DNA of 64,000 nt from assembly GCF_034377285.1 (NCBI RefSeq), contig NZ_CP139715.1, positions 2,650,001-2,714,000 on the forward strand, in the 5' to 3' direction. The stretch comes from Thalassobaculum sp. OXR-137. GTDB taxonomy: Bacteria; Pseudomonadota; Alphaproteobacteria; Thalassobaculales; Thalassobaculaceae. The notes below the pieces were generated by a model. The model made no database searches. It was not told where the DNA came from and saw nothing but the letters and a program-made list of their open reading frames with translations. Of this stretch, positions 1 through 64,000 are shown one piece after another. Numbering within the stretch: position 1 is the stretch's first letter; each line of letters begins with the position of its first letter. The position numbers and the translations under genes are program-made.

Positions 1-434
1 CCGGCGCGGAAGATCGCTTCGGTGCCGGGATCCACGGCGGAATCGTCCGGACGCAGGTACAGGTTCTCGATCCCGATCTCCTGGCGCTGGCGGATGTCGG
101 CGCTCGCCACGTTCTCCAGCGGTTCAGTGGACGCCACCGCATAGAAGGACGGCGCGTTGTCGAAGGTGACCGACTCCACGTTGGCCCAGATCCCCGCCAC
201 CCGTTCCTTGCGCCGGACGGTGACGTCGCTGCGCGGACCGGTGACGGTCACCACGATCTCGCCTTCGCCTTCGACCGCGCCGAACAGCAGCACGTCGGCG
301 CCGGTGAACCCGGTGGTGATGGCGATCAGATGCTCGCTGAGATCGGCGACGAGGTCCTGCTGCGCCCGGGCCGGCATGTCGCCGATCAGGCCGACCGCCA
401 TCGCGAGCAGAAGGAGGAACCGCCCCGCCATCAT
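1..434 (-). CDS. TIGR02186 family (Alph_Pro_TM) membrane protein, 5'-partial gene
   Basis: This is the N-terminal part of a minus-strand gene that runs off the left edge; about 144 codons are visible with no stop. The protein opens with a short signal or anchor segment (MMAGRFLLLLAMAVGLIGD, then a possible cleavage after ARA). It continues with DLSEHLIAITTGFTGADVLL and a beta-rich stretch containing VVTVTGPRSDVTVRRKERV and GIWANVESVTF. These match the alphaproteobacterial TIGR02186/PF09608 family, putative membrane proteins of unknown function that often sit next to a TauE/SafE-type exporter. That partner would lie outside the window. Two adjacent ATG codons (432-434 and 429-431) are possible starts. 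The family call is from memory of the motif pattern, and the function is unknown. Confidence 0.72.
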   Translation of the reverse strand, partial: MMAGRFLLLLAMAVGLIGDMPARAQQDLVADLSEHLIAITTGFTGADVLLFGAVEGEGEIVVTVTGPRSDVTVRRKERVAGIWANVESVTFDNAPSFYAVASTEPLENVASADIRQRQEIGIENLYLRPDDSAVDPGTEAIFRA

Positions 435-749
435 CAGGATCTTCCGCCCGCGCCGGGCAGGTTCGTCCTGGACGCCGCCAACCTGCCCGTCCCCGGATCG
501 GGGAGCTCTGTCGCCGACGGCGCGGCGAGGGGCAGGGTAAGATGCATCAGGCGCCCGATCCGTGAAGGTCCGAAGTCCGACTGGCCGGCGGGCCATGTCT
601 GTTAGGTCTGTCCGCCGGCATGAATGGGATCGCGCCCCACCGTGAATAACGGGGGGCGACGAAATATCCCTACACCCATACGGCGGATCTTGAAAGGTTT
701 ATTTATTTGAGGGTCTTAGCTCGGTTGTATTCAGTCGAGACGTTTTTCC
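435..749. other. Intergenic region with hairpins, no gene seen
   Basis: No convincing coding region is seen here. It should hold the promoter of the leftward TIGR02186-type gene and the 3' end of the leftward rhodanese transcript. Two inverted repeats are visible: GCCGGCGG at 584-591 with CCGCCGGC at 612-619, and CGCCCC at 633-638 with GGGGCG at 653-658. Either could act as a transcript end for the rhodanese gene, although neither is followed by a T-run on the minus strand. Short open frames here are GC-rich artefacts. Confidence 0.5.
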
Positions 750-1076
750 TCACTCGCCGGGCTCGACCGCATGGCCGGACTGCATCCAGGCCATGATGCC
801 GCCCTGCAGCCGGTAGAACTGGCGGTCGCTGCCGCTGGCGATCATGCGGTCGGCGGCATGGCCGCAGCGCACGCCGCTCTTGCAGTGGAAGACGACCTTC
901 TTGTCGGCCGGCAGCTCGACCGCGGCCGGGTCGAAGCCGGACAGCGGAATCAGCCGGGAGCCGGGGATGCGCGCCTGGGCGAATTCCGGCTCCTCGCGTA
1001 CGTCGATCAGCTCGACCGATCCGTCGGCGAGCCAGTCGGCCAGGGTGTCGGCATCGATGAATTCGGGCGTTGCCAT
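750..1076 (-). CDS. Rhodanese-like domain protein
   Basis: This 108-residue single-domain rhodanese would be a cytoplasmic sulfurtransferase of the GlpE/PspE size class. The start [16 protein letters not shown] at 1076 is chosen because GAGGA lies just upstream of it; a longer frame to 1247 lacks similarity. The domain shows [19 protein letters not shown] (residues 22-40, the CH2A-type region). The active-site loop is HCKSGVRC, with the likely catalytic Cys65 and a second Cys71. The C-terminal [16 protein letters not shown] is the usual family ending. The gene is divergent from hutI with about 125 bases between starts, so the two promoters are back to back. The physiological sulfur acceptor cannot be told from the sequence. 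Confidence 0.9.
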
Positions 1077-1200
1077 GGGGCATTCCTCGTTGGGGGCGCG
1101 GTCGGCCCCATCCTGGCGCCGCCGCGCGGCCATCACAAGTCTTGGCAGTCGAGGGCCGGTCCCCTTAGGGTTCACGGGACCGGCTGTGGGGAGCTGCGCC

Positions 1201-2424
1201 ATGTGGGACGCATTGTGGACCGATATCGACATCGCGACCTGTGCCACGGCGGACGGTTACGGGCGGATCGACGACGGCGCGATCGCCGTGAAGGACGGGC
1301 AGATCGCCTGGATCGGACCGCGCTCGGCCCTGCCGGGTCCCGAAGAGGGGCTGGCCGCCGTCCGGTATAGCGGCGAGCGGAACTGGGTCACCCCCGCGCT
1401 GATCGATTGCCACACGCATCTGGTCTATGGCGGACAGCGCGCCGGAGAATTCGAGAAGCGGCTGGCGGGTGCCAGCTACGCCGAGATCTCCCGCGCTGGC
1501 GGCGGCATCCGGGCCACGGTGGCGGCGACCAGGGCGGCGAGCGAGGCGGACCTGCTGCGGTCGGCCTTGCGGCGGCTGGCGCCGCTGGTGGCCGAAGGGG
1601 TCACCGTCATCGAGATCAAGTCCGGATACGGTCTCGACCTGGATACCGAGCTAAAAATGCTGCGAGTCGCGCGGGCGATCGAGCGCGAGGCCCCGGTGGA
1701 GGTCATCACCACCTTCCTCGGCGCCCATGCGGTGCCGCCCGAATTCGACGGCGATGCGGACGACTATATCGACTTCGTCTGCGACGAGGTGCTGCCGGGG
1801 GCTGTAGAGCAGGGGCTGGTCGACCAGGTCGACGCCTTCTGCGAGACCATCGCCTTCTCCCCGGAGCAGGTGGCACGGGTGTTCGAGGCGGCCAGGCTGT
1901 TCAACCTGCCGGTCAAGCTGCATGCCGAACAGCTCAGCGACTATGGCGGGGCGGAACTGGCGGCGGAGGCGGGTGCGCTCTCGGCCGACCATCTGGAATA
2001 CCTGTCGCCGGTCGGCGTCCGGGCGATGGCGCGGGCGGGAACGGTCGCCGTACTGCTGCCGGGCGCGTTCTTCACCCTGAACGAGACCCGCCGCCCGCCG
2101 GTCGATCGCCTGCGCGAGGCCGGCGTTCCGATCGCGCTCGCCACCGACAGCAATCCCGGCTCCTCGCCGGTGACCTCTCTGCTGACGGCGATGAACATGG
2201 GCTGCGTGCTGTTCGGCCTGACCCCGCAGGAGGCGCTGGCCGGGGTGACGCGGAACGCGGCCAGGGCGTTGGGGATCGGCGACCGGCGCGGCACGCTGGA
2301 AGTCGGCAAGGCCGCCGACTTCGTGATCTGGGACATCGAGGAACCGGCGGAGCTGGCCTACCGGATCGGGTTCAATCCCTGCGTCGACGTCATCCGGGCT
2401 GGAGTTCCGACGCTGGTTGCCTGA
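1201..2424 (+). CDS. hutI: Imidazolonepropionase (HutI)
   Basis: HutI is the third enzyme of histidine degradation, hydrolysing 4-imidazolone-5-propanoate to N-formimino-L-glutamate. The protein has 407 residues, the normal family length, from ATG at 1201 with GGGGAGC upstream. It is an amidohydrolase-fold metalloenzyme: the first metal pair is in [11 protein letters not shown] (His71, His73). It is followed by the family-specific [16 protein letters not shown] and [15 protein letters not shown], then [27 protein letters not shown] and [12 protein letters not shown]. No hutU, hutH or hutG is in the window, so the pathway genes are split or elsewhere. Its last 35 bases overlap the end of the convergent ABC ATPase gene. 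The longer upstream frame is rejected because the family N-terminus begins at [14 protein letters not shown]. Confidence 0.95.
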
Positions 2425-3199
2425 CCGGCTCCGAGGTCGGACGGCTGGCTGCCAGCGCCGCCTCGACCTCGCCGCGGGCTTTCATGAACTCCGACGACAG
2501 GCGCAGCGCGTCGTCGCGGGGGTGGTCGAACGGGACCGGCACCTCCGCCACCACCCGGCCCGGCCGGGGCGAGAGTACGACGACCCGGTCGGCCAGGAAC
2601 AGCGCCTCCTCCACGTCGTGGGTCACCAGGATCACGGTGGCCGAGGTGCGCTGGCGCACCCGCTCCAGCAGTGCCTGCATGTCGCGGCGGGTTAGGCTGT
2701 CGAGGGCGCCGAACGGCTCGTCCAGCAGCAGGAGATCCGGCTCCGGCGCCAGCGCGCGGGCCAGGGCTGCCCGCTGCGCCATGCCGCCGGACAGGGTCGC
2801 GGGCAGTGCGGTGCCGAACTCGGCGATATCGACGGCGGCGAGCCAGTCGGCCGCCCGTCGGTCGCCTTCGTGGCGCGGCACCCGCTGCTCGTCCAGGCCG
2901 AAGCGGACATTGGCGGCCACGCTCAGCCAGGGGAACAGCGCCGGCTGCTGGAACACCATGCCGCGCCTCGGGTCGGGTCCGGTGACGGGCACCCCCTCGA
3001 CCGTGATGCGGCCGCCGGTCGGGGTGACCAGGCCGGCCACGAGACGCAGCAGGGTCGACTTACCGCAGCCCGACGGGCCGACCAGGGCGACGAACTCGCC
3101 ATCGCCGACCGTCAGGTCGAGCGGACCGAGAACGCCGAGAGGGCCGAAACTGTGGCTGACGCCGGAAAGGGCGACGGCGGCGGTGCTGGAGGCAGGCAT
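2390..3199 (-). CDS. ABC transporter ATP-binding protein (SsuB/TauB/ThiZ-like)
   Basis: This 269-residue ABC ATPase would power an importer at the inner face of the cytoplasmic membrane. It has a Walker A motif GPSGCGKST (residues 41-49), a Q-loop at [10 protein letters not shown], the signature LSGGMAQR (136-143), Walker B LLLLDEP ending at Asp160-Glu161, the D-loop GALD and the H-loop His194 in VTHDVEEAL. The sequence style is that of the nitrate/sulfonate/taurine/thiamine-precursor family. No permease or binding-protein gene is adjacent, so the substrate is unknown. Only 14 bases separate it from the upstream GST gene, suggesting co-transcription. The last 35 bases overlap the 3' end of hutI on the other strand. 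The start [13 protein letters not shown] at 3199 places the first strand normally for the family. Confidence 0.9.
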
Positions 3200-3213
3200 T
3201 GGGGCATGTCCGA

Positions 3214-3795
3214 TCAGTCGAGCTTCAGGACAGCCTCGCACCGTGCGATCCACTTTCCAACCGCCGGTCTGGTGCCGAAGTCGAAACCGCCTTCCTCGGC
3301 CAGCCGCGTATAGGCCAGCAGGGCGATGTCGGCGATGGTCAGGGTCGGGCCGACCAGGAAGTCGCGGCCGGCCAGCGCGGTCTCCATGGCATCGAGTGCC
3401 GCCTCGCCGCGCTGGACCCGCCAGGCCTCTCGGGTCTCCTTGGGCTCGCCCTTGTAGACCATGTGGTACCGGCAGACGGCGATATAGGGTTCGTGGCTGT
3501 ACTGCTCCCAGAACAGCCATTCCGCGACCTTGGCCCGGTCGAACGGATCGGCCGGCACCAGCGCGGTGCCTTCGGCGAGATACTGCAGGATGGCGTTGGA
3601 CTGGCCGAGCGCCCGGCCGTCGTCCAGCACGATCACCGGCACCTGGCCCATGGGGTTGAGGGCCAGGAACTCCGGCGTCCGGCTCTCGCCCTTCAGGATG
3701 TCGATATCGGTCCATTCGTAGGGCAGGCCGAGGAAGTCGGCCGCGTACTTGACCTTCAGGCAGTTGCCCGAGGCGGTGTCGCCGAGAATGCGCAT
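3214..3795 (-). CDS. Glutathione S-transferase family protein
   Basis: This 193-residue protein has a two-domain GST layout. The thioredoxin-like N-terminal half reads MRILGDTASGNCLKVKYAADFLGLPYEWTDI and includes the glutathione gamma-glutamyl site region NPMGQVPVIVLDDGRALGQSNAILQYLA, with the cis-Pro in VPV and the Gln-Ser motif. The helical C-terminal half contains FLVGPTLTIADIALLAYTRLA, the conserved N-capping box. The substrate is not predictable. It lies 14 bases upstream of the ABC ATPase and is probably transcribed with it. Lengths of 190-210 residues are usual for bacterial GSTs. Confidence 0.9.
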   Translation of the reverse strand: MRILGDTASGNCLKVKYAADFLGLPYEWTDIDILKGESRTPEFLALNPMGQVPVIVLDDGRALGQSNAILQYLAEGTALVPADPFDRAKVAEWLFWEQYSHEPYIAVCRYHMVYKGEPKETREAWRVQRGEAALDAMETALAGRDFLVGPTLTIADIALLAYTRLAEEGGFDFGTRPAVGKWIARCEAVLKLD

Positions 3796-3821
3796 GGTCG
3801 GGGCTCCGGAGGGAGGGTCGG

Positions 3822-4862
3822 TCAGAGGGAGTTCAGAGAGGGCGCACTGCGTTGGATATGGCGGATTTTGTCAAGGCCGGGGACCATTTCGGCCAGCAGC
3901 CAGTCGGCGCGCTTGTTGGGACTGCCGCTTTCGCCGGGGAAATCCTCCTGCCAGCGGATCATCTTGACCGACAGGGCGCAGAGGATGCCGCCGATGGTGC
4001 GGTGGTTGCTGGTGACCAGCCGGCGCAGATGGGCGTAGCGGTACTCCGACAGGTCCTTCCAGAAGTCCTGGCTGGCCTCGTCGAACGCCTTGAAGCGCAG
4101 CATGGTGAAGGCGATGGCCTCCTCCAGCTGGGTGTCGACGATGTCGGTGTAGCGCATCGCGTCCCGGTTATGGCGCAGGTGCGAGTTGCGGATGCCCTCG
4201 TGGGTCCAGGCCTTGAAGCGCTCGAAGGTCGGGCGGATGTCCTCCAGGGCGCGCTTGAAATAGGAGAGCGACAGGAAGATGTCGCCGTAATCCTCCAGAA
4301 ATCCGGGGATCTGGTCCATCTCGATCCCCAACGCGTCGGAGATCGATTTGATGCGCTTCAGGGCCACGTCGCGGTCGACCCCGCGGAACATCTCGAAGAT
4401 CTCAGAGGCGCTGGAGACGTCGCGGGTCTCGTTGCCGAAGACCTTCTGGATCAGCGGCCGGGTGAACACCCGCATGTACTCCGTGAGCTTCTCCTGCATC
4501 TGCGGCGACAGGCGAAGATGCTCGGCCTCGTCGACCTTGATGTTGTGCGAGCGCAGGGCGAGCCGGAGCGAATAGACGTCGAAGCTGAGCTCCATCGCCA
4601 GCGCCTCGACGATGGTCCGGTCCTCCTCGAAGGTGGGCGCGGATTTGTCGAAGTAGTCGCCGATGGCGCGGATATCGATCTGCCCGGATCCGGCGCGATT
4701 GTCCTTGAACAGCTCCACCACGGTCTCGACCCGGGCGTTCTTTATCAGGCGGATGCGGCGCATGCCGGGGGTCTGAAGCGGGACGATGGCCAGGGGCAGG
4801 ATGTGCAGCGCATCCTTCTCCTCAGCCGTGTATCCCTCCGTGTCGATCGCAACCGCCGACAT
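3822..4862 (-). CDS. Conserved-looking helical protein of unknown function
   Basis: This 346-residue protein was not recognised. The start MSAVAIDTEGYTAEEKDALHILPLAIVPL at 4862 is preferred over the ATG at 4958 because AGGGGG lies seven bases upstream. The protein appears soluble: there is no signal peptide or membrane segment, and it is rich in charged amphipathic helices, for example LKRIKSISDALGIEMDQIP, YFKRALEDIRPTFERFKAW and DTQLEEAIAFTMLRFKAF. It looks like a genuine gene, with regular codon use matching its neighbours and an open frame of normal quality. It is the first gene of a leftward block (this gene, GST, ABC ATPase) with 26 bases to the GST gene. It is divergent from the PilZ gene, about 160 bases away. 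No function is proposed. Confidence 0.72.
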   Translation of the reverse strand: MSAVAIDTEGYTAEEKDALHILPLAIVPLQTPGMRRIRLIKNARVETVVELFKDNRAGSGQIDIRAIGDYFDKSAPTFEEDRTIVEALAMELSFDVYSLRLALRSHNIKVDEAEHLRLSPQMQEKLTEYMRVFTRPLIQKVFGNETRDVSSASEIFEMFRGVDRDVALKRIKSISDALGIEMDQIPGFLEDYGDIFLSLSYFKRALEDIRPTFERFKAWTHEGIRNSHLRHNRDAMRYTDIVDTQLEEAIAFTMLRFKAFDEASQDFWKDLSEYRYAHLRRLVTSNHRTIGGILCALSVKMIRWQEDFPGESGSPNKRADWLLAEMVPGLDKIRHIQRSAPSLNSL

Positions 4863-5024
4863 CGAGCCCCCTAAAATGCCGGATAATTGATATAAAACCG
4901 GCTTATCATTCGCACACTTATCAGAATCGTCAGTGGGCGAACAAGAATGCTGCATCACGTAATCGGTGGATCACGCATCGCGCGAAATCTCCGGCGACGG
5001 TACCATGCGGTGTTGGAGGTGTAG

Positions 5025-5396
5025 ATGTCGTTTGTCACGTGGCTGCGGGAGAAACTTCTCGGGCCGACTTCTTCCGGGGCCGAGCGCCGTCGCAGCGAGC
5101 GTTATCCGGTGACTTCAGGACTTGAAGTGATCGCCGATGGCCGCACCTCCGCCTGTCGTGTCGACAACGTGTCGGCGGGCGGCGTTCGGGTGGTGCCGAC
5201 GGTCGAGGTGCCGGTGGGGACCGTCGTGACCGTGCGCGACCCGGCGACCGGCATGAGCCTGCACGGAGAGGTGCTGGGACACGAGGGCGGCGGCTCGCGG
5301 GTGCGCTTCGCATCGGAGGATGCGGGGATCATCGTCTCGACCTGGATGCGCATGGCCGGCGAGTCCGAGAGCGCCGCGCGCGTCGACGGGACGTAA
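5025..5396 (+). CDS. PilZ domain protein (putative c-di-GMP receptor)
   Basis: This 123-residue single PilZ domain would bind cyclic di-GMP. The two halves of the binding signature are visible: RRRSER at residues 21-26 (RxxxR) and DNVSAGG at 47-53 (DxSxxG). They are followed by beta-strand repeats such as VGTVVTVRDPATGMSLHGEV. There are no membrane segments. The start follows GGAGGTGTAG. The gene is monocistronic and ends in a strong hairpin shared with the convergent pirin gene. The two diguanylate-cyclase-type genes at the right end could feed the same second-messenger pool, but a direct link is only inference. Confidence 0.88.
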   Translation: MSFVTWLREKLLGPTSSGAERRRSERYPVTSGLEVIADGRTSACRVDNVSAGGVRVVPTVEVPVGTVVTVRDPATGMSLHGEVLGHEGGGSRVRFASEDAGIIVSTWMRMAGESESAARVDGT

Positions 5397-5404
5397 GAAT
5401 CGAA

Positions 5405-5427
5405 ACGGGGCGGTCGAGCCGCCCCGT
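5405..5427. terminator. Bidirectional hairpin terminator between PilZ and pirin genes
   Basis: A perfect 9-bp stem, ACGGGGCGG and CCGCCCCGT, is separated by a five-base loop. It lies 9 bases after the PilZ stop and 31 bases after the end of the convergent pirin gene. It is flanked by AAA on the left and has only a short T content on the right. It could stop transcription from both sides. Confidence 0.7.
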
Positions 5428-5457
5428 TGCCGTCATGTCATGGCGCCCGCCAATCGC

Positions 5458-6162
5458 TCAGGGTACGTCGACCAGAACGATTTCGGCGTCCTCGGTGGCG
5501 GTGATGGTCACCGTCTCCTCGTCGGCGATCGCCACGCCGTCGCGCGCCTTGGCGGCGACGCCGTTCACTTCGACCGCACCCGCCGCGGCCACCAGGTAGG
5601 CCTTGCGGCCGGCGCCCAGGATATGGGTCACGCTCTGCCCGGCCTTGACGGTGGCGCCGAGCACGGCGGCATCCTGGTTGATGCTCAGGGCGCCGTTACC
5701 GGCGTCCTGCGCCCGTCCGGAGGCGAGCACCACCAGGTCGCCCGAGCGGTCGCCCTTCGGGAACTGCCGGGCATCCCAGCGCGGCTCGAACCCGCGGCCC
5801 GAGGGCTCGATCCAGATCTGGAAGATCTGGGTCTGATCGGGTTCCTGGTTGTACTCGGCGTGGACGATGCCGGTTCCGGCCGACATCACCTGGACGTCCC
5901 CGGCCTCGGTCCGGCCCTGGTTGCCGAGCCGGTCCTGGTGGGTGATCGCCCCTTTTCGGACATAGGTGATGATCTCCATGTCGCGGTGCGGGTGCGGGTC
6001 GAACCCGGTTCCCGGCTCGATCGTGTCGTCGTTCCAGACCCGCAGGGCGCCGAAGCCCATGCGCTTGGGGTTCATGTAGTGCCCGAAGCTGAAGTGATGG
6101 CTGGCGTTCAGCCAGTCGATCCGGAACTTGCCGAGGGAATCAAAAGGACGCACTTCGATCAT
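5458..6162 (-). CDS. Pirin family protein (YhhW-like, possible quercetinase)
   Basis: This 234-residue bicupin of the pirin family is metal-binding; some members oxidise quercetin and others act as redox-sensing nuclear or cytoplasmic proteins. The N-terminal cupin shows FGHYMNPKRMGFGALRVWNDD, then the metal-ligand motif GFDPHPHRDMEIITYVRKGAITHQD with the ligand histidines, and later GTGIVHAEYN. The C-terminal cupin is degenerate, as usual in the YhhW group. It lies 77 bases downstream of wrbA on the same strand and probably shares its transcript. Together they suggest quinone or flavonoid redox detoxification, regulated by the divergent LysR protein; that link is inference. Confidence 0.93.
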   Translation of the reverse strand: MIEVRPFDSLGKFRIDWLNASHHFSFGHYMNPKRMGFGALRVWNDDTIEPGTGFDPHPHRDMEIITYVRKGAITHQDRLGNQGRTEAGDVQVMSAGTGIVHAEYNQEPDQTQIFQIWIEPSGRGFEPRWDARQFPKGDRSGDLVVLASGRAQDAGNGALSINQDAAVLGATVKAGQSVTHILGAGRKAYLVAAAGAVEVNGVAAKARDGVAIADEETVTITATEDAEIVLVDVP

Positions 6163-6180
6163 CGTAACCTCCTGACGTCA

Positions 6181-6243
6181 CGCCGCCTGAGACAGCACGG
6201 CGCGGGTGATGCGCCGCCTGTCACCAGCACGGCGCGGGATTAC
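6181..6243. repeat. Two imperfect tandem copies of a ~31-base unit
   Basis: The unit beginning CGCCGCCTG and containing CAGCACGGCGCGGG occurs twice head to tail, first from 6181 and then from 6212. The second copy runs into the wrbA stop codon. It fills the wrbA-pirin spacer. Local duplication of the wrbA 3' end is a plausible origin. Confidence 0.55.
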
Positions 6244-6857
6244 GCCTCGCTCTTCAGCTCGGCGCTGACGCCCTTCGCGATCTTCGCGACATGGGCGCCC
6301 TGGAATTCCGCCAAGGCCAACTCGTTGGCCGAGGGCTGGCGGCTGCCGTCCGACCCGGCGATGGTGCCGGCGCCGTAGGGCGATCCGCCCCGGAACTCCT
6401 CGATGTTCAGCAGCTCCTTGGCGGAGTAGGGCAGGCCGACGATCACCATGCCGTGGTGCAGCAGGGTGGTGTGGAAGGTGGTGGCGGTGGTCTCGTTGCC
6501 GCCGCCGGTGGCGGTGGATACGAACACGCTGCCGACCTTGCCGATCAGCTTGCCGTTGGCCCACAGGCCGCCGGTCTGATCGAGGAAGTTGCGCATCTGT
6601 GCGGCCATGTTGCCGAAGCGGGTCGGCGTGCCGAAGATGATGGCGTCGTAGTCGGCCAGCTCTTCCGGCTTGGCGATCGGCGCATCCTGGTCGAGCTTGA
6701 CGCCGGCCTTCTTCGCCACGTCCTCGGGCATCAGTTCCGGCACGCGCTTCACGGTCACCTCGACGCCGGGCACGCTGCCCGCGCCCTTGGCCACGGCACC
6801 GGCCATGGTCTCGATATGGCCGTAGCTCGAATAATACAGCACCAGAACCTTGGTCAT
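6240..6857 (-). CDS. wrbA: NAD(P)H:quinone oxidoreductase WrbA
   Basis: This 205-residue flavodoxin-like enzyme performs two-electron reduction of quinones with NAD(P)H. FMN-binding loops are clear: [12 protein letters not shown] near the N-terminus, [24 protein letters not shown] in the middle, and [31 protein letters not shown], a WrbA hallmark. The C-terminal [29 protein letters not shown] is also typical. The start [11 protein letters not shown] follows GGAGAGAGCGA. It is divergent from a LysR gene across about 146 bases of unusually AT-rich DNA, which should hold both promoters, and is followed by pirin. Confidence 0.96.
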
Positions 6858-7003
6858 TCGCTCTCTCCTTCGCGCCGCCCGACTTGGTGCCGGCGGTCTG
6901 CGGTTGATGATCCGTTGGCGCTATAGTTGGTGTTCTCCTCGCCAATATAAAATAGGCTATGTGGCAACGTATTGTTTCCTGACGTGGACAATGAGAGGGA
7001 GCG

Positions 7004-7909
7004 ATGATCGATCACCTGACCGCCATGGCGATCTTCGCCCGGGTGGCGGAGACCGGCGGATTCTCCAGGGCGGCGGAGAGTCTGGGCATGTCGAAATCGG
7101 CGGTGTCGAAGCAGGTCTCCCGGCTGGAGGACCGCTTCGGTACCCGCTTGCTGAACCGCACGACCCGCCGGATCAGCCTGACCGAAGCCGGTGAGCGGGT
7201 GCTGGAACACAGCCGGCGGGCGGTCGCCGAATTCGAGGCCGCCGAGGCCGAGGTCGGCGCCCATCGGGACACGCCCTCAGGGCTGCTGCGGGTCAGCGCC
7301 GGCGTCTCCTTCGGGCAGAGCGAGCTGGCGCCCCGGCTTGCCGGTTTCCTGGCGGGCTGCCCGGACCTGTCCATCGACCTGGTGCTCAACGACCGCCGGG
7401 TGGATCTGGTCGAAGAGGGATACGACGTGGCCGTGCGGATCGGCGAGCTTGAGGATTCCAGCATGATGGCCCGCCGTCTCGGCTCGGTCCGCAGCATCAC
7501 CGCCGCGGCGCCGTCCTATCTGGACAGACGCGGCCGCCCGGCAGCGCCGGCCGATCTCTCGACCCATGACTGTCTGGGATACAGCTATCTGGACGGCGGT
7601 GTGCGGTGGCGGTTCGACGGGTCGTCCGGATCGGTGTGGCACAAGTTCAAGCCGCGCCTGCTGTCCAACAACGGCACGGCCCTGGCGGCCGCCGCCGAAC
7701 AGGGGCTCGGGGTGGTGCAGATGCCGGAGTTCATCATCGGCGCCCCGGTGCGCGACGGCCGGCTGGAGGAAATCCTGTCGGCGCATCGCAAACCCGATGT
7801 CGGGATCTACGCGATCTATCCGGCAGGCCGGCCGCTGGCGGCGAAGGTGCGCGCCTTCATCGACCTGGCTGTGACCGCATTCGGGGAAGGGGTAGCGTCC
7901 GCCGGGTGA
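7004..7909 (+). CDS. LysR family transcriptional regulator
   Basis: This 301-residue LysR-type regulator has an N-terminal winged helix-turn-helix: MAIFARVAETGGFSRAAESLGMSKSAVSKQVSRLEDRFGTRLLNRTTRRISLTEAG in outline, residues 7 to about 62. The effector domain begins near GLLRVSAGVSFGQSELAPRL and ends with the AAKVRAFIDLAV segment typical of the AaeR/CrgA-like clade. It starts after GAGAGGGAGCG. Divergent placement next to wrbA and pirin suggests that it controls them and itself, in the classic LysR arrangement; a quinone or aromatic inducer would be expected but is not shown by the sequence. Confidence 0.93.
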   Translation: MIDHLTAMAIFARVAETGGFSRAAESLGMSKSAVSKQVSRLEDRFGTRLLNRTTRRISLTEAGERVLEHSRRAVAEFEAAEAEVGAHRDTPSGLLRVSAGVSFGQSELAPRLAGFLAGCPDLSIDLVLNDRRVDLVEEGYDVAVRIGELEDSSMMARRLGSVRSITAAAPSYLDRRGRPAAPADLSTHDCLGYSYLDGGVRWRFDGSSGSVWHKFKPRLLSNNGTALAAAAEQGLGVVQMPEFIIGAPVRDGRLEEILSAHRKPDVGIYAIYPAGRPLAAKVRAFIDLAVTAFGEGVASAG

Positions 7910-7911
7910 TC

Positions 7912-8247
7912 TCACTCCGGCAGGTCGATGGCGGTGAAGATGTCGTTCGCGAACGCCGCTCCGTGGGCATAGTCGGTCCGCTGCCAGACGGTGCCGTTCC
8001 AGACTTCCAGCACGATCGGGCGCCGGACCGCCTTGAGCGTCATCATCAGCCCGTCGATCGTCCGTGGATCCACGCCGTCTGCGGCCAACCGCACCCGCAC
8101 GCCCCCCTCGTCCCAGGCGACCGCCGCGTAGCCCAAGTCTTTCAGGGCATACCAGACCGCTTGTTCCCCAGTCTTATCGCGTATGATGTTGCTCAACGAC
8201 AGTGTTCTGCCAGACTGATCGATCCAATGATCAAAGATCTCGTCCAT
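7912..8247 (-). CDS. Small hypothetical protein (111 aa)
   Basis: The protein is not recognised. The start MDEIFDHWIDQSGRTLSLSNII at 8247 is chosen because GGAGGGAG precedes it at good spacing; the frame opens earlier at 8271 without a ribosome site. It is a soluble mixed alpha/beta protein (EQAVWYALKDLGYAAVAWDEGGVRVRLAADGVDP, VLEVWNGTVWQRTDYAHG) with no signal or membrane segment. It ends 2 bases from the convergent LysR stop. The 149 bases from its start to the end of the next gene (8248-8396) are AT-rich and probably contain its promoter. Codon use resembles the neighbours, so it is probably real. Confidence 0.6.
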   Translation of the reverse strand: MDEIFDHWIDQSGRTLSLSNIIRDKTGEQAVWYALKDLGYAAVAWDEGGVRVRLAADGVDPRTIDGLMMTLKAVRRPIVLEVWNGTVWQRTDYAHGAAFANDIFTAIDLPE

Positions 8248-8396
8248 TGCATGCTCCCTCCCTGAGACCATGCGGGACTATCGCAACGTCGGTATGCAGA
8301 CGTCACGTTCAAATTCTGATCGAAATTGTACGAATTGTGGTGATTGAGTATTAACTTATTTGAATTTGAGTGAATTTGCTTTCCCGGCGCTCGGCC

Positions 8397-10475
8397 TCAG
8401 TCTCCCTCGCGGCGCCAGGCCAGGATCAGCGTACCGAGAACCAGGGCGAGCGCCAGGCCGGCCGGCAGGGCGGGAAGCAGGGTGACGCCGGCCACGACGT
8501 AGTCCCCGTTCTCGCGCAGCCCGATCCAGCCGCGTCCGGCGGCAGTGCGGTCAGGCCCGATCCGCCGCAGGGACGGGGTGCCGGTCTCGGAGATCCAGGT
8601 CACCGACCCGCCCGAGGCTTCGGCCATCGGGCCGAGGCGGGTCTCGGTGGTGGCGACGTCGGCGAACTCGATGGGATTGAGGGCGCCGACCGCGACCAGG
8701 GCATCCTGCTCGCCGTCGACCAGCCGGTAGAGACCTGGCCGCTCGACCTCAAGCGTGCCACGGGCCCGGCCCGGCTGGGTCATCTCCAGCTCGACCTGAA
8801 TGTCGGTGCCGTCCGGACCGGTCACCCGGACCGGGGGCACCGTATCGCTGAGGGTGCGGCGCTCGATCTCGATGACCCGGCCTCGGGCCGTCGCCCGCAG
8901 GTCGTCCTCCTCGAGATCGGGCTCTTCCATCAGCCAATGGGCGGTGCGGCGCAGGACCTCCGCCTGGGGGCCGCCGCCCTCGAAGCCGCGGCTCCACAGC
9001 CAGATCTGGTCGGACAGCAGATGGGCCACCCGGCCCTCTCCGACCCGGTCGAGCACCAGCAGCGGCCGCCCGTCGACGCCGCTCATGACGGCGTTGCCGT
9101 TGGTCCCCTGGCCGTCGATCTGCCGGAACCAGCGGCCCCAGAGCGGCTCGGTCGTCGCTCCGGAATTGGCCCCGGCGAGGGCGCTGGTGACCGGGTGGCG
9201 CTGCCCGATATCGGTGACCCGCGGTTTGAAGCCCTGCTCGATCACCCCGCCGGTCGGGTTCACCGGCAGCACCTCGCCGAGCGGCGTGCGGGCCAGGCTC
9301 AGGCGGCCGGCGAAGGTCGGTCCCGACGCTTCCAGCAGCGCCCCGCCGTCGCGCACATAATCGGCGATGTTCTTCAGGTACAGCCGCGGCAGCACGCCCC
9401 GGCGGCGGTACCGGTCGAAGATGATCAGGTCGAATTCGTTCAGCTTCAGCTCGAACAGCTCGCGGAACGGGAAGGCGATCAGCGACAGCTCGCGGATCGG
9501 CGTGCCGTCCTGCTTCTCCGGCGGCCGCAGGATGGTGAAGTGGACGAGGTCGACCGAGGGGTCGGATTTCAGGATGTCGCGCCAGGTCCGCTCGCCCGCA
9601 TGGGGCGCGCCGGAGACCAGCAGAACCCGCAGCCGGTCGCGCACGCCGCCGACGCCGACCACGGCTCGGTTGTTCTCCAGGGTGAGCTCGGCCGGGCCGG
9701 GTTCGACGGACAGTTCCACCACCGTCTGGCCGGCATGGTCGATCGGCAGCTCGATCTCGTGACGGGTATTGGCCGGAATCGGCACGGCCGGACCCGGCTC
9801 GCCGTCGATCGACACCTGGACCGCCACCGGTTCGCCCTGGGGCGTGGCCGGGTCGACCACCTCGACGGTCAGGGTGACCGACTTGCCGACCATGCCGAAG
9901 CTCGGGGCCTGGACCACCCGGAGGCGCCGGTCCTGCTCACCCTGGTCGCCCGTCAGCAGCACATGCAGCGGCGCATCGGTCAGGCCGGACAGCCGGTCCG
10001 CGTCGTGTACCTGACCGTCGGTGACGGCGATGACGCCGGCGACCCGTCCGTCGGGCACGTCGCTCAGGGCCTCGCGCACGGCGGTGCCGAGGCGGGTGCC
10101 CTCCGACGCCTCGCCGATCCCGCCGTCGCGCACGGTGACCTGCTTGACCCGCAGCCCCGGCAGCCGGGCGAGCCGTTCCTCCAGGGCGCGGACGGCCTCG
10201 TCGGTGCGGTCGGTTCGCTCGCCGATCGACTGGCTCGTGGTGCGGTCGACGGCGACGACGACCACGTCCTCGCGCGGCTCGCGCCGTTCGGCGATCAGGG
10301 TCGGGTTCGCCAGGGCCAGGGTCAGCGCGGCCAGCGCCAGCGTCCGCCACGCGATCCCGGTCGCCGCGCGCAACCAGCCCACGGCCAGCACCAGCAGGGC
10401 CAGGACGCCGAGGGCGATCACCAGCGCCCAGGGCACCAGCGGCGCGAAACTGACGGAGAGCGAGTCGGCGATCAT
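8397..10475 (-). CDS. Membrane protein with VWA-like and glutamine-amidotransferase-like domains
   Basis: This 692-residue protein is the last gene of a MoxR-type operon. The N-terminus has two membrane helices (VPWALVIALGVLALLVLAVGWL and WRTLALAALTLALA). Next comes a von Willebrand-like region, DVVVVAVDRTTSQS with GRVAGVIAVTDGQVHDAD. A domain resembling class I glutamine amidotransferases follows, with RVLLVSGAPHAGERTW, EFDLIIFDRY and YLKNIADYVRDGGALLEASG. A C-terminal helix, LLPALPAGLALALVLGTLILAW, anchors the tail. The bulk is probably periplasmic. It lies 10 bases after the DUF4159 gene. Such clusters are linked to envelope stress or metalloprotein maturation, but the role of this member is not established. 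Confidence 0.8.
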   Translation of the reverse strand: MIADSLSVSFAPLVPWALVIALGVLALLVLAVGWLRAATGIAWRTLALAALTLALANPTLIAERREPREDVVVVAVDRTTSQSIGERTDRTDEAVRALEERLARLPGLRVKQVTVRDGGIGEASEGTRLGTAVREALSDVPDGRVAGVIAVTDGQVHDADRLSGLTDAPLHVLLTGDQGEQDRRLRVVQAPSFGMVGKSVTLTVEVVDPATPQGEPVAVQVSIDGEPGPAVPIPANTRHEIELPIDHAGQTVVELSVEPGPAELTLENNRAVVGVGGVRDRLRVLLVSGAPHAGERTWRDILKSDPSVDLVHFTILRPPEKQDGTPIRELSLIAFPFRELFELKLNEFDLIIFDRYRRRGVLPRLYLKNIADYVRDGGALLEASGPTFAGRLSLARTPLGEVLPVNPTGGVIEQGFKPRVTDIGQRHPVTSALAGANSGATTEPLWGRWFRQIDGQGTNGNAVMSGVDGRPLLVLDRVGEGRVAHLLSDQIWLWSRGFEGGGPQAEVLRRTAHWLMEEPDLEEDDLRATARGRVIEIERRTLSDTVPPVRVTGPDGTDIQVELEMTQPGRARGTLEVERPGLYRLVDGEQDALVAVGALNPIEFADVATTETRLGPMAEASGGSVTWISETGTPSLRRIGPDRTAAGRGWIGLRENGDYVVAGVTLLPALPAGLALALVLGTLILAWRREGD

Positions 10476-10485
10476 CGCATGTGCC

Positions 10486-13263
10486 TCACTGTCCCAGCCG
10501 TTCGAGAATGGACGGCACGTGCACCTGGTCGGCCTTGTAGTTGCCGGTCAGGGCGTACATCACGAGGTTGATGCCGAAGCGGGTGGCCATCTCGCGCTGC
10601 AGCTCGCCGCCGGGGACGACGGGGAAGCGCGGGCGCCCCTGCTGATCGCGGGCCCAGGCGCCGGCCCAGTCGTGGCTGCCGACCATCACCGGGGAGACCT
10701 CGGTGTCGGAGGACCGCACCCGCTCGTCCTCCAGCCAGACCGTCCCGCCGGTATAGCGTCCGGGAAACTCCTCCAGCAGGTAGAAGGCCCGCGTCAGCAC
10801 GTGATCCGGGGAGGAGGGGGCCAGCGGCGGAATGTCGAGACTCTGGCTGAGCTGGGCGAGCCGGCGCAGGCCCGATCCGCCGGCGGCGCCCGGGAGCGTC
10901 ACCTCGTACTGGTCGCGGGTGTCGAAGATGATGATGCCGCCGTTGCGCATGTAGTCGTTCACCCGCGCCACCGCCGCGCCGGAGAGTTCGGGCTGTTCCT
11001 TGGAGATCGGCCAATAGAGCAGCGGGAAGAAGGCGAGCTCGTCACGCTCCACGTCGACGCCGAAGGGGGCGGCCGGCTCCACCGCCGTGCGGCGCGTCAG
11101 CTCGTCGCTGAGGCCGGCCAGCCCGTCATAGCTGATGCCGTCGATCCAGGTGTCGCCGGTCAGCACATAGGCGAGCCGCATCTCGGACGCGGCCTGCAGG
11201 GCGAAGGCCTCGGGATCCGCCGGCTGCTGCTGCGCCTGCTGGGCGTTGCCGCCGGTGGGCGTCAGGAGAAGGGCGGCGAGCAGGAGCGCCGCGGCACCGC
11301 GTCCGCCGGCGCCGGTCAGCCGGCCGGTCAGCAGGCCGCGCAGCGCCAGCCCGATCAGCGTGTCGAGGATCGCCAGCAGCAGGGCCAGCGCGAAGGCCCA
11401 GCCCTGGAGTTCGGTATCGCGACCGGCTTCCAGCGGCTGGCGCGCCGCGCCGTCGGGAACGCCGGAGGCAAGCAGCGCGCCGTCGAGGGACGGGCCCAGG
11501 TTCAGGGCCTCGCGGGCGCTGTCGTCGCCGTAGAAGCCCGGCGGATGGCGCGGACCGACGGCCGGCATGCCGAGTTCCGCGCGCGATGCCGTGGCGGGCA
11601 GGGGCTCGGTCCCGGAGACCGGGCCGCCCAAGGTGCCGAACCCGTCGAGCAGGGCGTAGGGCGGCATCGGCCGCTCGCTCGACCCGCCGACACCCTGGCT
11701 CAGCGCCACGATCCGCCGCAGCATGGTCACGAACAGGCCGGACAGGGGCAGGTTGCTCCAATCCGCGTTGGCGGTGGTGTGCATGAGGATCAGCCAGCCG
11801 CCGCCCCGGCGCTCCGCCGTCACCAGCGGCGTGCCGTCCAGCAGCCGCGCCCAGGTCTTCTCCCCCAGGTCGATCGACGGCTCGGCCAGCACCTGGCGCG
11901 AAACCGTGACGTCGTCCGGCACGTCCAGGCCGGCGAAGGGGCTGTCGGCGTCGAACGGGGCGAGGGGCTCCGGCCGCGACCAGGACAGCGCGCCGCCGAG
12001 GGTCCGGTCGCCCCGGCGTACCCGCACCGGCAGCAGCGTGTCGCCGCCCTCGTCGGCGCCGGACGCCGCCAGTCGTTCGCCGGCGAAGCGCAGCACCACG
12101 CCGCCGTCCTCGATGAAGCCTTCCAGTTTTTGGCGCTGCTCGAAGGTCAGCCCGCCGGCATCGGCCAGAACCAGCACGGCGAGGTCGCGTTCCAGCAGCG
12201 TGTTGATGTCGCCGCGCCGGACCTCGGTGAAGGGGTCGAGAGCGCGGTCGAGATAGTACAGATCGTCGAGCAGCGGCTGGGAGCCTTCGAAGTCCCGGGC
12301 CGAGACGAGCCCGACCGGGCGGCGCTTGTAGCGCTCGTCCATCAGGAAGACGGATGCCGCGGTGTTCTCGTCCTCCACTTCCAGGCGGGCGACGTCGTTG
12401 CGCAGTTCGGTGGGCAGTTCCACGGTGACCGTGAGCCGGTCCGCGTCGGGCTCGAAGGTGGCGACCTGCCGCGTCAGCACGCGGCCGTCCTCGGCGATGG
12501 CCCGCACGCCCACCGCGCGATCGCCGATGCCGGTGCCGCGCCGCAGCTCGGCGGTGAGGTCGAGCGCGGCCGGGTCCGGATCGTCGAGCCAGACCGGCCC
12601 GTTATCGGCGCTGTCGATGACCACGACCGGACCGATCGCGGCCAGCCGGTCGCCGAATGTCTCGGATCCGGCCGTGTCGATCGGCTCGCGCAGCCAGACG
12701 ACGGTGGTATCGTCGGCGAGGCGCGCGGCTCCGATGATCTCGCCGACGGCGGCGAGGTTGCGGCCCCAGGGCTTGGGCTGCAGCGCGCCCAGGCTGGACC
12801 GCAGGGCGGCGGGCGGCGACAGGTCCAGCTCGCGCCGCTGGCCCGGCAGCGGGTCGGCGGTGGTCACTAGAGCGACGGCGCGGTTCTCCCGCTCTGCCTG
12901 ATCGAGGATGCGCAGGGCCCGGTCGCGCCGCGCCTCGAAGTCGCGGGCGGAGGACCAGCCGTCGTCGAACACCAGCAGGATTGGCCCGCCGGCCGGCACC
13001 GCCGTCCCGGACGGGATCAGCGGTCGGGCGATCGCCAGGATCACCAGGGCAGCGATCAGCAGGCGCAGCAGCAGCAGCCACCACGGCGTTGAATGCGGTG
13101 TGTCCTCTTCCGGCTTCAGCCCGTCGAGCAGGCGGATCGCCGGAAAGCTGATGCGCTTGGGTGCCGGCGGAATGACCCGCAGCAGCCACCACAGCACGGG
13201 CAGCGCCGCCAGGGCGGCGAGCGCCCAGGGAACGGCGAAGGCGAGGGGGCCGAGGGTCAGCAT
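10486..13263 (-). CDS. BatA N-terminal / DUF4159 membrane protein
   Basis: This 925-residue protein fuses a BatA-type N-terminus to a C-terminal DUF4159. The N-terminus (LAFAVPWALAALAALPVLWWLLRVIPP and the AIRLLDGL segment) carries two membrane helices with a basic cytoplasmic loop, as in Bacteroides aerotolerance proteins. Central beta-rich and VWA-like segments include ILLVFDDGWSSARDFEARRDRAL. Two further hydrophobic segments lie in the middle (FALALLLAILDTLIGLALRG and AAALLLAALLLTP). After them comes DUF4159: LAYVLTGDTWID, FFPLLYWPI, NGGIIIFDTRDQ and VLTRAFYLLEEFPGRYTGG. It is 13 bases downstream of the DUF58 gene and 10 upstream of the last gene, so the operon is tight. Confidence 0.9.
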   Translation of the reverse strand: MLTLGPLAFAVPWALAALAALPVLWWLLRVIPPAPKRISFPAIRLLDGLKPEEDTPHSTPWWLLLLRLLIAALVILAIARPLIPSGTAVPAGGPILLVFDDGWSSARDFEARRDRALRILDQAERENRAVALVTTADPLPGQRRELDLSPPAALRSSLGALQPKPWGRNLAAVGEIIGAARLADDTTVVWLREPIDTAGSETFGDRLAAIGPVVVIDSADNGPVWLDDPDPAALDLTAELRRGTGIGDRAVGVRAIAEDGRVLTRQVATFEPDADRLTVTVELPTELRNDVARLEVEDENTAASVFLMDERYKRRPVGLVSARDFEGSQPLLDDLYYLDRALDPFTEVRRGDINTLLERDLAVLVLADAGGLTFEQRQKLEGFIEDGGVVLRFAGERLAASGADEGGDTLLPVRVRRGDRTLGGALSWSRPEPLAPFDADSPFAGLDVPDDVTVSRQVLAEPSIDLGEKTWARLLDGTPLVTAERRGGGWLILMHTTANADWSNLPLSGLFVTMLRRIVALSQGVGGSSERPMPPYALLDGFGTLGGPVSGTEPLPATASRAELGMPAVGPRHPPGFYGDDSAREALNLGPSLDGALLASGVPDGAARQPLEAGRDTELQGWAFALALLLAILDTLIGLALRGLLTGRLTGAGGRGAAALLLAALLLTPTGGNAQQAQQQPADPEAFALQAASEMRLAYVLTGDTWIDGISYDGLAGLSDELTRRTAVEPAAPFGVDVERDELAFFPLLYWPISKEQPELSGAAVARVNDYMRNGGIIIFDTRDQYEVTLPGAAGGSGLRRLAQLSQSLDIPPLAPSSPDHVLTRAFYLLEEFPGRYTGGTVWLEDERVRSSDTEVSPVMVGSHDWAGAWARDQQGRPRFPVVPGGELQREMATRFGINLVMYALTGNYKADQVHVPSILERLGQ

Positions 13264-13276
13264 GGCGGTGCGCCCC

Positions 13277-14134
13277 TCAATCCGGCCGTTGGGAGATCAC
13301 GGCGTAGAGGGCGAGCAGCGCCGCCTCCGCCGGTCGGTCGGTCGTGTGATGGGCGAAGCTCCAGCCGGCCCGTCGGGCGATCTCGGCCAGGCCTGCGCGG
13401 TGGGCGGCGAAGCGGCCGGCATAGTCGTCGGCCACCCGTTCGGCGCGCCCGAGCAGCAGCGGCAGTTCCTGTTCCAGGCCCTCGAAGCGGACCCGTCCCC
13501 GAAACGGAAAGCTCTCCTCCGCCGGATCGGTGACCTGCAGCAGATGGCCGCGAACCCCTTCGGAGGACCAGCGCCGGACCAGCGCGTCGACCTCGCTCAG
13601 CGGATCGAACAGGTCGCCGATCAGGACGGCGGTGCCGTGGCGCGGCAGCGGCTCGTAGATCGGCAGGGATCCGGCCGCGTCGGAGGTCATCGACAGCAGG
13701 GCGGCAAGCGGCTCCAGCGCCGGCCGGCCGGTGCGCGGCGGCACTTGCTCGCCCAGCAGCCCGACCCGCTCGCCCGCCTCGATCAGCAGGACGCCCAGCG
13801 CCATGGTGAGCAGTTCCGCCCGCTCGCGCTTCTCCGGCAGGTTGCGGCCGGAGCGCCAGCGCATGGAGGGGGAGGCGTCGCGCCACAGATGCACGGTCTG
13901 CGCCGTGGCCTGCTCGCGTTCGCGCACGAAGGTGGTCTGCCCCATGGCCGAGCGGCGCCAGTCGATGCTGCGCACCGCGTCGAAGGCCTGATACGGCCTG
14001 AACTGCCAGAAATCGTCGCCGAGCCCGGCCCGGCGGCGGCCATGGGCACCCGGTGCCACGGTATGGGCCACGCGCTGCGCCGCCACCAGAAGCGGGGGCA
14101 GGGTCGCGGCGAGGTCCTGGGCCTGTTGGCGCAT
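13277..14134 (-). CDS. DUF58 domain protein (MoxR partner)
   Basis: This 285-residue DUF58 protein is the standard companion of MoxR AAA+ ATPases. The diagnostic motif is degenerate but recognisable: GDDFWQFRPYQAFDAVRSIDWRRSA at about residues 40-63, corresponding to the usual E-F-x-x-L-R-x-Y...R-x-I-D-W. The VWA-like core includes AVLIGDLFDPLSEVDALVRRWSSEGVRGHLLQVTDP, and the C-terminus ends with RRAGWSFAHHTTDRPAEAALLALYAVI. It lacks the paired N-terminal membrane helices that many DUF58 proteins carry, so it is probably cytoplasmic or peripheral. It lies 10 bases after moxR and 13 bases before the BatA/DUF4159 gene. Confidence 0.92.
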   Translation of the reverse strand: MRQQAQDLAATLPPLLVAAQRVAHTVAPGAHGRRRAGLGDDFWQFRPYQAFDAVRSIDWRRSAMGQTTFVREREQATAQTVHLWRDASPSMRWRSGRNLPEKRERAELLTMALGVLLIEAGERVGLLGEQVPPRTGRPALEPLAALLSMTSDAAGSLPIYEPLPRHGTAVLIGDLFDPLSEVDALVRRWSSEGVRGHLLQVTDPAEESFPFRGRVRFEGLEQELPLLLGRAERVADDYAGRFAAHRAGLAEIARRAGWSFAHHTTDRPAEAALLALYAVISQRPD

Positions 14135-14144
14135 CAGGGCTCCA

Positions 14145-15173
14145 TCACCGGTACGGGGCGCAGAGACTGTCGATCACCGAGTCCAGCGATACGCCCTCGG
14201 CCCGGGCGGCGAAGTTCAGCGCCATGCGGTGGCGCAGCACCGGATAGGCGAGCTCCAGCACGTCGTCGATCGACGGAGCGAGCCGGCCGTCCAGCACCGC
14301 CCGCGCCCGGATCGCCAGCATCAGCGCCTGGCTGGCGCGGGGGCCGGGACCCCAAGAGACGTGGCGGCGGACCGCGTCGATCTCGCTGCTTTCCGGCCGG
14401 CCGGAGCGCACGATCCCGAGGATCGCCTCGACCAGCGTCTCGCCGACCGGGAGGTAGCGCAGCAGCTTCTGCGCGCGCAGCAGATCGTCCGCGCTCAGCA
14501 CTTTCTTCGCCTTCTCCTCGTCGGCGCCGGTGGTCGCCAGCAGCATGGCCCGCTCCGCATCGACGTCGGGGTAGCCGACGCTGACCTGCAGCAGAAACCG
14601 GTCGAGTTGGGCTTCCGGCAGGGGGTATGTGCCTTCCTGCTCCAGCGGGTTCTGGGTGGCCAGCACGTGGAACGGTGCCGGCAGCGCATGGGTGTGGCCG
14701 GCCACGGAGATGCTGTGCTCCTGCATGGCCTGCAACAGCGCCGACTGGGTGCGCGGGCTGGCGCGGTTGATCTCGTCGGCCATGAGCAACTGGGCGAAGA
14801 CCGGGCCCTGGACAAAGCGGAAGCTGCGCCTGCCGTCGGAATCCTCGTCCAGGATCTCCGAGCCGAGAATGTCGGCAGGCATCAGGTCCGGCGTACACTG
14901 AATGCGCTTGTCGTCGAGGCCGAGAATGGTGCCGAGGGTTTCCACCAGGCGGGTCTTGGCCAGGCCGGGCACGCCGATCAGCAGCGCGTGGCCGCCGGCC
15001 AGCACGGTGACCAGGGTCTGATCGACCACCTCCTGCTGGCCGAAGATGACTTTCGCCACCCCGCTGCGCACGGTGGTGAGCGTCTCGGCCAGGGTTTCGA
15101 TCTCCCGGATGAAGGCATCGCCGTCCTTCGGAATACCGGCCGTTCGGGGGTCAAGGGTGGTGGTATCGCTCAT
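14145..15173 (-). CDS. MoxR family AAA+ ATPase
   Basis: This 342-residue MoxR-class AAA+ ATPase is the first gene of the operon and probably a chaperone-like remodeller acting with the downstream VWA-type proteins. It shows the IFGQQEVVDQTLVTVLAGGHALLIG entry, Walker A GVPGLAKT, Walker B LLMADEINRASPRTQSALLQAMQE, sensor 1 VLATQNPLEQEGTYPLPEAQLDRFL and the C-terminal lid segment SWGPGPRASQALMLAIRARAVLDGR. The start MSDTTTLDPRTAG at 15173 is divergent from the DUF1285 gene, with about 118 bases between them holding both promoters. Function beyond the family level is not visible. Confidence 0.95.
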   Translation of the reverse strand: MSDTTTLDPRTAGIPKDGDAFIREIETLAETLTTVRSGVAKVIFGQQEVVDQTLVTVLAGGHALLIGVPGLAKTRLVETLGTILGLDDKRIQCTPDLMPADILGSEILDEDSDGRRSFRFVQGPVFAQLLMADEINRASPRTQSALLQAMQEHSISVAGHTHALPAPFHVLATQNPLEQEGTYPLPEAQLDRFLLQVSVGYPDVDAERAMLLATTGADEEKAKKVLSADDLLRAQKLLRYLPVGETLVEAILGIVRSGRPESSEIDAVRRHVSWGPGPRASQALMLAIRARAVLDGRLAPSIDDVLELAYPVLRHRMALNFAARAEGVSLDSVIDSLCAPYR

Positions 15174-15291
15174 CGCGGCTATATTTCCTTTACAGGGGCG
15201 CGGCTTCCGATCGCGTCCGACCAGACCCGGGTTGCACCGTCAGGAAGATCGTCGACGAACGCGGCCGGGTCGATGCACGCCAGAAGCGGAC

Positions 15292-15906
15292 ATGAGAGAC
15301 ATGGGGCAAGACAGCGTTCGGTCCATCCATGATATTGAGCGTAGCGTGACAGAGGCTGCGCACAAGGGGCCAACCGAGCAATACAACGAAACGTGTAGCG
15401 CCGAGGACACGGTCGCCGACACACCACGCGAGTTCGGGCTGCGCATCGGCCGTGACGGCACTTGGTACTATCTGGAGTCGCCGATTCACCGCCTGCCTCT
15501 CGTCAAACTGTTCTCCACGGTCCTGCGCCGGGACGACGAGGGCCGGTTCTGGCTCGTCACGCCGGTCGAACGCGGGATCATCCATGTGGACGACGCCCCG
15601 TTCGTCGCCGTCGATGTCGACCTGGAAGCCCCGGACGACAGCGCCGGACCCGACGCGACCCTGACTTTCCGCACCAATCTTGACGAAACCGTGGTCGCCG
15701 GACCCGATCATCCGATTCGCATCGATATCGACCGGGAAACCGGCGAGCCCGCCCCCTACGTGACGGTGCGCGACCGGCTCGAAGCACTGATCAACCGGGC
15801 GACCTTCTACCGGCTGGCGGAGATGGCGGTCGAGAGCCCGGACGGCACCGGTGTTCTGGGTGTATGGAGTGGCGGGACGTTCTTTCCTCTGGGCAGGGCC
15901 GAGTGA
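15292..15906 (+). CDS. DUF1285 domain protein
   Basis: This 204-residue cytoplasmic DUF1285 protein has the family core beginning FGLRIGRDGTWYYLESPIHRLPLVKLFSTVLRRDDEGRFWLVTPVERGIIHVDDAPFVAVDV in outline. It ends with PYVTVRDRLEALINRATFYRLAEMAV and GTGVLGVWSGGTFFPLG. The known fold is a two-domain beta structure and the biochemical role is unknown. The start at 15292 (MRDMGQDS) follows AGAAG; an in-frame ATG at 15301 is a possible alternative, and the longer frame to 15046 overlaps moxR and is rejected. Its stop overlaps the start of the Nudix gene, so the two are probably translationally coupled. Confidence 0.88.
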   Translation: MRDMGQDSVRSIHDIERSVTEAAHKGPTEQYNETCSAEDTVADTPREFGLRIGRDGTWYYLESPIHRLPLVKLFSTVLRRDDEGRFWLVTPVERGIIHVDDAPFVAVDVDLEAPDDSAGPDATLTFRTNLDETVVAGPDHPIRIDIDRETGEPAPYVTVRDRLEALINRATFYRLAEMAVESPDGTGVLGVWSGGTFFPLGRAE

Positions 15907-16577
15907 GCGACGCAGCGCAATTGCAGATACCGGACAGTCACGAGGATTTCCGACAGCGGTTCCTCGGCGCGACGAAGGGCCGGCTGACCGGTGGCCTGCC
16001 CCACGCCGTGTCGCCCGTTGTCCATTACCGCGGCGACCACGATCTCAATCCCGGCATGGAAGTGCCGGCCGATCCGCGCGAGGCGGCGGTCCTGGTGCCG
16101 GTGGTGCAGCGCGACGGCCATCTGACGATCCTGCTCACCCGCCGCTCCGACGACCTGCCCGTGCATAAGGGGCAGATCAGTTTTCCCGGCGGCCGGGTCG
16201 ACGACGGCGATGCGAGCCATATCGATACCGCCCTGCGCGAAAGCGAGGAGGAGATCGGCCTCGACCGCCGCCAGGTCGAGATCGTCGGCCGGCTGGACAC
16301 CTACGTGACCCGGACCGGCTACTCGGTGACCCCGATCATCGGGTTCCTGAAGCCGCCGCTGGAGCTGACCGCCTGTCCGGTCGAGGTGGCGGAGATCTTC
16401 GAGGTGCCGCTGTCCTTCCTGCTCGACCGCGCCAACCAGGAGCGGCACAGCCGGACCTGGCAGGGGACCACCCGGCATTTCTTCGTGCTGCCCTATGAGC
16501 ATTACTACATCTGGGGGGCCACGGCCGGCATGCTGGTGAACCTCTCCGACGTCATGCACGCCGCCCTGGAGCGCTGA
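15903..16577 (+). CDS. Nudix hydrolase, probable CoA pyrophosphatase
   Basis: This 224-residue Nudix enzyme is likely to cleave CoA and its derivatives to 3',5'-ADP and phosphopantetheine. The UPF0035-type signature LLTRRSDDLPVHKGQISFPGG runs directly into the Nudix box, residues 97-120. The key residues are Gly97, Arg112-Glu113, and Glu116-Glu117; the first acidic position is Asp rather than Glu. The chosen start is GTG at 15903, which overlaps the DUF1285 stop in a GTGA arrangement. An ATG at 15864 would add 13 residues and overlap more. The gene is followed 24 bases later by the CCA-adding enzyme gene, an order common in alphaproteobacteria. Confidence 0.9.
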   Translation: MSDAAQLQIPDSHEDFRQRFLGATKGRLTGGLPHAVSPVVHYRGDHDLNPGMEVPADPREAAVLVPVVQRDGHLTILLTRRSDDLPVHKGQISFPGGRVDDGDASHIDTALRESEEEIGLDRRQVEIVGRLDTYVTRTGYSVTPIIGFLKPPLELTACPVEVAEIFEVPLSFLLDRANQERHSRTWQGTTRHFFVLPYEHYYIWGATAGMLVNLSDVMHAALER

Positions 16578-16601
16578 GCGCAAATTTATGAGACCGGGCC
16601 C

Positions 16602-17837
16602 ATGAAACCGGCCGAGACCATCGCCGTCGCCGAGTGGATGCGTCATCCGGCGGCCACCGCCGTGCTGTCCGTGCTCGCGGCCGGGGGGCATCGCGGGCGC
16701 TTCGTCGGCGGGGCGGTGCGCAACCACGTGCTGGGGCTGCCGGTCACCGATTTCGACATCGCCACCGACGCGCTGCCCCAGCGCACCCTCGACCTCTGTG
16801 CCGACGCCGGCCTGAAGGGGATCCCCACGGGCATCGAGCACGGCACGGTCACCGTGGTGGTCGAGCGCGAGCCGGTGGAGGTCACCACGCTGCGCCGGGA
16901 CGTGGAGACCGACGGCCGTCGGGCGGTGGTCGCTTTTACCGACGACTGGGCGCAGGACGCGGCCCGACGCGACTTCACCCTGAACGCCCTCTATCTGGAC
17001 AGCGACGGCACGCTGTACGACCCGACCGGCTGCGGCATCGCCGACGCCCGGGCGCGGCGGATCCGCTTCGTCGGCGAGCCGGAGACCCGGATCCGCGAAG
17101 ACGTGCTGCGGATCCTGCGCTTCTTCCGCTTCCATGCCGCCTATGGCCGCGACGGGCTGGATGCCGACGGTCTCGCCGCCTGCACGGCCCTGGCGCCGCG
17201 CATGGCGCGGCTGTCGGGCGAGCGGATCTGGAAGGAACTGTCCCGCCTGCTGATCGCCCCCGGGGCCTGCGACGTGCTCGTCACCATGGCCGAGGCGGGG
17301 GTGGCCCGACACCTGTGGGACGGGCCGGTCGATGCCGGCCGGGCGGTGGCGCTGATCGGGCTGGAGGGACGCCTTGGGCTTACGCCGGACCCGCTGCGCC
17401 GGCTGGCGGCCCTGGTGGCCGGACCGGAGGCCGCCGAACCGGTGGCGGACCGCCTGAAATTGTCGAATGCGGAAGGTCGGCGGCTCACCGCCGCCCTGTC
17501 CACGCCGGGCGATGCGCCGTCGGATGCGCCGGGGCGCCGGTCGGCGGTCTATCGCCTGGGGACCGAGGCCTTCACCGATGCCCGATTGCTGCGCGCGGCC
17601 GAAACCGGCGAGGATGTGGCCGAGGATCTTACTGCGGATCTCGACACGGCCCGGACCTGGACCCGACCCGTCTTCCCGCTGGGGGGCGGCGACGTGACCG
17701 GTCTCGGCATTCCGCCCGGGCCGCGTGTCGGGGAGTTGCTGCGCCGGGTGGAGGCGTGGTGGATCGCCGGGGACTTCGCCGCCGATGCGGAGGCCTGCCG
17801 GTCTGAATTGCGCCGTCTGGCGTCACAGGGAGGATAA
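16602..17837 (+). CDS. cca: CCA tRNA nucleotidyltransferase / poly(A) polymerase family
   Basis: This 411-residue class II nucleotidyltransferase adds or repairs the 3'-CCA of tRNAs. The head domain contains GRFVGGAVRNHVLGLPVTDFDIATDA, with the catalytic Asp50-x-Asp52 pair. It continues with HGTVTVVVEREPVEVTTLRRD, and the RRDFTLNALYLD and DPTGCGIADARARRIRFVGEPETRIREDVLRILRFFRFHA blocks typical of the family. The C-terminal helical tRNA-binding part is less conserved. The product is active in the cytoplasm. It is spaced 4 bases from the following hydratase gene, which has its own strong ribosome site. A pure poly(A) polymerase role cannot be excluded, but the alphaproteobacterial context favours CCA addition. 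Confidence 0.93.
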   Translation: MKPAETIAVAEWMRHPAATAVLSVLAAGGHRGRFVGGAVRNHVLGLPVTDFDIATDALPQRTLDLCADAGLKGIPTGIEHGTVTVVVEREPVEVTTLRRDVETDGRRAVVAFTDDWAQDAARRDFTLNALYLDSDGTLYDPTGCGIADARARRIRFVGEPETRIREDVLRILRFFRFHAAYGRDGLDADGLAACTALAPRMARLSGERIWKELSRLLIAPGACDVLVTMAEAGVARHLWDGPVDAGRAVALIGLEGRLGLTPDPLRRLAALVAGPEAAEPVADRLKLSNAEGRRLTAALSTPGDAPSDAPGRRSAVYRLGTEAFTDARLLRAAETGEDVAEDLTADLDTARTWTRPVFPLGGGDVTGLGIPPGPRVGELLRRVEAWWIAGDFAADAEACRSELRRLASQGG

Positions 17838-17841
17838 CAGA

Positions 17842-18603
17842 ATGACCAGTCCGTTCGCCGCCGCGATGATCGACGCCCGCAAGGCCCGGGCGCGCACCGC
17901 GCTGCCCGACGCCCTGCCGGCCGACCGTGCCGCCGCCTTCGCCGCTCAGGTGGAGACGCTGGACGGGCTCGGCCTCGGCGTGGCCGGGTTCAAGGTCGGC
18001 GCCGACGGCCGTACCGGCGAGCCGTCTGCGGCGCCGCTGGCCACCGGCACCGTGTTCCGCGACCACACGCGGATCGTGCCGACTGCCGCACTGCCGCTCT
18101 GGCTGGAGGCGGAGGTGGCCATGGTCGTCGGGCGGGACCTGGCCTGCCGGGACGGGCTGACCGAGGCGGAGGTGCTGGACGCGATGGAGGGACTGGCCGC
18201 CGCCATCGAGATCGTCGAGACGCGGCTCGCCGACTGGCCGGACGTCCCCAAGCTCGCCGCCATGGCGGATTTCCAGGCGAATGGCGGCACGGTGGTTTCC
18301 GCCGTCGGCCGCGCGGCGACCGGGGCGAAGGTCGAGGACCTGACGGTGATCTTCGAGATGGGCTCGGTGCATATGGAGGTGCCGGGCACGAAGTATCCGG
18401 GGCAGGACATGAACCGTCTGCCGACCTGGCTGGCGAACAACATGGCCGGCTGGGGGCCCGAGATGGCGGCGCGCGGCCTGAAGAAGGGCGACGTGATCAT
18501 CACCGGGTCCTGGGTCGGCGTGATCCCGGTGCAGCCGGGCGAGACGGCGACCGTCACCGTGCCCGGTGTCGGCTCCGTGAGCGTGGAGGTGGCGGCGGGG
18601 TAG
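17842..18603 (+). CDS. 2-keto-4-pentenoate hydratase / fumarylacetoacetate hydrolase superfamily protein
   Basis: This 253-residue enzyme resembles the 2-hydroxypentadienoate hydratase (MhpD/DmpE) branch of the FAH superfamily. Visible features are GVAGFKVGADGRTGEPSAAPL, the acidic metal-site stretch LWLEAEVAMVVGRDL, then AAIEIVETRLADW, DFQANGGTVV and the C-terminal KKGDVIITGSWVGVIPVQPGETATV. The start follows GGGAGGATAACAG four bases after cca. No aromatic-degradation genes are adjacent, so its substrate is uncertain. It is the last gene of the DUF1285-Nudix-cca-hydratase run, since a repeat cluster follows. Confidence 0.85.
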   Translation: MTSPFAAAMIDARKARARTALPDALPADRAAAFAAQVETLDGLGLGVAGFKVGADGRTGEPSAAPLATGTVFRDHTRIVPTAALPLWLEAEVAMVVGRDLACRDGLTEAEVLDAMEGLAAAIEIVETRLADWPDVPKLAAMADFQANGGTVVSAVGRAATGAKVEDLTVIFEMGSVHMEVPGTKYPGQDMNRLPTWLANNMAGWGPEMAARGLKKGDVIITGSWVGVIPVQPGETATVTVPGVGSVSVEVAAG

Positions 18604-18623
18604 GCGAAAGCTCTCTCCGCACC

Positions 18624-18897
18624 CCCGGCCTCGTGCCGGGCGTGCTCGTCCGTTGGCGCGATGGCATAGGGGAACGCGCGAGCCCCAGCGTGGACCCCGG
18701 CCCGAAGCCGGGAATTGTGGATGAGGTAGCGTGCGAGCGAAGAACAGGAGTCGCCGCAAGCTTCCACCCCCTCAGGGTTACTTCCCCAATCCAAATAAAG
18801 CTCACTCCCCGGCCTTGTGCCGGGGCGATCCCGTCCGCAGGCGTGGTGCTTCTCGGGTTCGCGCGATCCTGTGCCTCGCCCCGGCCCGAGGCCGGGG
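18624..18897. repeat. Cluster of four CCCGGC/GCCGGG palindromic repeat units
   Basis: Four short hairpin units lie in the 477-base gap before the SMR exporter: 18624-18640, 18696-18712, 18807-18825 and 18879-18897. Each has a CCCGGC or CCCCGGC arm, a five-base centre (CTCGT, CCGAA, CTTGT or CCGAG) and a matching GCCGGG arm. Two flavours of centre alternate, as if paired units. The same flavour occurs at 28564-28667. This looks like a REP-type intergenic repeat family. No gene is seen between 18604 and about 18980; short frames here consist of the repeats. Confidence 0.75.
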
Positions 18898-18984
18898 AGT
18901 GGCGATAGGAAATGAGGAGAGGGGAGAGCTTCCGACGGCGCGCCCTTCGCCACGCTCCCCGCCGCCAATCCTCTTGAACGCCGC

Positions 18985-19060
18985 GTCGAGGGCGGTATAT
19001 CCGGTTCCGCGAGGCCACGTCCTCCCCCGCCAAGGGTAGAAGTCCGGGACGGCCCGGCAG
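18985..19060 (+). promoter_or_regulatory. Possible guanidine-I-like structured leader of the SMR exporter gene
   Basis: The 90 bases before the exporter gene contain ATCCGGTTCCGCG at about 18999-19011, a GAGG/CCTC mini-hairpin, and GGGTAGAAGTCCGGGA at about 19034-19049. These resemble two conserved blocks of the ykkC/guanidine-I aptamer (GGGTTCCG and GGGATAAAAGCCCGGGAG). The TCCGG and CCGGGA arms could pair as its P1 helix. The conserved GGTCCGAGAG block is not present and the element is shorter than known examples. The call is therefore tentative and rests on partial motif likeness plus gene context. Confidence 0.35.
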
Positions 19061-19080
19061 TCCACCGAAAGGAGGCTGCC

Positions 19081-19401
19081 ATGCCGTGGATCGTTCTCAC
19101 CGTCGCCGGCCTGTTCGAAATCGTCTGGGCCTACTCCATGAAGCAGTCGGTCGGGTTCACCCGGCTCGGCCCGTCCATCGTTACCCTGGCCGCCATGCTG
19201 GCGAGCTTCGGCCTGCTGGCCTGGGCGATGCGGTCGCTGCCGCTGGGCACCGCCTATATGGTGTGGACGGGCATCGGCGCGGTCGGGGCCTTCATCGTCG
19301 GCATCGTGTTCCTCGGCGAGGCGGTCAGCCCGCTGCGTCTGGTCGCGGCACTTCTGATCGTCTCGGGTCTCGTGCTGATGAAGCTGTCGAGCCCCAGCTA
19401 G
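19081..19401 (+). CDS. SMR family exporter, SugE/Gdx guanidinium type
   Basis: This 106-residue small multidrug resistance protein has four membrane helices. The essential acidic residue is Glu13 in [14 protein letters not shown], and the sequence style ([12 protein letters not shown] in loop 1, [23 protein letters not shown] in helix 3, [20 protein letters not shown] in helix 4) is that of SugE/Gdx, which exports guanidinium in exchange for protons as an antiparallel dimer. It lies in the inner membrane. The start follows AAAGGAGGCTGCC. A possible guanidine-type leader lies upstream, which would fit the transport role. A single gene rather than a pair also favours the homodimeric Gdx type. 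It is convergent with an MDR oxidoreductase gene. Confidence 0.9.
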
Positions 19402-19416
19402 AACGGCGTCGCCTCT

Positions 19417-20463
19417 TCAGGCGACCGTCAGCACGATCTTGCCGATATAGCCCTTGTCGCTGAACGCCTGCTGCGCCGCCCGGATCTCCGCCAGCGGATA
19501 GGTCTCGGCCACCAGGGGGCGGACCTCGCCGCGCTCGATCCGGCCGACCAGGTTGCCGAACACCTCGGGTTCCAGCGCGGTGCAGCCGAAGAAGCTCAGA
19601 TCCTTCAGATACAGCGTGCGCACGTCGAGTTCGACCAGCGGCCCGGCGACCGCCCCGGAGACCGCATAGCGCCCGCCCGGCCGCAGCACCTCGAGCAGGG
19701 TCGGCCATGTCGGGCCGGCCACCAGGTCGATCACCGCATCGACGCCGCCGCGGCCGAGCTCCGCCACGAAGTCGTCTTCTCGGCCCAGGGTCCGGTCCGC
19801 GCCGAGTTCCCTGAGAGCGTCCGCCTTGCCGGCGCTGGTGACCGCCACGACACGGGCCCCCCGCGCCCGGGCAAGCTGCACGGCGGCCGACCCCACCCCG
19901 CCCGAGGCGCCGGTGACCAGCACGGTGTCGCCGCCGGTCACACCGGCACGGGTCAGCATGTTCTCGGCCGTGGAATAGGAGCAGGGGAAGGACGCCAGCT
20001 CGCTATCGCTCAGGGCGCTGCGGACCGAGGAAGCATGGCGCGCCGCGACGCAGGTATATTGCGCGAACCCGCCGGGGCAGTCGGAGCCGAGAAACTTCGG
20101 CGTGTCCAGGGTACGGCCGCCGGCCTCCCGCAGGCAGGGTTCGATCAGGACGCGCTCGCCGATCCGCGCCGGGTCGACGCCCTCGCCGACCGCGGCGATC
20201 CGCCCGCACACATCGATCCCCTGGATCAACGGAAAATCGATGGCCGATCCGCTCCAGCCCGCATCCTCTTCAGGCGACCCACTCTTGGAGTACCAGCCGA
20301 CCCGGGTGTTGATGTCGGTGTTGTTGACCCCGGCGGCGGCGACCTCGACGACCACCTCGCCGCGCGCCGGTCGGGGCACGGGCAAGTCGTCGCGCCATTG
20401 CAGCATTTCCGGACCGCCATGCCCGGTGAGGACGACGCCGAACATTCGGTCGGGCAGGGTCAT
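19417..20463 (-). CDS. Medium-chain dehydrogenase/reductase, zinc-alcohol-dehydrogenase-like (quinone reductase type)
   Basis: This 348-residue MDR protein has a GroES-like N-terminal domain (VVVEVAAAGVNNTDINTRVGWY, QGIDVCGRIAAVGEGVD, RIGERVLIEP) and an NAD(P)-binding Rossmann domain (DTVLVTGASGGVGSAAVQLARARGARVVAVTS). The ending QQAFSDKGYIGKIVLTVA is typical. The cysteines expected for structural zinc are not in the usual cluster, so it may be a zinc-independent NADPH oxidoreductase. The insertion containing REAGGRTLDTPKFLGSDCPGGFAQY is a subfamily feature. It follows the GNAT gene on the same strand at 76 bases. The substrate is unknown. Confidence 0.88.
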   Translation of the reverse strand: MTLPDRMFGVVLTGHGGPEMLQWRDDLPVPRPARGEVVVEVAAAGVNNTDINTRVGWYSKSGSPEEDAGWSGSAIDFPLIQGIDVCGRIAAVGEGVDPARIGERVLIEPCLREAGGRTLDTPKFLGSDCPGGFAQYTCVAARHASSVRSALSDSELASFPCSYSTAENMLTRAGVTGGDTVLVTGASGGVGSAAVQLARARGARVVAVTSAGKADALRELGADRTLGREDDFVAELGRGGVDAVIDLVAGPTWPTLLEVLRPGGRYAVSGAVAGPLVELDVRTLYLKDLSFFGCTALEPEVFGNLVGRIERGEVRPLVAETYPLAEIRAAQQAFSDKGYIGKIVLTVA

Positions 20464-20539
20464 CTGGATCGCCTGAATAACGGATCGGTCTCGGTCAAAG
20501 GTAGGGTGCCGCCCGGCCGGGTCAATTTCCGGCGCCCCC

Positions 20540-20998
20540 TCAGTCGGCGGGGCGGGTCAGCTCCATGCGGTGGAAGAACGGCCGGCAGCCGACCGAGGCC
20601 CAGAACGCCTGGCCGCCTGGATTGCTCTCCAGCACGTCCAGGGTCACCCGGCCGCCGGGTGCCACGCGGGTCTCCATGAACAGATCGAACGCATCGCGCC
20701 CCAACCCCTGGCGGCGGTAGGCGCGGTCGATGAAGAATTGGCGGACGAAGCGCTCCGGGATCGCCGGGTCCAGCGGGTAGGGATTGAGGGCGTGGACGAT
20801 ATAGCCGACCACGTGTCCCTCGATCTCCAGGATGTCCTGGTGCCACTCCTTGGTGCTCAGCCACACCCGATGGCGCTCGATCAGCTCGGGAATGGCGATA
20901 TCCGTCGGGTGGCCTTCATCGTCGAGAAGCTGGCGGTTCAGGACCGCGAGGGTCCGTATGTCGTCTTCGCGGGCCGGCCGCAGCATCAGAACGGACAC
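20540..20998 (-). CDS. GNAT family N-acetyltransferase
   Basis: This 152-residue GNAT protein has an N-terminal LRPAREDDIRTLAVLNRQLL, the beta-4 strand HVVGYIVHALN, and the acetyl-CoA pyrophosphate loop in FIDRAYRRQGLGRDAFDLFM (R-x-x-G-L-G, a Q-x-x-G-x-G/A variant). The later part reads RVTLDVLESNPGGQAFWASVGCRPFFHRMEL, with the N-x-x-x-x-x-F/W-x-x-x-G signature. The substrate is unknown. It sits 39 bases downstream of the large helicase gene and 76 bases upstream of the MDR gene on the same strand, so a three-gene transcript is possible. A start at MLRPAREDD four codons later is an alternative. Confidence 0.9.
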   Translation of the reverse strand: MSVLMLRPAREDDIRTLAVLNRQLLDDEGHPTDIAIPELIERHRVWLSTKEWHQDILEIEGHVVGYIVHALNPYPLDPAIPERFVRQFFIDRAYRRQGLGRDAFDLFMETRVAPGGRVTLDVLESNPGGQAFWASVGCRPFFHRMELTRPAD

Positions 20999-21037
20999 TC
21001 CACGCTCCCCATCGTCCAGGTTCCCCGCCGTCGCGGA

Positions 21038-23509
21038 CTAGAGCTGCAGGCTGGCCTGCATGTCGCCGCCGATCGCCTCCTCGATGAGGCTTTCGGCGAA
21101 GTCGTCCATCAGCGCTTCGATCGCGCCTCCGGCGACCTGTTCCTTACCGACCTCCAGCAGGATCGGCACCGCCAGCGGCGACACCCGGTCGAGCCGGCGG
21201 TGGACGATCCGGCCCTGCACGCTGACCAGCAGGTCGGACAGCCGGCGGATGTCGGTCAGCCCCCGCGCCGCATCCTCCCGGGTCGCCTGCAGCAGGATGT
21301 GATCGGGTTGATGCTTGCGCAGAACATCGTAGATCAGGTCGGCGTTGAAGGTCACCTGACGGCCGGTCTTCTCATGGCCCGGCAGCTTGCGCTCGATCAG
21401 CCCGGCGATGACGGCGACGTTGCGGAAGGTGCGCTTGAGCAGGGAGGATTCCGCCATCCATTCCTCCAGGTCGTCGCCCAGCATGTCCTGATCGAACAGG
21501 GTGTCCACGTCCGCGCAAGCCTTCACCGACCACACCGCGATGACGTAGTCGGTGGCGACGAATCCGAGCGGTCCCAGCCCCATGCGCTCCATCCGCCGGG
21601 TCAGCAGCATGCCCAGGGTCTGGTGGGCGTTGCGCCCGGCGAAGGTATAGGCGACCAGGTATTCCCGGTCGGCCCGCGGGAAGGTCTCCACCAGCAGGCT
21701 GTCGGCCTTGGGCAGGACCGAGCGCCAGCGCTGCAGCTCCAGCCATTCCTCCACCGGTCCCGGCAGGGTGGGCCAGGACGCGCTGTCCTCCAGCATGCCC
21801 CGCACCCGGTGGGCGAGCTGGGTGGTCAGCGGCAGCTTGCCGCCCATATAGGCCGGCACGGCGGGCTCGCCCTCGCCGCCGGGGGTGCAGTCGACGAAAT
21901 TCTCGCGCATGCCCTGGAAGGTCAGCAGCCGGCCGGCGAACAGGAAGGTGTCGCCCGGGCGGAGCCACTGGACGAAATACTCCTCGATCTCGCCCAGGAT
22001 GCGGCCGCGCCCCATCCGCACCTTCACGGTCACCGCCTCGACGATGGTGCCGACATTCATGCGGTAGGATTGGGCCACCCGCTTGTCCGCCACCTCCAGC
22101 CTTCCGTCGGCATTGGGGCGGATGCGCTGGAACCGGTCGTAGACCTTCAGCGCATAGCCGCCGGTGCGCACGAACTCCACCACCGCGTCGAAGGTCTCGC
22201 GGTCGAGCTCGGCATAGGGCGAGGCGGTGATCACCTCGGCATAAAGCTCTGACGGATCGAACGGAGCGGCGCAGGCGGTGCCGAGCACGTGCTGGGCCAG
22301 CACGTCGAGCCCGCCGGGGCGCGGCGGATCGCCGTCCAGCTCGCCCGCCCGCATGGCGTCGAGCGCGGCCTTGCATTCCAGCACCTCGAACCGGTTGGCG
22401 GGGACCAGCAGGGCGCGGGACGGGGTGTCCAGCCGGTGGTTGGCCCGGCCGATGCGCTGCAGCAGCCGCGAGGTGCCCTTCGGCGCGCCCACCTGCAGCA
22501 CCAGGTCGACGGCGGCCCAGTCGATGCCGAGATCGAGGGAGGAGGTGGCGACCACGGCGCGCAGCCCCCCCTTGGCCATCACCGCCTCCACCTTGCGCCG
22601 CTGCTCTGCCGCCAGCGAGCCGTGGTGCAGGGCGATGGGCAGGTGGTCCTCGTTGGCATGCCACAGGGCCTGGAAGATCAGCTCAGCCTGGGCGCGGGTG
22701 TTCACGAAGACCAGAGTGGTTCGGTGCGCCTGGATCGCGGCGTAGATCCGGTCGATGGCGTAGAGCCCCATATGCCCGGCCCAGGGCAGGCGGTCTTCGT
22801 CCTTTTCGCCCCCAGGGAGCAGGATCTTCACCTCCGCCTGCGCCGCCTCGCCACCGCGCACGACGGTGACGTCTTCGGCCGGTGCCTGGCCGGTCTTCGA
22901 CAGATAGGCCTCCAAGGCGGCCGGATGGGCGACGGTGGCCGACAGCCCGACCCGCCGGGCCTCGGGCGCCAGGGTGCCGAGCCGGGCCAGCGCCAGGGCC
23001 AGCAGCTCACCCCGCTTGGTGCCGGCCAGCGCGTGCAGCTCGTCCACCACCACGCAGCGCAGCCCGGCGAAGATCTCGCCCGCATCCGGATAGGACAGCA
23101 GCAGGGCGAGGCTTTCCGGCGTGGTCAGCAGGATATGCGGCGGCTTGCGGCGTTGGCGCTGGCGTTTGGAGGCGGGGGTGTCGCCGGTGCGGGTCTCCGC
23201 GGTGACGGCGAGGCCAATCTCCTCGATCGGGGCGGTGAGGTTGCGGTGGATATCGACCGCCAGCGCCTTCAGCGGCGAGATGTACAGCGTGTGCAGCCCC
23301 GCCTTCGGGTCTTCGGCCAGTTCGACCAGCGAGGCGAGAAACCCGGCCAGCGTCTTGCCCCCGCCGGTCGGCGCGATCAGCAACGCCGACCGCCCGGCCC
23401 GGGCGGCGGCGAGCATCTCAAGCTGGTGCGGATGGGCGGCCCATCCCTTGGCCGCGAACCACGCCTGAAAGGCGGGCGGCAGGGCGGGCAGGGGCGGGGT
23501 GTGGTTCAT
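21038..23509 (-). CDS. Lhr-type DEXH helicase (ligase-associated DNA damage response helicase)
   Basis: This 823-residue superfamily 2 helicase matches the short Lhr form found next to DNA ligase in many alphaproteobacteria. Motif I is APTGGGKT (around residue 50), Ia ISPLKALAVDI, II VVDELHAL, III LSATVAHP, IV LVFVNTRAQAE, V SSLDLGIDW and VI QRIGRANHR. The C-terminal Lhr core follows (RFQRIRPNADGRLEVADKRVAQSYRMNVG, GDTFLFAGRLL, YTFAGRNAHQTLGMLLTRRM). It translocates on single-stranded DNA and is linked to DNA repair. The start MNHTPPLPALPP at 23509 is chosen; the frame opens 12 codons earlier. The usual partners (ATP-dependent ligase, an MBL-fold exonuclease, a phosphoesterase) are not adjacent here. 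Confidence 0.92.
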   Translation of the reverse strand: MNHTPPLPALPPAFQAWFAAKGWAAHPHQLEMLAAARAGRSALLIAPTGGGKTLAGFLASLVELAEDPKAGLHTLYISPLKALAVDIHRNLTAPIEEIGLAVTAETRTGDTPASKRQRQRRKPPHILLTTPESLALLLSYPDAGEIFAGLRCVVVDELHALAGTKRGELLALALARLGTLAPEARRVGLSATVAHPAALEAYLSKTGQAPAEDVTVVRGGEAAQAEVKILLPGGEKDEDRLPWAGHMGLYAIDRIYAAIQAHRTTLVFVNTRAQAELIFQALWHANEDHLPIALHHGSLAAEQRRKVEAVMAKGGLRAVVATSSLDLGIDWAAVDLVLQVGAPKGTSRLLQRIGRANHRLDTPSRALLVPANRFEVLECKAALDAMRAGELDGDPPRPGGLDVLAQHVLGTACAAPFDPSELYAEVITASPYAELDRETFDAVVEFVRTGGYALKVYDRFQRIRPNADGRLEVADKRVAQSYRMNVGTIVEAVTVKVRMGRGRILGEIEEYFVQWLRPGDTFLFAGRLLTFQGMRENFVDCTPGGEGEPAVPAYMGGKLPLTTQLAHRVRGMLEDSASWPTLPGPVEEWLELQRWRSVLPKADSLLVETFPRADREYLVAYTFAGRNAHQTLGMLLTRRMERMGLGPLGFVATDYVIAVWSVKACADVDTLFDQDMLGDDLEEWMAESSLLKRTFRNVAVIAGLIERKLPGHEKTGRQVTFNADLIYDVLRKHQPDHILLQATREDAARGLTDIRRLSDLLVSVQGRIVHRRLDRVSPLAVPILLEVGKEQVAGGAIEALMDDFAESLIEEAIGGDMQASLQL

Positions 23510-23767
23510 GGCGGGAGTATGTGGGGCGGGGTGGCGAGGGGGCAATTGGCGGGGACGTCGGACACGATAAGAGCCCAGACGTAGCTTCTCGCCTCCGTCG
23601 CCATCCTAAACTTGATTCGCAATCCACACCGGGGTGCTCCGATCCAACCTCAACAGGAATCATAGCAGGGCGCGACCGGAATTGTGGCTCCGCACACATC
23701 GGCACGCCGCGAGTGATGCTATGCCTGCATATCGTCTAAGTTGCGCCGGGTAGGTGAGGGGGAGGGT

Positions 23768-25495
23768 GTGGCGCGTCTTCGTACTCGCAGGAGTTTGGAG
23801 AATTGGCTGAAGAAACAGCCAAGGGAGGTTGCCGTGATCATCGCGGCACGCGCCGCCCTGCGTGTCTTGCCGCTCGCGATTTCACACACCGACTTAGACC
23901 GTGAGGCGCCAGGAGCCGACATGCTCCTGCCCTGTTTCCGAGCTGCGGCTATCGCCTGGGCTGCGGGAACATGGCCAGCCCGGGCGACAGGACTTAGATC
24001 CGTCGCCGCCGCTGTCAGATTCTTCGATGCCGTTGCTGACGCGTCCGCGTCCGCCGCCGCCTCCGCCGCTTCTGGCTCCGCTTGCTCCGCGGCGACCAGA
24101 TCTCCCACTGACGCAAATTCTCTTGCTGCCGATGCCGCGGACGCCGCCGCTTACGCCGCAAATGCCGCTGGCTACACCGCCAGAACCGTCGCATACGCTG
24201 CCAACGCCGCCGCTACGTTCCGGCAGATAAATCACGACGTGGATTTTATAAGGCGCGGAGGCGGTGCTCATGGCCTAGGCCTGGAGCCTCTCTGGCAAGA
24301 AACTTTCCCGCACGAGATTCATGAGCGCTGGGAACAGTTCCTAGACGTGCTGCCTAGCAGCAGGCACCAGCATTGGAACGTTTGGATCGATTGGTACCAT
24401 GATCGAGGGCTTGGCAGCGGCAGTGGCCGCGCGGTCATCGAAGAGCTGGAAATCGCCCGTATCCTGATCCCCGACGAGGATTGGAAGAAAGGTCCAGAGC
24501 ACGTCAATGCACTGATCCAGAGGTTGGAGGATCAGTACCGACAGGCCGAAGACGACGAGGAAGGCGACATCGCTGAAGCGATGTTCGACCTCGGGGACGA
24601 GATCGACGATGCCGATCCAGAAGAGGCCCTTGAAGTTGCTGAAGTACCCGCGCAACGACCCGCCGTTGTAGAGGTAGAGGTAGGCAGGGACCGACGGATT
24701 CACCGCAAATTACCTTCGCCGCCGGAAGCCGATGATGCTGATGCGGAAGCTGATTTAAGGGATGCCTACGAGGCGCATCGGGCGATCCTGAACGCGCTTA
24801 CCCGGAGTGACCCCGGACGGAATTGGCCGGATCTGAAACTGGCGCTGGCGGACTACGCCGACGCTTTGGGAGCTTCCTTTGACGTGATGAACGTTATCGC
24901 AACGGGGGTCCATGGCGAACGTCTTGGTCAATTTGTCCTGCGTGCCGATATCGAACTGATGGAAGGTGCAGCCGCCGACCTGACGTCTCTGTTCACCGCA
25001 CATGCTGTCTTCATCCGCCAATTTCCCAGATGGCGGCGCTATCTCGATCGCAATCGTCCACCGCCGGACCCGGAGGTCGTGCAGGCTGCAGTCGAGACAG
25101 CAGGATCGCTCAAAGATTTTCCGGGACTCTTTGGTGATGACGTCGTCGAAGCGGCGGAACGGCAGGCAATGCCGATAAGGGACATCGTCGCGAACAGTGA
25201 AGACCGGTTGCCGCCAATCGTCGAGAGTAGCTTGGTCGACAGCATCCTCAACGTGACCTTCGGAGCATCCGCACCTACTGCAGAGTTCTTGAAGGATGCG
25301 ACAAGTGAAGGTCGGGAGGCCGCACTGGATCTCACATATGTGGCGACGTTTCTCGGATTGGCCTCGGTGAGTAATCTCGTTCTGAAGTTGCCGATGGAAT
25401 TGACTTTCGTGCCGGCATTGCTTGCCCTCATCGCCAAACGACAAAGTAGGAAACCAAAGGTTCGTGCCGAAGAGAAATCGAACGAGGAGGGATAG
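23768..25495 (+). CDS. Alanine-repeat protein of unknown function (575 aa)
   Basis: The protein is not recognised. GTG at 23768 is chosen as start because AGGGGGAGG lies just upstream; a TTG at 23741 would add nine residues. The N-terminus reads RSLENWLKKQPREVAVIIAARAALRVLP. Around residues 90-155 the protein is alanine-rich and helical, with repeats such as ADAADAAAYAANAAGY and VAYAANAAA. A tryptophan-rich segment follows (WNVWIDWYHDRGLGSGSGRAV), then an acidic linker of about 80 residues (DDEEGDIAEAMFDLGDEIDDAD). The C-terminal part ends with a hydrophobic stretch (LTYVATFLGLASVSNLVLKLPMELTFVPALLALIAKR), so a membrane-proximal tail is possible. Base composition is less GC-biased than the neighbours, suggesting acquisition. 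It stands alone between the helicase and bcp. Confidence 0.7.
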   Translation: MARLRTRRSLENWLKKQPREVAVIIAARAALRVLPLAISHTDLDREAPGADMLLPCFRAAAIAWAAGTWPARATGLRSVAAAVRFFDAVADASASAAASAASGSACSAATRSPTDANSLAADAADAAAYAANAAGYTARTVAYAANAAATFRQINHDVDFIRRGGGAHGLGLEPLWQETFPHEIHERWEQFLDVLPSSRHQHWNVWIDWYHDRGLGSGSGRAVIEELEIARILIPDEDWKKGPEHVNALIQRLEDQYRQAEDDEEGDIAEAMFDLGDEIDDADPEEALEVAEVPAQRPAVVEVEVGRDRRIHRKLPSPPEADDADAEADLRDAYEAHRAILNALTRSDPGRNWPDLKLALADYADALGASFDVMNVIATGVHGERLGQFVLRADIELMEGAAADLTSLFTAHAVFIRQFPRWRRYLDRNRPPPDPEVVQAAVETAGSLKDFPGLFGDDVVEAAERQAMPIRDIVANSEDRLPPIVESSLVDSILNVTFGASAPTAEFLKDATSEGREAALDLTYVATFLGLASVSNLVLKLPMELTFVPALLALIAKRQSRKPKVRAEEKSNEEG

Positions 25496-25514
25496 AGCCG
25501 CGCTTACGCCTGGG

Positions 25515-25546
25515 TCCCGGATCGATCCTTGCTGGATCGTCCGGGA
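25515..25546 (+). terminator. Hairpin after the alanine-repeat gene
   Basis: TCCCGGATCGATCC and GGATCGTCCGGGA are nearly perfect inverted repeats with a five-base loop, 19 bases after the stop. There is no T-run, so it may be a repeat element or a weak terminator. Confidence 0.5.
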
Positions 25547-25686
25547 AGTCGTGTGTGGGAAGGGGCGGCTGAATGTGCTCCGGTTCTGTTGCGCCGCAGC
25601 GCGCGTAGTCACCCCGTCGCCAATTGACACGATGCCCCCACCGACCGACATCTGTGGCCGCACATAACCCGTAGGAGACCCCGATC

Positions 25687-26154
25687 ATGAGCCTCGATGT
25701 CGGCGACAAGGCCCCGGACTTCACAATGCCCACCGATGGCGGCGGCGAGGTGTCGCTGGCCAAGCTGAAGGGCAAGCCGGTGGTGCTGTATTTCTATCCG
25801 CGCGACGACACGCCGGGCTGCACGACCGAGGCCTGCGGCTTCCGCGACGCGCTGCCGGATTTCTCCGGTGCCGGCGGGGTCGAGATCATCGGCGTCAGCC
25901 GCGACACGGTGGCCAAGCACGACAAGTTCAAGGCCAAGTACGACCTGCCCTTCACCCTGGGCGCCGACGAGACCGGCGCGGTGACCGAGGCCTATGGGGT
26001 CTGGGTCGAAAAGAACATGTACGGCAAGAAATCCATGGGTATCGAGCGCGCCACCTTCCTGATCGACGGCGACGGCGTGATCCGCGGCGTCTGGCGCAAG
26101 GTCAAGGTGAAGGGCCATGTGGACGAGGTGCTGGCGGCGGCGAAGCAGCTGTAG
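25687..26154 (+). CDS. bcp: Thioredoxin-dependent peroxiredoxin, PrxQ/Bcp
   Basis: This 155-residue atypical 2-Cys peroxiredoxin reduces hydroperoxides with thioredoxin as reductant. The active-site block is FYPRDDTPGCTTEACGFRD: peroxidatic Cys45, with Thr42 and Pro43 before it, and resolving Cys50 five residues later, the PrxQ pattern. KFKAKYDLPFTLGADE, YGVWVEKNMYGKKSMGIERATFLID and the arginine-containing GVIRGVWRKVKVKGH complete the family signature. It is cytoplasmic with no signal peptide. It starts after GTAGGAGACCCCGATC and is monocistronic, ending before a strong hairpin. About 190 bases precede it, with one hairpin and no other gene. Confidence 0.96.
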   Translation: MSLDVGDKAPDFTMPTDGGGEVSLAKLKGKPVVLYFYPRDDTPGCTTEACGFRDALPDFSGAGGVEIIGVSRDTVAKHDKFKAKYDLPFTLGADETGAVTEAYGVWVEKNMYGKKSMGIERATFLIDGDGVIRGVWRKVKVKGHVDEVLAAAKQL

Positions 26155-26173
26155 CCACCCATCTCCCCACATC

Positions 26174-26202
26174 CGTCATCCCGAAACAAGTTCGGGATGA
26201 CG
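26174..26202. terminator. Perfect 12-bp stem hairpin after bcp
   Basis: CGTCATCCCGAA and TTCGGGATGACG pair perfectly around an ACAAG loop, 20 bases after the bcp stop. GTGTTATTTT follows. It fits a terminator and also resembles a palindromic intergenic repeat, since CGTCATCCC and GGGATGACG recur at the ends of the next element. Confidence 0.7.
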
Positions 26203-26218
26203 GTGTTATTTTAACGAA

Positions 26219-26332
26219 CGTCATCCCAGCGAGGTCCGGGCTCGACCCGGAGCTCGGCCGGGACCCAGACCTGCCGGTGTCGCTAGGTCCCGGCCCGCCC
26301 CCGGACCGGGTCCGGGGCCGTCCGGGATGACG
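26219..26332. repeat. Composite palindromic intergenic element
   Basis: The element is bounded by CGTCATCCC on the left and GGGATGACG on the right as terminal inverted repeats. Inside are several GGTCCGGG/CCCGGA and GGTCCCGGCC/CCGGACC palindromic blocks. No coding capacity is seen. It fills most of the 210-base gap between the convergent bcp and hydrolase genes and looks like a mobile non-coding repeat. Confidence 0.6.
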
Positions 26333-26364
26333 GGGAGGGGTGTGCGGGGCGCTCCACCCTCACG

Positions 26365-27069
26365 TTACGCGTATTTGACCAGGATCTCGGTCAGTTCTTC
26401 CGGCGCGTCGACCATCACGTCGTGGCCGCAATCGACCGCGTAGGTGTCGTAGTCGTCGTCGCGGAACTTCTCCAGGGTGGCGTCGAACTGCGGCGCCGGG
26501 TAGCCGGCGGCGCGGATGTAGACGCGGGTCTTGATCGCGTCGATCGCGCCGGACAGGTAGAGCGGCTCGGTGAAGCAGGCCAGCGGCAGGTCGGTGCACT
26601 TGCTGTCGACCCAGGCCTGGTCGGCCTCGTTCACCATGAAGGTCGCCGCCGTGGTCGGCGGGATGCGCCAGCCGTTGCCCTTGGCCTTGGCGGCGGCATA
26701 GGCGGCCTCCACCTGCTCCGGGCGGCGCACGTCCATCGCCGACTGGCCGTGGGCCGGAACCAGGGCGTCGAGATAGATCAGCGACTTCACCCGGCCGACG
26801 GCGCGGTCGGCGGCGCCGGTGATGACCACGCCGCCATAGGAATGGCCGACCAGCACCACGTCGCTCAGCTCCTCCCATTCCAGCAGGCCGACCACGTCCT
26901 TGATGTGGGTCATCAGGCTGATCGTCGGGCTCATCAGGTGGGAGCGGTCGGCGAGGCCGGTCAGGGTCGGGGTGAACACGGTGTGTCCTGCCGCGCGGAG
27001 CTGCTCGGCCACGCGGACCCAGCACCAGCCGCCATGCCATGCGCCGTGAACGAGAACGTAGGTGGTCAT
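26365..27069 (-). CDS. Alpha/beta fold hydrolase (EstC/salicylate-esterase-like)
   Basis: This 234-residue alpha/beta hydrolase has the oxyanion-hole motif LVHGAWHGGWCW near the N-terminus. The nucleophile elbow is VLVGHSYGGVVITG, the catalytic Ser being in GHSYG. A conserved LIYLDALVPAHGQS follows, and the catalytic His lies in VDCGHDVMVDAPEEL near the C-terminus. It is cytoplasmic, of the plant-esterase-like group often annotated as a salicylate or pyrethroid esterase; the real substrate is unknown. Its ATG overlaps the stop of the upstream DapA-like gene by four bases (ATGA), so the two are translationally coupled and likely act on the same pathway. Confidence 0.88.
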   Translation of the reverse strand: MTTYVLVHGAWHGGWCWVRVAEQLRAAGHTVFTPTLTGLADRSHLMSPTISLMTHIKDVVGLLEWEELSDVVLVGHSYGGVVITGAADRAVGRVKSLIYLDALVPAHGQSAMDVRRPEQVEAAYAAAKAKGNGWRIPPTTAATFMVNEADQAWVDSKCTDLPLACFTEPLYLSGAIDAIKTRVYIRAAGYPAPQFDATLEKFRDDDYDTYAVDCGHDVMVDAPEELTEILVKYA

Positions 27070-27977
27070 TGTCCAAGCCTCCCGAGGTCGCGGGACCAGT
27101 GATCCAGAATGGCCATCCCCACCGTGTGCGGGGCCAGGGCCGGGCCGCGATCATGCACCTCGGAGAGCCCGATGCGCCGCGCGGCCAGGCGCTTTCCGTA
27201 GCACAGCAGATGGTCGATCGTATGCATCAGGAAATGCAGCAGCGGCAGAATCTGGCGGAACGCCCGGTCGGCCTCGGCGGCGCGGCCGGCCATGTGCAGG
27301 TCGTAGATCCGGCTCTCCACGTCGCAGGCCTCCACGCCGGGGATCAGGCCGGCGCAGCCGTGGCGCAGGCTGTCCAGCATCTCGATCCCGTCGCGGCCGT
27401 TGAACAGTGTGAAGCCGCCGCCGGACTCCTCCGCCAGCCGGCCGATATAGAGGCCGGTGCCCTCGGCCTTCAGGATGGAGACGGTGGGATGACGCCGGTT
27501 CAACGCGATCAGCCCGGCATTGGACAGGCCGATGCCGATATACTCCGGCGCGTTCTGGATGCCGATGGGGATCGGGGAGGCGTCGGCCACCGCCCCGAAG
27601 AAGCGGATCAGTTCCTCCTCGCTGGCCGATTTCACCGGCGGCGGCTGCAGCACCGCCCAGGCCGCCCCGGCATCGGCGGCGCGCTTCACGCTGTCGATCT
27701 GGCCGCCGACCGTGTTGTCGGAGATCGTGATGCTGACCGGCACCCGGCCGGCCGCCGCCTCCAGGGTCCAGCGGGCGTGGTCGCGCCGCTCCTCCACGGT
27801 CAGCTTGTTGCATTCGCTGGCGAGACCGCCGACCGCGAGGCCGTGGACGCCGCCGGCGATGCAGGCCTCCACCTGGGCGTCGTTGGCGCCCCGGTCGAGC
27901 GCGCCATCGGTGGCGAACAGGGCGTAGAGCATGGGATAGATGCCGCGGAACGGGCCCTGCGGCTGCGGGTCGGCCAT
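27066..27977 (-). CDS. Dihydrodipicolinate synthase/N-acetylneuraminate lyase family protein
   Basis: This 303-residue class I aldolase-like protein has a TIM barrel with FRGIYPMLYALF at the start. Next comes CIAGGVHGLAVGGLASECNKLTVEERRDHARWTLEAAAGRVPVSI, where the usual Gly-Glu element is altered to GGLASEC. The barrel then contains the family Tyr in IGIQNAPEYIGIG and the probable Schiff-base Lys in SILKAEGTGLYI. It is unlikely to be the housekeeping DapA because of these differences and its pairing with a hydrolase; a sugar-acid or aromatic aldolase or hydratase role is possible. The start at 27977 follows AGGAGGACGCTCCC. The longer frame to 28274 crosses into the divergent DUF427 gene and is rejected. 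Confidence 0.86.
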   Translation of the reverse strand: MADPQPQGPFRGIYPMLYALFATDGALDRGANDAQVEACIAGGVHGLAVGGLASECNKLTVEERRDHARWTLEAAAGRVPVSITISDNTVGGQIDSVKRAADAGAAWAVLQPPPVKSASEEELIRFFGAVADASPIPIGIQNAPEYIGIGLSNAGLIALNRRHPTVSILKAEGTGLYIGRLAEESGGGFTLFNGRDGIEMLDSLRHGCAGLIPGVEACDVESRIYDLHMAGRAAEADRAFRQILPLLHFLMHTIDHLLCYGKRLAARRIGLSEVHDRGPALAPHTVGMAILDHWSRDLGRLGQ

Positions 27978-28140
27978 GGGAGCGTCCTCCTGAAACCGTG
28001 CGGGGCGGCGCTCTTCGGTTTCCCGGGCGCCTTGTCGGAAAGGATGCACGGCTGTGTGAGCGGCTGGCAATGGGCGCTCTTGGCTCTTGCGGGAACGACC
28101 GCGCCGTCCAACCTTGCTGGGATCAGCCGAGGAGGACCCC

Positions 28141-28527
28141 ATGCCGGATACCGGAACCAACCCCGCCCCGGGTTTCGCCAAGAAGCCCGAGCACCGGGTC
28201 CACCTGACCCCGGCGGCCAAGCGCGTCGTGGTGAACCTGGGCGGCGAGACGGTCGCCGACAGCCTCGCCGCCATCCTGTGCGAGGAGACCGGCCACGACC
28301 CGGTCTACTACGTGCCGATGGTGGATACGCGCGCCGACGCCTTCACCCCGACGGCGCGGTCGAGCTACTGCCCGTACAAGGGCAAGGCGAGCTACTGGTC
28401 GATCGCCGCAGGCGGGACCAAGGCGGAGAACGCGGCCTGGTCTTACGATTTGCCCTACGACGAATGCGCGGCGCTGGCGAAGCACGTGGCGTTCTATGGC
28501 GACAAGGTCGAGGTGCGGGAGGTGTGA
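28141..28527 (+). CDS. DUF427 domain protein
   Basis: This 128-residue single DUF427 domain reads VHLTPAAKRVVVNLGGETVADSLAAILCEETGHDPVYYVPMVD in outline. It ends with SSYCPYKGKASYWSIAAGG and DLPYDECAALAKHVAFYGDKVEV. The SYCPYKGKAxYW block is the family hallmark. Structures show a small beta-tent-like fold; the biochemical role is unknown. It starts after CGAGGAGGACCCC. It is divergent from the DapA-like gene with 163 bases between starts, and followed by a palindromic repeat cluster. Confidence 0.92.
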   Translation: MPDTGTNPAPGFAKKPEHRVHLTPAAKRVVVNLGGETVADSLAAILCEETGHDPVYYVPMVDTRADAFTPTARSSYCPYKGKASYWSIAAGGTKAENAAWSYDLPYDECAALAKHVAFYGDKVEVREV

Positions 28528-28563
28528 GGGAGCTCTTCTCCTCCCATTCCACTCCCGCACTTT

Positions 28564-28667
28564 CCGGCCTTGTGCCGGGACCCACGCCGACGAGTGCACG
28601 AGCGCGCTGCGTAAAGTCCTTAGACCTTAAGGCGCTCCCCTGCGTAGGCCCCGGCACAAGGCCGGGG
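28564..28667. repeat. Pair of CCGGC/GCCGG palindromic units
   Basis: Two units face each other in the 169-base gap after the DUF427 gene: 28564-28578 (centre CTTGT) and 28649-28667 (centre ACAAG, the reverse complement). They share arms with the four-unit cluster at 18624-18897, so this is a second locus of the same repeat family arranged as an inverted pair. No gene is seen in the gap. Confidence 0.72.
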
Positions 28668-28696
28668 AGTCGGGGAAAAGGGGGAGGGGCAGGGGG

Positions 28697-29761
28697 CTAC
28701 CCCGCCGCCTGCCCGACACCTCCGCGCAAAGCGCCCGGCCGGGTCGAGCCCCATAGCACTTCGTACCCCTCCGGCAGGGCCCGGCTGTTGGCCACGCTGA
28801 GCCACAGCCGCAGCAGGCAGCGTACCTGGCCGGATGTCCGGTCGTCCGCATAGGCAGTGCGGCCGTGATAGACCACGTGGTTGTTCAGCAGCTGGATGTC
28901 GCCCGGCGCGAAGGCCGAATGCAGGCAGCTCTCCTCCGCCACCTCGGCGAGCATGTCGAGCGCCTCGTTCTGGGCGGCGGTCAGCCGCGGCACCGACGGG
29001 GTCTCCTGGGCCTGCTCCACATAGGTGCGGGAATATTGGCTGGTGATCTTGCCGTCGCGCACGCCGAAGACCGGCAGGGCGAAGACCTTGTCCGTCGTCT
29101 CGCCGTCCTCGTCGGCCGGGCGGGAACGCCAATAGTCCTGCATCAGCAGGGCATGCAGGTCCGGGCGGCGCGCCAGGATCGTGTTGTGGATGTGCGGGAT
29201 GCTGGCCAGCTTGCTGACCCCGCCGTCGATGCCGTTGGCGACGCAGAACAGGGTGATCACGTCGCACCGGTCGGTGTGGAAGCGCAGCGGCCCCGTGGAG
29301 CGGGCACGGGCACGGGAGGCCAGCACTTTGTCGGAGCCGCAGCGGTGCTCGGCAAGCTGCTGGGTGACGCGCCCGTCCTCGTGGGATTCGTCGCGCACCT
29401 CACCCAGAATCTCGCCGAAAGCCGTCTGGTTTAGCGGCGTGCCCAGATGCTGGCCGATGCCCCAGAAGATCAGCCGCAGTTCGTCGGCCTCGTAGCGCTC
29501 CACCGGAAAGCCGGTGATCCGCACCGCACCGCGCCCATCCTCCAACTCGTCGAGCACGTCGGCGAAGAACTCCGTCAGCCCCGGCAGCGGGAAGTCGGCG
29601 GCCGTGACCTCGGTCAGCGGCTTGCCGCTGGCCTTGGCGCGGGCGAGCGCGGCGTCGATGGCGGGAAAGGCGTCCTGCGGCCACGTGCGCAGCCAGTCGC
29701 CGGCAGCCTCGAGGTCGGCGCCGGTCCAGACGCAGCGACCCTGGATCGGTTCAGCCTGCAT
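28697..29761 (-). CDS. TauD/TfdA family Fe(II)/2-oxoglutarate dioxygenase
   Basis: This 354-residue non-haem iron dioxygenase has the 2-His-1-carboxylate triad: His-x-Asp in LRFHTDRCDVITLFC, and the distal His in LLNNHVVYHGRTAY. The 2-oxoglutarate arginine is in RCLLRLWLSV. NQTAFGEILGEVRDE and DGKITSQYSRTYVEQAQ are typical of a larger subgroup near gamma-butyrobetaine-like or TfdA-like hydroxylases. The substrate is unknown; hydroxylation of a small carboxylate is expected. The start at 29761 follows AAAGGAGGACATC; a longer frame adds 18 residues with no support. The enzyme is cytoplasmic and the gene is not paired with a transporter here. Confidence 0.9.
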   Translation of the reverse strand: MQAEPIQGRCVWTGADLEAAGDWLRTWPQDAFPAIDAALARAKASGKPLTEVTAADFPLPGLTEFFADVLDELEDGRGAVRITGFPVERYEADELRLIFWGIGQHLGTPLNQTAFGEILGEVRDESHEDGRVTQQLAEHRCGSDKVLASRARARSTGPLRFHTDRCDVITLFCVANGIDGGVSKLASIPHIHNTILARRPDLHALLMQDYWRSRPADEDGETTDKVFALPVFGVRDGKITSQYSRTYVEQAQETPSVPRLTAAQNEALDMLAEVAEESCLHSAFAPGDIQLLNNHVVYHGRTAYADDRTSGQVRCLLRLWLSVANSRALPEGYEVLWGSTRPGALRGGVGQAAG

Positions 29762-29977
29762 GATGTCCTCCTTTGATCGTCGGGAAACTCTAGGCCCATC
29801 GATCGCAGAGGTCATCGGGTGATCTTGGCGCTCAACCCGCCGAAACAGCCTTAGCAGATCTTCACTAAATCGGCAGACCTTTTCTTAATGGTCATAACGG
29901 ATACTGCCGGCCACATCAGCCAGTATGCACCGATCGGCCGCGCGAGACGGGTCGGGCGCCGAAACCGTGGAGCCACC

Positions 29978-30184
29978 GTGTCCGACCTTCAGATTGCCGT
30001 CGCCTTCATCATCGTAACTCTGGCCGTCGCCGCGGCCGGGCTGTTCTCCTGGGGCATCTCCGGCATGTTCTCCGGCGGCTCGACCAAGGACGGGGCGGGT
30101 GGGGCGGCCGGCGCCGACGAGGATTACGCGACGAAGCTGACCCGCAAGAATCTGGACGCCAAGCGGACGCACACGGACGCCTGA
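29978..30184 (+). CDS. Small single-pass membrane protein (68 aa)
   Basis: The GTG at 29978 follows GGAG and gives SDLQIAVAFIIVTLAVAAAGLFSWGI, a single membrane helix. A glycine-rich GMFSGGSTKDGAGGAAGAD linker and a charged cytoplasmic tail (YATKLTRKNLDAKRTHTDA) follow. A longer frame from 29888 lacks a ribosome site. It is not recognised by name. Codon use is normal for the genome. It ends 3 bases before the 3' end of the convergent glnE. Confidence 0.6.
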   Translation: MSDLQIAVAFIIVTLAVAAAGLFSWGISGMFSGGSTKDGAGGAAGADEDYATKLTRKNLDAKRTHTDA

Positions 30185-30187
30185 CCC

Positions 30188-33142
30188 TCAGCGCGCGCCC
30201 ACCACGTAGCGGTCGTAGGTCCGCATCACCACCGCGCTCATCTTCTCGATCACCCGTTCCAGCGTGTTGAAGTCGATCGCTCGGCTGGTCTTCGCCAGGC
30301 GGCCCTTCAGCGCTTCCGGTGCCGTTTCCGGGTCGAACTCGTTGCCCACCGTCAGGCGCAGCAGGCCCTGGATGTTGCGCCAGATATGCACCGAGTTGGA
30401 CAGGAAGGCGGCCTCGTCCTCCGGCAGGATTCCGGCGGCGCCGAGTTTCAGAAAGGCGTTGGCGGTGTTGCCGTCGAGCACGTCGGGATGCTCGTGGCCA
30501 TGGCGAAGCTGCAGGAACTGGGCGATGAACTCCAGGTCCAGCAGACCGCCGCGCCAGTGCTTCACCGTCCACGGGCTGTCGGCCTTGTGCTCCTTGGCGG
30601 TTCGCTCGCGCATGTCGGCGACTTCGCCGGCCAGCGTCTTGGCGTCGCGTTCCTGGGTCAGGATCCCCCGGATGCTCTCCTCGATCCGCGCTTTGAAGCC
30701 GGCCGGCGCCGCGACGACCCGGGCGCGGGTCAGCGCCATGCGCTCCCAGGTCCAGGCATCCTCGTCATGGTACTTCTGGAAGGCTTCCATGCTGATGGCG
30801 ACCGGACCCTTGTTGCCGGTCGGCCGCAGCCGCATGTCGACCTCGTAGAGCGCGCCCTCCGCTGTCTTGGCGCTCAGTGCCGAGATCAGCCGCTGGCCCA
30901 GCCGGATCATATAGGCCGACGTGTACAGCGGCTTGTCGCCGTCGGATTCCAGGTCCAGCGGCGCGTCGTACAGGAACACCAGGTCCAGGTCCGAGCCGTA
31001 GCTCAGTTCCCGGCCCCCGTATTTGCCGAGCGCGATGACGGCCAGCGCCGGCTGCTCGACATCCGGCAGGCGCCCGTGGCGGCGGGCGAAGTCGCGCTCG
31101 ACCCAGGGCAGCAGGGCGTTGATGGTGGCGTCGGCCACGTCGGAATAGGTCGTGCCTGCCCGGTCGGCGTCCAGGTGCGAGCGGATGATCTGCACGCCGA
31201 TCTGGAACCGCCGGTCGCCGGTCCAGCGCCGGGTCACGTCGAGCGCCAGCTCGTAATCGTCGGTCGCGTCCAGATGGCGTTCCAGCTCCTGGGTCAGCGT
31301 CTCCGCATCCGGCAGCGGCTGCATCACGTCATGGGTCAGGATGCCCTCGAACAGGGCCGGCTCGCGCCCGAGCTGGCCGGCGAGCGATGGCGCCATGCCG
31401 AGGATCTCGGCGACGACCTGGATCAGATTCGGATTGGCGTGGAACAGGCTGAAGATCTGCACGCCGGAGGGCAGGGCGTCGAGGAACCGGTCGAGCCGGC
31501 GGAACGCCTGGTCCGGCTGCGGCATCCGGCCGACCGCTTCCAGCAGGGCCGGGGTGATTTCGGTCAGGATCTGGCGGGCGCGCTCGCTGCGGGTGGCGCG
31601 GGTGCGGCCCCGGTGCCAGTTGCGCACCGTCTCGGCGACGGCGGACGGGTCGGTGAAGCCGAGCTGTTTCAGGGTCTTCAGGGTGTCGGGATCGTCCTCG
31701 CTCCCGGTGAAGACGAGGCTGCCCGCCTCGCGGGTCGGAACGGACAAGGCCGGGGCCTCCTCGAACAGGCGGCCGTAATGGTAGGCCACGGTGTGGAGAT
31801 GGTGGGCGAGGTCGCCGCGGAAGCCCTTGGGGTCCTCGTAGCCCAGGAAGGCGGCGAACCGGTCGAGGGCGGCCGGGTCCTGCGGCAGTTCCTGGGTCTG
31901 CTTGTCCTCGATCATCTGCAGCCGGTGCTCGACCTTGCGCAGGAAGCGGTAGGACAGCTTCAGGTCGCTGGCGACCTCCTCGCGGACCCGGCCGGCCTCG
32001 ACCAGGGCCTTCAGCGCGTCCTCGGTGCCGCGGACCCGCAGACGGGCGTCGCGACCGCCCCAGATGAGCTGCTGGGTCTGGGCGAAGAACTCGATCTCGC
32101 GGATGCCGCCGCGGCCGAGCTTCACGTTCTGGCCTTCGGCCTTCACCACCGCCGCCTTGCGGTGCACGGCGATCTGTCGCTTGATCGAGTGCACGTCCTG
32201 GATCGCCGCGAAATCCAGATGACGGCGCCAGATGAACGGGGTCATGGCCGAAGCGAACGCCGCCGCCGACGGCCCGTCCGAGGCCACCGCCCGCGCCTTG
32301 ATCATGGCGGCGCGTTCCCAGTTCTGGCCCATGCTCTCGTAATAGGTCTCCGCCGCCGTCAGCGAGATCGCCGGCGGGGTCGATGACGGGTCGGGGCGCA
32401 GGCGCAGGTCGGTGCGGAAGACGTAGCCGTCGGCGGTGCGCTCCTCCATCAGTTTGACCATGGTCTGGGTCGCCTGGACGAAGGCGTGGCGCAGCTCCCA
32501 GTGGTCGGCGTAGACCGGCAGGGTGTCGTCGAACAGGACGATCAGGTCGATGTCGCTGGAGTAGTTCAGTTCCCGGGCGCCGAGCTTGCCCATGGCGAGG
32601 CAGACCAGCCCGGAGCCGTCGATCAGGTCGCCTTCCGGGTCGAGCGGGAGCTTCTTGCGCCGGATCGCCTCCGACAGGGCGTGACGCCAGGAGACGGCGA
32701 GCGTGCGCTCGGCGATCTCCGAGATCGCGCCGGTCACCTCGATCAGGTTCCACAGCCCGGCGATGTCGGCGAGCGCGATGGTCAGGGCCGCGCGCCGCTT
32801 GGCGATCCGCAGCGACTTCATCGTCTGGGCGGTGTCGCCGCGCGGATCGACGGCCTCCAGATCGGTCCAGATCCGCTGCATGGCGGCATCGACGCCGTCG
32901 GCGAAGATCGCGCCGGTGAAGGCGAGTTCCCGCACGATCTCCCGGGTCAGATAGGGCGAGTGGGCGGCGATCCCCTCGATCAGCGACCGGCAGCTGGCAT
33001 CGTCCAGCATTCCCGCCGCGCGGTCCGCCTCGGTGCTGTCGGTCAGGTCGGCGAGACGTTCCCGGCAGCGTTCCAGGCCGACTGCAGCGGCGTCGGAATC
33101 GAGGGCGATCGGAACGATCCGGGGAACAAGGGAATACGACAC
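30188..33142 (-). CDS. glnE: Bifunctional glutamine synthetase adenylyltransferase/deadenylyltransferase
   Basis: GlnE (984 residues, normal length) adenylylates and deadenylylates glutamine synthetase in response to PII and glutamine, setting nitrogen assimilation. Two nucleotidyltransferase domains are visible. The N-terminal deadenylylase has LGARELNYSSDIDLIVLFDD and LRLRPDPSSTPPAISL. The C-terminal adenylylase has YGGRELSYGSDLDLVFLYDA and DMRLRPTGNKGPVAISM. Each is followed by a PII-uridylyltransferase-associated helical domain (GKLGRGGIREIEFFAQTQQL and KHWRGGLLDLEFIAQFLQL). The start is GTG at 33142 (MSYSLVPRIVPIALDS). It is divergent from the AsmA-like gene across about 135 bases. Confidence 0.97.
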   Translation of the reverse strand: MSYSLVPRIVPIALDSDAAAVGLERCRERLADLTDSTEADRAAGMLDDASCRSLIEGIAAHSPYLTREIVRELAFTGAIFADGVDAAMQRIWTDLEAVDPRGDTAQTMKSLRIAKRRAALTIALADIAGLWNLIEVTGAISEIAERTLAVSWRHALSEAIRRKKLPLDPEGDLIDGSGLVCLAMGKLGARELNYSSDIDLIVLFDDTLPVYADHWELRHAFVQATQTMVKLMEERTADGYVFRTDLRLRPDPSSTPPAISLTAAETYYESMGQNWERAAMIKARAVASDGPSAAAFASAMTPFIWRRHLDFAAIQDVHSIKRQIAVHRKAAVVKAEGQNVKLGRGGIREIEFFAQTQQLIWGGRDARLRVRGTEDALKALVEAGRVREEVASDLKLSYRFLRKVEHRLQMIEDKQTQELPQDPAALDRFAAFLGYEDPKGFRGDLAHHLHTVAYHYGRLFEEAPALSVPTREAGSLVFTGSEDDPDTLKTLKQLGFTDPSAVAETVRNWHRGRTRATRSERARQILTEITPALLEAVGRMPQPDQAFRRLDRFLDALPSGVQIFSLFHANPNLIQVVAEILGMAPSLAGQLGREPALFEGILTHDVMQPLPDAETLTQELERHLDATDDYELALDVTRRWTGDRRFQIGVQIIRSHLDADRAGTTYSDVADATINALLPWVERDFARRHGRLPDVEQPALAVIALGKYGGRELSYGSDLDLVFLYDAPLDLESDGDKPLYTSAYMIRLGQRLISALSAKTAEGALYEVDMRLRPTGNKGPVAISMEAFQKYHDEDAWTWERMALTRARVVAAPAGFKARIEESIRGILTQERDAKTLAGEVADMRERTAKEHKADSPWTVKHWRGGLLDLEFIAQFLQLRHGHEHPDVLDGNTANAFLKLGAAGILPEDEAAFLSNSVHIWRNIQGLLRLTVGNEFDPETAPEALKGRLAKTSRAIDFNTLERVIEKMSAVVMRTYDRYVVGAR

Positions 33143-33277
33143 GCCGAACTCTGGTCATACCATGGAAAGATTGTGAGAGTGCGGAGATCAGACGCCTGCG
33201 GTCAAGTCACCCGGTCGTACACTTTCGGCGATCATGTTAGGAAAACCATTGGTTCAAGCGATCCGGACGATCCGCTG

Positions 33278-36200
33278 GTGATAAGACGTACGACGGTTCT
33301 TTTTCTTGAGGTTCTTATCGCCCTCGTGGTCGTGGCGGTCATCGGTATCGGTGCGGTCGCCTGGCGTCTGTCCGAGGGCCCGATCGAGATCGACTGGGCC
33401 CGTCCGCATCTCTCCGCCGCGCTGAGCGACCCGGATTCCGGGCTGACCACCCAGATCGGCAGCGCCAGCCTGCAGATGAGCGCCTGGGACCGGGCGTTCG
33501 ACGTGGTCGCCGAGAATGTCGTCGTGCTCGGTCGCGAGGGCGCGGTGCGGGCCCGGATCGGTGCGATTTCCGTCGCCCTGAGCCCGGAGGCCCTGCTCGC
33601 CGGGCGGCTCGCGCCCAGGCGTATCGACGTGCTCAACCCGGTGGTGACCGTTGTAAAGGGAGCGGACGGCAACTGGACCCTGACCCCGAACGACCCGGAA
33701 ACGGGCGAGGAGCGGGCGCCGCTGGATCTGGGCGAGGTGCTCCGCGCCCTGGTCGACGACCGGTCGAGCAGCGGCACATTGCGGTATCTGCGGGCGGCGG
33801 AACTCCGGGGTGCGCGGGTGCGGCTGGTCGACGACGCCCGGGCCCGCACCCAGGTGCTGACCAACGTCTCCGGCGGCATCGAACTGGTCTCCACCGGCAT
33901 GAGCTTTCGGTTGAGCGGGCGGGCCGAATGGCCCGATGCCGACCCGACGCCGATCTCCGTCGCCGGCGAATATCGGCCCGAGACCAACCATATCAACGCC
34001 GAGATGCGGTTCGAGGGTCTGCAGCCGGCTGCGGTGGCGGCGATCGAGCCGAAGCTCGGCCGACTGGCCGCGCTCGACCTGCCGCTGTCCGGCGTCGTCG
34101 AAGTCGATGGCGCCATCGACGGCAGCGGGCTGACCGGGGCCGGTAAGCTCACCCTGGGCGGCGGCACCGTGCTGGTTCCCGAGATCAATCCCGAGCCGCT
34201 GACGGTCGCCGGCGGCAACCTGAGCGTCACCGTCGCGCCGGACGCGGAGTGGATGGCGCTGAACGGCTCGCTGGATATCGAAGGCGCGCTGCTGGCGCTC
34301 AAGGCCCGCGCGAGCCGGGACCGGGCCGGCTACGCGGTCATCGTGGATGCCGCGGTCTCGAACTTCGCAGTCGACTCCATCAAGGACTTCTGGCCCCCGG
34401 AGGTGTCCGACGGGGCGCGGGAATGGGTGACCGAGAACCTGGTCAGCGGGCAGGTCACCAGCGCCACGCTTCGGGCGGAAGGCTGGGTCGACGGCACCGA
34501 CCCGAGCATCCACGAGCTCGACACGCTGACCGGCACCATCGACTTCCAGGGGGTGGAGACCCACTACTTTCGCCCGCTGCCGCCGGTCCTGAACACCCAC
34601 GGCTCCGCCACCTTCGACGCGAAGAGCATGGCCATCACCGTGCAGGGCGGCCATCTCGGCAACCTGACGGTCGAGACGTCCGATATTTCCCTGGTGAACC
34701 TCGACCAGGACACCGGCGAGACCGCCTATGTGGAGGTCGTCGTGCGGGGTCCGGCGCGCGAGGCGCTTGAGCTGATCGACCGCGAACCGCTGGGTTATCC
34801 GACGGAAATCGGCCTGAACGCCAAGAAGACCGCCGGTACCTTCGGCGCCCGGCTCAAGCTGGAGATCCCGCTGATCCGCACGCTGGACGTGGAGGATATC
34901 GGCATCGCCGTGTCGGCTAAGCTGAAGAAGGCGGTGATCCCCGACGTGCTGCGCGGCAAGCCGCTGACCGACGGCGATCTGGCCCTCGACCTGACCGCCG
35001 CCGGCATGTCCCTGGCCGGCACGGCGAAGATCGGCGGGGTGCCGGCCCGGATCACCCATGAGGAGCGGTTCCAGTCCAACGGTCCGTTCCGGTCCCGCTC
35101 GAAGCTCTCGGCGACGGCCGACGTGTCGAAATTCAACGAGTTCGGCCTCGACCTCAGCCCCTATGCCGCCGGACCCGTGGCGCTGGAAGCTTCGGTCACC
35201 ACGGACGTTGAAGGGAACCTGACCGCCACGATCGACGGCGACCTGCAGGCGACCTCGCTGACGGTGCCGGAGATCGCCTGGGACAAGCCGGCCGACACCA
35301 CCGGCATCATGCGCCTGGAGGTTACCCGCAGCGACGAGGACGTCCTGGCGATACCGGGCTTCGAGATCCGCGCCGGGACCCTCTACGCCGCCGGCGCGGT
35401 CGACTTTCCGGTGGATGGCGGGACCATCGCCTCGTTCTCCACCTTCCGGCTGGGCCGCACGGAGGCCGCCGGCCGGGTCGAGAGCGAAGCCGACGGCAGC
35501 CTGCGGATCGCCATGGAGGGACCGGTCATCGATCTGGTGCCGATCCTGGATGGCAACGATGAAGGCGGGTCGGATTCGCCTACGGCTGACGTACAGAGGG
35601 TGGAAGCCCGGTTCGTCGCCCGCGAGCTGCACCTGCTCGAGGATATCAGCCTGGCCAACGGCACCCTGGCGGTGCGCCAGATCGGCTCGCGGATCGAGGA
35701 CCTCAGCGTCACCGGCAGTCTGAACGGCGATCCCATGCGCCTGATGGTCCAGCCGGCCCACGGCCGCCGTCTGGTGACGGTCGCCACCAACAATGCCGGC
35801 AGCTTCCTTCGCGCCTTCGGCATCGCCGACTCCCTGAAGGGCGGCCGGTTGCGGGTGGACGGCGAACTGATCGGCGACGGGCTCGACGACACCATGGACC
35901 TGGCGGTGCGGATCGACGACTTCCACATCGTCGACGCGCCGGTCTTCGCGCAGCTTCTGTCGGTCGCGTCCTTCACCGGCCTGTTCGACACCCTGTCGGG
36001 CGACGGCATCCGGTTTGCCCGGGCGACCGCGCATATCGGCCTGGCGCGCGACACCATCCGCATCGATAACGGCGTGGCCTATGGGCCGGGGCTGGGCCTG
36101 AAGATCAACGGCACGCTGGGAAGAAAATCGGAAACCATAGACGTGGAGGGGCTGATCGCGCCGGCCTATTCCCTGTCGCGGCTGATCGACGTGGTGCCGG

Positions 36201-36424
36201 TGATCGGCGAGTTGCTGACCGGCGGCGAGGGGGAGGGGCTGCTGGCCACGTCCTTCGCCGTGTCCGGTAGCCTCGACAAGCCGACGATCACGGTCAATCC
36301 GCTGACCGCTCTGGCGCCAGGCTTCCTGCGCGACATCCTGGACTCCGCGGAACACCCCTCGGACGGGCCGGCGACCTGGACGCCGCCGCCCGGCAGCGAG
36401 CAGGACGAGAGCCGGACCCGCTAG
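33278..36424 (+). CDS. AsmA-like / DUF3971 (YhdP family) inner-membrane-anchored protein
   Basis: This 1048-residue protein belongs to the AsmA/YhdP/TamB-like bridge proteins, thought to carry phospholipids between inner and outer membranes or to affect outer-membrane assembly. One N-terminal membrane helix (TTVLFLEVLIALVVVAVIGIGAVAWRL) is followed by a long periplasmic beta-rich region with repeating strands. DUF3971-like segments lie in the first half (LNPVVTVVKGADGNWTL, SFRLSGRAEW, INAEMRFEGL), and an AsmA-like C-terminus follows (GLKINGTLGRKSETIDVEGLIAPAYSLSRLI and VSGSLDKPTITVNPLTALAPGFLRDI). GTG at 33278 is chosen because it places the helix at residue 5 as in relatives; GTGs at 33173 and 33179 are longer alternatives. 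The extended frame to 32486 lies antisense to glnE. Confidence 0.88.
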   Translation: MIRRTTVLFLEVLIALVVVAVIGIGAVAWRLSEGPIEIDWARPHLSAALSDPDSGLTTQIGSASLQMSAWDRAFDVVAENVVVLGREGAVRARIGAISVALSPEALLAGRLAPRRIDVLNPVVTVVKGADGNWTLTPNDPETGEERAPLDLGEVLRALVDDRSSSGTLRYLRAAELRGARVRLVDDARARTQVLTNVSGGIELVSTGMSFRLSGRAEWPDADPTPISVAGEYRPETNHINAEMRFEGLQPAAVAAIEPKLGRLAALDLPLSGVVEVDGAIDGSGLTGAGKLTLGGGTVLVPEINPEPLTVAGGNLSVTVAPDAEWMALNGSLDIEGALLALKARASRDRAGYAVIVDAAVSNFAVDSIKDFWPPEVSDGAREWVTENLVSGQVTSATLRAEGWVDGTDPSIHELDTLTGTIDFQGVETHYFRPLPPVLNTHGSATFDAKSMAITVQGGHLGNLTVETSDISLVNLDQDTGETAYVEVVVRGPAREALELIDREPLGYPTEIGLNAKKTAGTFGARLKLEIPLIRTLDVEDIGIAVSAKLKKAVIPDVLRGKPLTDGDLALDLTAAGMSLAGTAKIGGVPARITHEERFQSNGPFRSRSKLSATADVSKFNEFGLDLSPYAAGPVALEASVTTDVEGNLTATIDGDLQATSLTVPEIAWDKPADTTGIMRLEVTRSDEDVLAIPGFEIRAGTLYAAGAVDFPVDGGTIASFSTFRLGRTEAAGRVESEADGSLRIAMEGPVIDLVPILDGNDEGGSDSPTADVQRVEARFVARELHLLEDISLANGTLAVRQIGSRIEDLSVTGSLNGDPMRLMVQPAHGRRLVTVATNNAGSFLRAFGIADSLKGGRLRVDGELIGDGLDDTMDLAVRIDDFHIVDAPVFAQLLSVASFTGLFDTLSGDGIRFARATAHIGLARDTIRIDNGVAYGPGLGLKINGTLGRKSETIDVEGLIAPAYSLSRLIDVVPVIGELLTGGEGEGLLATSFAVSGSLDKPTITVNPLTALAPGFLRDILDSAEHPSDGPATWTPPPGSEQDESRTR

Positions 36425-36431
36425 AGCAAAT

Positions 36432-36459
36432 CGCGATCAGATGAGGTCATCCGATCGCG
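36432..36459. repeat. CGCGATC palindrome between convergent genes
   Basis: CGCGATCAGATGA and TCATCCGATCGCG form a 13-base inverted repeat with one mismatch and a GG centre. It is preceded by TAGAGCAAAT, 7 bases after the AsmA-like stop and 12 before the end of tyrS. A similar TAGAGCAAATCGCGATC palindrome is, from memory, a common intergenic repeat in Rhizobiales and Azospirillum; here it could also act as a bidirectional terminator. Confidence 0.6.
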
Positions 36460-36470
36460 TGGATATCCGG

Positions 36471-37724
36471 TCAGACCGCCCGCAGCAGGGCGTGGCGCTT
36501 CTTGCCGGCGGAGAGCTTGATCACCCCGTCGCCGCTGATCGCATCGGCGCCGATCGTGGCCGCCTCGTCGGAGACCGCGGTGTCGTTCACCCGCGCGCCG
36601 CCGCCACGGATCAGCCGTCGGGCCTCGCCCTTGGAGGCGGCCAGCCCGGCCTGGACCAGAGCGTCGATCATGGGAAGGCCGGCCTCGATCTCTGCGCGGG
36701 CCAGTTCCACCGTCGGCAGGCCCTCGCTGGCCGCACCCGCCTCGAAGGTCTGCTGCGCCGTCTGCGCTGCCGTCTCGGCCGCCTCGGCGCCGTGGCAGAG
36801 CTTGGTAATCTCGGTGGCCAGGATCTTCTTGGCCTCGTTGATCTCCGCCCCGCCCAGGGCCTCCAGCCGGGCGATCTCGTCCAGCGGCAGCTCGGTGAAC
36901 AGCTTCAGGAAGCGGCCGACATCGCCGTCCTCGGTGTTGCGCCAGTACTGCCAGAAGTCATAGACGCTCAGGCGGTCGGCGTTCAGCCATATCGCGCCCT
37001 GGGCGGTTTTGCCCATCTTGGCGCCGGACGCCGTGGTGATCAGCGGCGAGGTCAGGCCGTAGATCGTCTGCTGGTCGACCCGGCGGGTGAGCTCCACGCC
37101 GTTGACGATGTTGCCCCACTGGTCGGAGCCGCCCATCTGCAGCACGCAGCCGTAGCGCCGGCGCAGCTCCAGGAAGTCGTAGGCCTGCAGGATCATGTAG
37201 TTGAACTCGAGGAAGCTCAGCGACTGCTCGCGCTCCAGGCGCAGCTTGACCGAGTCGAAGCTGAGCATCCGGTTGACGGAGAAATGGGCGCCGTAGTCGC
37301 GCAGGAACTTGATGTACTCGAGCTTGTCGAGCCAGTCGGCGTTGTCGACCATCACCGCGTCGTGTGGGCCGTCGCCGAAGCTCAGGTACTTGTCGAAGAT
37401 GGTCTGGATGCCGGCCTTGTTGCGGGCGATGTCCTCTTCGCTCAGGAGCTTGCGCGCCTCGTCCTTGAACGAGGGATCGCCGACCTTCGAGGTGCCGCCG
37501 CCCATCAGCACGATCGGCTTGTGGCCGGTCTTCTGCAGCCAGCGCAGCATCATGATCTGCAGCAGCGAGCCCACGTGCAGGCTGTCGGCGGTGCAGTCGA
37601 AGCCGATATAGGCGGTGACCATGCCCTCGGTCAGATCGCGGTCCAGCGCTTCCAGATCGGTGCACTGGTGGAAGAAGCCGCGCCCCATGAGCGCGTTGAG
37701 GAAATCCGACTTGGGCGTGGACAT
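36471..37724 (-). CDS. tyrS: Tyrosyl-tRNA synthetase
   Basis: TyrS (417 residues) charges tRNA-Tyr. The class I signatures are present: the HIGH variant HVGS at residues 50-53 in [18 protein letters not shown], and the KMSKS variant KMGKT in [19 protein letters not shown]. The tyrosine pocket shows [13 protein letters not shown] and [16 protein letters not shown]. The C-terminal S4 RNA-binding domain runs from [25 protein letters not shown] to the end. The gene is divergent from anmK, with a 251-base gap containing a large nested inverted repeat. Confidence 0.97.
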
Positions 37725-37806
37725 GGCTGGATCCGCCGGTTGCTTGCGTTGCGGGCGAGGCGATGTAGCACAGCCAGGGGGAGGGATGAAGGGTGTGGGG
37801 ATGGGG

Positions 37807-37938
37807 CCGGCCCTTCGACACGCTCCTTTCGGAGCTGCTCAGGGCGAGGTCAAGGAACAAAACCGTCCGGGACGACGGATCTTTTTATTCGACCTCGCCC
37901 TGAGCAGCGCCCCGACGGGGCGCGTGTCGAAGGGCCGG
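37807..37938. repeat. Nested long inverted repeat (GGCCCTTCGACACGC family), copy 1
   Basis: The outer arms CCGGCCCTTCGACACGC (37807-37823) and GCGTGTCGAAGGGCCGG (37922-37938) are perfect complements. The inner arms GCTGCTCAGGGCGAGGTC (37834-37851) and GACCTCGCCCTGAGCAGC (37891-37908) are also perfect over 18 bases. The whole 132-base unit would fold into one long cruciform or RNA stem. It lies in the divergent tyrS-anmK spacer. A second copy is at 50669-50780. It encodes no protein and resembles a miniature non-autonomous repeat. Confidence 0.85.
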
Positions 37939-37975
37939 GTGACAAGCGCGCCCGACTCACTCAAAACTGCCCCCC

Positions 37976-39097
37976 ATGGACACGAAAGACACATACACCG
38001 CCATCGGCCTGATGAGCGGCACCTCCATGGACGGCGTCGACGCCGCCGTGGTGGTTACCGATGGGCGCGACCGGCTGGACCGCGGCCCGGCGCTGACGAT
38101 CCCCTATGACGACGGCTTCCGCGCCCGTCTGCGCGCCGCGATCCAGGGAACCGGCGACATGGACGCCGTCGAGGTGGAGATCACCGACCTGCACCGCGAT
38201 GCGGTCCGCGCGCTGATGGAGCGGGCGGGGTTGTCGGCGGAGGCGGTCGATATCGTCGGTTTCCACGGCCACACGGTCCTGCACGAGCCGGAGGTGGGGC
38301 GCACCCGGCAGATCGGGCTGAGCCAGCGGTTGGCGGATCATCTGGGCATCGACGTGGTCGGCGATCTGCGCCTGGCCGACATGGCCGCCGGCGGACAGGG
38401 GGCGCCGGTCGCCCCGGTCTATCATCGCGCGCTGGCCGGTCCCGAGGCGCGGCCGGTGGTGGTGCTGAACATGGGCGGCGTCGCCAACGTCACCTGGCTC
38501 GGTGCCGGGGAGACCGACCTGATCGGTTTCGACACCGGCCCCGGCAACGCGCCCATCGACGACTGGTGCTGGCGGACCGTCGGTCGGATGTACGACGCCG
38601 ACGGTGCGCTGGCCAAGGCCGGGACGGTGGACCCGGCGCGGCTGGCGCGGATGCTGGAAGATCCGTATTTCGACCGCAAACCGCCGAAGTCGCTGGACCG
38701 GGACGCCTTCCATGCACGGGTCGCCGAGGCGGTGGAGGGGCTGTCGCCGGAGGATGGAGCGGCCACGCTGGTGGCGTTCAGCGCCACGACCATCGCCCGC
38801 TCGGCCCGCTGGTTCCCGGCACCCCCGACCCGCTGGATCGCCACCGGCGGCGGCCGGCACAACCCGGCCCTCATGGCGGCGATCGCCGATGCGGTGGAGG
38901 GAGAGGTCGTCGATGCCGACGATCTGGGATGGGACGGCGATGCGCTGGAGGCGGAAGCCTTCGCCTATCTGGCGGTCCGCTCGATCCTGGAGCTGGATAT
39001 CACCTTTCCGGGGACGACCGGCGTGGCCGCACCCCGGACCGGTGGAAAGCGCTACTTCTCTTCGGTCTCGGCCGCCGGGACGTTGGCGTCGAGATAG
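37976..39097 (+). CDS. anmK: Anhydro-N-acetylmuramic acid kinase
   Basis: AnmK (373 residues) phosphorylates 1,6-anhydro-MurNAc with ring opening during peptidoglycan recycling. The ATP-site motif AIGLMSGTSMDGVDAAV starts the protein. The catalytic and sugar-binding region has VGFHGHTVLHEP, LRLADMAAGGQGAPVAPVYH, VLNMGGVANVTWL and IGFDTGPGNAPIDDW. The C-terminal RWIATGGGRHNPALMAAI, GDALEAEAFAYLAVRS and FPGTTGVAAPRTGG are standard. No ribosome-binding site is visible before this ATG. The normal C-terminus is reached at about 39049; 16 extra residues run into the convergent hydrolase gene and overlap it by 46 bases. Confidence 0.95.
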   Translation: MDTKDTYTAIGLMSGTSMDGVDAAVVVTDGRDRLDRGPALTIPYDDGFRARLRAAIQGTGDMDAVEVEITDLHRDAVRALMERAGLSAEAVDIVGFHGHTVLHEPEVGRTRQIGLSQRLADHLGIDVVGDLRLADMAAGGQGAPVAPVYHRALAGPEARPVVVLNMGGVANVTWLGAGETDLIGFDTGPGNAPIDDWCWRTVGRMYDADGALAKAGTVDPARLARMLEDPYFDRKPPKSLDRDAFHARVAEAVEGLSPEDGAATLVAFSATTIARSARWFPAPPTRWIATGGGRHNPALMAAIADAVEGEVVDADDLGWDGDALEAEAFAYLAVRSILELDITFPGTTGVAAPRTGGKRYFSSVSAAGTLASR

Positions 39098-39711
39098 CCG
39101 CCGACCATCCGGCTCAGATCGTCGATCTGCGGGCCGAAGAAGTGGTTGGCGCCCTTGATCACGTTGTGGGTGATCGTGATGCCCTTCTGGGTGGACAGCT
39201 TATCGACCAGCTTCTTCACCGAATCGGCCGGGACGATCTCGTCCTTGTCGCCGTTGATCACCAGGCCGGAGGCCGGGCAGGGGGCGAGGAAGGTGAAGTC
39301 GAACAGGTTGGCCGGCGGGGCGATGGACACGAACCCGCTGATCTCCGGGCGGCGCATGAGCAGCTGCATGCCGATCCAGGCGCCGAAGGAGAAGCCGGCG
39401 ATCCAGCAGTACCGGGCGTTCGGGTTGTAGGTTTGCAGCCAGTCCAGGGCCGAGGCGGCATCGGACAGCTCGCCCTCGCCGCCGGAATAGACGCCCTGGG
39501 AGCGTCCGACGCCGCGGAAATTGAACCGCAGTGTCGAGAAGCCTCGGGCGACGAACGTCTGATACAGCGAGTACACCACCTTGTTATTCATGGTGCCGCC
39601 GTGCTGCGGATGGGGGTGCAGCATCAGGGCGATCGGCGCGCCGGGGTCCTGGGCGTGTAGGTAACGCGCTTCGATGCGGCCTTCGGGGCCGTTGATCATG
39701 ACCTCGGGCAT
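39052..39711 (-). CDS. Alpha/beta hydrolase (dienelactone-hydrolase-like, Rrf2-linked type)
   Basis: This 219-residue alpha/beta hydrolase has LMLHPHPQHGGTMNNKVVYSLYQTFVARGFSTLRFNFRGVGRSQG, the typical beginning of the alphaproteobacterial family found beside Fe-S regulators. The nucleophile elbow is IAGFSFGAWIGMQ (Ser in GFSFG). The acid is in SGLVINGDKDEIVPADSVKKL, and the His in IKGANHFFGPQIDDL. The start MPEVMINGPEGRIEARYL at 39711 follows GGAGG at slightly long spacing; the very long upstream frame, antisense to the next genes, is rejected. The substrate is unknown. The final 46 bases overlap anmK. Confidence 0.86.
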   Translation of the reverse strand: MPEVMINGPEGRIEARYLHAQDPGAPIALMLHPHPQHGGTMNNKVVYSLYQTFVARGFSTLRFNFRGVGRSQGVYSGGEGELSDAASALDWLQTYNPNARYCWIAGFSFGAWIGMQLLMRRPEISGFVSIAPPANLFDFTFLAPCPASGLVINGDKDEIVPADSVKKLVDKLSTQKGITITHNVIKGANHFFGPQIDDLSRMVGGYLDANVPAAETEEK

Positions 39712-39899
39712 TCTGGTGGAGTCCTCCGGATCGGCATTGAACCAGACCACATAGCGCGGCCGGCGCCCCTTGTCTAATCCGACGCTTGCGGCAGGGTCAT
39801 TTGCGGCACGCATGGCGGAGATCGGAACGGCCCGTCCGCCCGTCAACCCCGCCCATTCCCGACGGCTCCGCATGAGTACGGCGGCGGGAAGCGGGATAT

Positions 39900-39934
39900 T
39901 TGCGATTTCACACAAAATCATTGTGAAATCGTAA
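39900..39934. promoter_or_regulatory. 13-base inverted repeat, likely operator, in the hydrolase-Rrf2 spacer
   Basis: TTGCGATTTCACA (39900-39912) and TGTGAAATCGTAA (39922-39934) are complementary at 12 of 13 positions around a 9-base AT-rich centre, the geometry of a dimeric regulator site. It lies in the 375-base spacer 39712-40086, which otherwise shows only promoter-like AT-rich DNA, for example TTGAATACCCG and AGTTTTTTCC upstream of the Rrf2 gene, and no gene. The TGTGA core recalls CRP/FNR-type sites; the regulator is unknown. Confidence 0.6.
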
Positions 39935-40086
39935 GACATGCTGCATTTCGCCTTGAATACCCGTACAAACCGAATTAGTTTTTTCCTTGGCTCGGTCGGG
40001 CGATGGGAACGGGACCTCCTCTCGCCAGAACAATCTTGGGGTGTCAGCCGCGTTTGGTCGCTGCTGCCAAGTGGAGAGGTCTGATC

Positions 40087-40548
40087 GTGAAACTCAGCAC
40101 GAAGAGCCGGTACGCCGTCATGGCGATGTGTGATTTGGCGTCCAGTGCCCAGGGCCGGCCCATTTCGCTCGCCGAAATCGCCCAACGGCAGGATATTTCC
40201 CTGTCTTATCTCGAACAGCTGTTCGCCCGGCTCCGCCGCGCCGGACTGGTCCGCAGTGTGCGCGGACCCGGCGGCGGCTATCTGCCGGGCAAGGCGCTGG
40301 GCGACATGCGGATCGCCGAGATCGTCCAGGCCGTCGATATCGACAGTCCGCGCGGAAGTTGCACGCCCGGTGCGCCCCATTGCTGTTCCGAGAAGAACGC
40401 CACCTGCCAGACCCACGACCTGTGGGAGCAGCTCGGCAACCAGATGCTCTGGTATCTGAACCGGGTCACCGTCGAGCAGGTGCTGACCGGGAACGTTCCG
40501 GGTGCGACCACCGCGAAGGATCCCAAGGCCCAGGCTGCGGCCGATTGA
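40087..40548 (+). CDS. Rrf2 family Fe-S regulator, IscR-like
   Basis: This 153-residue Rrf2 protein has an N-terminal winged helix (KLSTKSRYAVMAMCDLA, ISLAEIAQRQDISLSYLEQLFARLRRAGLVRSVRGPGGGYLPG) and a cysteine loop around residues 92-107. Cys92, Cys99/Cys100 and Cys107 sit in GSCTPGAPHCC and NATCQTHDLW; E. coli IscR has Cys92, Cys98 and Cys104 with the same THDLW continuation, so a [2Fe-2S] cluster is likely. GTG at 40087 is chosen because GGAGAGG precedes it; the ATG at 40003 lacks this. It probably senses Fe-S status and controls the downstream desulfurase gene. Confidence 0.93.
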   Translation: MKLSTKSRYAVMAMCDLASSAQGRPISLAEIAQRQDISLSYLEQLFARLRRAGLVRSVRGPGGGYLPGKALGDMRIAEIVQAVDIDSPRGSCTPGAPHCCSEKNATCQTHDLWEQLGNQMLWYLNRVTVEQVLTGNVPGATTAKDPKAQAAAD

Positions 40549-40683
40549 TGCGGTCGGCCGGTCGATCGGATCGCCGGCTGATCCGATCCCTGACCGGTGC
40601 GACCGAGCGCGAGTCCGGCCGGCGTTGACCCCGCGGGCCGGGACGCCTAAGCCTCTCGTCTTGCCCTGAACGGCGATGGCGGG

Positions 40684-41793
40684 ATGACGACCTATCTCGA
40701 TTACAATGCGACCGCGCCGATCCGTCCGTCGGTGATCGACGCCATGACGGAGGCGGCGCGGACCCACGGCAATCCGTCCTCGGTCCATGCCCAGGGGCGG
40801 GCCGCCCGGCACCGCATCGAGGCCGCGCGGCGGGCCGTGGCCGCCCTGGTCGGCCGGGAGGGCGCCGATGTCGTCTTCACCTCTGGCGGCACCGAGGCCG
40901 ATGCCCTGGCCGTGCGCGGCCTGGGCCGCACCCCCATCCTGGTCTCCGCCATCGAGCACGACGCGGTCCTGGCCGCGGCTCCCGATGCGCCGCGCATCGC
41001 GGTGACCGGCGACGGGGTGATCGACCTGGCCGAGCTCGAGGCCCGGCTGACGCCGCAGACCCCCGGTCTGGTCTGCGTGATGTGGGCCAACAACGAGACC
41101 GGCGTGGTGCAGCCGATTGCCGAGATCGCCCGTCTCGCCCATGCCGCGGGGTGGCTGCTGCACGTGGACGCGGTCCAGGGTGCCGGACGGCTCGATCCCG
41201 CCGCGGTGGGGGAGGTCGATTCCCTGGCCCTGTCCGCCCATAAGATCGGCGGCCCGCCCGGCATTGGCGCCCTGGTGCTGCGCGACGGGCTCGCCGTGAC
41301 CGCGCTGATCTGCGGCGGCGGACAGGAGCGGGGCCGCCGTTCCGGTACAGAGAATGACGTGGGCATCGCAGGGTTCGCCGTCGCCGCCCGCGAGGCGGCC
41401 GAGACGCGGGAGCCGGAAACCCGCCGGCTCATCGACCTGCGCGACCGGATCGCGGCCGGCGTGACCGCCGCCGCTCAGGAAGCCCGGATCATGGGGGCGG
41501 GAGCGGAGCGGCTGTGCAACACGCTCTCCATCGCCCTGCCGGGCGTGGCCGCGGAAACCCAGGTGATGGCCCTCGACCTCGCCGGCATCGCCGTCAGCGC
41601 CGGTTCGGCCTGCTCGTCGGGCAAGGTGAAGCGCTCCCACGTGCTCGACGCCATGCATCCGGGGGATCCGATCGCCGGCCAGGCCATCCGCGTCAGCCTC
41701 GGCTGGGCCAGCACGACGGAGGATGCCGATCGCTTCTTGCACGCCTGGGGCGCGATGCGCGACCGTCTGTCCCCCGCCGCATCCCAACCCTGA
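40684..41793 (+). CDS. Cysteine desulfurase (NifS/IscS-like)
   Basis: This 369-residue class V aminotransferase-fold PLP enzyme takes sulfur from cysteine for Fe-S clusters or tRNA thiolation. It has YLDYNATAPIRPSV and HGNPSSVHAQGRAARHRIEAARR at the N-terminus, then VFTSGGTEADALAV and VMWANNETGVVQPI. The PLP lysine is in LALSAHKIGGPPGIGAL and the catalytic Cys in SAGSACSSGKVKRSHVL. The last motif, with a Cys-Ser-Ser-Gly loop, is the NifS/IscS type. It starts 135 bases after the Rrf2 gene. No suf or isc genes follow; tenA and mnmA do, suggesting sulfur supply for 2-thiouridine and possibly thiamine. Confidence 0.95.
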   Translation: MTTYLDYNATAPIRPSVIDAMTEAARTHGNPSSVHAQGRAARHRIEAARRAVAALVGREGADVVFTSGGTEADALAVRGLGRTPILVSAIEHDAVLAAAPDAPRIAVTGDGVIDLAELEARLTPQTPGLVCVMWANNETGVVQPIAEIARLAHAAGWLLHVDAVQGAGRLDPAAVGEVDSLALSAHKIGGPPGIGALVLRDGLAVTALICGGGQERGRRSGTENDVGIAGFAVAAREAAETREPETRRLIDLRDRIAAGVTAAAQEARIMGAGAERLCNTLSIALPGVAAETQVMALDLAGIAVSAGSACSSGKVKRSHVLDAMHPGDPIAGQAIRVSLGWASTTEDADRFLHAWGAMRDRLSPAASQP

Positions 41794-41816
41794 CGTCGAA
41801 ACGAAAGACCTGTCCG

Positions 41817-42503
41817 ATGACCGAGATCGTGCCCGCCGGAAGTTTCCTTGGCCGTCTGATCGCCGCCTGCCCCGATGCCTGGGCGCGCTACACCGATCAT
41901 GCCTTCGTGCGCGGCCTGGCCGACGGCACCCTGCCGCAGGCGGCTTTCCGGCACTATCTGGCCCAGGACTATCTCTTCCTGATCCATTTCGCCCGGGCCT
42001 ACGCGCTGGCGGTCTACAAGGCCGACGACCTCGCCGAGATGCGCGCGGCCGCGGCCACGGTGAACGGCCTGCTCGACACCGAGATGAGCCTGCACGTGAA
42101 ATATTGCGCCGGATGGGGGCTGACCGAACCGGAGATGGCCGCGATCCCCGAGGACCCGGCCTGCGTCGCCTATACCCGCTACGTGCTGGACCGGGGCATG
42201 GCGGGCGATCTGCTGGATCTGCAGGCGGCGCTGGCGCCCTGCGTGGTCGGCTACGGCGTCATCGGCGCCCGGATCGCCGCCGATCCGGCGACCGTGCGCG
42301 GCGACAGCAATCCGTATGAGGCCTGGATCGCCATGTATTCCGGCGCCGATTATCTCGACATCGTCCGTGGTGCCGTCGCCCAGTTCGACCGGCTGGCCGA
42401 CAAGCGCGGCGGCGATGCCCGCTTCGCCTCCCTGTCGAAGACCTTCACCGCCGCCACCGAGCTGGAGGTCGATTTCTGGCAGATGGGACTGAACGCGGTC
42501 TGA
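41817..42503 (+). CDS. tenA: TenA family aminopyrimidine aminohydrolase (thiaminase II)
   Basis: This 228-residue all-helical TenA protein salvages the thiamine pyrimidine by hydrolysing aminomethyl-HMP. Typical features are [42 protein letters not shown] near the N-terminus, and [15 protein letters not shown], with the conserved active-site Cys. [15 protein letters not shown] and the C-terminal [12 protein letters not shown] contain the conserved Glu and aromatic residues. It is cytoplasmic. It starts 23 bases after the desulfurase gene. The association with a desulfurase and mnmA fits a shared sulfur or thiazole context, but may be only positional. Confidence 0.93.
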
Positions 42504-42562
42504 AGGGGGCGCGGGGCCGCCGGGCTTGCGATCCGGGGCCCGCACCTGCATATCTCTGCCCC

Positions 42563-43855
42563 ATGAGCCCGAAGAGCGACCCGTTCCCCGATCTGGATCT
42601 CGGCCTGCCCGGCCCGCGCAGCGCGCGGCGCGTGGTCGTTGCCATGTCCGGCGGCGTCGACAGTTCGGTCACGGCCGTCCTGCTGAAGGAGGCCGGTTAC
42701 GACGTGGTCGGCATCACCCTGCAGCTTTACGACCACGGCATGACCGTCGGCCGCAAGGGCGCGTGCTGCGCCGGCCAGGACATCTACGACGCCAGCCAGG
42801 TCGCCGAGCGGGCCGGCATCCCGCATTACGTCCTCGACTACGAAAGCCGCTTCCGCGAGAGCGTGATCGACGATTTCGCCGACAGCTACCTGCGCGGCGA
42901 GACGCCGATCCCCTGCGTGCGCTGCAATCAGACGGTCAAGTTCCGCGACCTGCTGGCCACCGCCCGCGACCTGGGCGCCGACGCGTTGGCGACCGGACAT
43001 TATGTGCGCCGCGTCGTCGGGCCGGCCGGCACCGAACTGCACCGGGCCGTCGATCCGGGCAAGGACCAGAGCTATTTCCTGTTCGCCACCACCCGCGAGC
43101 AGCTCGACTTCCTGCGCTTCCCGCTGGGCGCCCTGACCAAGGAGCAGACCCGCGATCAGGCCCGCCGCCTCGGCCTGGAGGTGCAGGACAAGCCGGATAG
43201 CCAGGACATCTGCTTCGTGCCGAACGGCAACTACGCCGAGATCGTCAAGAAGCTGCGTCCCGGTGCGGCCGATCCGGGCGAGATCGTGCATCTGGACGGC
43301 ACCGTCGTTGGGCGCCACGAGGGCATCCTCCACTACACGATCGGCCAGCGCCGCGGCCTCGGCATCGGCGGCCGCAAGGGCGAGGACGGTTTGCCGGACA
43401 CCGACCCGCTCTATGTGGTCCGCCTGGAACCGGAGACCCGCCGTGTCGTGGTCGGCCCGCGTGCCGCTCTCGGCGCCGACGAGGTGCGGGTCGGGCGGCT
43501 CAACTGGCTGGGAGATGGGTCGCTGGACTCGGGAGCGGCCGAGACCGGCATCCGGGTCGCGGCGAAGCTGCGCTCCGCCCAGGCGCCGGCTGTGGGCACG
43601 CTGTACCGCGACGGGCAGGGCGCGCGGCTGATCCTCGACGACCCACAGTTTGGCATTTCGGCCGGTCAGGCGGCGGTTTTCTACGGCGTCGAGCCGGAGG
43701 GGCAGACGGGGGCCGAGGCGGGCTCCCGCGTGCTCGGCGGCGGCTGGATCCTGGGGACGGGGAGCGGAACGGGTGGTGTGGTGGAAAAGACAACGTCCCC
43801 GCGCTTGACACCGGCACCGACCCCCCGTATATCGCCGGTCTCCGTGGCGGAGTAG
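42563..43855 (+). CDS. mnmA: tRNA-specific 2-thiouridylase MnmA
   Basis: MnmA (430 residues) makes the 2-thio group of U34 in tRNA-Lys, -Glu and -Gln. The PP-loop [26 protein letters not shown] lies at residues 25-50. The catalytic cysteines are in [12 protein letters not shown] and [65 protein letters not shown] and [12 protein letters not shown] are standard. The family C-terminus is reached at SRVLGGGWI; a further 34 low-complexity residues follow and the stop lies inside the tRNA-Met gene (10-base overlap). The sulfur comes from a desulfurase, probably the one upstream. Confidence 0.95.
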
Positions 43856-43922
43856 CTCAGCTGGTTAGAGCAGCGGAATCATAATCCGCGTGTCGGGGGT
43901 TCAAGTCCCTCCTCCGCTACCA
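43846..43922 (+). tRNA. tRNA-Met (CAT anticodon, elongator type)
   Basis: A complete 77-base tRNA with encoded CCA. The acceptor stem is GGCGGAG with CTCCGCT, discriminator A and CCA. The D arm is GCTC...GAGC, the anticodon stem GCGGA/TCCGC encloses ATCATAA with anticodon CAT, and the T arm is GGGGG-TTCAAGT-CCCTC. The sequence is the alphaproteobacterial elongator tRNA-Met pattern rather than the initiator. The G1-U72 pair is as remembered in relatives. A tRNA-Ile2 with lysidine-modified anticodon is possible but less likely. Confidence 0.95.
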
Positions 43923-44067
43923 CTTCCCTTCAGGTTTAAATGCGTGATGATTGCGCTCGCCGTTCAAACGGCTAGCTTGGCGATCTATCAGCCTGTGCCC
44001 TCACATTCATACCGTCCATTGAGCCATGGCCGGCCGGGCAAAGGCAGCGGCCTCGGGAGATCAGACG

Positions 44068-45012
44068 ATGCGGACATTGGCGGGGGTCGGTCTGGCTCTG
44101 ATGCTGGTTGCACCCCAGGTGGCGGCTGCGCAATCGGTGGAGGACATCAAGGCGGCGCAGCAGGGGTTGATCGACTATGCCATCGATCTTCCCGCGGGGG
44201 TCTGGGAGGACGACAGCAAGGCGGCATTGTCGGCTTATCAGCGCGACTGGCAATTGCCGGTCACCGGTCAGTTGACCGCTGACATGGTCCTGCGACTGAC
44301 CGGCGAGCATCCTGCGACACGGGCGCAGTGGTCAGAAACGGATCGGACTGGCTGCGAGATATGGAATGCCGGACCCGGAGCGCGAGAAACCTACCGTTGG
44401 AGCGGCGCTTGCCGAAACGGCAAGGCCGACGGCCAGGGTCAACTGACTTGGCGCTATGTTCTCAATGGCGCATGGCAGCAGGACAGCTACGAGGGAGGCT
44501 TCCAGGCTGGCAGGTTGCACGGCCAGGGCGTCTATACCTGGGTCAGCGGCGACCGCTATGAGGGCGGCTTCAGCGATGGCATGGCAACGGGCCGGGGCGT
44601 CTTCAGCTTTGCCGACGGCAGCCGCTATGAGGGTGACTGGCGGGACAGCGACTTCAACGGCCGGGGCGTTTTCACGGATGGCGCAGGCTACCGTTACGAG
44701 GGCGACTTCAAGGATGGCAAACAATCGGGCCAGGGCGTTGCCACCTTTGCCAATGGATATCGCTATGAGGGCGACTGGCGAGATGACGATTTCAACGGCC
44801 GCGGCGTTCTAACCTCGCCCAACGGCGATCGGTATGAAGGCGACTTCAGGCACGGCGATTACAACGGCCGGGGTACGTATATATTCGCGAATGGCAATCG
44901 CTGTGCCGGTGAGTGGCGAAACGACAGGCTTATCGGCATTGGCCAGGGCACGGATGCAGGCCGCGACACGACCTGTCGGTCCGGAGAGGGAAGCGGACTT
45001 AAATTTGATTGA
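44068..45012 (+). CDS. Secreted MORN-repeat protein with peptidoglycan-binding-like domain
   Basis: This 314-residue protein has a signal peptide (MRTLAGVGLALMLVAPQVAAAQ). A region of about 60 residues resembling peptidoglycan-binding domain 1 follows (IKAAQQGLIDYAIDLPAGVWEDDSKAALSAYQRDWQLPVTG). Then come roughly seven MORN repeats (SYEGGFQAGRLHGQGVYTW, DRYEGGFSDGMATGRGVF, SRYEGDWRDSDFNGRGVF, YRYEGDFKDGKQSGQGV and so on). MORN repeats are extended beta-hairpins that mediate protein or lipid contacts. The start at 44068 follows GGGAGATCAGACG; an ATG at 44026 is less likely. It lies between intact tRNA-Met and a degenerate copy of it, suggesting it arrived with or was trapped by an insertion at the tRNA. 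It is probably periplasmic or surface-attached. Confidence 0.85.
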   Translation: MRTLAGVGLALMLVAPQVAAAQSVEDIKAAQQGLIDYAIDLPAGVWEDDSKAALSAYQRDWQLPVTGQLTADMVLRLTGEHPATRAQWSETDRTGCEIWNAGPGARETYRWSGACRNGKADGQGQLTWRYVLNGAWQQDSYEGGFQAGRLHGQGVYTWVSGDRYEGGFSDGMATGRGVFSFADGSRYEGDWRDSDFNGRGVFTDGAGYRYEGDFKDGKQSGQGVATFANGYRYEGDWRDDDFNGRGVLTSPNGDRYEGDFRHGDYNGRGTYIFANGNRCAGEWRNDRLIGIGQGTDAGRDTTCRSGEGSGLKFD

Positions 45013-45040
45013 TCGGTCTCGTTCTGGACGGACGTGAAAA

Positions 45041-45115
45041 AACTGGTTGAGAAGTTCAAATCATAATCCGCGTATCGGGAGTTCAAATCCCTCCTGCGCC
45101 TTCGCTTCCCTTCTT
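45041..45115 (+). pseudogene. Degenerate copy of tRNA-Met, possible att-like repeat
   Basis: AATCATAATCCGCGTATCGGG and GTTCAAATCCCTCCTGCGCC match the anticodon and T arms of the tRNA-Met at 43846-43922 with few changes. The preceding AACTGGTTGAG aligns without gaps to its D-loop. The following CTTCCCTTC also matches the DNA just after the intact tRNA. The acceptor stem is destroyed and CCA is absent, so it is not functional. It lies 28 bases after the MORN gene, and the copies are about 1.2 kb apart. Confidence 0.8.
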
Positions 45116-45219
45116 TGCCCAGTCCCTTTCCGAGCCGTCCCCGCCGCCCCGGACGGTTGACGCGACGGGCCATCGGTGGTGGTTTCCGGCGTCGATCTCC
45201 GCGACCCGCGAGGTGCGCG

Positions 45220-45939
45220 ATGCCGCATTTCTTCTCCAACCGCCAGCGATCCCATGCCCTGGTGCCGCGCGCCGGGAACCGGGGGCTGCATTTCCGCTGG
45301 GAGACCGCCAATGCGATGGTCTACACGGCCGGTGGAGTGATCTTCATCGCCGGCAGCGTCTGCTTCTTTCCCAGCCTGTCGGCCTGGCAGGATCTGGGTG
45401 CGGGGGCGTTCCTCGCCGGCTCGCTGCTGTACCTCCTGGTCACCGGCCACGACATGGTCGAGGTCGTCGCCTGCCACCGGCAGCGCGGCTGGAAGCGCTC
45501 GGTGTGGAGCGTGCTGGAGTTCTGGGCGGCGGTCTCCTATCTGGTCGGTACGCTGCTGTTCGTCGGGGGCAGCGTCTGCTTCTTTCCCGAGATCGGCTGG
45601 GCCGGCCCCGGTGCCTGGTCGTTCCTCGTCGGGTCGGCGCTGTTCCTGTTCGGCGCGGTGGTCAACGTGCTGCAGATCGTCTTCGCCGCCACCATGAAGA
45701 CCTTGCAGCTGCTCAACCTGACGGCCATCAGCTTCATCGTCGGCTCCACCCTGTTCTGCGTGGCCTCGATCCCGTTCCTGTGGGACCTGCGCAGCGAGGC
45801 GGACCGGCTGCTGTTGGACGGTTATCTCGCCTGGCTGTTCCTGTCCGGCAGCGTGCTGTTCCTGGCGGGCGGCCTGCTGAACTACTGGCGGGCCTGGCTG
45901 GTCGTGCGGAGTGCCTCCCAGGCCGAAGCTTCGGCCTGA
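45220..45939 (+). CDS. Multi-pass membrane protein with YrhK-like repeats
   Basis: This 239-residue polytopic protein starts MPHFFSNRQRSHALVPR at 45220 after GAGGTGCGCG; a frame opening at 45115 is longer but unsupported. Seven or so hydrophobic segments are visible, and the motif GSVCFFPSL / GSVCFFPEI occurs twice. The motif follows membrane helices (VYTAGGVIFIAG and YLVGTLLFVGG) in an internal repeat resembling the YrhK domain. The later part has NLTAISFIVGSTLFCVASIPFLW and GYLAWLFLSGSVLFLAGGLLNYW. It is an inner-membrane protein of unknown function. It is convergent with a PAS_5 gene, with only 6 bases between stops. Confidence 0.78.
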   Translation: MPHFFSNRQRSHALVPRAGNRGLHFRWETANAMVYTAGGVIFIAGSVCFFPSLSAWQDLGAGAFLAGSLLYLLVTGHDMVEVVACHRQRGWKRSVWSVLEFWAAVSYLVGTLLFVGGSVCFFPEIGWAGPGAWSFLVGSALFLFGAVVNVLQIVFAATMKTLQLLNLTAISFIVGSTLFCVASIPFLWDLRSEADRLLLDGYLAWLFLSGSVLFLAGGLLNYWRAWLVVRSASQAEASA

Positions 45940-45945
45940 CCGCGC

Positions 45946-46533
45946 TCAGGCATAGGGCCAGGGGGTCCGGCCGACCAGCTTCGGGAAGGCGGGCTCGTTG
46001 CCGACGAGCAGCCGGTCGATCCGCCCGCTCCCGTCCTCGCAGGGCAGGATCAGCCGGGACCAGCACGTCATGCCGTAGGCGGGCGGCGGCCGGTGGTGGC
46101 ACAGGATCGGGGCGCCCGATCGGACCGCGGCAGCATAGGTCGCCTGGAAGAACGGCCGAATTTCCGGGGCGGGGATCTCGCCGGTCGTTTTGCCGGTCAT
46201 CTCCAGGTTGGAGACGAGCGCGATTTCGCTGCCGTAGAGCCGATAGCGGAACTCGTAGGGATCCGGCCCGGTCTCCAGGAGCATGACGATGCCCAGGGCC
46301 GGGCCGATCTCGACCGCGTCGATCGCCCGTGTCAGCGGAAGTCGGGTGCCGCGGGGCAGGGCGTCCCAGTACCGGAACAGCGATCTCAGCCGTATGCTGT
46401 CCACATCCTCCGGGGACGGATCGAGCCGGATGTCCGGATCGTCGGCGCCGGCGGCCCTAAACACCGCGTTGATTTTAAGGAAATCTCCATCAAGCAGCGT
46501 TAGGGTCAGGTCGCTTAAATCAATCGATGGCAC
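45946..46533 (-). CDS. PAS_5-type PAS domain protein (195 aa)
   Basis: This small stand-alone PAS protein is of the alphaproteobacterial PAS_5 (PF07310) kind. Its body reads LRSLFRYWDALPRGTRLPLTRAIDAVEIGPALGIVMLLETGPDPYEFRYRLYGSEIALVSNLEMTGKTTGEIP in outline, followed by CHHRPPPAYGMTCWSRLILPCED. The W-x-x-L-P-R-G and IGPALGI elements are the family signature. It has no output domain, so it probably senses a ligand and binds another protein. GTG at 46533 follows AGGAACC and is preferred over TTG at 46563. Divergent from a second PAS_5 gene. Confidence 0.8.
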   Translation of the reverse strand: MPSIDLSDLTLTLLDGDFLKINAVFRAAGADDPDIRLDPSPEDVDSIRLRSLFRYWDALPRGTRLPLTRAIDAVEIGPALGIVMLLETGPDPYEFRYRLYGSEIALVSNLEMTGKTTGEIPAPEIRPFFQATYAAAVRSGAPILCHHRPPPAYGMTCWSRLILPCEDGSGRIDRLLVGNEPAFPKLVGRTPWPYA

Positions 46534-46800
46534 AATCTGGTTCCTGCCGAGCCTGCGGTTCAATTCGGGTAGCGTCGGCCTCTGGCACGGCTGCGGGCGC
46601 GACGGAGCAAACCTCCGAAGGAAGCACGCGGTCTCGCAACATAGTGGCTGTCCTGGAACACTTAATCCACGAATGGGGTAAATCCTAGTGCGACTTTTCC
46701 ACGCCGACTGCGGAGAAAGTGGTCGGATCCGGGCCGTGTTGCGTATGAAAACTGAGATTCGTTGCGCCGGGTGCGCAGCCGGTCACTAGGACTGTATGAC

Positions 46801-47505
46801 ATGTCACGATTCCGGATCTGGTCCAATACCGCCGAATACCTGTCGCTGTCCGCAATAGAGCGACCGGCCTTGGCGGAGCTGTACCGATACTGGCGCAACC
46901 AGGCCGGCAGCGGCGACCTGCCCCGACAGAAGGATCTGTCGATCCAGGAGATGGGGGACTGTCTCGGGAATATCGCGCTGATCGACATCGCGCCGGCCAC
47001 GGCCGGCGAACCGGACCTGCCCGCGGGCTTTCCGGTCCGCGCCCGCTATCTGCTGGTGGGCGAGGCGCTGATCAAGCTGCTCGGCGTCAACCCGACCGGG
47101 CGGCTGATCAACCAGGTCTATGCCAAGAACGTGGCCCTGGAGGTCTGCGGCGCGCTGCGGAAGTCGATGGACACCCGGCAGCCGCTGTATTACCGGCGCG
47201 AGTTTCAGATCATCAAGAAGTCCTTCGGCTACGACCGGCTGATCCTGCCGATGCGCCTCCAGGGGTCCGACGTCAGGCGGATCCTGCTGGCGATCTATCC
47301 GCTGGATTCCAGCCTGGTGTCGGCCGAACAGTGGCAGCGCGAACTGGCCAAGTTCGACGCCATGCAGGCGGTGGAGACCAAAATGGCCTCGGCCTGGGCG
47401 GAGAGTCTCGGATACTCCGTCTCCGACGGCGACCGGGATGGCTCGGACGCCGACGCCGGGGGCTCCCGCCCGGGGGGCGCCGACATGGAATTCTCCAACC
47501 GATAG
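46801..47505 (+). CDS. PAS_5-type PAS domain protein (234 aa)
   Basis: This second PAS_5-like protein is divergent from the first across 267 bases. It has AELYRYWRNQAGSGDLPRQKDLSIQEMGDCLGNIALIDI, the Y-W...G-D-L-P pattern, then ARYLLVGEALIKLLGVNPTGRLINQVY and QPLYYRREFQIIKKSFGYDRLILPM. A helical tail AVETKMASAWAESLG and a disordered acidic C-terminus (SDGDRDGSDADAGG) follow. No output domain or membrane segment is seen. Start ATG at 46801 with a weak AGGA upstream. A sensory or regulatory role is inferred only from the fold. Confidence 0.8.
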   Translation: MSRFRIWSNTAEYLSLSAIERPALAELYRYWRNQAGSGDLPRQKDLSIQEMGDCLGNIALIDIAPATAGEPDLPAGFPVRARYLLVGEALIKLLGVNPTGRLINQVYAKNVALEVCGALRKSMDTRQPLYYRREFQIIKKSFGYDRLILPMRLQGSDVRRILLAIYPLDSSLVSAEQWQRELAKFDAMQAVETKMASAWAESLGYSVSDGDRDGSDADAGGSRPGGADMEFSNR

Positions 47506-47525
47506 AGGGTGAGCCGCCGGTCGGC

Positions 47526-48569
47526 CTATCGCAGCAGCCGCTGGAACCAGGTCGTGGCCTGCCTGAGCCTTGGATCGTCGCGGTCCGGCTGACGGTCGTG
47601 AAGCGCCGGGTCCAGCTCGGGGAACGGCGGTCGGTTGCGGGTGCGGGTCGCCTCGTCGATCCACTTCCGCCGCGCCGCGGCATGCCGTTGCTGCAGCGCC
47701 GGATCCGCCGCCAGGGCCTCGGCGAAGCCGCCCTTGCCGAATTCGCCGGTATAGCCGGCCTCCCGGGCGAGTTTCCGGTCGACCTCGCGGGTGATCGCGG
47801 TGACCGGCGGGACGTCGCTGCGGCGCAGGACCAGGGCGAATTCCAGGTCGTTCGCCGGCGTCGGGTAAAGCGCGACGACGTCGAACGGGAATAGACCGAG
47901 CCGGTCGATCTCCTTGAACAGCTCGATCAGGCTGTAGGGGGTGAAGACGCTGCAATGGGCATCGATATGGTCGTCCGTGTCGGCCGCCCTGCGCGCCTGG
48001 TCCAGCGAGGTCCCGGAATCGTAGATCCGGGCGAAGCCCCCGCCCGGCGCCGGGTTCCAGCCATGGCCCGTGGGGACGTGCACCACCCTGGAATGGTAGT
48101 CGTAGACCTGACCGACGGTCGGGCGAGAGGGCTTCTGCAGATACCACTCGATCCATTCGGCGGCGCGGGTGTTCGCCCGCTCGCGGTCGAAGGTGAAGCG
48201 CTTGTCGGGGACGACCATGTAGATCTGGCCGCCGGGGGCGAGGATCCCGTAGGCGTCCATCAGCCACTGGATCGGGTTCGGGAAATGCTCGAAGACGTGG
48301 CTGGAGACGATGGCATCGACGGTGCCGGTGGCGCCGACGGCCTCGGCGAAGGTGCCGGAGTTCCAGACATGGGTGACCGGTACCAGCTTGTCGATATCGA
48401 CGCCGGCATGGCCGCGGTACTCCTGGCGCAGCCCCTCGGTGTCCAGGTGGTCCACATATTCCACCCGGCCCTCGTCCGGCGCGACGAGCGGGGAGGCGAG
48501 GGCGCCGATCTCCAGCACCCGCGCCGTTGCGAGGTCGATGTGATGGCGAAGCAGGCCGCGTCTGTCCAT
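47526..48569 (-). CDS. SAM-dependent methyltransferase (class I, Methyltransf_11/23-like)
   Basis: This 347-residue class I methyltransferase has motif I in ATARVLEIGALASPLVAPD, where the canonical E/D-x-G-x-G-x-G is reduced to EIGA-x-x-S. The acidic end of beta-2 is in VEYVDHLDTEGL. The motif-IV region is VDAIVSSHVFEHFPNPIQWLMDAYGILAPGGQIYMVVPDKRFTFD, typical of enzymes acting on sugars, lipids or peptides in glycan pathways. The C-terminal third (VFTPYSLIELFKEIDRLGLFPFDVVALYPTPANDLEFALVLRR) is shared with methyltransferases found in polysaccharide gene clusters. The acceptor is unknown. It lies 25 bases after the acyl-CoA dehydrogenase stop on the same strand, so co-transcription is possible. 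Confidence 0.88.
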   Translation of the reverse strand: MDRRGLLRHHIDLATARVLEIGALASPLVAPDEGRVEYVDHLDTEGLRQEYRGHAGVDIDKLVPVTHVWNSGTFAEAVGATGTVDAIVSSHVFEHFPNPIQWLMDAYGILAPGGQIYMVVPDKRFTFDRERANTRAAEWIEWYLQKPSRPTVGQVYDYHSRVVHVPTGHGWNPAPGGGFARIYDSGTSLDQARRAADTDDHIDAHCSVFTPYSLIELFKEIDRLGLFPFDVVALYPTPANDLEFALVLRRSDVPPVTAITREVDRKLAREAGYTGEFGKGGFAEALAADPALQQRHAAARRKWIDEATRTRNRPPFPELDPALHDRQPDRDDPRLRQATTWFQRLLR

Positions 48570-48594
48570 CCGATCCGGCCCTTTCGCCGGCGCC

Positions 48595-49755
48595 TTATGC
48601 GCGTTGGTTGAACCGCCTGCCTACCAGGGCGCTGGCGATGTTGATCTTCTGAATATCGATCGCACCGCCGGCAATACCCCAACCCCAGCCGTCGCGCATG
48701 CGCTGTTCCATACCATATTCCTTGGCGTACCCATATCCGCCCATGACCTGCAAGGCGGCGCCGGTGACCTCGCGCACCATCTCGTTGGAGAAGCACTTGG
48801 CGAGCGAACTGTCGAGAATGCTGGGCAGTCCGTCTTCGGCATTCTGGGCGGCGCGCCAGATCAGCAGGCGGGAGGCCTCGACCTTCAGGGCCATCTCGGC
48901 GAGCTTGAGCTGCACGGCCTGGAACTCCACCAGTTCCTTGCCGAACGCCTTGCGCTCCTGGACGTAGTCCAAGGCCTGGTCGAGCGCCGCCTGGGCGATC
49001 CCGAGGCACATGGTGGAGTTGCCGCAGCGCTCCAGGTCGAAGGCCTCCATCAGCTTGCGGAAGCCGCCGGCGGGGACGATCAGGTTCTCCTTCGGGACCC
49101 GGACATCCTCGAAGAAGATGTCGGCCGACGGAATGCCGCGGAAGCCCATCAGCCGCTCGCGCGGGCCGAAGGAGACGCCGTCGCGGTCCTTCTCCACATA
49201 GAGCGCTCCGATACCCTTGGCCCCCGGCTCGTCGGAGAGCTTGGTGTAGACCACGTAGCTGTCGGAGTGGCCGCCACCGGAGCACCAGCGCTTCTGGCCG
49301 TTGAGTATGTAGTGGTCGCCGTCGAGCACGGCGCGGGTCTTCAGGTCGGTCAGCGCGGTGCCGGCATCGGGCTCCGACATGGCGACGGCACAGACGATCT
49401 CGCCGGCGCAGACCTTGGGGACGACCGATTTGGCGAGCTCGGAGCCGGCGAAATGCTCGACGGCCCGGATCGGGCCGACGGAGCTCTCGAAGATCGGAAA
49501 GGCGACGGCGGGGGAGACCTTGGCGAACTCTTCCAGAACGATCAGCGCCTCCAGGTTGCCGAGACCGAGGCCGCCGAGCTCCGGCGAGACGTTGATGCCG
49601 AGGAAGCCCATCTCGGCATAGCGCTTCAGCCATTCCTTGGAGATCGCCTCGTCCTTCTCCTCCAGCTCCTTGGCCACGGCGGGCATCTCGGTCTGGGCGA
49701 ACTGGCGCGCGGTATCGCGCAGGGCCTGCTGTTCCTCGGTCAGTCTGAAATCCAC
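48595..49755 (-). CDS. Acyl-CoA dehydrogenase family flavoprotein
   Basis: This 386-residue FAD enzyme is of normal length. FAD and substrate motifs are visible: VCAVAMSEPDAGTALTDLKTRA, LNGQKRWCSGGGHSDSYVVYTKL, RLMGFRGIPSADIFFEDVRVP, ERKAFGKELVEFQAVQLKLAEMAL and QVMGGYGYAKEYGMEQRMRD. The canonical catalytic Glu of the Y-E-G-T loop is absent: the corresponding loop reads GIAGGAIDIQK. A Glu is present at position 242 in EAFDLERCGNS, matching the base position of isovaleryl-CoA dehydrogenase and relatives, so branched-chain substrates are plausible. Divergent from an IclR regulator with a palindromic operator between, which probably controls it. Confidence 0.92.
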   Translation of the reverse strand: MDFRLTEEQQALRDTARQFAQTEMPAVAKELEEKDEAISKEWLKRYAEMGFLGINVSPELGGLGLGNLEALIVLEEFAKVSPAVAFPIFESSVGPIRAVEHFAGSELAKSVVPKVCAGEIVCAVAMSEPDAGTALTDLKTRAVLDGDHYILNGQKRWCSGGGHSDSYVVYTKLSDEPGAKGIGALYVEKDRDGVSFGPRERLMGFRGIPSADIFFEDVRVPKENLIVPAGGFRKLMEAFDLERCGNSTMCLGIAQAALDQALDYVQERKAFGKELVEFQAVQLKLAEMALKVEASRLLIWRAAQNAEDGLPSILDSSLAKCFSNEMVREVTGAALQVMGGYGYAKEYGMEQRMRDGWGWGIAGGAIDIQKINIASALVGRRFNQRA

Positions 49756-49829
49756 CGGTGAATCCTCCGCTATTTTTTTGGGTCCTAGAAGTCGGTTGGC
49801 ACTTTGGGCGTCCGGCTGTTAGGCTGTAA

Positions 49830-49846
49830 ATGAAATAGAATTTCAT
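49830..49846. promoter_or_regulatory. ATGAAAT-N3-ATTTCAT palindrome, putative IclR operator
   Basis: A perfect 7-base inverted repeat with a 3-base centre lies 38 bases before the IclR start and 75 bases upstream of the divergent acyl-CoA dehydrogenase start. A further half-site TTGAAATTTC follows at 49850-49859. It resembles the TGGAAATNATTTCCA site of E. coli IclR. Autoregulation plus control of the dehydrogenase is likely. Confidence 0.65.
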
Positions 49847-49883
49847 CAGTTGAAATTTCTTTGAAGCCAGCGGGGAGAAGAGG

Positions 49884-50705
49884 GTGGCGTCATATCGCCC
49901 GGTGACATCGGTGCTGCGGTGCCTGGACGTCCTGGCCGCGGTGAACAGCCTGTCCGGCCGCGCCAGTCTGGCGGAGATCCACCGGGTGGTGGATCTGGAC
50001 AAGGCGACGATCCTGCGGATGCTGGAGACGCTGGCCCATGCGGGCTACGTGGTGCGCGACGACGACACCCGGCTGTATCACGCCGCCGGCAAGACGTTGC
50101 AGCTCAGCGCCGGCTATCGGGCGCATAACGCGGTCGGCGCGGTGGTTTCACGCCGCCTGGGCGATTTCCGCCGACGGATCGGCTGGCCGTCGGACGTGGC
50201 GATCCGCGACGGCGACGCGATGATCGTGGTGGAGACCTCGCGCGAGGCCGGGCCGATCTTCGTCAACCGCGGGCCGGGCTACCGGGCGCCGATGCTGGCC
50301 GCCAGCCTGGGGCTGGCCTACACGGCATTCTGCGCCGCTGCGGAGCGGGCGGAAATCCTGGAGGCGGCGGCCCGGGACCCGTCGCCCTGGAACGACGTCG
50401 CCCGCGACCGGCTGCGGGCCGAAGCCCTGTTCGCCGGGATCCGCGCGGCGGGCTACGCGACCATGAACCCGGCCTATATGGCGCGGGGATACGACAACAG
50501 GATCTCCAGCGTCGGCGTGCCGATCCGCGACGGGGCGACGATCTTCGCCTGCATCAACGTGCTGTATCTGCGCTCGGCGCTGAGTGCGGAGGACGCGGCG
50601 GCGGCCCTGGTGCCGCCGCTGCAGGAGATCGCCGCCGCCCTGGCCGCCGATCTGGCACGGCAGAGTGCGCCCTTCGACACGTCGCTGCGCTCCTGCTCAG
50701 GGTGA
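49884..50705 (+). CDS. IclR family transcriptional regulator
   Basis: This 273-residue IclR-type regulator starts at GTG 49884 after GGGGAGAAGAGG. The N-terminal winged helix (YRPVTSVLRCLDVLAAVNSLSGRASLAEIHRVVDLDKATILRMLETLAHAGYV) is followed by the effector-binding GAF-like domain (VASREAGP-type stretch, APMLAASLGLAYTAFCAA, GYATMNPAYMARGYDNRISSVGVPIRDG, FACINVLYLRSALS). The final residues SAPFDTSLRSCSG are encoded by the left arms of a long inverted repeat element, which also provides the TGA stop, so the native C-terminus was probably replaced. Divergent from an acyl-CoA dehydrogenase. Confidence 0.92.
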   Translation: MASYRPVTSVLRCLDVLAAVNSLSGRASLAEIHRVVDLDKATILRMLETLAHAGYVVRDDDTRLYHAAGKTLQLSAGYRAHNAVGAVVSRRLGDFRRRIGWPSDVAIRDGDAMIVVETSREAGPIFVNRGPGYRAPMLAASLGLAYTAFCAAAERAEILEAAARDPSPWNDVARDRLRAEALFAGIRAAGYATMNPAYMARGYDNRISSVGVPIRDGATIFACINVLYLRSALSAEDAAAALVPPLQEIAAALAADLARQSAPFDTSLRSCSG

Positions 50706-50780
50706 GGTTTCTAGTTTCATAAGTCTTGACCTCGCCCTGAGCAGCGCCGGCCGTCAGGCTAGGGCGTGTCGAAGGGCCGG
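50669..50780. repeat. Nested long inverted repeat (GGCCCTTCGACACGC family), copy 2
   Basis: GCCCTTCGACACG (50669-50681) pairs with CGTGTCGAAGGGC (50765-50777). The inner TGCTCAGGGTGAGGT (50694-50708) pairs with ACCTCGCCCTGAGCA (50729-50743) with one mismatch. Outer and inner arms match those of the copy at 37807-37938, while the centre and the segments between arms differ. Its left end lies inside the IclR reading frame, and the right end reaches to within about 10 bases of the agmatinase stop. Confidence 0.85.
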
Positions 50781-50788
50781 CTTATTCG

Positions 50789-51733
50789 CTACTTCCCCCC
50801 CTCCGCGATCGCGCAGAGCATCTCGAACATCAGGTTGGCCGCCGTCACGCAGGTGATCCCGGTCGGATCGAAGCACGGGGCGATCTCGCTGATATCGGCG
50901 CCGATGATCGGCTTGCCGGCGAGGCTGCGGATGATGACCTGCAGGTCGCGCGGGATCAGGCCGCCGATCTCCGGGACCGCCGTGCCGGGGCAGTAGGCCG
51001 GGTCCACCCCGTCGATATCCAGGGTCAGATAGAACGGCTGGTCGCCCAGGGCGGCATGGATGCGATTGATCGTCTCCGCCCGGCCGATCTCCTCGTAATC
51101 GTCGATGGTGATGACGGTGAAGCCCTGATCCAGGCCGTATTGAATATCGTCGCCGAACCGGCTGCCGCGCAGGCCGAGCTGCACCACCCGCTTGGGGTCG
51201 ATCCAGCCCTCGTCGATGCCGAGCCGCATGAAGGTGGCGTGGTTGAGGGTGTCGCCGCACAGCTCGGGCAGGGTGTCCGGGTGGCTGTCGATCTGCAGGA
51301 TGCCGACCGGCCCGTCCTTGACCAGCCCGCGCAGGATCGGTGTCGGGATCGTGTGGTCGCCGCCGATGGAGATCGGGGTGATGCCGTTCTCCCGCAGCTC
51401 CTCGAAGAATTTCTGGATCAGGTCGATGGAAGCGACCTTGTCGAGCGGATTGACCGGCGCGTCGCCCAGATCGGCCACGTTGCAGACCTCGAACGGCTTG
51501 GTGCCGAGGGTCGGGTGCACCTTGCGGATCAGGCGCGAGGCCTCGCGCACGCCGGAGGGGCCCTGGCGGGCGCCGGTGCGGTAGTTCACGCCGAGATCGA
51601 AAGGCACGCCGACCAGGCCGATATCGACGTCCGGATGCACCTCGTGGCGCTTGGTGCGCAGGAAGGTGGCGACATCGGCGAAGCGCGGCACCACCGCCGC
51701 GTCCACTGGCTGAAATCTCGGATCACCTGGCAT
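50789..51733 (-). CDS. Agmatinase/arginase family ureohydrolase
   Basis: This 314-residue binuclear Mn hydrolase is of the agmatinase/guanidino-acid hydrolase type. The metal-binding motifs are present: SIGGDHTIPTPIL (His), GILQIDSHPDTLPE (Asp-x-His-x-Asp) and YLTLDIDGVDPAYCPGTAVPEIGGL (Asp-x-Asp plus the downstream PGT). The N-terminal LVGVPFDLGVNYRTGARQGPSGVREASRLI is typical of SpeB-like enzymes. The Asp-Ser-His-Pro-Asp variant, instead of Asp-Ala-His-x-Asp, may mark a non-agmatine substrate such as guanidinobutyrate or guanidinopropionate. The start at 51733 follows GGAGATGCAGA. The enzyme is cytoplasmic. Its substrate cannot be fixed by sequence. Confidence 0.92.
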   Translation of the reverse strand: MPGDPRFQPVDAAVVPRFADVATFLRTKRHEVHPDVDIGLVGVPFDLGVNYRTGARQGPSGVREASRLIRKVHPTLGTKPFEVCNVADLGDAPVNPLDKVASIDLIQKFFEELRENGITPISIGGDHTIPTPILRGLVKDGPVGILQIDSHPDTLPELCGDTLNHATFMRLGIDEGWIDPKRVVQLGLRGSRFGDDIQYGLDQGFTVITIDDYEEIGRAETINRIHAALGDQPFYLTLDIDGVDPAYCPGTAVPEIGGLIPRDLQVIIRSLAGKPIIGADISEIAPCFDPTGITCVTAANLMFEMLCAIAEGGK

Positions 51734-51855
51734 TCTGCATCTCCTGTTTCTTGAACTTTGTGAAGTTCGGCAAGCTGGTATTGCCGCAAGTTGATTCTGC
51801 GTTGGGTTCTTAATACGATTTCGTGCTTTCCAATCTTTGGAGGTGGGAGTCGACC

Positions 51856-52848
51856 TTGAGTTATGAGTCAGAAAATATACTAGATAAAAATGCAAGGCTT
51901 ATTCATGTCTTGAGCGTTATTAAATTGCTGAACTATAAGTCAATTCGATTTGATTTGAAAAAATCTGGCCGTAGGCGTTCATACGTTTGGATTGATAATG
52001 ATGATTATAAGTCATGGGTCGGGGTTGAGCTTCATGTGTATCAAGTGGATGGAAAAATTATAGTTAATACTAGATCGAGTGCCAGTCGAAGCTATTGGGA
52101 TTTGGCGCATCAAAACAATACAATAAAAACCCTTAGAGACTTATTCGGCGGATATTTTAGAACAGATGCTGGTAAAAATAGGTATTGGCGCCCTGATGAG
52201 CCTCCACCGTCACCTATGTCGTCGGGTTGTTATCTCGCTCGGTGGAGATTTAATAATTCAATAATGAAGTCAAATATTTATTTGATGAACAGGCATTTGA
52301 AAGGGGGGATTTCTCTGGATCGCTCTTCTGGATTTTATCTTTTTGATGAAATTAATCCCAGAATAATATCAAATAATTTAATAATACCTTTTGTAATCGG
52401 TGTTTGGGAAGAGTATTTCCGGGCTACATTTTCTGCTGTGCTTCGATATGCTGACAAACGGGAGATTGTGCTAAAAAAGGCACGATTGAGCCACAGTCAA
52501 CTAGAGCAAATTGCTTCAGAACGGCGACCTTTGGAAGATGCTATTGCAGATTGTTTTTCTTTCCAAAGGCCTTCCAATATATCGGAAAACTTTAAAATGA
52601 TCGATCCGAAATTAAATTTAGCCGGGGTGTTGCGGAAACCATTTCGAGGGAGGAAAATAAATTTATACGACTCAATAGAATATCTCGTGGAAAATCGAAA
52701 TTTTATTGTTCATTCTGGCGAGCTGGATATTTCACTATTCGATAGGAAGCTAAAAAATGAAATCAACGATGTCATAGTGGCCGTTGATAGAGTATATTTA
52801 GCCTTAGGAAATCATTTTAATTTCGTGCCTATTTCTGGGGCTTGGTAA
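51856..52848 (+). CDS. AT-rich HEPN-like protein, probable foreign gene
   Basis: This 330-residue protein was not recognised by name. The DNA is strikingly AT-rich: the 60 bases 51901-51960 contain only 17 G/C, while flanking genes are strongly GC-rich. Codon choice is the reverse of the genome. TTG at 51856 is taken as start because GGAGGTGGGAG lies 7-17 bases upstream; GTG at 51823 is the alternative. The C-terminal third is helical (FVIGVWEEYFRATFSAVLRYADKR, SQLEQIASERRPLEDAIADCF) and contains ENRNFIVHSGELD, with Arg281-x4-His286, the catalytic-type motif of HEPN ribonucleases (RiboL-PSP-HEPN or similar). The N-terminal 130 residues carry an unknown domain (SYVWIDNDDYKSWVGVELHVYQVDGK). A toxin or defence role is inference. 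It stands alone. Confidence 0.75.
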   Translation: MSYESENILDKNARLIHVLSVIKLLNYKSIRFDLKKSGRRRSYVWIDNDDYKSWVGVELHVYQVDGKIIVNTRSSASRSYWDLAHQNNTIKTLRDLFGGYFRTDAGKNRYWRPDEPPPSPMSSGCYLARWRFNNSIMKSNIYLMNRHLKGGISLDRSSGFYLFDEINPRIISNNLIIPFVIGVWEEYFRATFSAVLRYADKREIVLKKARLSHSQLEQIASERRPLEDAIADCFSFQRPSNISENFKMIDPKLNLAGVLRKPFRGRKINLYDSIEYLVENRNFIVHSGELDISLFDRKLKNEINDVIVAVDRVYLALGNHFNFVPISGAW

Positions 52849-52881
52849 GAAATTATGCTTTTTCTGTGTCGATATGACGGT

Positions 52882-54006
52882 TCAGTCTTTAGTGCTGCTC
52901 AGTCGTAGCAGATACGCGGGTATCGGTTTGCGCGCACGGCTCTCCCGGCGCCGACGGCCGAGATAGAGCCAGAGACCGGAAATCATGAAGGCGGCCGGCA
53001 CCAGGGCGACGATCACCCAGAGCGCGCGGATGATCGGTCCGCCGAATTTGCCGACATGGATGATGTAGCGCATGTGCCAGATCGTGGTGGCCAGGTTGGC
53101 CTCGCTGGGTGCGTAGACATAGAGCACCCGCGTCGGATCGCCGGCGACCCAGACCCGCGTCGCCTGTCCTTCGGCACCGCCCTCGGGCATCAGTCCGGCC
53201 ACCAGGGAATCCCCCGGCCGGCGCGGCAGACGGAAATAGCTGAGGGTCGCATCCGGCGCCGCGGCCTGGGCCACTCTCAGCGCCTCGTCTATATTTCGCA
53301 GCGGCGCATGGCCGTCCTCTTTCGGCGGATGTGCCTCCTCGACCTTGGAGGCGGTGATCCATTCCAGCGCCACCTGCATCGGGTCGTGCCAGTACATCGC
53401 CATGCCGGTCAGCGCCACGGCGGTCAGAATTAGAAAGCTGGCGATCCCGGTCGCCTGATGCAGGCGCAGGATACCGAAGCGGGTGCCCTGGCGGAAACTC
53501 ACCGGGAGCCGGCGGAAGGGCAGGGGCGGCTTGAGCCAGATCCAGAGGCCGAGGACGAGCTGAAGGACGAACAGCAGGGCGACCGCCGAGACGCCGTGCC
53601 GCACCCACGGTGCCGCCGGGCCGTCGACCAGATAGCGCCGGTGCAGGGCGGTCAGCCAGCCCTCGAACCGGTCCTTCGGATGGAAATGCTCGATGATGTC
53701 GCCGGTGGCCGGGTCGATCCGCAGCACGCCCGCGCCGTCGGCCAGCCAGGCGGTCCAGACGTCCCGAGAGGCGACGGAGATCGACCAGATGTTCAGATCC
53801 GGCCGCTGTGAGGCGACCCGATCGACGATCGCGGTGGGAGACAGCGATGCGCCGACCGGGCCTGTGTTCCGAGCCTGGCCGTCTAGGGCCCGCTGCAACT
53901 CGGGTGCGTACACCAACAGCGCGCCGGACAGGCTCAGAACAAGCAGCGGTACCGCCACCAGGAGGGACACCCAGAGGTGCAGTCGTCTTAGGGTTCGGTA
54001 CCGCAT
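52882..54006 (-). CDS. PepSY-associated membrane protein (siderophore/iron reductase-like)
   Basis: This 374-residue PepSY_TM protein has four membrane helices: LWVSLLVAVPLLVLSLSGALLVY at the N-terminus, AVALLFVLQLVLGLWIWL, FLILTAVALTGMAMYW, and ALWVIVALVPAAFMISGLWLYLG at the C-terminus. PepSY-like periplasmic parts lie in between (EALRVAQAAAPDATLSYFRLPRR). His residues next to the helices (LHLW, LHQATG, WHDPM, HMRYIIHVG) could bind haem, as proposed for ferric-siderophore reductases of this family. It lies 15 bases after a TonB-dependent receptor gene and probably reduces or releases the iron taken up by it. Confidence 0.87.
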   Translation of the reverse strand: MRYRTLRRLHLWVSLLVAVPLLVLSLSGALLVYAPELQRALDGQARNTGPVGASLSPTAIVDRVASQRPDLNIWSISVASRDVWTAWLADGAGVLRIDPATGDIIEHFHPKDRFEGWLTALHRRYLVDGPAAPWVRHGVSAVALLFVLQLVLGLWIWLKPPLPFRRLPVSFRQGTRFGILRLHQATGIASFLILTAVALTGMAMYWHDPMQVALEWITASKVEEAHPPKEDGHAPLRNIDEALRVAQAAAPDATLSYFRLPRRPGDSLVAGLMPEGGAEGQATRVWVAGDPTRVLYVYAPSEANLATTIWHMRYIIHVGKFGGPIIRALWVIVALVPAAFMISGLWLYLGRRRRESRARKPIPAYLLRLSSTKD

Positions 54007-54021
54007 GGGTTTTCGTGCCGC

Positions 54022-55962
54022 TTAGAAGGTGATGTCCGTGCCGATCCAGAATACCCGGCCGAGCTTGCCGTCGTCGTCGACGCTGACGCCCTGCGCGGTG
54101 CTGCCGAAGTCGCGCTCGTCCAGGATGTTCTCGACCCGGGCCCGCAGGGCCCAGTTGTCGGTCGCCCACCAGCTCGCCCCCATGTCCCAGCGGGTAAAGC
54201 CGTCCCGCTTGGTGGTGACCCCGTCAGCATTGACCGCGTCATAGCCGGTGGAGTGGTAGGCGGCCGTCCACAGCCCGACCGTGTCGGTCGCCCGGTAGTC
54301 GAGGCGCAGGCTGAACTGGTTGTCCGGCACCGAGGCGGCCTGGCCGTCCCAGAAGATGTTGGAATTGACCTCGGTCCCGTCGGCCCGGGTCGCCTCCACA
54401 TCGATCACCCGCATATAGCCGGCCGACGCCGTCAGCCGGTCGGTGATCGTGGCGAAGATCTCGGCCTCGAAGCCGGACTGGTCGACCTCGACGCTTTCGA
54501 TCGCGCCGTTGTTCCGCCGCGGCACGTTCTCCTGCACGATGTTGTACAGGGCGAGGTCGATATAGCCGCCGGTCCAGCCCTGGTTGACGCCGACTTCCAT
54601 GGTGGTGGACTCCACCACCTCGTCGCCGGCGCCGGCGGTGTCGAGCACGTCGGTGCCGAAATTGCCGTACTTCTCGAAGAAGCGATTGTAGCCCGAGGCG
54701 TAGGACACCCGCACCCGGGTCTTCTCCAGCACGTTGTAGGAGGCGCCGAGCTGGTAGGAGAACAGGCCGTCGGTGGCCAGGTTGTCCTGTTCCACACCCT
54801 GATATTCGACGTCGTTGTTGAACCAGGTGTGCCGCAACCCGCCGGTGAGGGTCAGATTATCGTTGAAGGTCAAGGCGTTGGTCGACTTCACCGCATAGTC
54901 GGTGAAGGTGTTGTCCCACACGCCGTCGCGCTCCATGTTGGTGCGCTTCACCTCGGCTCCGACCGAGCCGTCATAGTCGACGCCGTCCGCTAGGGAAGTG
55001 CTCAGGAAGTGATTGGCGAAGACGATCTGGTTGGCCACGCTGCGGTCGCGCGAGCGGGCGTCCCATTTGGTCTGGGCATCGGAGGCCAGCACGCCGACCT
55101 GCAGCGCCTGCGCCTGGGTCAGCCGGTGGTCGAGGGTGGCCGAGCCGAACAGGGTGTGGTTCTCGATCTGCTCCACATTCCCGTTGCGGATGATGTCCGG
55201 CTGGTTGCGGTCGCCGATCGCCAGGACCTCCAGACGGGTGTCCGTGCTGAAATTGTAGCCGAACTTGCCGAGGCCGCCGAGCACCGACTGCGCGTCCAGG
55301 TTCTCGGGATCGCCGTCATAGTCGCCGAAGAAGCCGTTTGCCGCGGCGTAGTAGTCCCAGTTGCCGTCATGGTCGGCGATCTCGCCCTGGGCCAGGCCTT
55401 CCCGGGCGGTGCTGGCGTCCAGGCTGATCGCCTGGTGGTCGGTGTAGTCGCGGCCCGACTTGATCCGGGTCTCGACCACGCCGCCGTCGGTGCCGTCGCC
55501 GTAGCTGACGCCGCGGCCGCCCTTCTGGACCGTCATCCTGTCGACGGCGATGGACGGGATGGCGGTATTGCCGTAGCCGCCGCCGTCACCGCCCTGGAAC
55601 TTGATGGCGGGCAGACCGTCGATCGATTCAGAAGCACCCCAGTCGCCGAAGGTGCGGATCTTGGTGCCGCTGCCGAACCGGTCGCCGGCGCCGGGCTGGT
55701 TGATCAGCCCGGTCGCGTTGTAGCGCAGGGCGTCGCCCTTGTTGATCGGGTTCAGGTTCTGGATGACGCTCCCGTCGACCTCGGAGGCGGAGCGGCTGCT
55801 GTTATACGCGCCGTCCACTTTGGAGCGGATCTGCTGGGATTCATGGACGGTGGAACCGGTGACGACCACCGGCTTGAGATCGAAGACTTCCGCCATTGCG
55901 GTCGTCGACATCAGTGAAAAGCTCAGCGCGCCAAATGCGCCAGCGAGCGTACGTGCGGACAT
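54022..55962 (-). CDS. TonB-dependent outer-membrane receptor
   Basis: This 646-residue receptor has a signal peptide (MSARTLAGAFGALSFSLMSTTAMA). A plug domain follows (VVVTGSTVHESQQI, INKGDALRYNATGLINQPGAGDRFGSGTKIRTFGDWGASESIDGLPAIKF, IPSIAVDRMTVQKGGRGVSYGDG). The rest is a 22-strand beta-barrel ending in the typical aromatic C-terminus GRVFWIGTDITF. Barrel pieces such as NALTFNDNLTLTGGLRHTWFNNDVEY and NWALRARVENILDERDFG are standard for siderophore receptors. The ligand is unknown. A Fur-like site and promoter lie upstream, and the PepSY reductase gene follows, giving an iron-uptake pair. Confidence 0.93.
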   Translation of the reverse strand: MSARTLAGAFGALSFSLMSTTAMAEVFDLKPVVVTGSTVHESQQIRSKVDGAYNSSRSASEVDGSVIQNLNPINKGDALRYNATGLINQPGAGDRFGSGTKIRTFGDWGASESIDGLPAIKFQGGDGGGYGNTAIPSIAVDRMTVQKGGRGVSYGDGTDGGVVETRIKSGRDYTDHQAISLDASTAREGLAQGEIADHDGNWDYYAAANGFFGDYDGDPENLDAQSVLGGLGKFGYNFSTDTRLEVLAIGDRNQPDIIRNGNVEQIENHTLFGSATLDHRLTQAQALQVGVLASDAQTKWDARSRDRSVANQIVFANHFLSTSLADGVDYDGSVGAEVKRTNMERDGVWDNTFTDYAVKSTNALTFNDNLTLTGGLRHTWFNNDVEYQGVEQDNLATDGLFSYQLGASYNVLEKTRVRVSYASGYNRFFEKYGNFGTDVLDTAGAGDEVVESTTMEVGVNQGWTGGYIDLALYNIVQENVPRRNNGAIESVEVDQSGFEAEIFATITDRLTASAGYMRVIDVEATRADGTEVNSNIFWDGQAASVPDNQFSLRLDYRATDTVGLWTAAYHSTGYDAVNADGVTTKRDGFTRWDMGASWWATDNWALRARVENILDERDFGSTAQGVSVDDDGKLGRVFWIGTDITF

Positions 55963-56022
55963 GCTCCGGTGACCCCCCGGTCAGTGTTGCGTGTTCGCCC
56001 CGCTCCCACCCGAGGCGCGCGG

Positions 56023-56064
56023 AGTATGTCGGTATGGAATTTTTATTGCAAACGATTCTTAGTA
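56023..56064 (-). promoter_or_regulatory. Promoter with Fur-like box for the TonB receptor
   Basis: On the minus strand TTGCAA (56046-56051) and CATACT (56023-56028) are spaced by 17 bases, a sigma70-like arrangement 60-90 bases before the receptor start. AAGAATCGTTTGCAATA (56044-56060) overlaps the -35 and resembles Fur/Irr boxes of the GAATCATTCGCAATA kind seen before TonB receptors. Iron repression is expected but not proven. Confidence 0.5.
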
Positions 56065-56240
56065 GCGTTCTCAATAGATGGACCCTGGGCCGGCTCGGAC
56101 CCTGGATTCGGCCGCATTTCAGTGGACGAACAGGTCGGGGACGCTGATTTCGTTAGTAAAAACCGGGCTCGCACGGCGGATTACAAAAAAATGAAACCGC
56201 CGATCGCCAGAAAAAAGGGCGCCACCGTCTGTAATGTTCA

Positions 56241-56270
56241 TTGACTTTTTTTTCAGAAGGATTAGCTATA
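56241..56270 (+). promoter_or_regulatory. Probable promoter of the cold-shock gene
   Basis: TTGACT (56241-56246) followed by a T-run and TAGCTATA at 56263-56270 gives a -35/-10-like pair with 16-18 bases between, leaving a leader of about 140 bases before the csp start. A long 5' leader is typical of cspA genes. The rest of 55963-56416 holds the receptor promoter and no gene. Confidence 0.55.
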
Positions 56271-56416
56271 GGCCGTAGTTGATACATTCGTTTGGTGCTG
56301 CCTGGACCGACGGTACACCGTTAAGCTTAGATATCCCCTGACAATGTTATCGCTATCTAGTCCCGCGCCGGCTCTGCCGTGAGCGCGTAACGAAACGCCT
56401 GTTAGAGGATCCTTTC

Positions 56417-56626
56417 ATGGCTAATGGTACCGTTAAGTGGTTTAATTCGACCAAGGGTTTTGGCTTCATCGAGCCGGAGAATGGTGGCAACGACGCGTTC
56501 GTTCACATCTCCGCCGTCGAGCGCGCCGGCCTGCACACCCTGAATGAAGGTCAGAAGGTCTCCTTCGAGCTTCAGGCTGGTCGCGACGGCAAGCCCGCCG
56601 CCGAGAACCTGCAGCTGATCGACTGA
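56417..56626 (+). CDS. Cold-shock protein, CspA family
   Basis: This 69-residue cold-shock domain binds single-stranded nucleic acids and acts as an RNA chaperone. RNP1 is KGFGFIEPE (residues about 13-21) and RNP2 is DAFVHISAV. The start [17 protein letters not shown] is canonical. The end [17 protein letters not shown] is also typical. A long leader precedes it and a strong hairpin follows. The next genes downstream are small proteins that may be co-expressed. Many alphaproteobacteria have several such genes; which one is cold-inducible cannot be told. Confidence 0.96.
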
Positions 56627-56647
56627 CACCGATCTATCGATAGTGTC

Positions 56648-56677
56648 GAACCGTCCCGGACCTGTCCGGGGCGGTTC
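56648..56677 (+). terminator. Strong hairpin after the cold-shock gene
   Basis: GAACCGTCCCGGAC and GTCCGGGGCGGTTC pair with one mismatch over 14 bases around a CT loop, 21 bases after the stop. There is no T-run, so it may be a processing or attenuation hairpin as well as a terminator. Confidence 0.6.
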
Positions 56678-56843
56678 ACGCTACGCTCCGGCTCTGGAGA
56701 CGCTGGCGAACGGCTCTACGTTCGCGCGGATCCGATGAATGTCGGAAAACTGAGGCCCTGTTCCCTTTGACGGTCCATCCCACCTCCGGCGTTCGCGCCG
56801 TGTGCCGGGAACCGCTTCGGCAGGTCCATAGGATGAAGACATC

Positions 56844-57023
56844 ATGGCCGCAAAGCCGAACTACAATTTCGAACGCCGCGAGCGCGAACGCCTGAAGGCG
56901 GAAAAGAAGGCCAAACGTCTGGCCGACAAGAAGCGCGCGGTGGAAGGCGAGCCCGAGGGCGCCTCCGAAGACTCCAACGACCAGGCCGAAACGCCGTCGA
57001 CCGACGAGCAATCCTCGACCTGA
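56844..57023 (+). CDS. Small basic protein, conserved-looking (59 aa)
   Basis: This short gene reads MAAKPNYNFERRERERLKAEKK followed by AKRLADKKRAVEGEPEG and a disordered acidic tail. It is highly basic in the first half, acidic in the second, with no hydrophobic core. Small proteins beginning with a similar KPNYNFERRERER motif are familiar from Azospirillum and relatives, often near cold-shock genes; this recall is from memory. AGGATGAAGACATC precedes the ATG. The function is unknown; nucleic-acid or ribosome binding is possible from composition. Confidence 0.72.
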   Translation: MAAKPNYNFERRERERLKAEKKAKRLADKKRAVEGEPEGASEDSNDQAETPSTDEQSST

Positions 57024-57214
57024 CACCAGAATTCGATCCGGCGCACCGGAGGCGACGATCGGCGGCATAAGCCCGTCCTTCCCCCATGGCGCCGCATACC
57101 CGGGCGTCCGCGCAGGCGGCGACCCGCTCCCTATACCGACTTTCCAGCGAACGACGCGCTCGGCATTGCCTGGCAGCGCCTGTCGACGACGCTGGCCAAC
57201 CCAAAGGACTTCCC

Positions 57215-57394
57215 ATGAAGAACGCAGACAATTTTCTCATCACCTATGGCCTGCACTCCTACGTCACCCACAAGCGGGTCGGCGGCCAGAGTGTCTTCAC
57301 CATCGGCGCGCCGGCGGGCCAGAAGATGATCCGACACGCCGAGACGCTGCTGTCCGGCACGTTCGGCAACGCCGCCGCCATCCGGGTGGCCTGA
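57215..57394 (+). CDS. Small hypothetical protein (59 aa)
   Basis: MKNADNFLITYGLHSYVTHKRVGGQSVFTIGAPAGQKMIRHAETLLSGTFGN in outline, a compact basic protein with no signal peptide. AAAGGACTTCCC precedes the ATG with good spacing. It lies in a series of short genes after the cold-shock gene and is probably genuine by ribosome site and codon use. The 190 bases before it (57024-57214) show no other gene. The function is unknown; the longer frame from 57086 is rejected. Confidence 0.65.
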   Translation: MKNADNFLITYGLHSYVTHKRVGGQSVFTIGAPAGQKMIRHAETLLSGTFGNAAAIRVA

Positions 57395-57439
57395 TACGCC
57401 TTTTCCCCGACCCGCAGCGATGAACCCAGAGGACGGCCC

Positions 57440-57670
57440 ATGGCACGCAACAAATCCAAGACCAAGCCGGCGACGTTCACGATGTTCAACGTCACCTATG
57501 AGGACGGGTCGATCACCTCGAACCGCCGGGTCGAGAACGAGCTGCTGAACCAGACGTTCGGCGACTCCCTGCTGGATCTGGCGCGCACGGCCATCCAGGA
57601 TCAGGACAACGAGATCGCCCAGCGCTCCAATCGGCGTCGGGCGAAGATCAAGTCGATCGTCGAGGCCTAA
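57440..57670 (+). CDS. Small hypothetical protein (76 aa)
   Basis: The protein begins MARNKSKTKPATFTMFNVTYEDGSITSNRRVENELLNQ and ends TAIQDQDNEIAQRSNRRRAKIKSIVEA. It is soluble and basic, with a beta-rich front (FTMFNVTYEDGSITSNRRV) and a long C-terminal helix. AGAGGACGGCCC precedes the ATG. It is 45 bases after the preceding small gene and followed by a perfect 8-bp hairpin. It is the third of three small genes after the csp gene. Not recognised. Confidence 0.7.
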   Translation: MARNKSKTKPATFTMFNVTYEDGSITSNRRVENELLNQTFGDSLLDLARTAIQDQDNEIAQRSNRRRAKIKSIVEA

Positions 57671-57673
57671 CGC

Positions 57674-57693
57674 CGGTCCGCTCCGGCGGACCG
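57674..57693 (+). terminator. Short perfect hairpin after the small-gene series
   Basis: CGGTCCGC and GCGGACCG pair perfectly around TCCG, 3 bases after the 76-residue protein gene. There is no T-run. Confidence 0.5.
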
Positions 57694-57843
57694 CGTCCAC
57701 ACTCCATAAGATTTCTCGGAACGACCGGGGGGCCTCGACCGTTACCCCCGGTGAATGCCGCAGCCGCGGCCGCGCCTTTCGGGGCGCGTCGTCCGGCGGT
57801 TGCCGGCGGGGGCGGACCCCACCGAGATATGATGGAGAAAACG

Positions 57844-58404
57844 ATGCCCAACATCGCTGACGCCAAGATCGCGATCCTCGCCACGCACGGGTTCGAGAAA
57901 TCGGAACTGTTCGAGCCGAAGCGGCGTCTGGAGGAGGCCGGTGCGACGGTCACCGTCGTGTCGCCGGAATCCGGCGCGATCAAGAGCTGGGACGAGAAGG
58001 ACTGGGGCGAGACGGTCGATGTCGACATGGATCTCGCCGACGCCAAGGCGGGCGATTTCGACGCGCTGGTTCTGCCGGGCGGTCAGATCAACCCGGACAT
58101 CCTGCGCGCCAACCCCACGGCCGTCGCTTTGGTGAAAGCGTTCTACGATGCCGGCAAGACCGTGGCCGCGATCTGCCACGGTCCGTGGCTGCTGGTCGAG
58201 GCCGGCGTGGTCAAGGGCCGGAACGTCACGTCCTACGGCTCGATCCAGACCGACGTGAAGAACGCCGGCGGCCTTTGGGAGGATTCCGAGGTCGTGGTCG
58301 ACCAGGGCCTGATCACCTCGCGCAAGCCGGACGACCTCAAGGCGTTCTGCGAGAAGATCATCGAGGAGGTCCAGGAAGGCCGTCACGACCGCAAGGCCGC
58401 CTGA
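57844..58404 (+). CDS. DJ-1/PfpI superfamily protein (YhbO/PfpI-like)
   Basis: This 186-residue class I amidotransferase-like protein has KIAILATHGFEKSELFEPKRRLEEAGATVTVVSPE at the N-terminus. The nucleophile Cys is in VAAICHGPWLLVEAGVVKGR (A-x-C-H-G-P). The acidic partner Glu is in GFEKSELFEP, and the His follows the Cys. Members are reported as chaperones or protein deglycases that protect against carbonyl stress. ATG at 57844 is chosen because GGAG lies six bases upstream; ATGs at 57829 and 57832 are in frame. It is cytoplasmic. It ends before a good terminator. Confidence 0.93.
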   Translation: MPNIADAKIAILATHGFEKSELFEPKRRLEEAGATVTVVSPESGAIKSWDEKDWGETVDVDMDLADAKAGDFDALVLPGGQINPDILRANPTAVALVKAFYDAGKTVAAICHGPWLLVEAGVVKGRNVTSYGSIQTDVKNAGGLWEDSEVVVDQGLITSRKPDDLKAFCEKIIEEVQEGRHDRKAA

Positions 58405-58438
58405 CAGCTCGACCTGACCGTCTGACACCATGACATCG

Positions 58439-58474
58439 ATCCCCCTTCCGGTCTCCGGGAGGGGGATTTTCTTT
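58439..58474. terminator. Rho-independent terminator after the DJ-1/PfpI gene
   Basis: ATCCCCCTTCCGG and CCGGGAGGGGGAT form a stem with one mismatch or bulge, followed by TTTTCTTT. It lies 35 bases after the stop and 12 bases before the end of the convergent M20 gene. The clearest intrinsic terminator in the window. Confidence 0.85.
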
Positions 58475-58485
58475 GGGGGCGCGGC

Positions 58486-59727
58486 CTACCGGTTCGCCCG
58501 GGCCACCACCGCTTCTGCCAGCACCTGGATGCCGGGAAGCTGGTCCTCCAGCGAGGTGTTCTCCGCCTCGTTATGGCTGATGCCCTCGTCGCAGGGGGTG
58601 AAGATTAGCACCGAGGGCGCGATCTTGGCGATGTTGTAGGCGTCGTGGCCGGCCTGGCTGCGCAGTTCCATCAGTTCCACGCCCTGGCCGGCGGCGGCCT
58701 CGCGGATCAGGTCCTGCAGTCCGGCGTCGAAGACCGGGGTGTTGAAGCTCCAGGCATCGCCGACGGCGACATCGGTGCGCGAGCGCTGGGCGCAGTCGAC
58801 CAGGGCGTGGCGGATTTCCGCCTCCATGGTCTCGGTGAGGTCCTTCTCCGGTGAGCGGAAATCGACGAAGAGGGTGGCCCGGTCGGAGATGATGCCCGGC
58901 TTGTTCGGCCAGGCCTCCAGGCGGGCGACGGTCGATTTCGCCTCCCTGTCGGCGTATTTCAGGCCGATCCGGTCCACCTCCAGGGCGACGGAAGCGGCGC
59001 CGACGATGGCGTTGCGGCGGCGGTCCATCGGGGTCGGGCCGCTATGGGCGTTCACCCCCTCGACCTCGATCCGCATGCCGCGGGCAAAATAGGTTCCGGT
59101 GACCAGTCCGAGCTTGATCCCGGCCTCGTACAGCGCCGGACCCTGCTCGATATGGATCTCGAAATAGCTGTCGAACTCCCGGCCGCCGACCGGCGCGTCC
59201 CCGGCGTAGCCGATCGCGTTCAGCGCGTCGGCGACGGTGGTGCCGTCCTCGTCGGTGCGGCCCAGGGCCCAGTCGAGCTCGTACAGGCCGGCGAAGACGC
59301 CGGAGCAGAGCATCGGCGGCGGGAAGCGGCCGCCTTCCTCGTTGGTCCAGTTCACCACCTCGATCGGCCGCCGGGTCTCGATCCCCTGGTCGTCGAGCGC
59401 CCGCAGGATTTCCAGCCCCGCCAGCACGCCGACGATGCCGTCGAACCGGCCGCCGGCGGCCTGGGTGTCGAGATGGCTGCCGATCACCACCGGCGGAAGG
59501 TTGTCGTGGGTGCCGCGCCGGCGCGCGAACATGTTGCCGAGCTTGTCGACGTTGAGGGCGTAACCCGCATCGGTGCACCACCCGGCGAACAGGTCGCGCA
59601 CCTCGCCGTCGGCCGGGCTCAGGGTCAGCCGGGCGAGGCCGCCCCGCGGTCCCTTGCCGATCTCCGCCGACGCCTCGATGGTGGACCAGAACCGCGCGCC
59701 GTCGATGGCGATGGAATTGCGGGCCAT
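58486..59727 (-). CDS. M20 family Zn amidohydrolase (N-carbamoyl-L-amino acid hydrolase / allantoate amidohydrolase type)
   Basis: This 413-residue M20/HyuC-like enzyme hydrolyses carbamoyl or ureido groups from amino acids or allantoate-type compounds. Metal motifs are GSHLDTQAAGGRFDGIVGVLAGLE (His and bridging Asp), NWTNEEGGRFPPPMLCSGVFAG (Glu-Glu) and YFEIHIEQGP (His). The dimerisation domain starts near GTYFARGMRIEVEGVNAHSGPTPMDRRRNA and the last metal His is in CDEGISHNEAENT. GAGGAGAACGAAAAGC precedes the start. It is 14 bases after the aldo/keto reductase gene, so the two are probably one transcript, perhaps for a hydantoin- or purine-related catabolism. Confidence 0.92.
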   Translation of the reverse strand: MARNSIAIDGARFWSTIEASAEIGKGPRGGLARLTLSPADGEVRDLFAGWCTDAGYALNVDKLGNMFARRRGTHDNLPPVVIGSHLDTQAAGGRFDGIVGVLAGLEILRALDDQGIETRRPIEVVNWTNEEGGRFPPPMLCSGVFAGLYELDWALGRTDEDGTTVADALNAIGYAGDAPVGGREFDSYFEIHIEQGPALYEAGIKLGLVTGTYFARGMRIEVEGVNAHSGPTPMDRRRNAIVGAASVALEVDRIGLKYADREAKSTVARLEAWPNKPGIISDRATLFVDFRSPEKDLTETMEAEIRHALVDCAQRSRTDVAVGDAWSFNTPVFDAGLQDLIREAAAGQGVELMELRSQAGHDAYNIAKIAPSVLIFTPCDEGISHNEAENTSLEDQLPGIQVLAEAVVARANR

Positions 59728-59741
59728 GCTTTTCGTTCTCC

Positions 59742-60710
59742 TCAGTCGAAGCTCGCGTCGATCCGTCGGACCAGGTCGGCATCCAGCGGCCCCCTGGCTT
59801 CCGCCACCAGCGCCATCTCCAGTTCCCGGCGGTTCTTCACCCCCAGGACAACGGTGTCGACGCCGTCCATGGTCAGCGCGTAGCGGTGGGCGAGGTCGGC
59901 CGGATCCTCGCCGATCTCGGTCGCCAGTTTGCGCCAGCCTGCGGCCCGTTTGTAGTCCAGCATTTCCGGGTGATCGTCGGGCAGGGGACGGTCGATCTCG
60001 GCGGACAGCGCGCCCGCCTGCACCGCCTTGATGCCGAGCACGCCGACGCCGTTGGCCTTGGCGGTGGCGATCACCTCGCGCTGTTTGGTCGGGCCGTCGT
60101 AGAATTTCAGTGCGCCGGGGCTGTCGATCGAGTTGCTGATGGCCTGCACGGCGGCGGGGGCCGGGCTCTCGCCCAGCAGCTTGATGATCGCGTCCGGCTG
60201 GCCGATGCCGGTCAGGCCCCAGGCGCCGATCAGCCCCTCGGCCATGAATTTCTCGAAAAGCGGCCGCACATGCTCGCAGAACACCGAGTACGGGGTGACC
60301 CGCAGGGCCGCGTCCGGATGGCCGCGCATGGGATGGTCATCGGGCGCGACGTTGGAGTGCAGGAAGAACAGGTCGATCTTCTCCACCTTCATCAGCTCCA
60401 GGCTGGTGGCGATGGAGCTGCGCAGCCGGGTCTCGATCTCGGCCGGAGGCGTGCCGCCGAGCAGGCACTTGGTGGTCACCCGCACACCGGCCGGAAGCTT
60501 GCCGCCGAAGGCCTCGCCGATCACCGACTCCGCCTCGCCGTCGCCGTAGCGCGGGGCCATGTCGAGCAGGGTGATGCCGCCGTCCACCGCGGCCTTGACC
60601 GTGGCGACGCATTCCTCGCGCGTCGTCTTGCCCCACAGATGGCCGATCCCGCCGCCGCCGAGTGTCAGGGCGCTGACCGGGCCGAAGGACCCGAGGGTGC
60701 GCTGTTCCAT
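59742..60710 (-). CDS. Aldo/keto reductase
   Basis: This 322-residue TIM-barrel oxidoreductase has the tetrad region LLDMAPRYGDGEAESVIGEAFGGK (Asp and Tyr), the Lys in VRVTTKCLLGGTPP and the His in IDLFFLHSNVAPDD. The start MEQRTLGSFGPVSALTLGGGGIGHLWG is typical of the L-galactose-dehydrogenase-like or YajO-like branch. IGAWGLTGIGQPDAIIKLL and YALTMDGVDTVVLGVKNRRELEMAL are standard. Cofactor is probably NADP(H); the substrate is unknown. First gene of a two-gene unit with the M20 amidohydrolase and divergent from a TfdA-type dioxygenase. Confidence 0.93.
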   Translation of the reverse strand: MEQRTLGSFGPVSALTLGGGGIGHLWGKTTREECVATVKAAVDGGITLLDMAPRYGDGEAESVIGEAFGGKLPAGVRVTTKCLLGGTPPAEIETRLRSSIATSLELMKVEKIDLFFLHSNVAPDDHPMRGHPDAALRVTPYSVFCEHVRPLFEKFMAEGLIGAWGLTGIGQPDAIIKLLGESPAPAAVQAISNSIDSPGALKFYDGPTKQREVIATAKANGVGVLGIKAVQAGALSAEIDRPLPDDHPEMLDYKRAAGWRKLATEIGEDPADLAHRYALTMDGVDTVVLGVKNRRELEMALVAEARGPLDADLVRRIDASFD

Positions 60711-60805
60711 GCGTCTCTCCCGATTTCTTGTTGTGCCAGCAACGCTAGCAGGCGAGGCATGGTCGGGTGTACCCTCCTAAAAAACAGGGAATACGGGAGG
60801 AACTT

Positions 60806-61699
60806 ATGAGTGATGCAGCACAGGCCTCGCAGGGTGCCCTGCACGCCCGCCCGCTGACCCCCGTCGTCGGCGCCGAGATCCTCGGTGTCGATCTCGGCGC
60901 GGTGAGCGACAGCCAGTTCGCTTTCATCCAGGACGCCTTCGACCGCTATGCCGGCCTGCTGTTCCGCGGCCAGGATCTGTCGCCCGAGCAACTGGTGGCC
61001 TTCAGCCGGCGATTCGGCGATCTCGATCACGCGCCGATCATGGAGAACGGCCAGACCGCGGTGCCGGGCCTGCCCGAGGTCTATCTGGTGTCCAACATCA
61101 AGGGAGCCGACGGCAAGGAGATCGGCAGCCTGGGGGCGGGCGAGGCGGTCTGGCATACGGACATGTCCTATCTGCCGGCCCCGCCGGACATCTCCATGCT
61201 GCACGCGATCGAGGTGCCGCCGGCCGGGGGTGATACCTGGCTGTGCGGCATGAACGCGGCCTACAACGCCCTGCCGGACGACCTGAAGCGCCGGGCACGG
61301 GGGCTGCGGATCAAGCATGACGGCACCTACAATTCCGGCGGCTATGTGCGCCAGGGCGTGACCCCGACGGAGGACCCGCGGGAGAGCCCGGGCACCTACC
61401 ACCCGGTGGTCATCGCCCATCCGAACACCGGCCAGCCGCTGCTCTATCTCGGCCGCCGCCGCATGGCCCATATCGAGGGACTGGACCTCGCGGAGTCCGA
61501 GGCGCTGCTGGACGAGCTGTGGGCCCATGCGACCCGCGACGAGAACGCCTACCGCCACAACTGGCGGGTCGGCGACGTGCTGATGTGGGACAACCGGGCG
61601 ACCATGCACCGCCGCGACCCGTTCGATGCCTCCGCCCGCCGCCTCATGCGCCGGACCCAGGTGAAGGGGGCGCTCAAGCCGGCGGCCTATGCGGGTTAA
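60806..61699 (+). CDS. TauD/TfdA family Fe(II)/2-oxoglutarate dioxygenase
   Basis: This 297-residue dioxygenase has the iron ligands His-x-Asp in GEAVWHTDMSYLPAPPDISMLHAIEVPPAGGDTW, and the distal His in VGDVLMWDNRATMHRRDPFD. The 2-oxoglutarate Arg is in ARRLMRRTQVKG. The opening LTPVVGAEILGVDLGAVSDSQFAFIQDAFDRYAGLLFRGQDLSPEQLVAFSRRFGDLD matches the TauD/TfdA pattern closely. Taurine, 2,4-D-like ethers or a related compound could be the substrate. The start follows GGGAGGAACTT. It is divergent from the aldo/keto reductase, with 95 bases between, and not followed by a transporter. Confidence 0.94.
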   Translation: MSDAAQASQGALHARPLTPVVGAEILGVDLGAVSDSQFAFIQDAFDRYAGLLFRGQDLSPEQLVAFSRRFGDLDHAPIMENGQTAVPGLPEVYLVSNIKGADGKEIGSLGAGEAVWHTDMSYLPAPPDISMLHAIEVPPAGGDTWLCGMNAAYNALPDDLKRRARGLRIKHDGTYNSGGYVRQGVTPTEDPRESPGTYHPVVIAHPNTGQPLLYLGRRRMAHIEGLDLAESEALLDELWAHATRDENAYRHNWRVGDVLMWDNRATMHRRDPFDASARRLMRRTQVKGALKPAAYAG

Positions 61700-61819
61700 T
61701 CCGCTGCGGGCGTTCAGGTCGTTGGGTTTCTGGCGCGGATTTCGTAAAATGGCGCAGGAATAGGTGGCCGGCCGGTAGAGCAGATGGGCGCCGAAGGTTC
61801 CGGATCTTATGGAAATGGC

Positions 61820-63655
61820 ATGCCCGTCCGCGCGTTCCTGATGCTGATCTGCCTGTGCGGCGCCCTTGGCATCCTGCCGCGGACGGCCCTGAGCCAGAGC
61901 GGCTCGCCGCATACCGTCCCAATCATCGACCAGTCCTCGATCGGCGACGGGATCGAACTGATCGACCATGCCCTGATATTGCGGGATCCCGGCGGGGCGC
62001 TCGACCTCGACCGGGCCCTGGCCTCGCCGGACTGGCAGTGGCTGGACGCCGACAAACGCAATGCAGGAATTACCGACGACCGGTTCTGGGTGCGCTTCCG
62101 GCTGCGCAACGACACCGGGATCGCCCGCGAGATGGTCGCGAGTTACGATATCGCCAACCTGATGGATTTCACCGCCTATGTGCGGGCGCCGGACGGCAGC
62201 GTGACGCGCACCGACCTGGATCCCGCAATGCCGTACGACCAGCGGGCCCTCGCGTCGCCCCTGCCGGCCGTGTCGATCCTGGTGCCGCCGGGCGGGGAGC
62301 GGGACGTGACGGTGGCCTTCGGCAACGCGTTCCCGGTCCCGATGAACACGGATCTGGACCTGTGGACCGCCGCCGGCTTCGCGCGTCACACCCTGCTGAC
62401 GACCACCTTCATCGTCTTCCTGGTCGGCTGCCTGGGGACGGCGGCGGCTTTCTGGCTGCTGTACGGGGCGTTCATGCGCCAGGGACGCATGGTCGTCTAT
62501 GCGCTTTACATGACGGGACTGGTCGCGCTGTTCCTGACCTTCACCGGCGTCGGCGAGCAGATCCTCTTCCCGTCGACCCTGTGGCTGCGGGCGCTTGGTT
62601 TCCACTGGGTCATGTTCTGTGTGGGCGCCGCCTGTCTGGAATTCGCCCGCCGCCACCTCGATGTCGCCCGGCTGCACCCGGGCCACGACCGCTTCATGCG
62701 CCTGGCCGCGGCGTTCAGCCTCTGCATGGCCGTGGTGGCGTTCCCGAGCCGCTATCCGGAGATCGAGGCGCCCCTGACATTCGTCGCGATGAGCGGCTTC
62801 CCGCTCTACGTCACCTGGCGGAGCTGGATCGCCTGGCGCCGGGACGGGATATCCTACGCCGGCTGGATGGTGGTCGGTTGGGGCGGCGTGACGGTGTCCT
62901 CCGTGATGGGGGTGTTCGGCAGCGTCATCGACCTGTCGTTCGTGACGTTCTCCCAGGCGGATTTCTTGCGCGTTGTCCTGGCCAGCACGGTGGTGGAGAG
63001 CCTGTTGCTCAGCGCCTCGCTCGGCCAGTGGCTGCGCGGGCAGGAGGTCCGGCGGATCGCCGCGGAGACGGCGGCCAGCCGGGATGCCCTGACCGGCCTG
63101 CTGAACCGGCGGGGATTCGATGCCAACGTTCTGCACCTGAAGCAGATGGGCCTGTGGCCGGGCCGGCTCTGGCTGGCCCTCATCGATCTCGACCAGTTCA
63201 AGGACATCAACGACACCTTCAGCCATGCGGCGGGCGATGCGGTCCTGACCCATTTCGCGACCATGCTGCGCCACGAGTTCCGCGCCAACGACCTGACCGC
63301 AAGGTTCGGCGGCGAGGAGTTCATCCTGCTGTTCGAGGCCGAGAGCGAGGAGGTCGCCCGGGCCGTGGTGGACCGGGTCCGCCGGCGCTTCGCCGACACG
63401 CCGACCCGCTACGAGGGATCGATGATCGGCCATACCCTGAGCGCGGGCCTGGTGCGGATCGCCGACGGCGAGGACCAGCAGGAGGCGACCCTGATCGCTC
63501 TGGCGGACGCCGCGCTCTATGCCGCCAAGAAGGCCGGCCGGAACACCGTTCGGGCCGCCTCGGACCTGGCGGAAGGCCACGATCCGGACCGCTCGCACCC
63601 GGGCAAGGTGGTCGGCCTGTCGTCCCTGACCGAGACGGCGACGGCCCAACGCTGA
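61820..63655 (+). CDS. 7TMR-DISM diguanylate cyclase (GGDEF)
   Basis: This 611-residue protein has a signal peptide (MPVRAFLMLICLCGALGILP), a periplasmic 7TMR-DISMED2-like sensor of about 170 residues, and seven membrane helices. A C-terminal GGDEF domain follows: DALTGLLNRRGF, LIDLDQFKDINDTFSHAAGDAVL and the active site RFGGEEF. The inhibitory site R-x-x-D is present as RAND five residues before GGEEF, so product inhibition is likely. It would make cyclic di-GMP in response to a periplasmic signal, possibly a carbohydrate. ATG at 61820 is chosen because the signal peptide begins there; a frame from 61784 adds 12 residues. A paralogue begins 114 bases downstream. Confidence 0.93.
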   Translation: MPVRAFLMLICLCGALGILPRTALSQSGSPHTVPIIDQSSIGDGIELIDHALILRDPGGALDLDRALASPDWQWLDADKRNAGITDDRFWVRFRLRNDTGIAREMVASYDIANLMDFTAYVRAPDGSVTRTDLDPAMPYDQRALASPLPAVSILVPPGGERDVTVAFGNAFPVPMNTDLDLWTAAGFARHTLLTTTFIVFLVGCLGTAAAFWLLYGAFMRQGRMVVYALYMTGLVALFLTFTGVGEQILFPSTLWLRALGFHWVMFCVGAACLEFARRHLDVARLHPGHDRFMRLAAAFSLCMAVVAFPSRYPEIEAPLTFVAMSGFPLYVTWRSWIAWRRDGISYAGWMVVGWGGVTVSSVMGVFGSVIDLSFVTFSQADFLRVVLASTVVESLLLSASLGQWLRGQEVRRIAAETAASRDALTGLLNRRGFDANVLHLKQMGLWPGRLWLALIDLDQFKDINDTFSHAAGDAVLTHFATMLRHEFRANDLTARFGGEEFILLFEAESEEVARAVVDRVRRRFADTPTRYEGSMIGHTLSAGLVRIADGEDQQEATLIALADAALYAAKKAGRNTVRAASDLAEGHDPDRSHPGKVVGLSSLTETATAQR

Positions 63656-63769
63656 CCGTCCGCTTTGCCACGGGCCTTTCCGATCATTCGGTTTTGATGA
63701 TAATGCGCTCGATCACCGGCTAGGCGCTCGGATCGGGCCGCGGATCGCTTGGGACCCGAAGGTAACGGC

Positions 63770-64000
63770 ATGCCTGTTCGCCTGGCAGTTCTGGCGCTGA
63801 TCGCCTTGATTGCTCTCGTCGTACCCCCGGCCGGCGCGGCCGAGCCCGCGATGCCGTCTGCCATCGAGCTTTCGTCCCTCGACGGGGATGTAAGCCTCCT
63901 TGGCCGGGCGCTGTTCCTGATCGAGCCGGACGGCCCGCTTTCCGTCGAGGAGGCCTTGCGCTCCGCCGGCTGGCAGATGGCGACCGAACGGACCCGCAAG
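63770..64000 (+). CDS. Paralogue of the 7TMR-DISM protein, 3'-truncated by the window edge
   Basis: The visible 77 codons read MPVRLAVLALIALIALVVPPAG, then EPAMPSAIELSSLDGDVSLLGRALFLIEPDGPLSVEEALRSAGWQMATER in outline. They align with the start of the preceding gene: the same MPVR start and signal peptide, then LIDHALILRDPGGALDLDRALASPDWQW against LLGRALFLIEPDGPLSVEEALRSAGWQM. It is therefore a tandem duplicate sensor, probably with the same seven-helix and GGDEF layout, though the output domain is outside the window. AAGGTAACGGC precedes the ATG. Confidence 0.8.
   Translation, partial: MPVRLAVLALIALIALVVPPAGAAEPAMPSAIELSSLDGDVSLLGRALFLIEPDGPLSVEEALRSAGWQMATERTRK

Follow-up and report, generated by a model that had tools for sequence, protein, structure and literature searches.

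A palindrome upstream of iscR in Thalassobaculum sp. OXR-137 is a candidate genus-level operator

The gene for an IscR-like regulator in Thalassobaculum sp. OXR-137 (genome G000) is preceded by a long palindrome; this raises the question of whether the palindrome is a control site and, if so, which protein reads it. The window referred to here is the whole stretch of 64,000 nucleotides that was analysed, and its relevant features are listed in Table 1. The reading favoured below, at a probability of about 0.6, is that the palindrome is a putative transcription-factor operator of the iscR-iscS-tenA-mnmA promoter. It is ordinary in kind: a candidate lineage-specific control site.

Table 1. Features of the iscR locus, in window coordinates.
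Feature	Position	Strand	Remarks
Alpha/beta-hydrolase-like gene, divergent, bounding the spacer	39055-39711	-	No NCBIfam model over its cut-off
Palindrome, left arm	39900-39912	.	TTGCGATTTCACA; TTGCGATT in 4/4 aligned genus members
Palindrome, central spacer	39913-39921	.	9 nt; one base more in G004
Palindrome, right arm	39922-39934	.	TGTGAAATCGTAA; ATCGT in 4/4 aligned genus members
Putative iscR promoter (TTGAAT, 17 nt, TAGTTT)	39953-39981	+	Conserved block in AT-rich island
iscR 5' leader	39989-40086	+	GGGACC loop conserved; complements GAGGTC of the ribosome site
iscR-like Rrf2 regulator, 153 aa	40087-40548	+	Best family TIGR02010 (IscR), 156.5 bits
Cysteine desulfurase (NifS/IscS-like)	40684-41793	+	Best family TIGR03402 (NifS), 320.1 bits
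TenA thiaminase II	41814-42503	+	TIGR04306, 154.8 bits (cut-off 130)
MnmA tRNA 2-thiouridine synthase	42563-43855	+	NF001138, 412.6 bits (cut-off 284)

A preliminary description of this DNA had given the length of the spacer before iscR as 375 bases. That is correct: the spacer is bounded by the start of the hydrolase gene at 39711 on the minus strand and that of iscR at 40087 on the plus strand. The spacer had also been called otherwise featureless; this is wrong. In an alignment of four species of the genus (G000, G002, G003 and G004), three further stretches of it are conserved: a promoter-like block (39952-39982), with 25 invariant columns of 31, the leader (39983-40086), with 56 of 107, and a hydrolase-side block (39712-39781), with 55 of 70. 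GC content is 0.36-0.39 over the 90 nt from the palindrome onward, compared with 0.61-0.73 in the 90 nt upstream. Since a scan for consensus sigma-70-type promoters found nothing at threshold, the iscR promoter and start site are treated as putative.

The iscR-like gene heads a sulfur-handling set that continues with cysteine desulfurase, TenA and MnmA genes. The earlier picture of a palindrome that resembles an operator and precedes such a gene is supported. The IscR-like protein falls below the TIGR02010 cut-off (207.55 bits) and above the cut-off of rrf2_super. The desulfurase likewise scores under the cut-offs of its NCBIfam families, including TIGR03402 (530.75 bits); the next-best families are also cysteine desulfurases. 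The gene order tyrS-anmK-hydrolase/iscS-tenA-mnmA is common to G002, G003 and G004.

Two SufB/D-type genes are located elsewhere in the genome (G000:C1:3249630 and 3251731), behind another Rrf2 gene. Directly before this suf-side Rrf2 gene is a different palindrome, ATACCGTACTGGAAAGGTACGGTTT (about 1470-1494 of locus L121, near G000:C1:3248470). The sequence of its right half, GGTACGG, recurs in G002-G004, G008, G009 and G010 and is absent from two g2 genomes and from G007; a similar half, ATA(n)CCGTAC, is found in the iscR promoter block of g1. No match to the G000 IscR at E 0.001 is found in G001 and G005. These two genomes belong to the same genus and comprise about 1.5 Mb each in one contig, about a quarter of the usual size; they are listed as 99% complete and look like reduced genomes.

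The near-perfect 13-base inverted repeat with a 9-base spacer that had been reported is confirmed at 39900-39934: the 13-nt arms are complementary at 12 of 13 positions, the odd position being G/T, around 9 nt. In first-order Markov simulations of the iscR spacer, a repeat of such quality (arms of 13, at most one mismatch, loop of 3-20) arose in 110 of 20,000 cases. Across the whole window there are nine placements at seven places, compared with 3.5 on average in 60 simulations (maximum 13). Because such repeats are not rare across the window, symmetry alone is weak evidence; the palindrome is credible because it is conserved in relatives. A separate, perfect 13-nt inverted repeat at window positions 26173-26203, around GTCATCCCG...CGGGATGAC, occurs at eight genome places with up to two mismatches, compared with one for a reversed control pattern; it is a dispersed REP-like element.

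With up to three mismatches allowed and two positions left open, the palindrome is found in 3 of 61 genomes. These are G000, G002 and G003, all of the same genus, and the palindrome lies before iscR each time; the conservation in relatives on which the preliminary description had staked its proposal is thus found in these three. A fourth genus member, G004, has a decayed copy, TTGCGATT...CATTGT...ATCGT. Both arms have lost their inner half, and the centre, CAAAATCATTGT, is identical to that of G000; the pattern in G004 is therefore unlike the prediction of a simple symmetric operator.

Across the four aligned species, the palindrome has 23 invariant columns of 36. The sequence upstream, on the hydrolase side, has 23 invariant columns of 133 (30 gapped), and the stretch between the palindrome and the -35 has 3 of 17 (none gapped). 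The distance of the invariant ATCGT from the -35-like TTGAAT is exactly 20 nt in all four species, though the intervening bases vary; from the palindrome start to TTGAAT the distances are 53, 53, 53 and 54 nt. The distance of the palindrome is fixed towards iscR and not towards the hydrolase gene. Part of this conservation is shared descent, because only four related species are compared.

The palindrome has the generic properties of an operator: it is symmetric and is conserved above its flanks upstream of orthologous genes in four species, in one of which it is largely desymmetrised. It is real and, to judge from these alignments, probably functional as a genus-level operator. The protein that would bind here is expected to be symmetric, a dimer or a tetramer, and to touch both half-sites, whose centres are 22 bp apart, or about two helical turns. 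The site centre would lie about 71 bp upstream of the iscR start (near -71), at a fixed distance from the -35; this position would suit an upstream activator touching RNA polymerase, or a protein that loops to or cooperates with a second site. Protein binding at the palindrome, the direction of control and the iscR start site are each things that we infer.

A search for the motif upstream of other genes had been proposed; it leads nowhere else in G000, where the palindrome is single copy at up to three mismatches of 26 positions. There is likewise no second copy in G000 at up to three mismatches of a 20-position core. Among the six genomes of the genus, G002 and G004 each have one further match to this core, with three mismatches. 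Among 385 genomes drawn from the class, a draw that left out G003 and G004, four match the core at one mismatch: G000, G002, G039 and G331. The last two are unrelated genomes, and both matches overlap long open frames. G000 has no copy unrelated to iscR by which a regulon could be defined.

None of 22 regulator or site patterns fits the palindrome better than it fits shuffled sequences. The patterns rejected in this way are CRP, FNR, FixK, HcpR/Rex, Fur, Mur, Irr, NsrR, OxyR, RisR, CIRCE, parS, LexA, NikR, BirA, ModE, dif and five IscR patterns. Both Caulobacter IscR patterns and the E. coli type 2 pattern were taken from the available portion of PMC11475020, and the RisR pattern from that of PMC9973013; the alphaproteobacterial type-1 pattern was derived from iscR loci, and the other patterns are taken as background. 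Among the literature matches listed for the palindrome and for both arm strings, none appears, in the text available for them, to describe it.

A single-copy operator beside a regulator gene is often autoregulatory. The alternative that survives best, though it is unlikely, is that the palindrome is a new operator of IscR itself, by which autoregulation in this genus would have replaced a type-1-like promoter box. Elsewhere in the Alphaproteobacteria, 25 of 26 iscR loci have such a box at the promoter; this is an upper figure, because the loci were hand-picked from 80 and the pattern was taken from some of those counted. The exception, locus L096, has no TTGAC candidate. A matrix built from the 25 loci scores 17.9 to 33.4 on its source sites and 8.1 at the best place across the whole window; for a type 1 operator (ATACTTGACY-N4-YACTYGGG-like) in the G000 spacer the best score is -3.3. 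In the spacers of seven family relatives the best scores are -4.0 to 6.2, and eight family spacers are negative for the box. That it was not found in G000, G002, G003 and G004 would fit a replacement within the genus.

The cluster ligands of the protein bear on the same alternative. All four cluster ligands, three cysteines and one histidine, are in place in the G000 IscR, spaced C-x7-C-x6-C-x2-H as in the Magnetospirillum protein L041. The three species with this arrangement have an intact palindrome, and it is decayed in G004, whose IscR keeps one such cysteine; this correlation hangs on a single step, that of G004. Further points against autoregulation are that the palindrome resembles neither the type 1 nor the type 2 sites of E. 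coli and Caulobacter beyond the level of shuffles, and that the IscR helix stretch I37-A47, which we take to be the DNA-contacting part, is invariant in five aligned proteins although the palindrome is unlike IscR sites. The E. coli type 2 consensus has 10 mismatches of 24 in the palindrome region (76% of shuffles equal) and the Caulobacter type II consensus 9 of 27 (63% of shuffles equal), both as given in the accessible part of their source.

Among 12 IscR proteins of the family, complete cluster ligands are present only in G000, G002 and G003. The other nine IscR-like proteins (L005, L006, L007, L015-L019 and L024) lack two or all three of the ligand cysteines. The G004 protein keeps one cysteine and the histidine, the two g6 proteins the histidine only, and the five g2 proteins one cysteine; G008 keeps none. 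In a protein tree in which 17 of 27 inner branches have support below 80, g1 and g6 fall together, and g2 and the long branch of G008 stand apart from them. Because of this placement, the g2 and G008 proteins may not be of the same lineage as g1, although in the two g2 genomes that were inspected the neighbouring genes agree with those of g1. The cluster ligands have probably been lost more than once, and the tree leaves the branching order within g1-g6 unsettled.

Some regulation of this gene set may lie downstream of the promoter, in the leader RNA. All nine species compared (two genera; four species from g1 and five from g2) have the GGGACC loop, and its GACCTC/GACCCC is complementary over 6 bp to GAGGTC/GGGGTC in the Shine-Dalgarno region, in 52 of 52 cells. 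The pairing is without covariation, because five of the six pairs never vary. Two g1 leader hairpins are paired in 64 of 67 cells over four species, with one both-sided change; covariation in the hairpins is not above that of shuffles (249 of 500 give as much), and the leader fold shows no excess stability over shuffles (z +0.59). Among 36 family genomes, a model of the leader matches no species beyond the nine it was trained on; the searches of the family and of the order took in the same 36 genomes. As a lead, the alignments suggest that the leader could be a translational switch.

A broader scenario, which we regard as speculative and rather unlikely, is that control has been rewired in this family (Thalassobaculaceae-type). 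The IscR box would have gone and the cluster ligands would have been lost; in the genus, the palindrome, bound by a regulator other than IscR, and the leader RNA, with its GGGACC loop free to pair at the ribosome site, would instead tie the genes to the demand for sulfur or tRNA thiolation, not to Fe-S status. The usual self-control box of IscR was not found in this family, and the cluster ligands are missing from most members examined; this would make the family a natural test of IscR function without a cluster, and of how the gene set is controlled in that case.

Another alternative, with a low probability, is that the palindrome functions as a hairpin in RNA, within an extended plus-strand transcript from an upstream iscR start, and is not bound by a protein as DNA. 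The predicted fold is stronger on the plus strand (-15.2 kcal/mol, z -4.88) than on the minus strand (-11.5 kcal/mol, z -3.03). The transition-type arm asymmetries (position 3 in all four species, 11 in G002 and G003, 1 and 8 in G004) all read as G-U on the plus strand; they are few, however, and a one-way lean could arise by chance. G004 has retained the loop and lost the inner stem, which is the opposite of what a hairpin needs, and a conserved promoter-like block lies downstream of the palindrome. Rfam returns just three microRNA families, far under their cut-offs, so that no known RNA family is indicated. A scan for terminators found none.

No more probable than the hairpin is the possibility that the palindrome is a functionless inverted repeat, inherited within an AT-rich promoter island. 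Repeats of equal quality occur at seven places in the window and the inner arms have been lost in G004, as might be expected of such a relic; against this, the palindrome is more conserved than both of its flanks and keeps a fixed distance to the promoter block.

The TGTGA cores had led to the suggestion of a CRP/FNR-like regulator. A CRP box has the form TGTGA-N6-TCACA. Both pentamers, TGTGA and TCACA, are indeed present; however, they are everted (TCACA-N9-TGTGA), so that the order is reversed and the spacing is 9 instead of the 6 or 4 of CRP and FNR boxes. The palindrome contains neither a TGTGA-N6-TCACA box in that order nor an FNR/FixK box (TTGAT-N4-ATCAA). The best CRP fit has 3 mismatches of 10, a level reached by 26% of 300 shuffles, and the best FNR fit 4 of 10, reached by 89% of 300; an HcpR/Rex-type site has 5 of 14, not beyond shuffles. 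In addition, one TGTGA reads TGCGA in G002 and G003. With the pentamers everted and the fits at the level of shuffled sequence, a CRP/FNR-type operator is very improbable; with it, the proposed link to carbon or oxygen state loses its support.

The dif site is the 28-bp XerCD site at which GC skew and KOPS polarity turn. That the palindrome is this terminus site can practically be dismissed: it is single copy, lies at position 2,689,900 of the 5,459,747-base contig (49%) and has arms loosely resembling dif arms, but there is no GC skew turn at 39900, all 22 copies of the KOPS-like GGGNAGGG in the window are on the plus strand and none is on the minus strand, five of these copies lying beyond the palindrome with no turn in polarity, and the best dif fit has 10 mismatches of 21 specified positions. 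The dif consensus itself has no match in the genome at three mismatches, so that the search did not locate the true dif site. The GGGNAGGG copies span window positions 530-59979 in the 64 kb, on the plus strand only; the terminus should therefore lie downstream of the window.

Known operators of iron-sulfur genes give the closest comparisons for the putative operator. The IscR type 1 and type 2 operators of E. coli and Caulobacter are likewise elements at the promoter of a gene set headed by iscR. The palindrome differs from them in sequence, in length (35 bp versus about 25-29) and in position, since it lies about 71 bp upstream of the putative start whereas IscR operators overlie the promoter. 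In Caulobacter, according to the accessible part of the study, the IscR regulon has two motifs; isc-suf is derepressed without IscR and is not under OxyR control, and iron depletion raises its expression where the upstream sequences are retained (PMC11475020). The RisR operator of Myxococcus is also a palindrome that controls iron-sulfur assembly genes; as described in the available text, it has the form GAC-N7-GTC and lies at the promoter hexamers (PMC9973013). This pattern fits the present palindrome with 4 mismatches of 10, and 97% of shuffles do equally well.

If the operator reading is true, the palindrome joins the lineage-specific control sites at Fe-S/sulfur gene sets. Rhodobacteraceae provide another alphaproteobacterial lineage in which the IscR site and the cysteine ligands both depart from the E. 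coli pattern. There, in the portion of the report available, the Iron-Rhodo-box is 19 bp long, is bound by a single-cysteine IscR and is found before many iron genes (PMC4618611); compared with the box as so described, the palindrome is longer and is present in a single copy.
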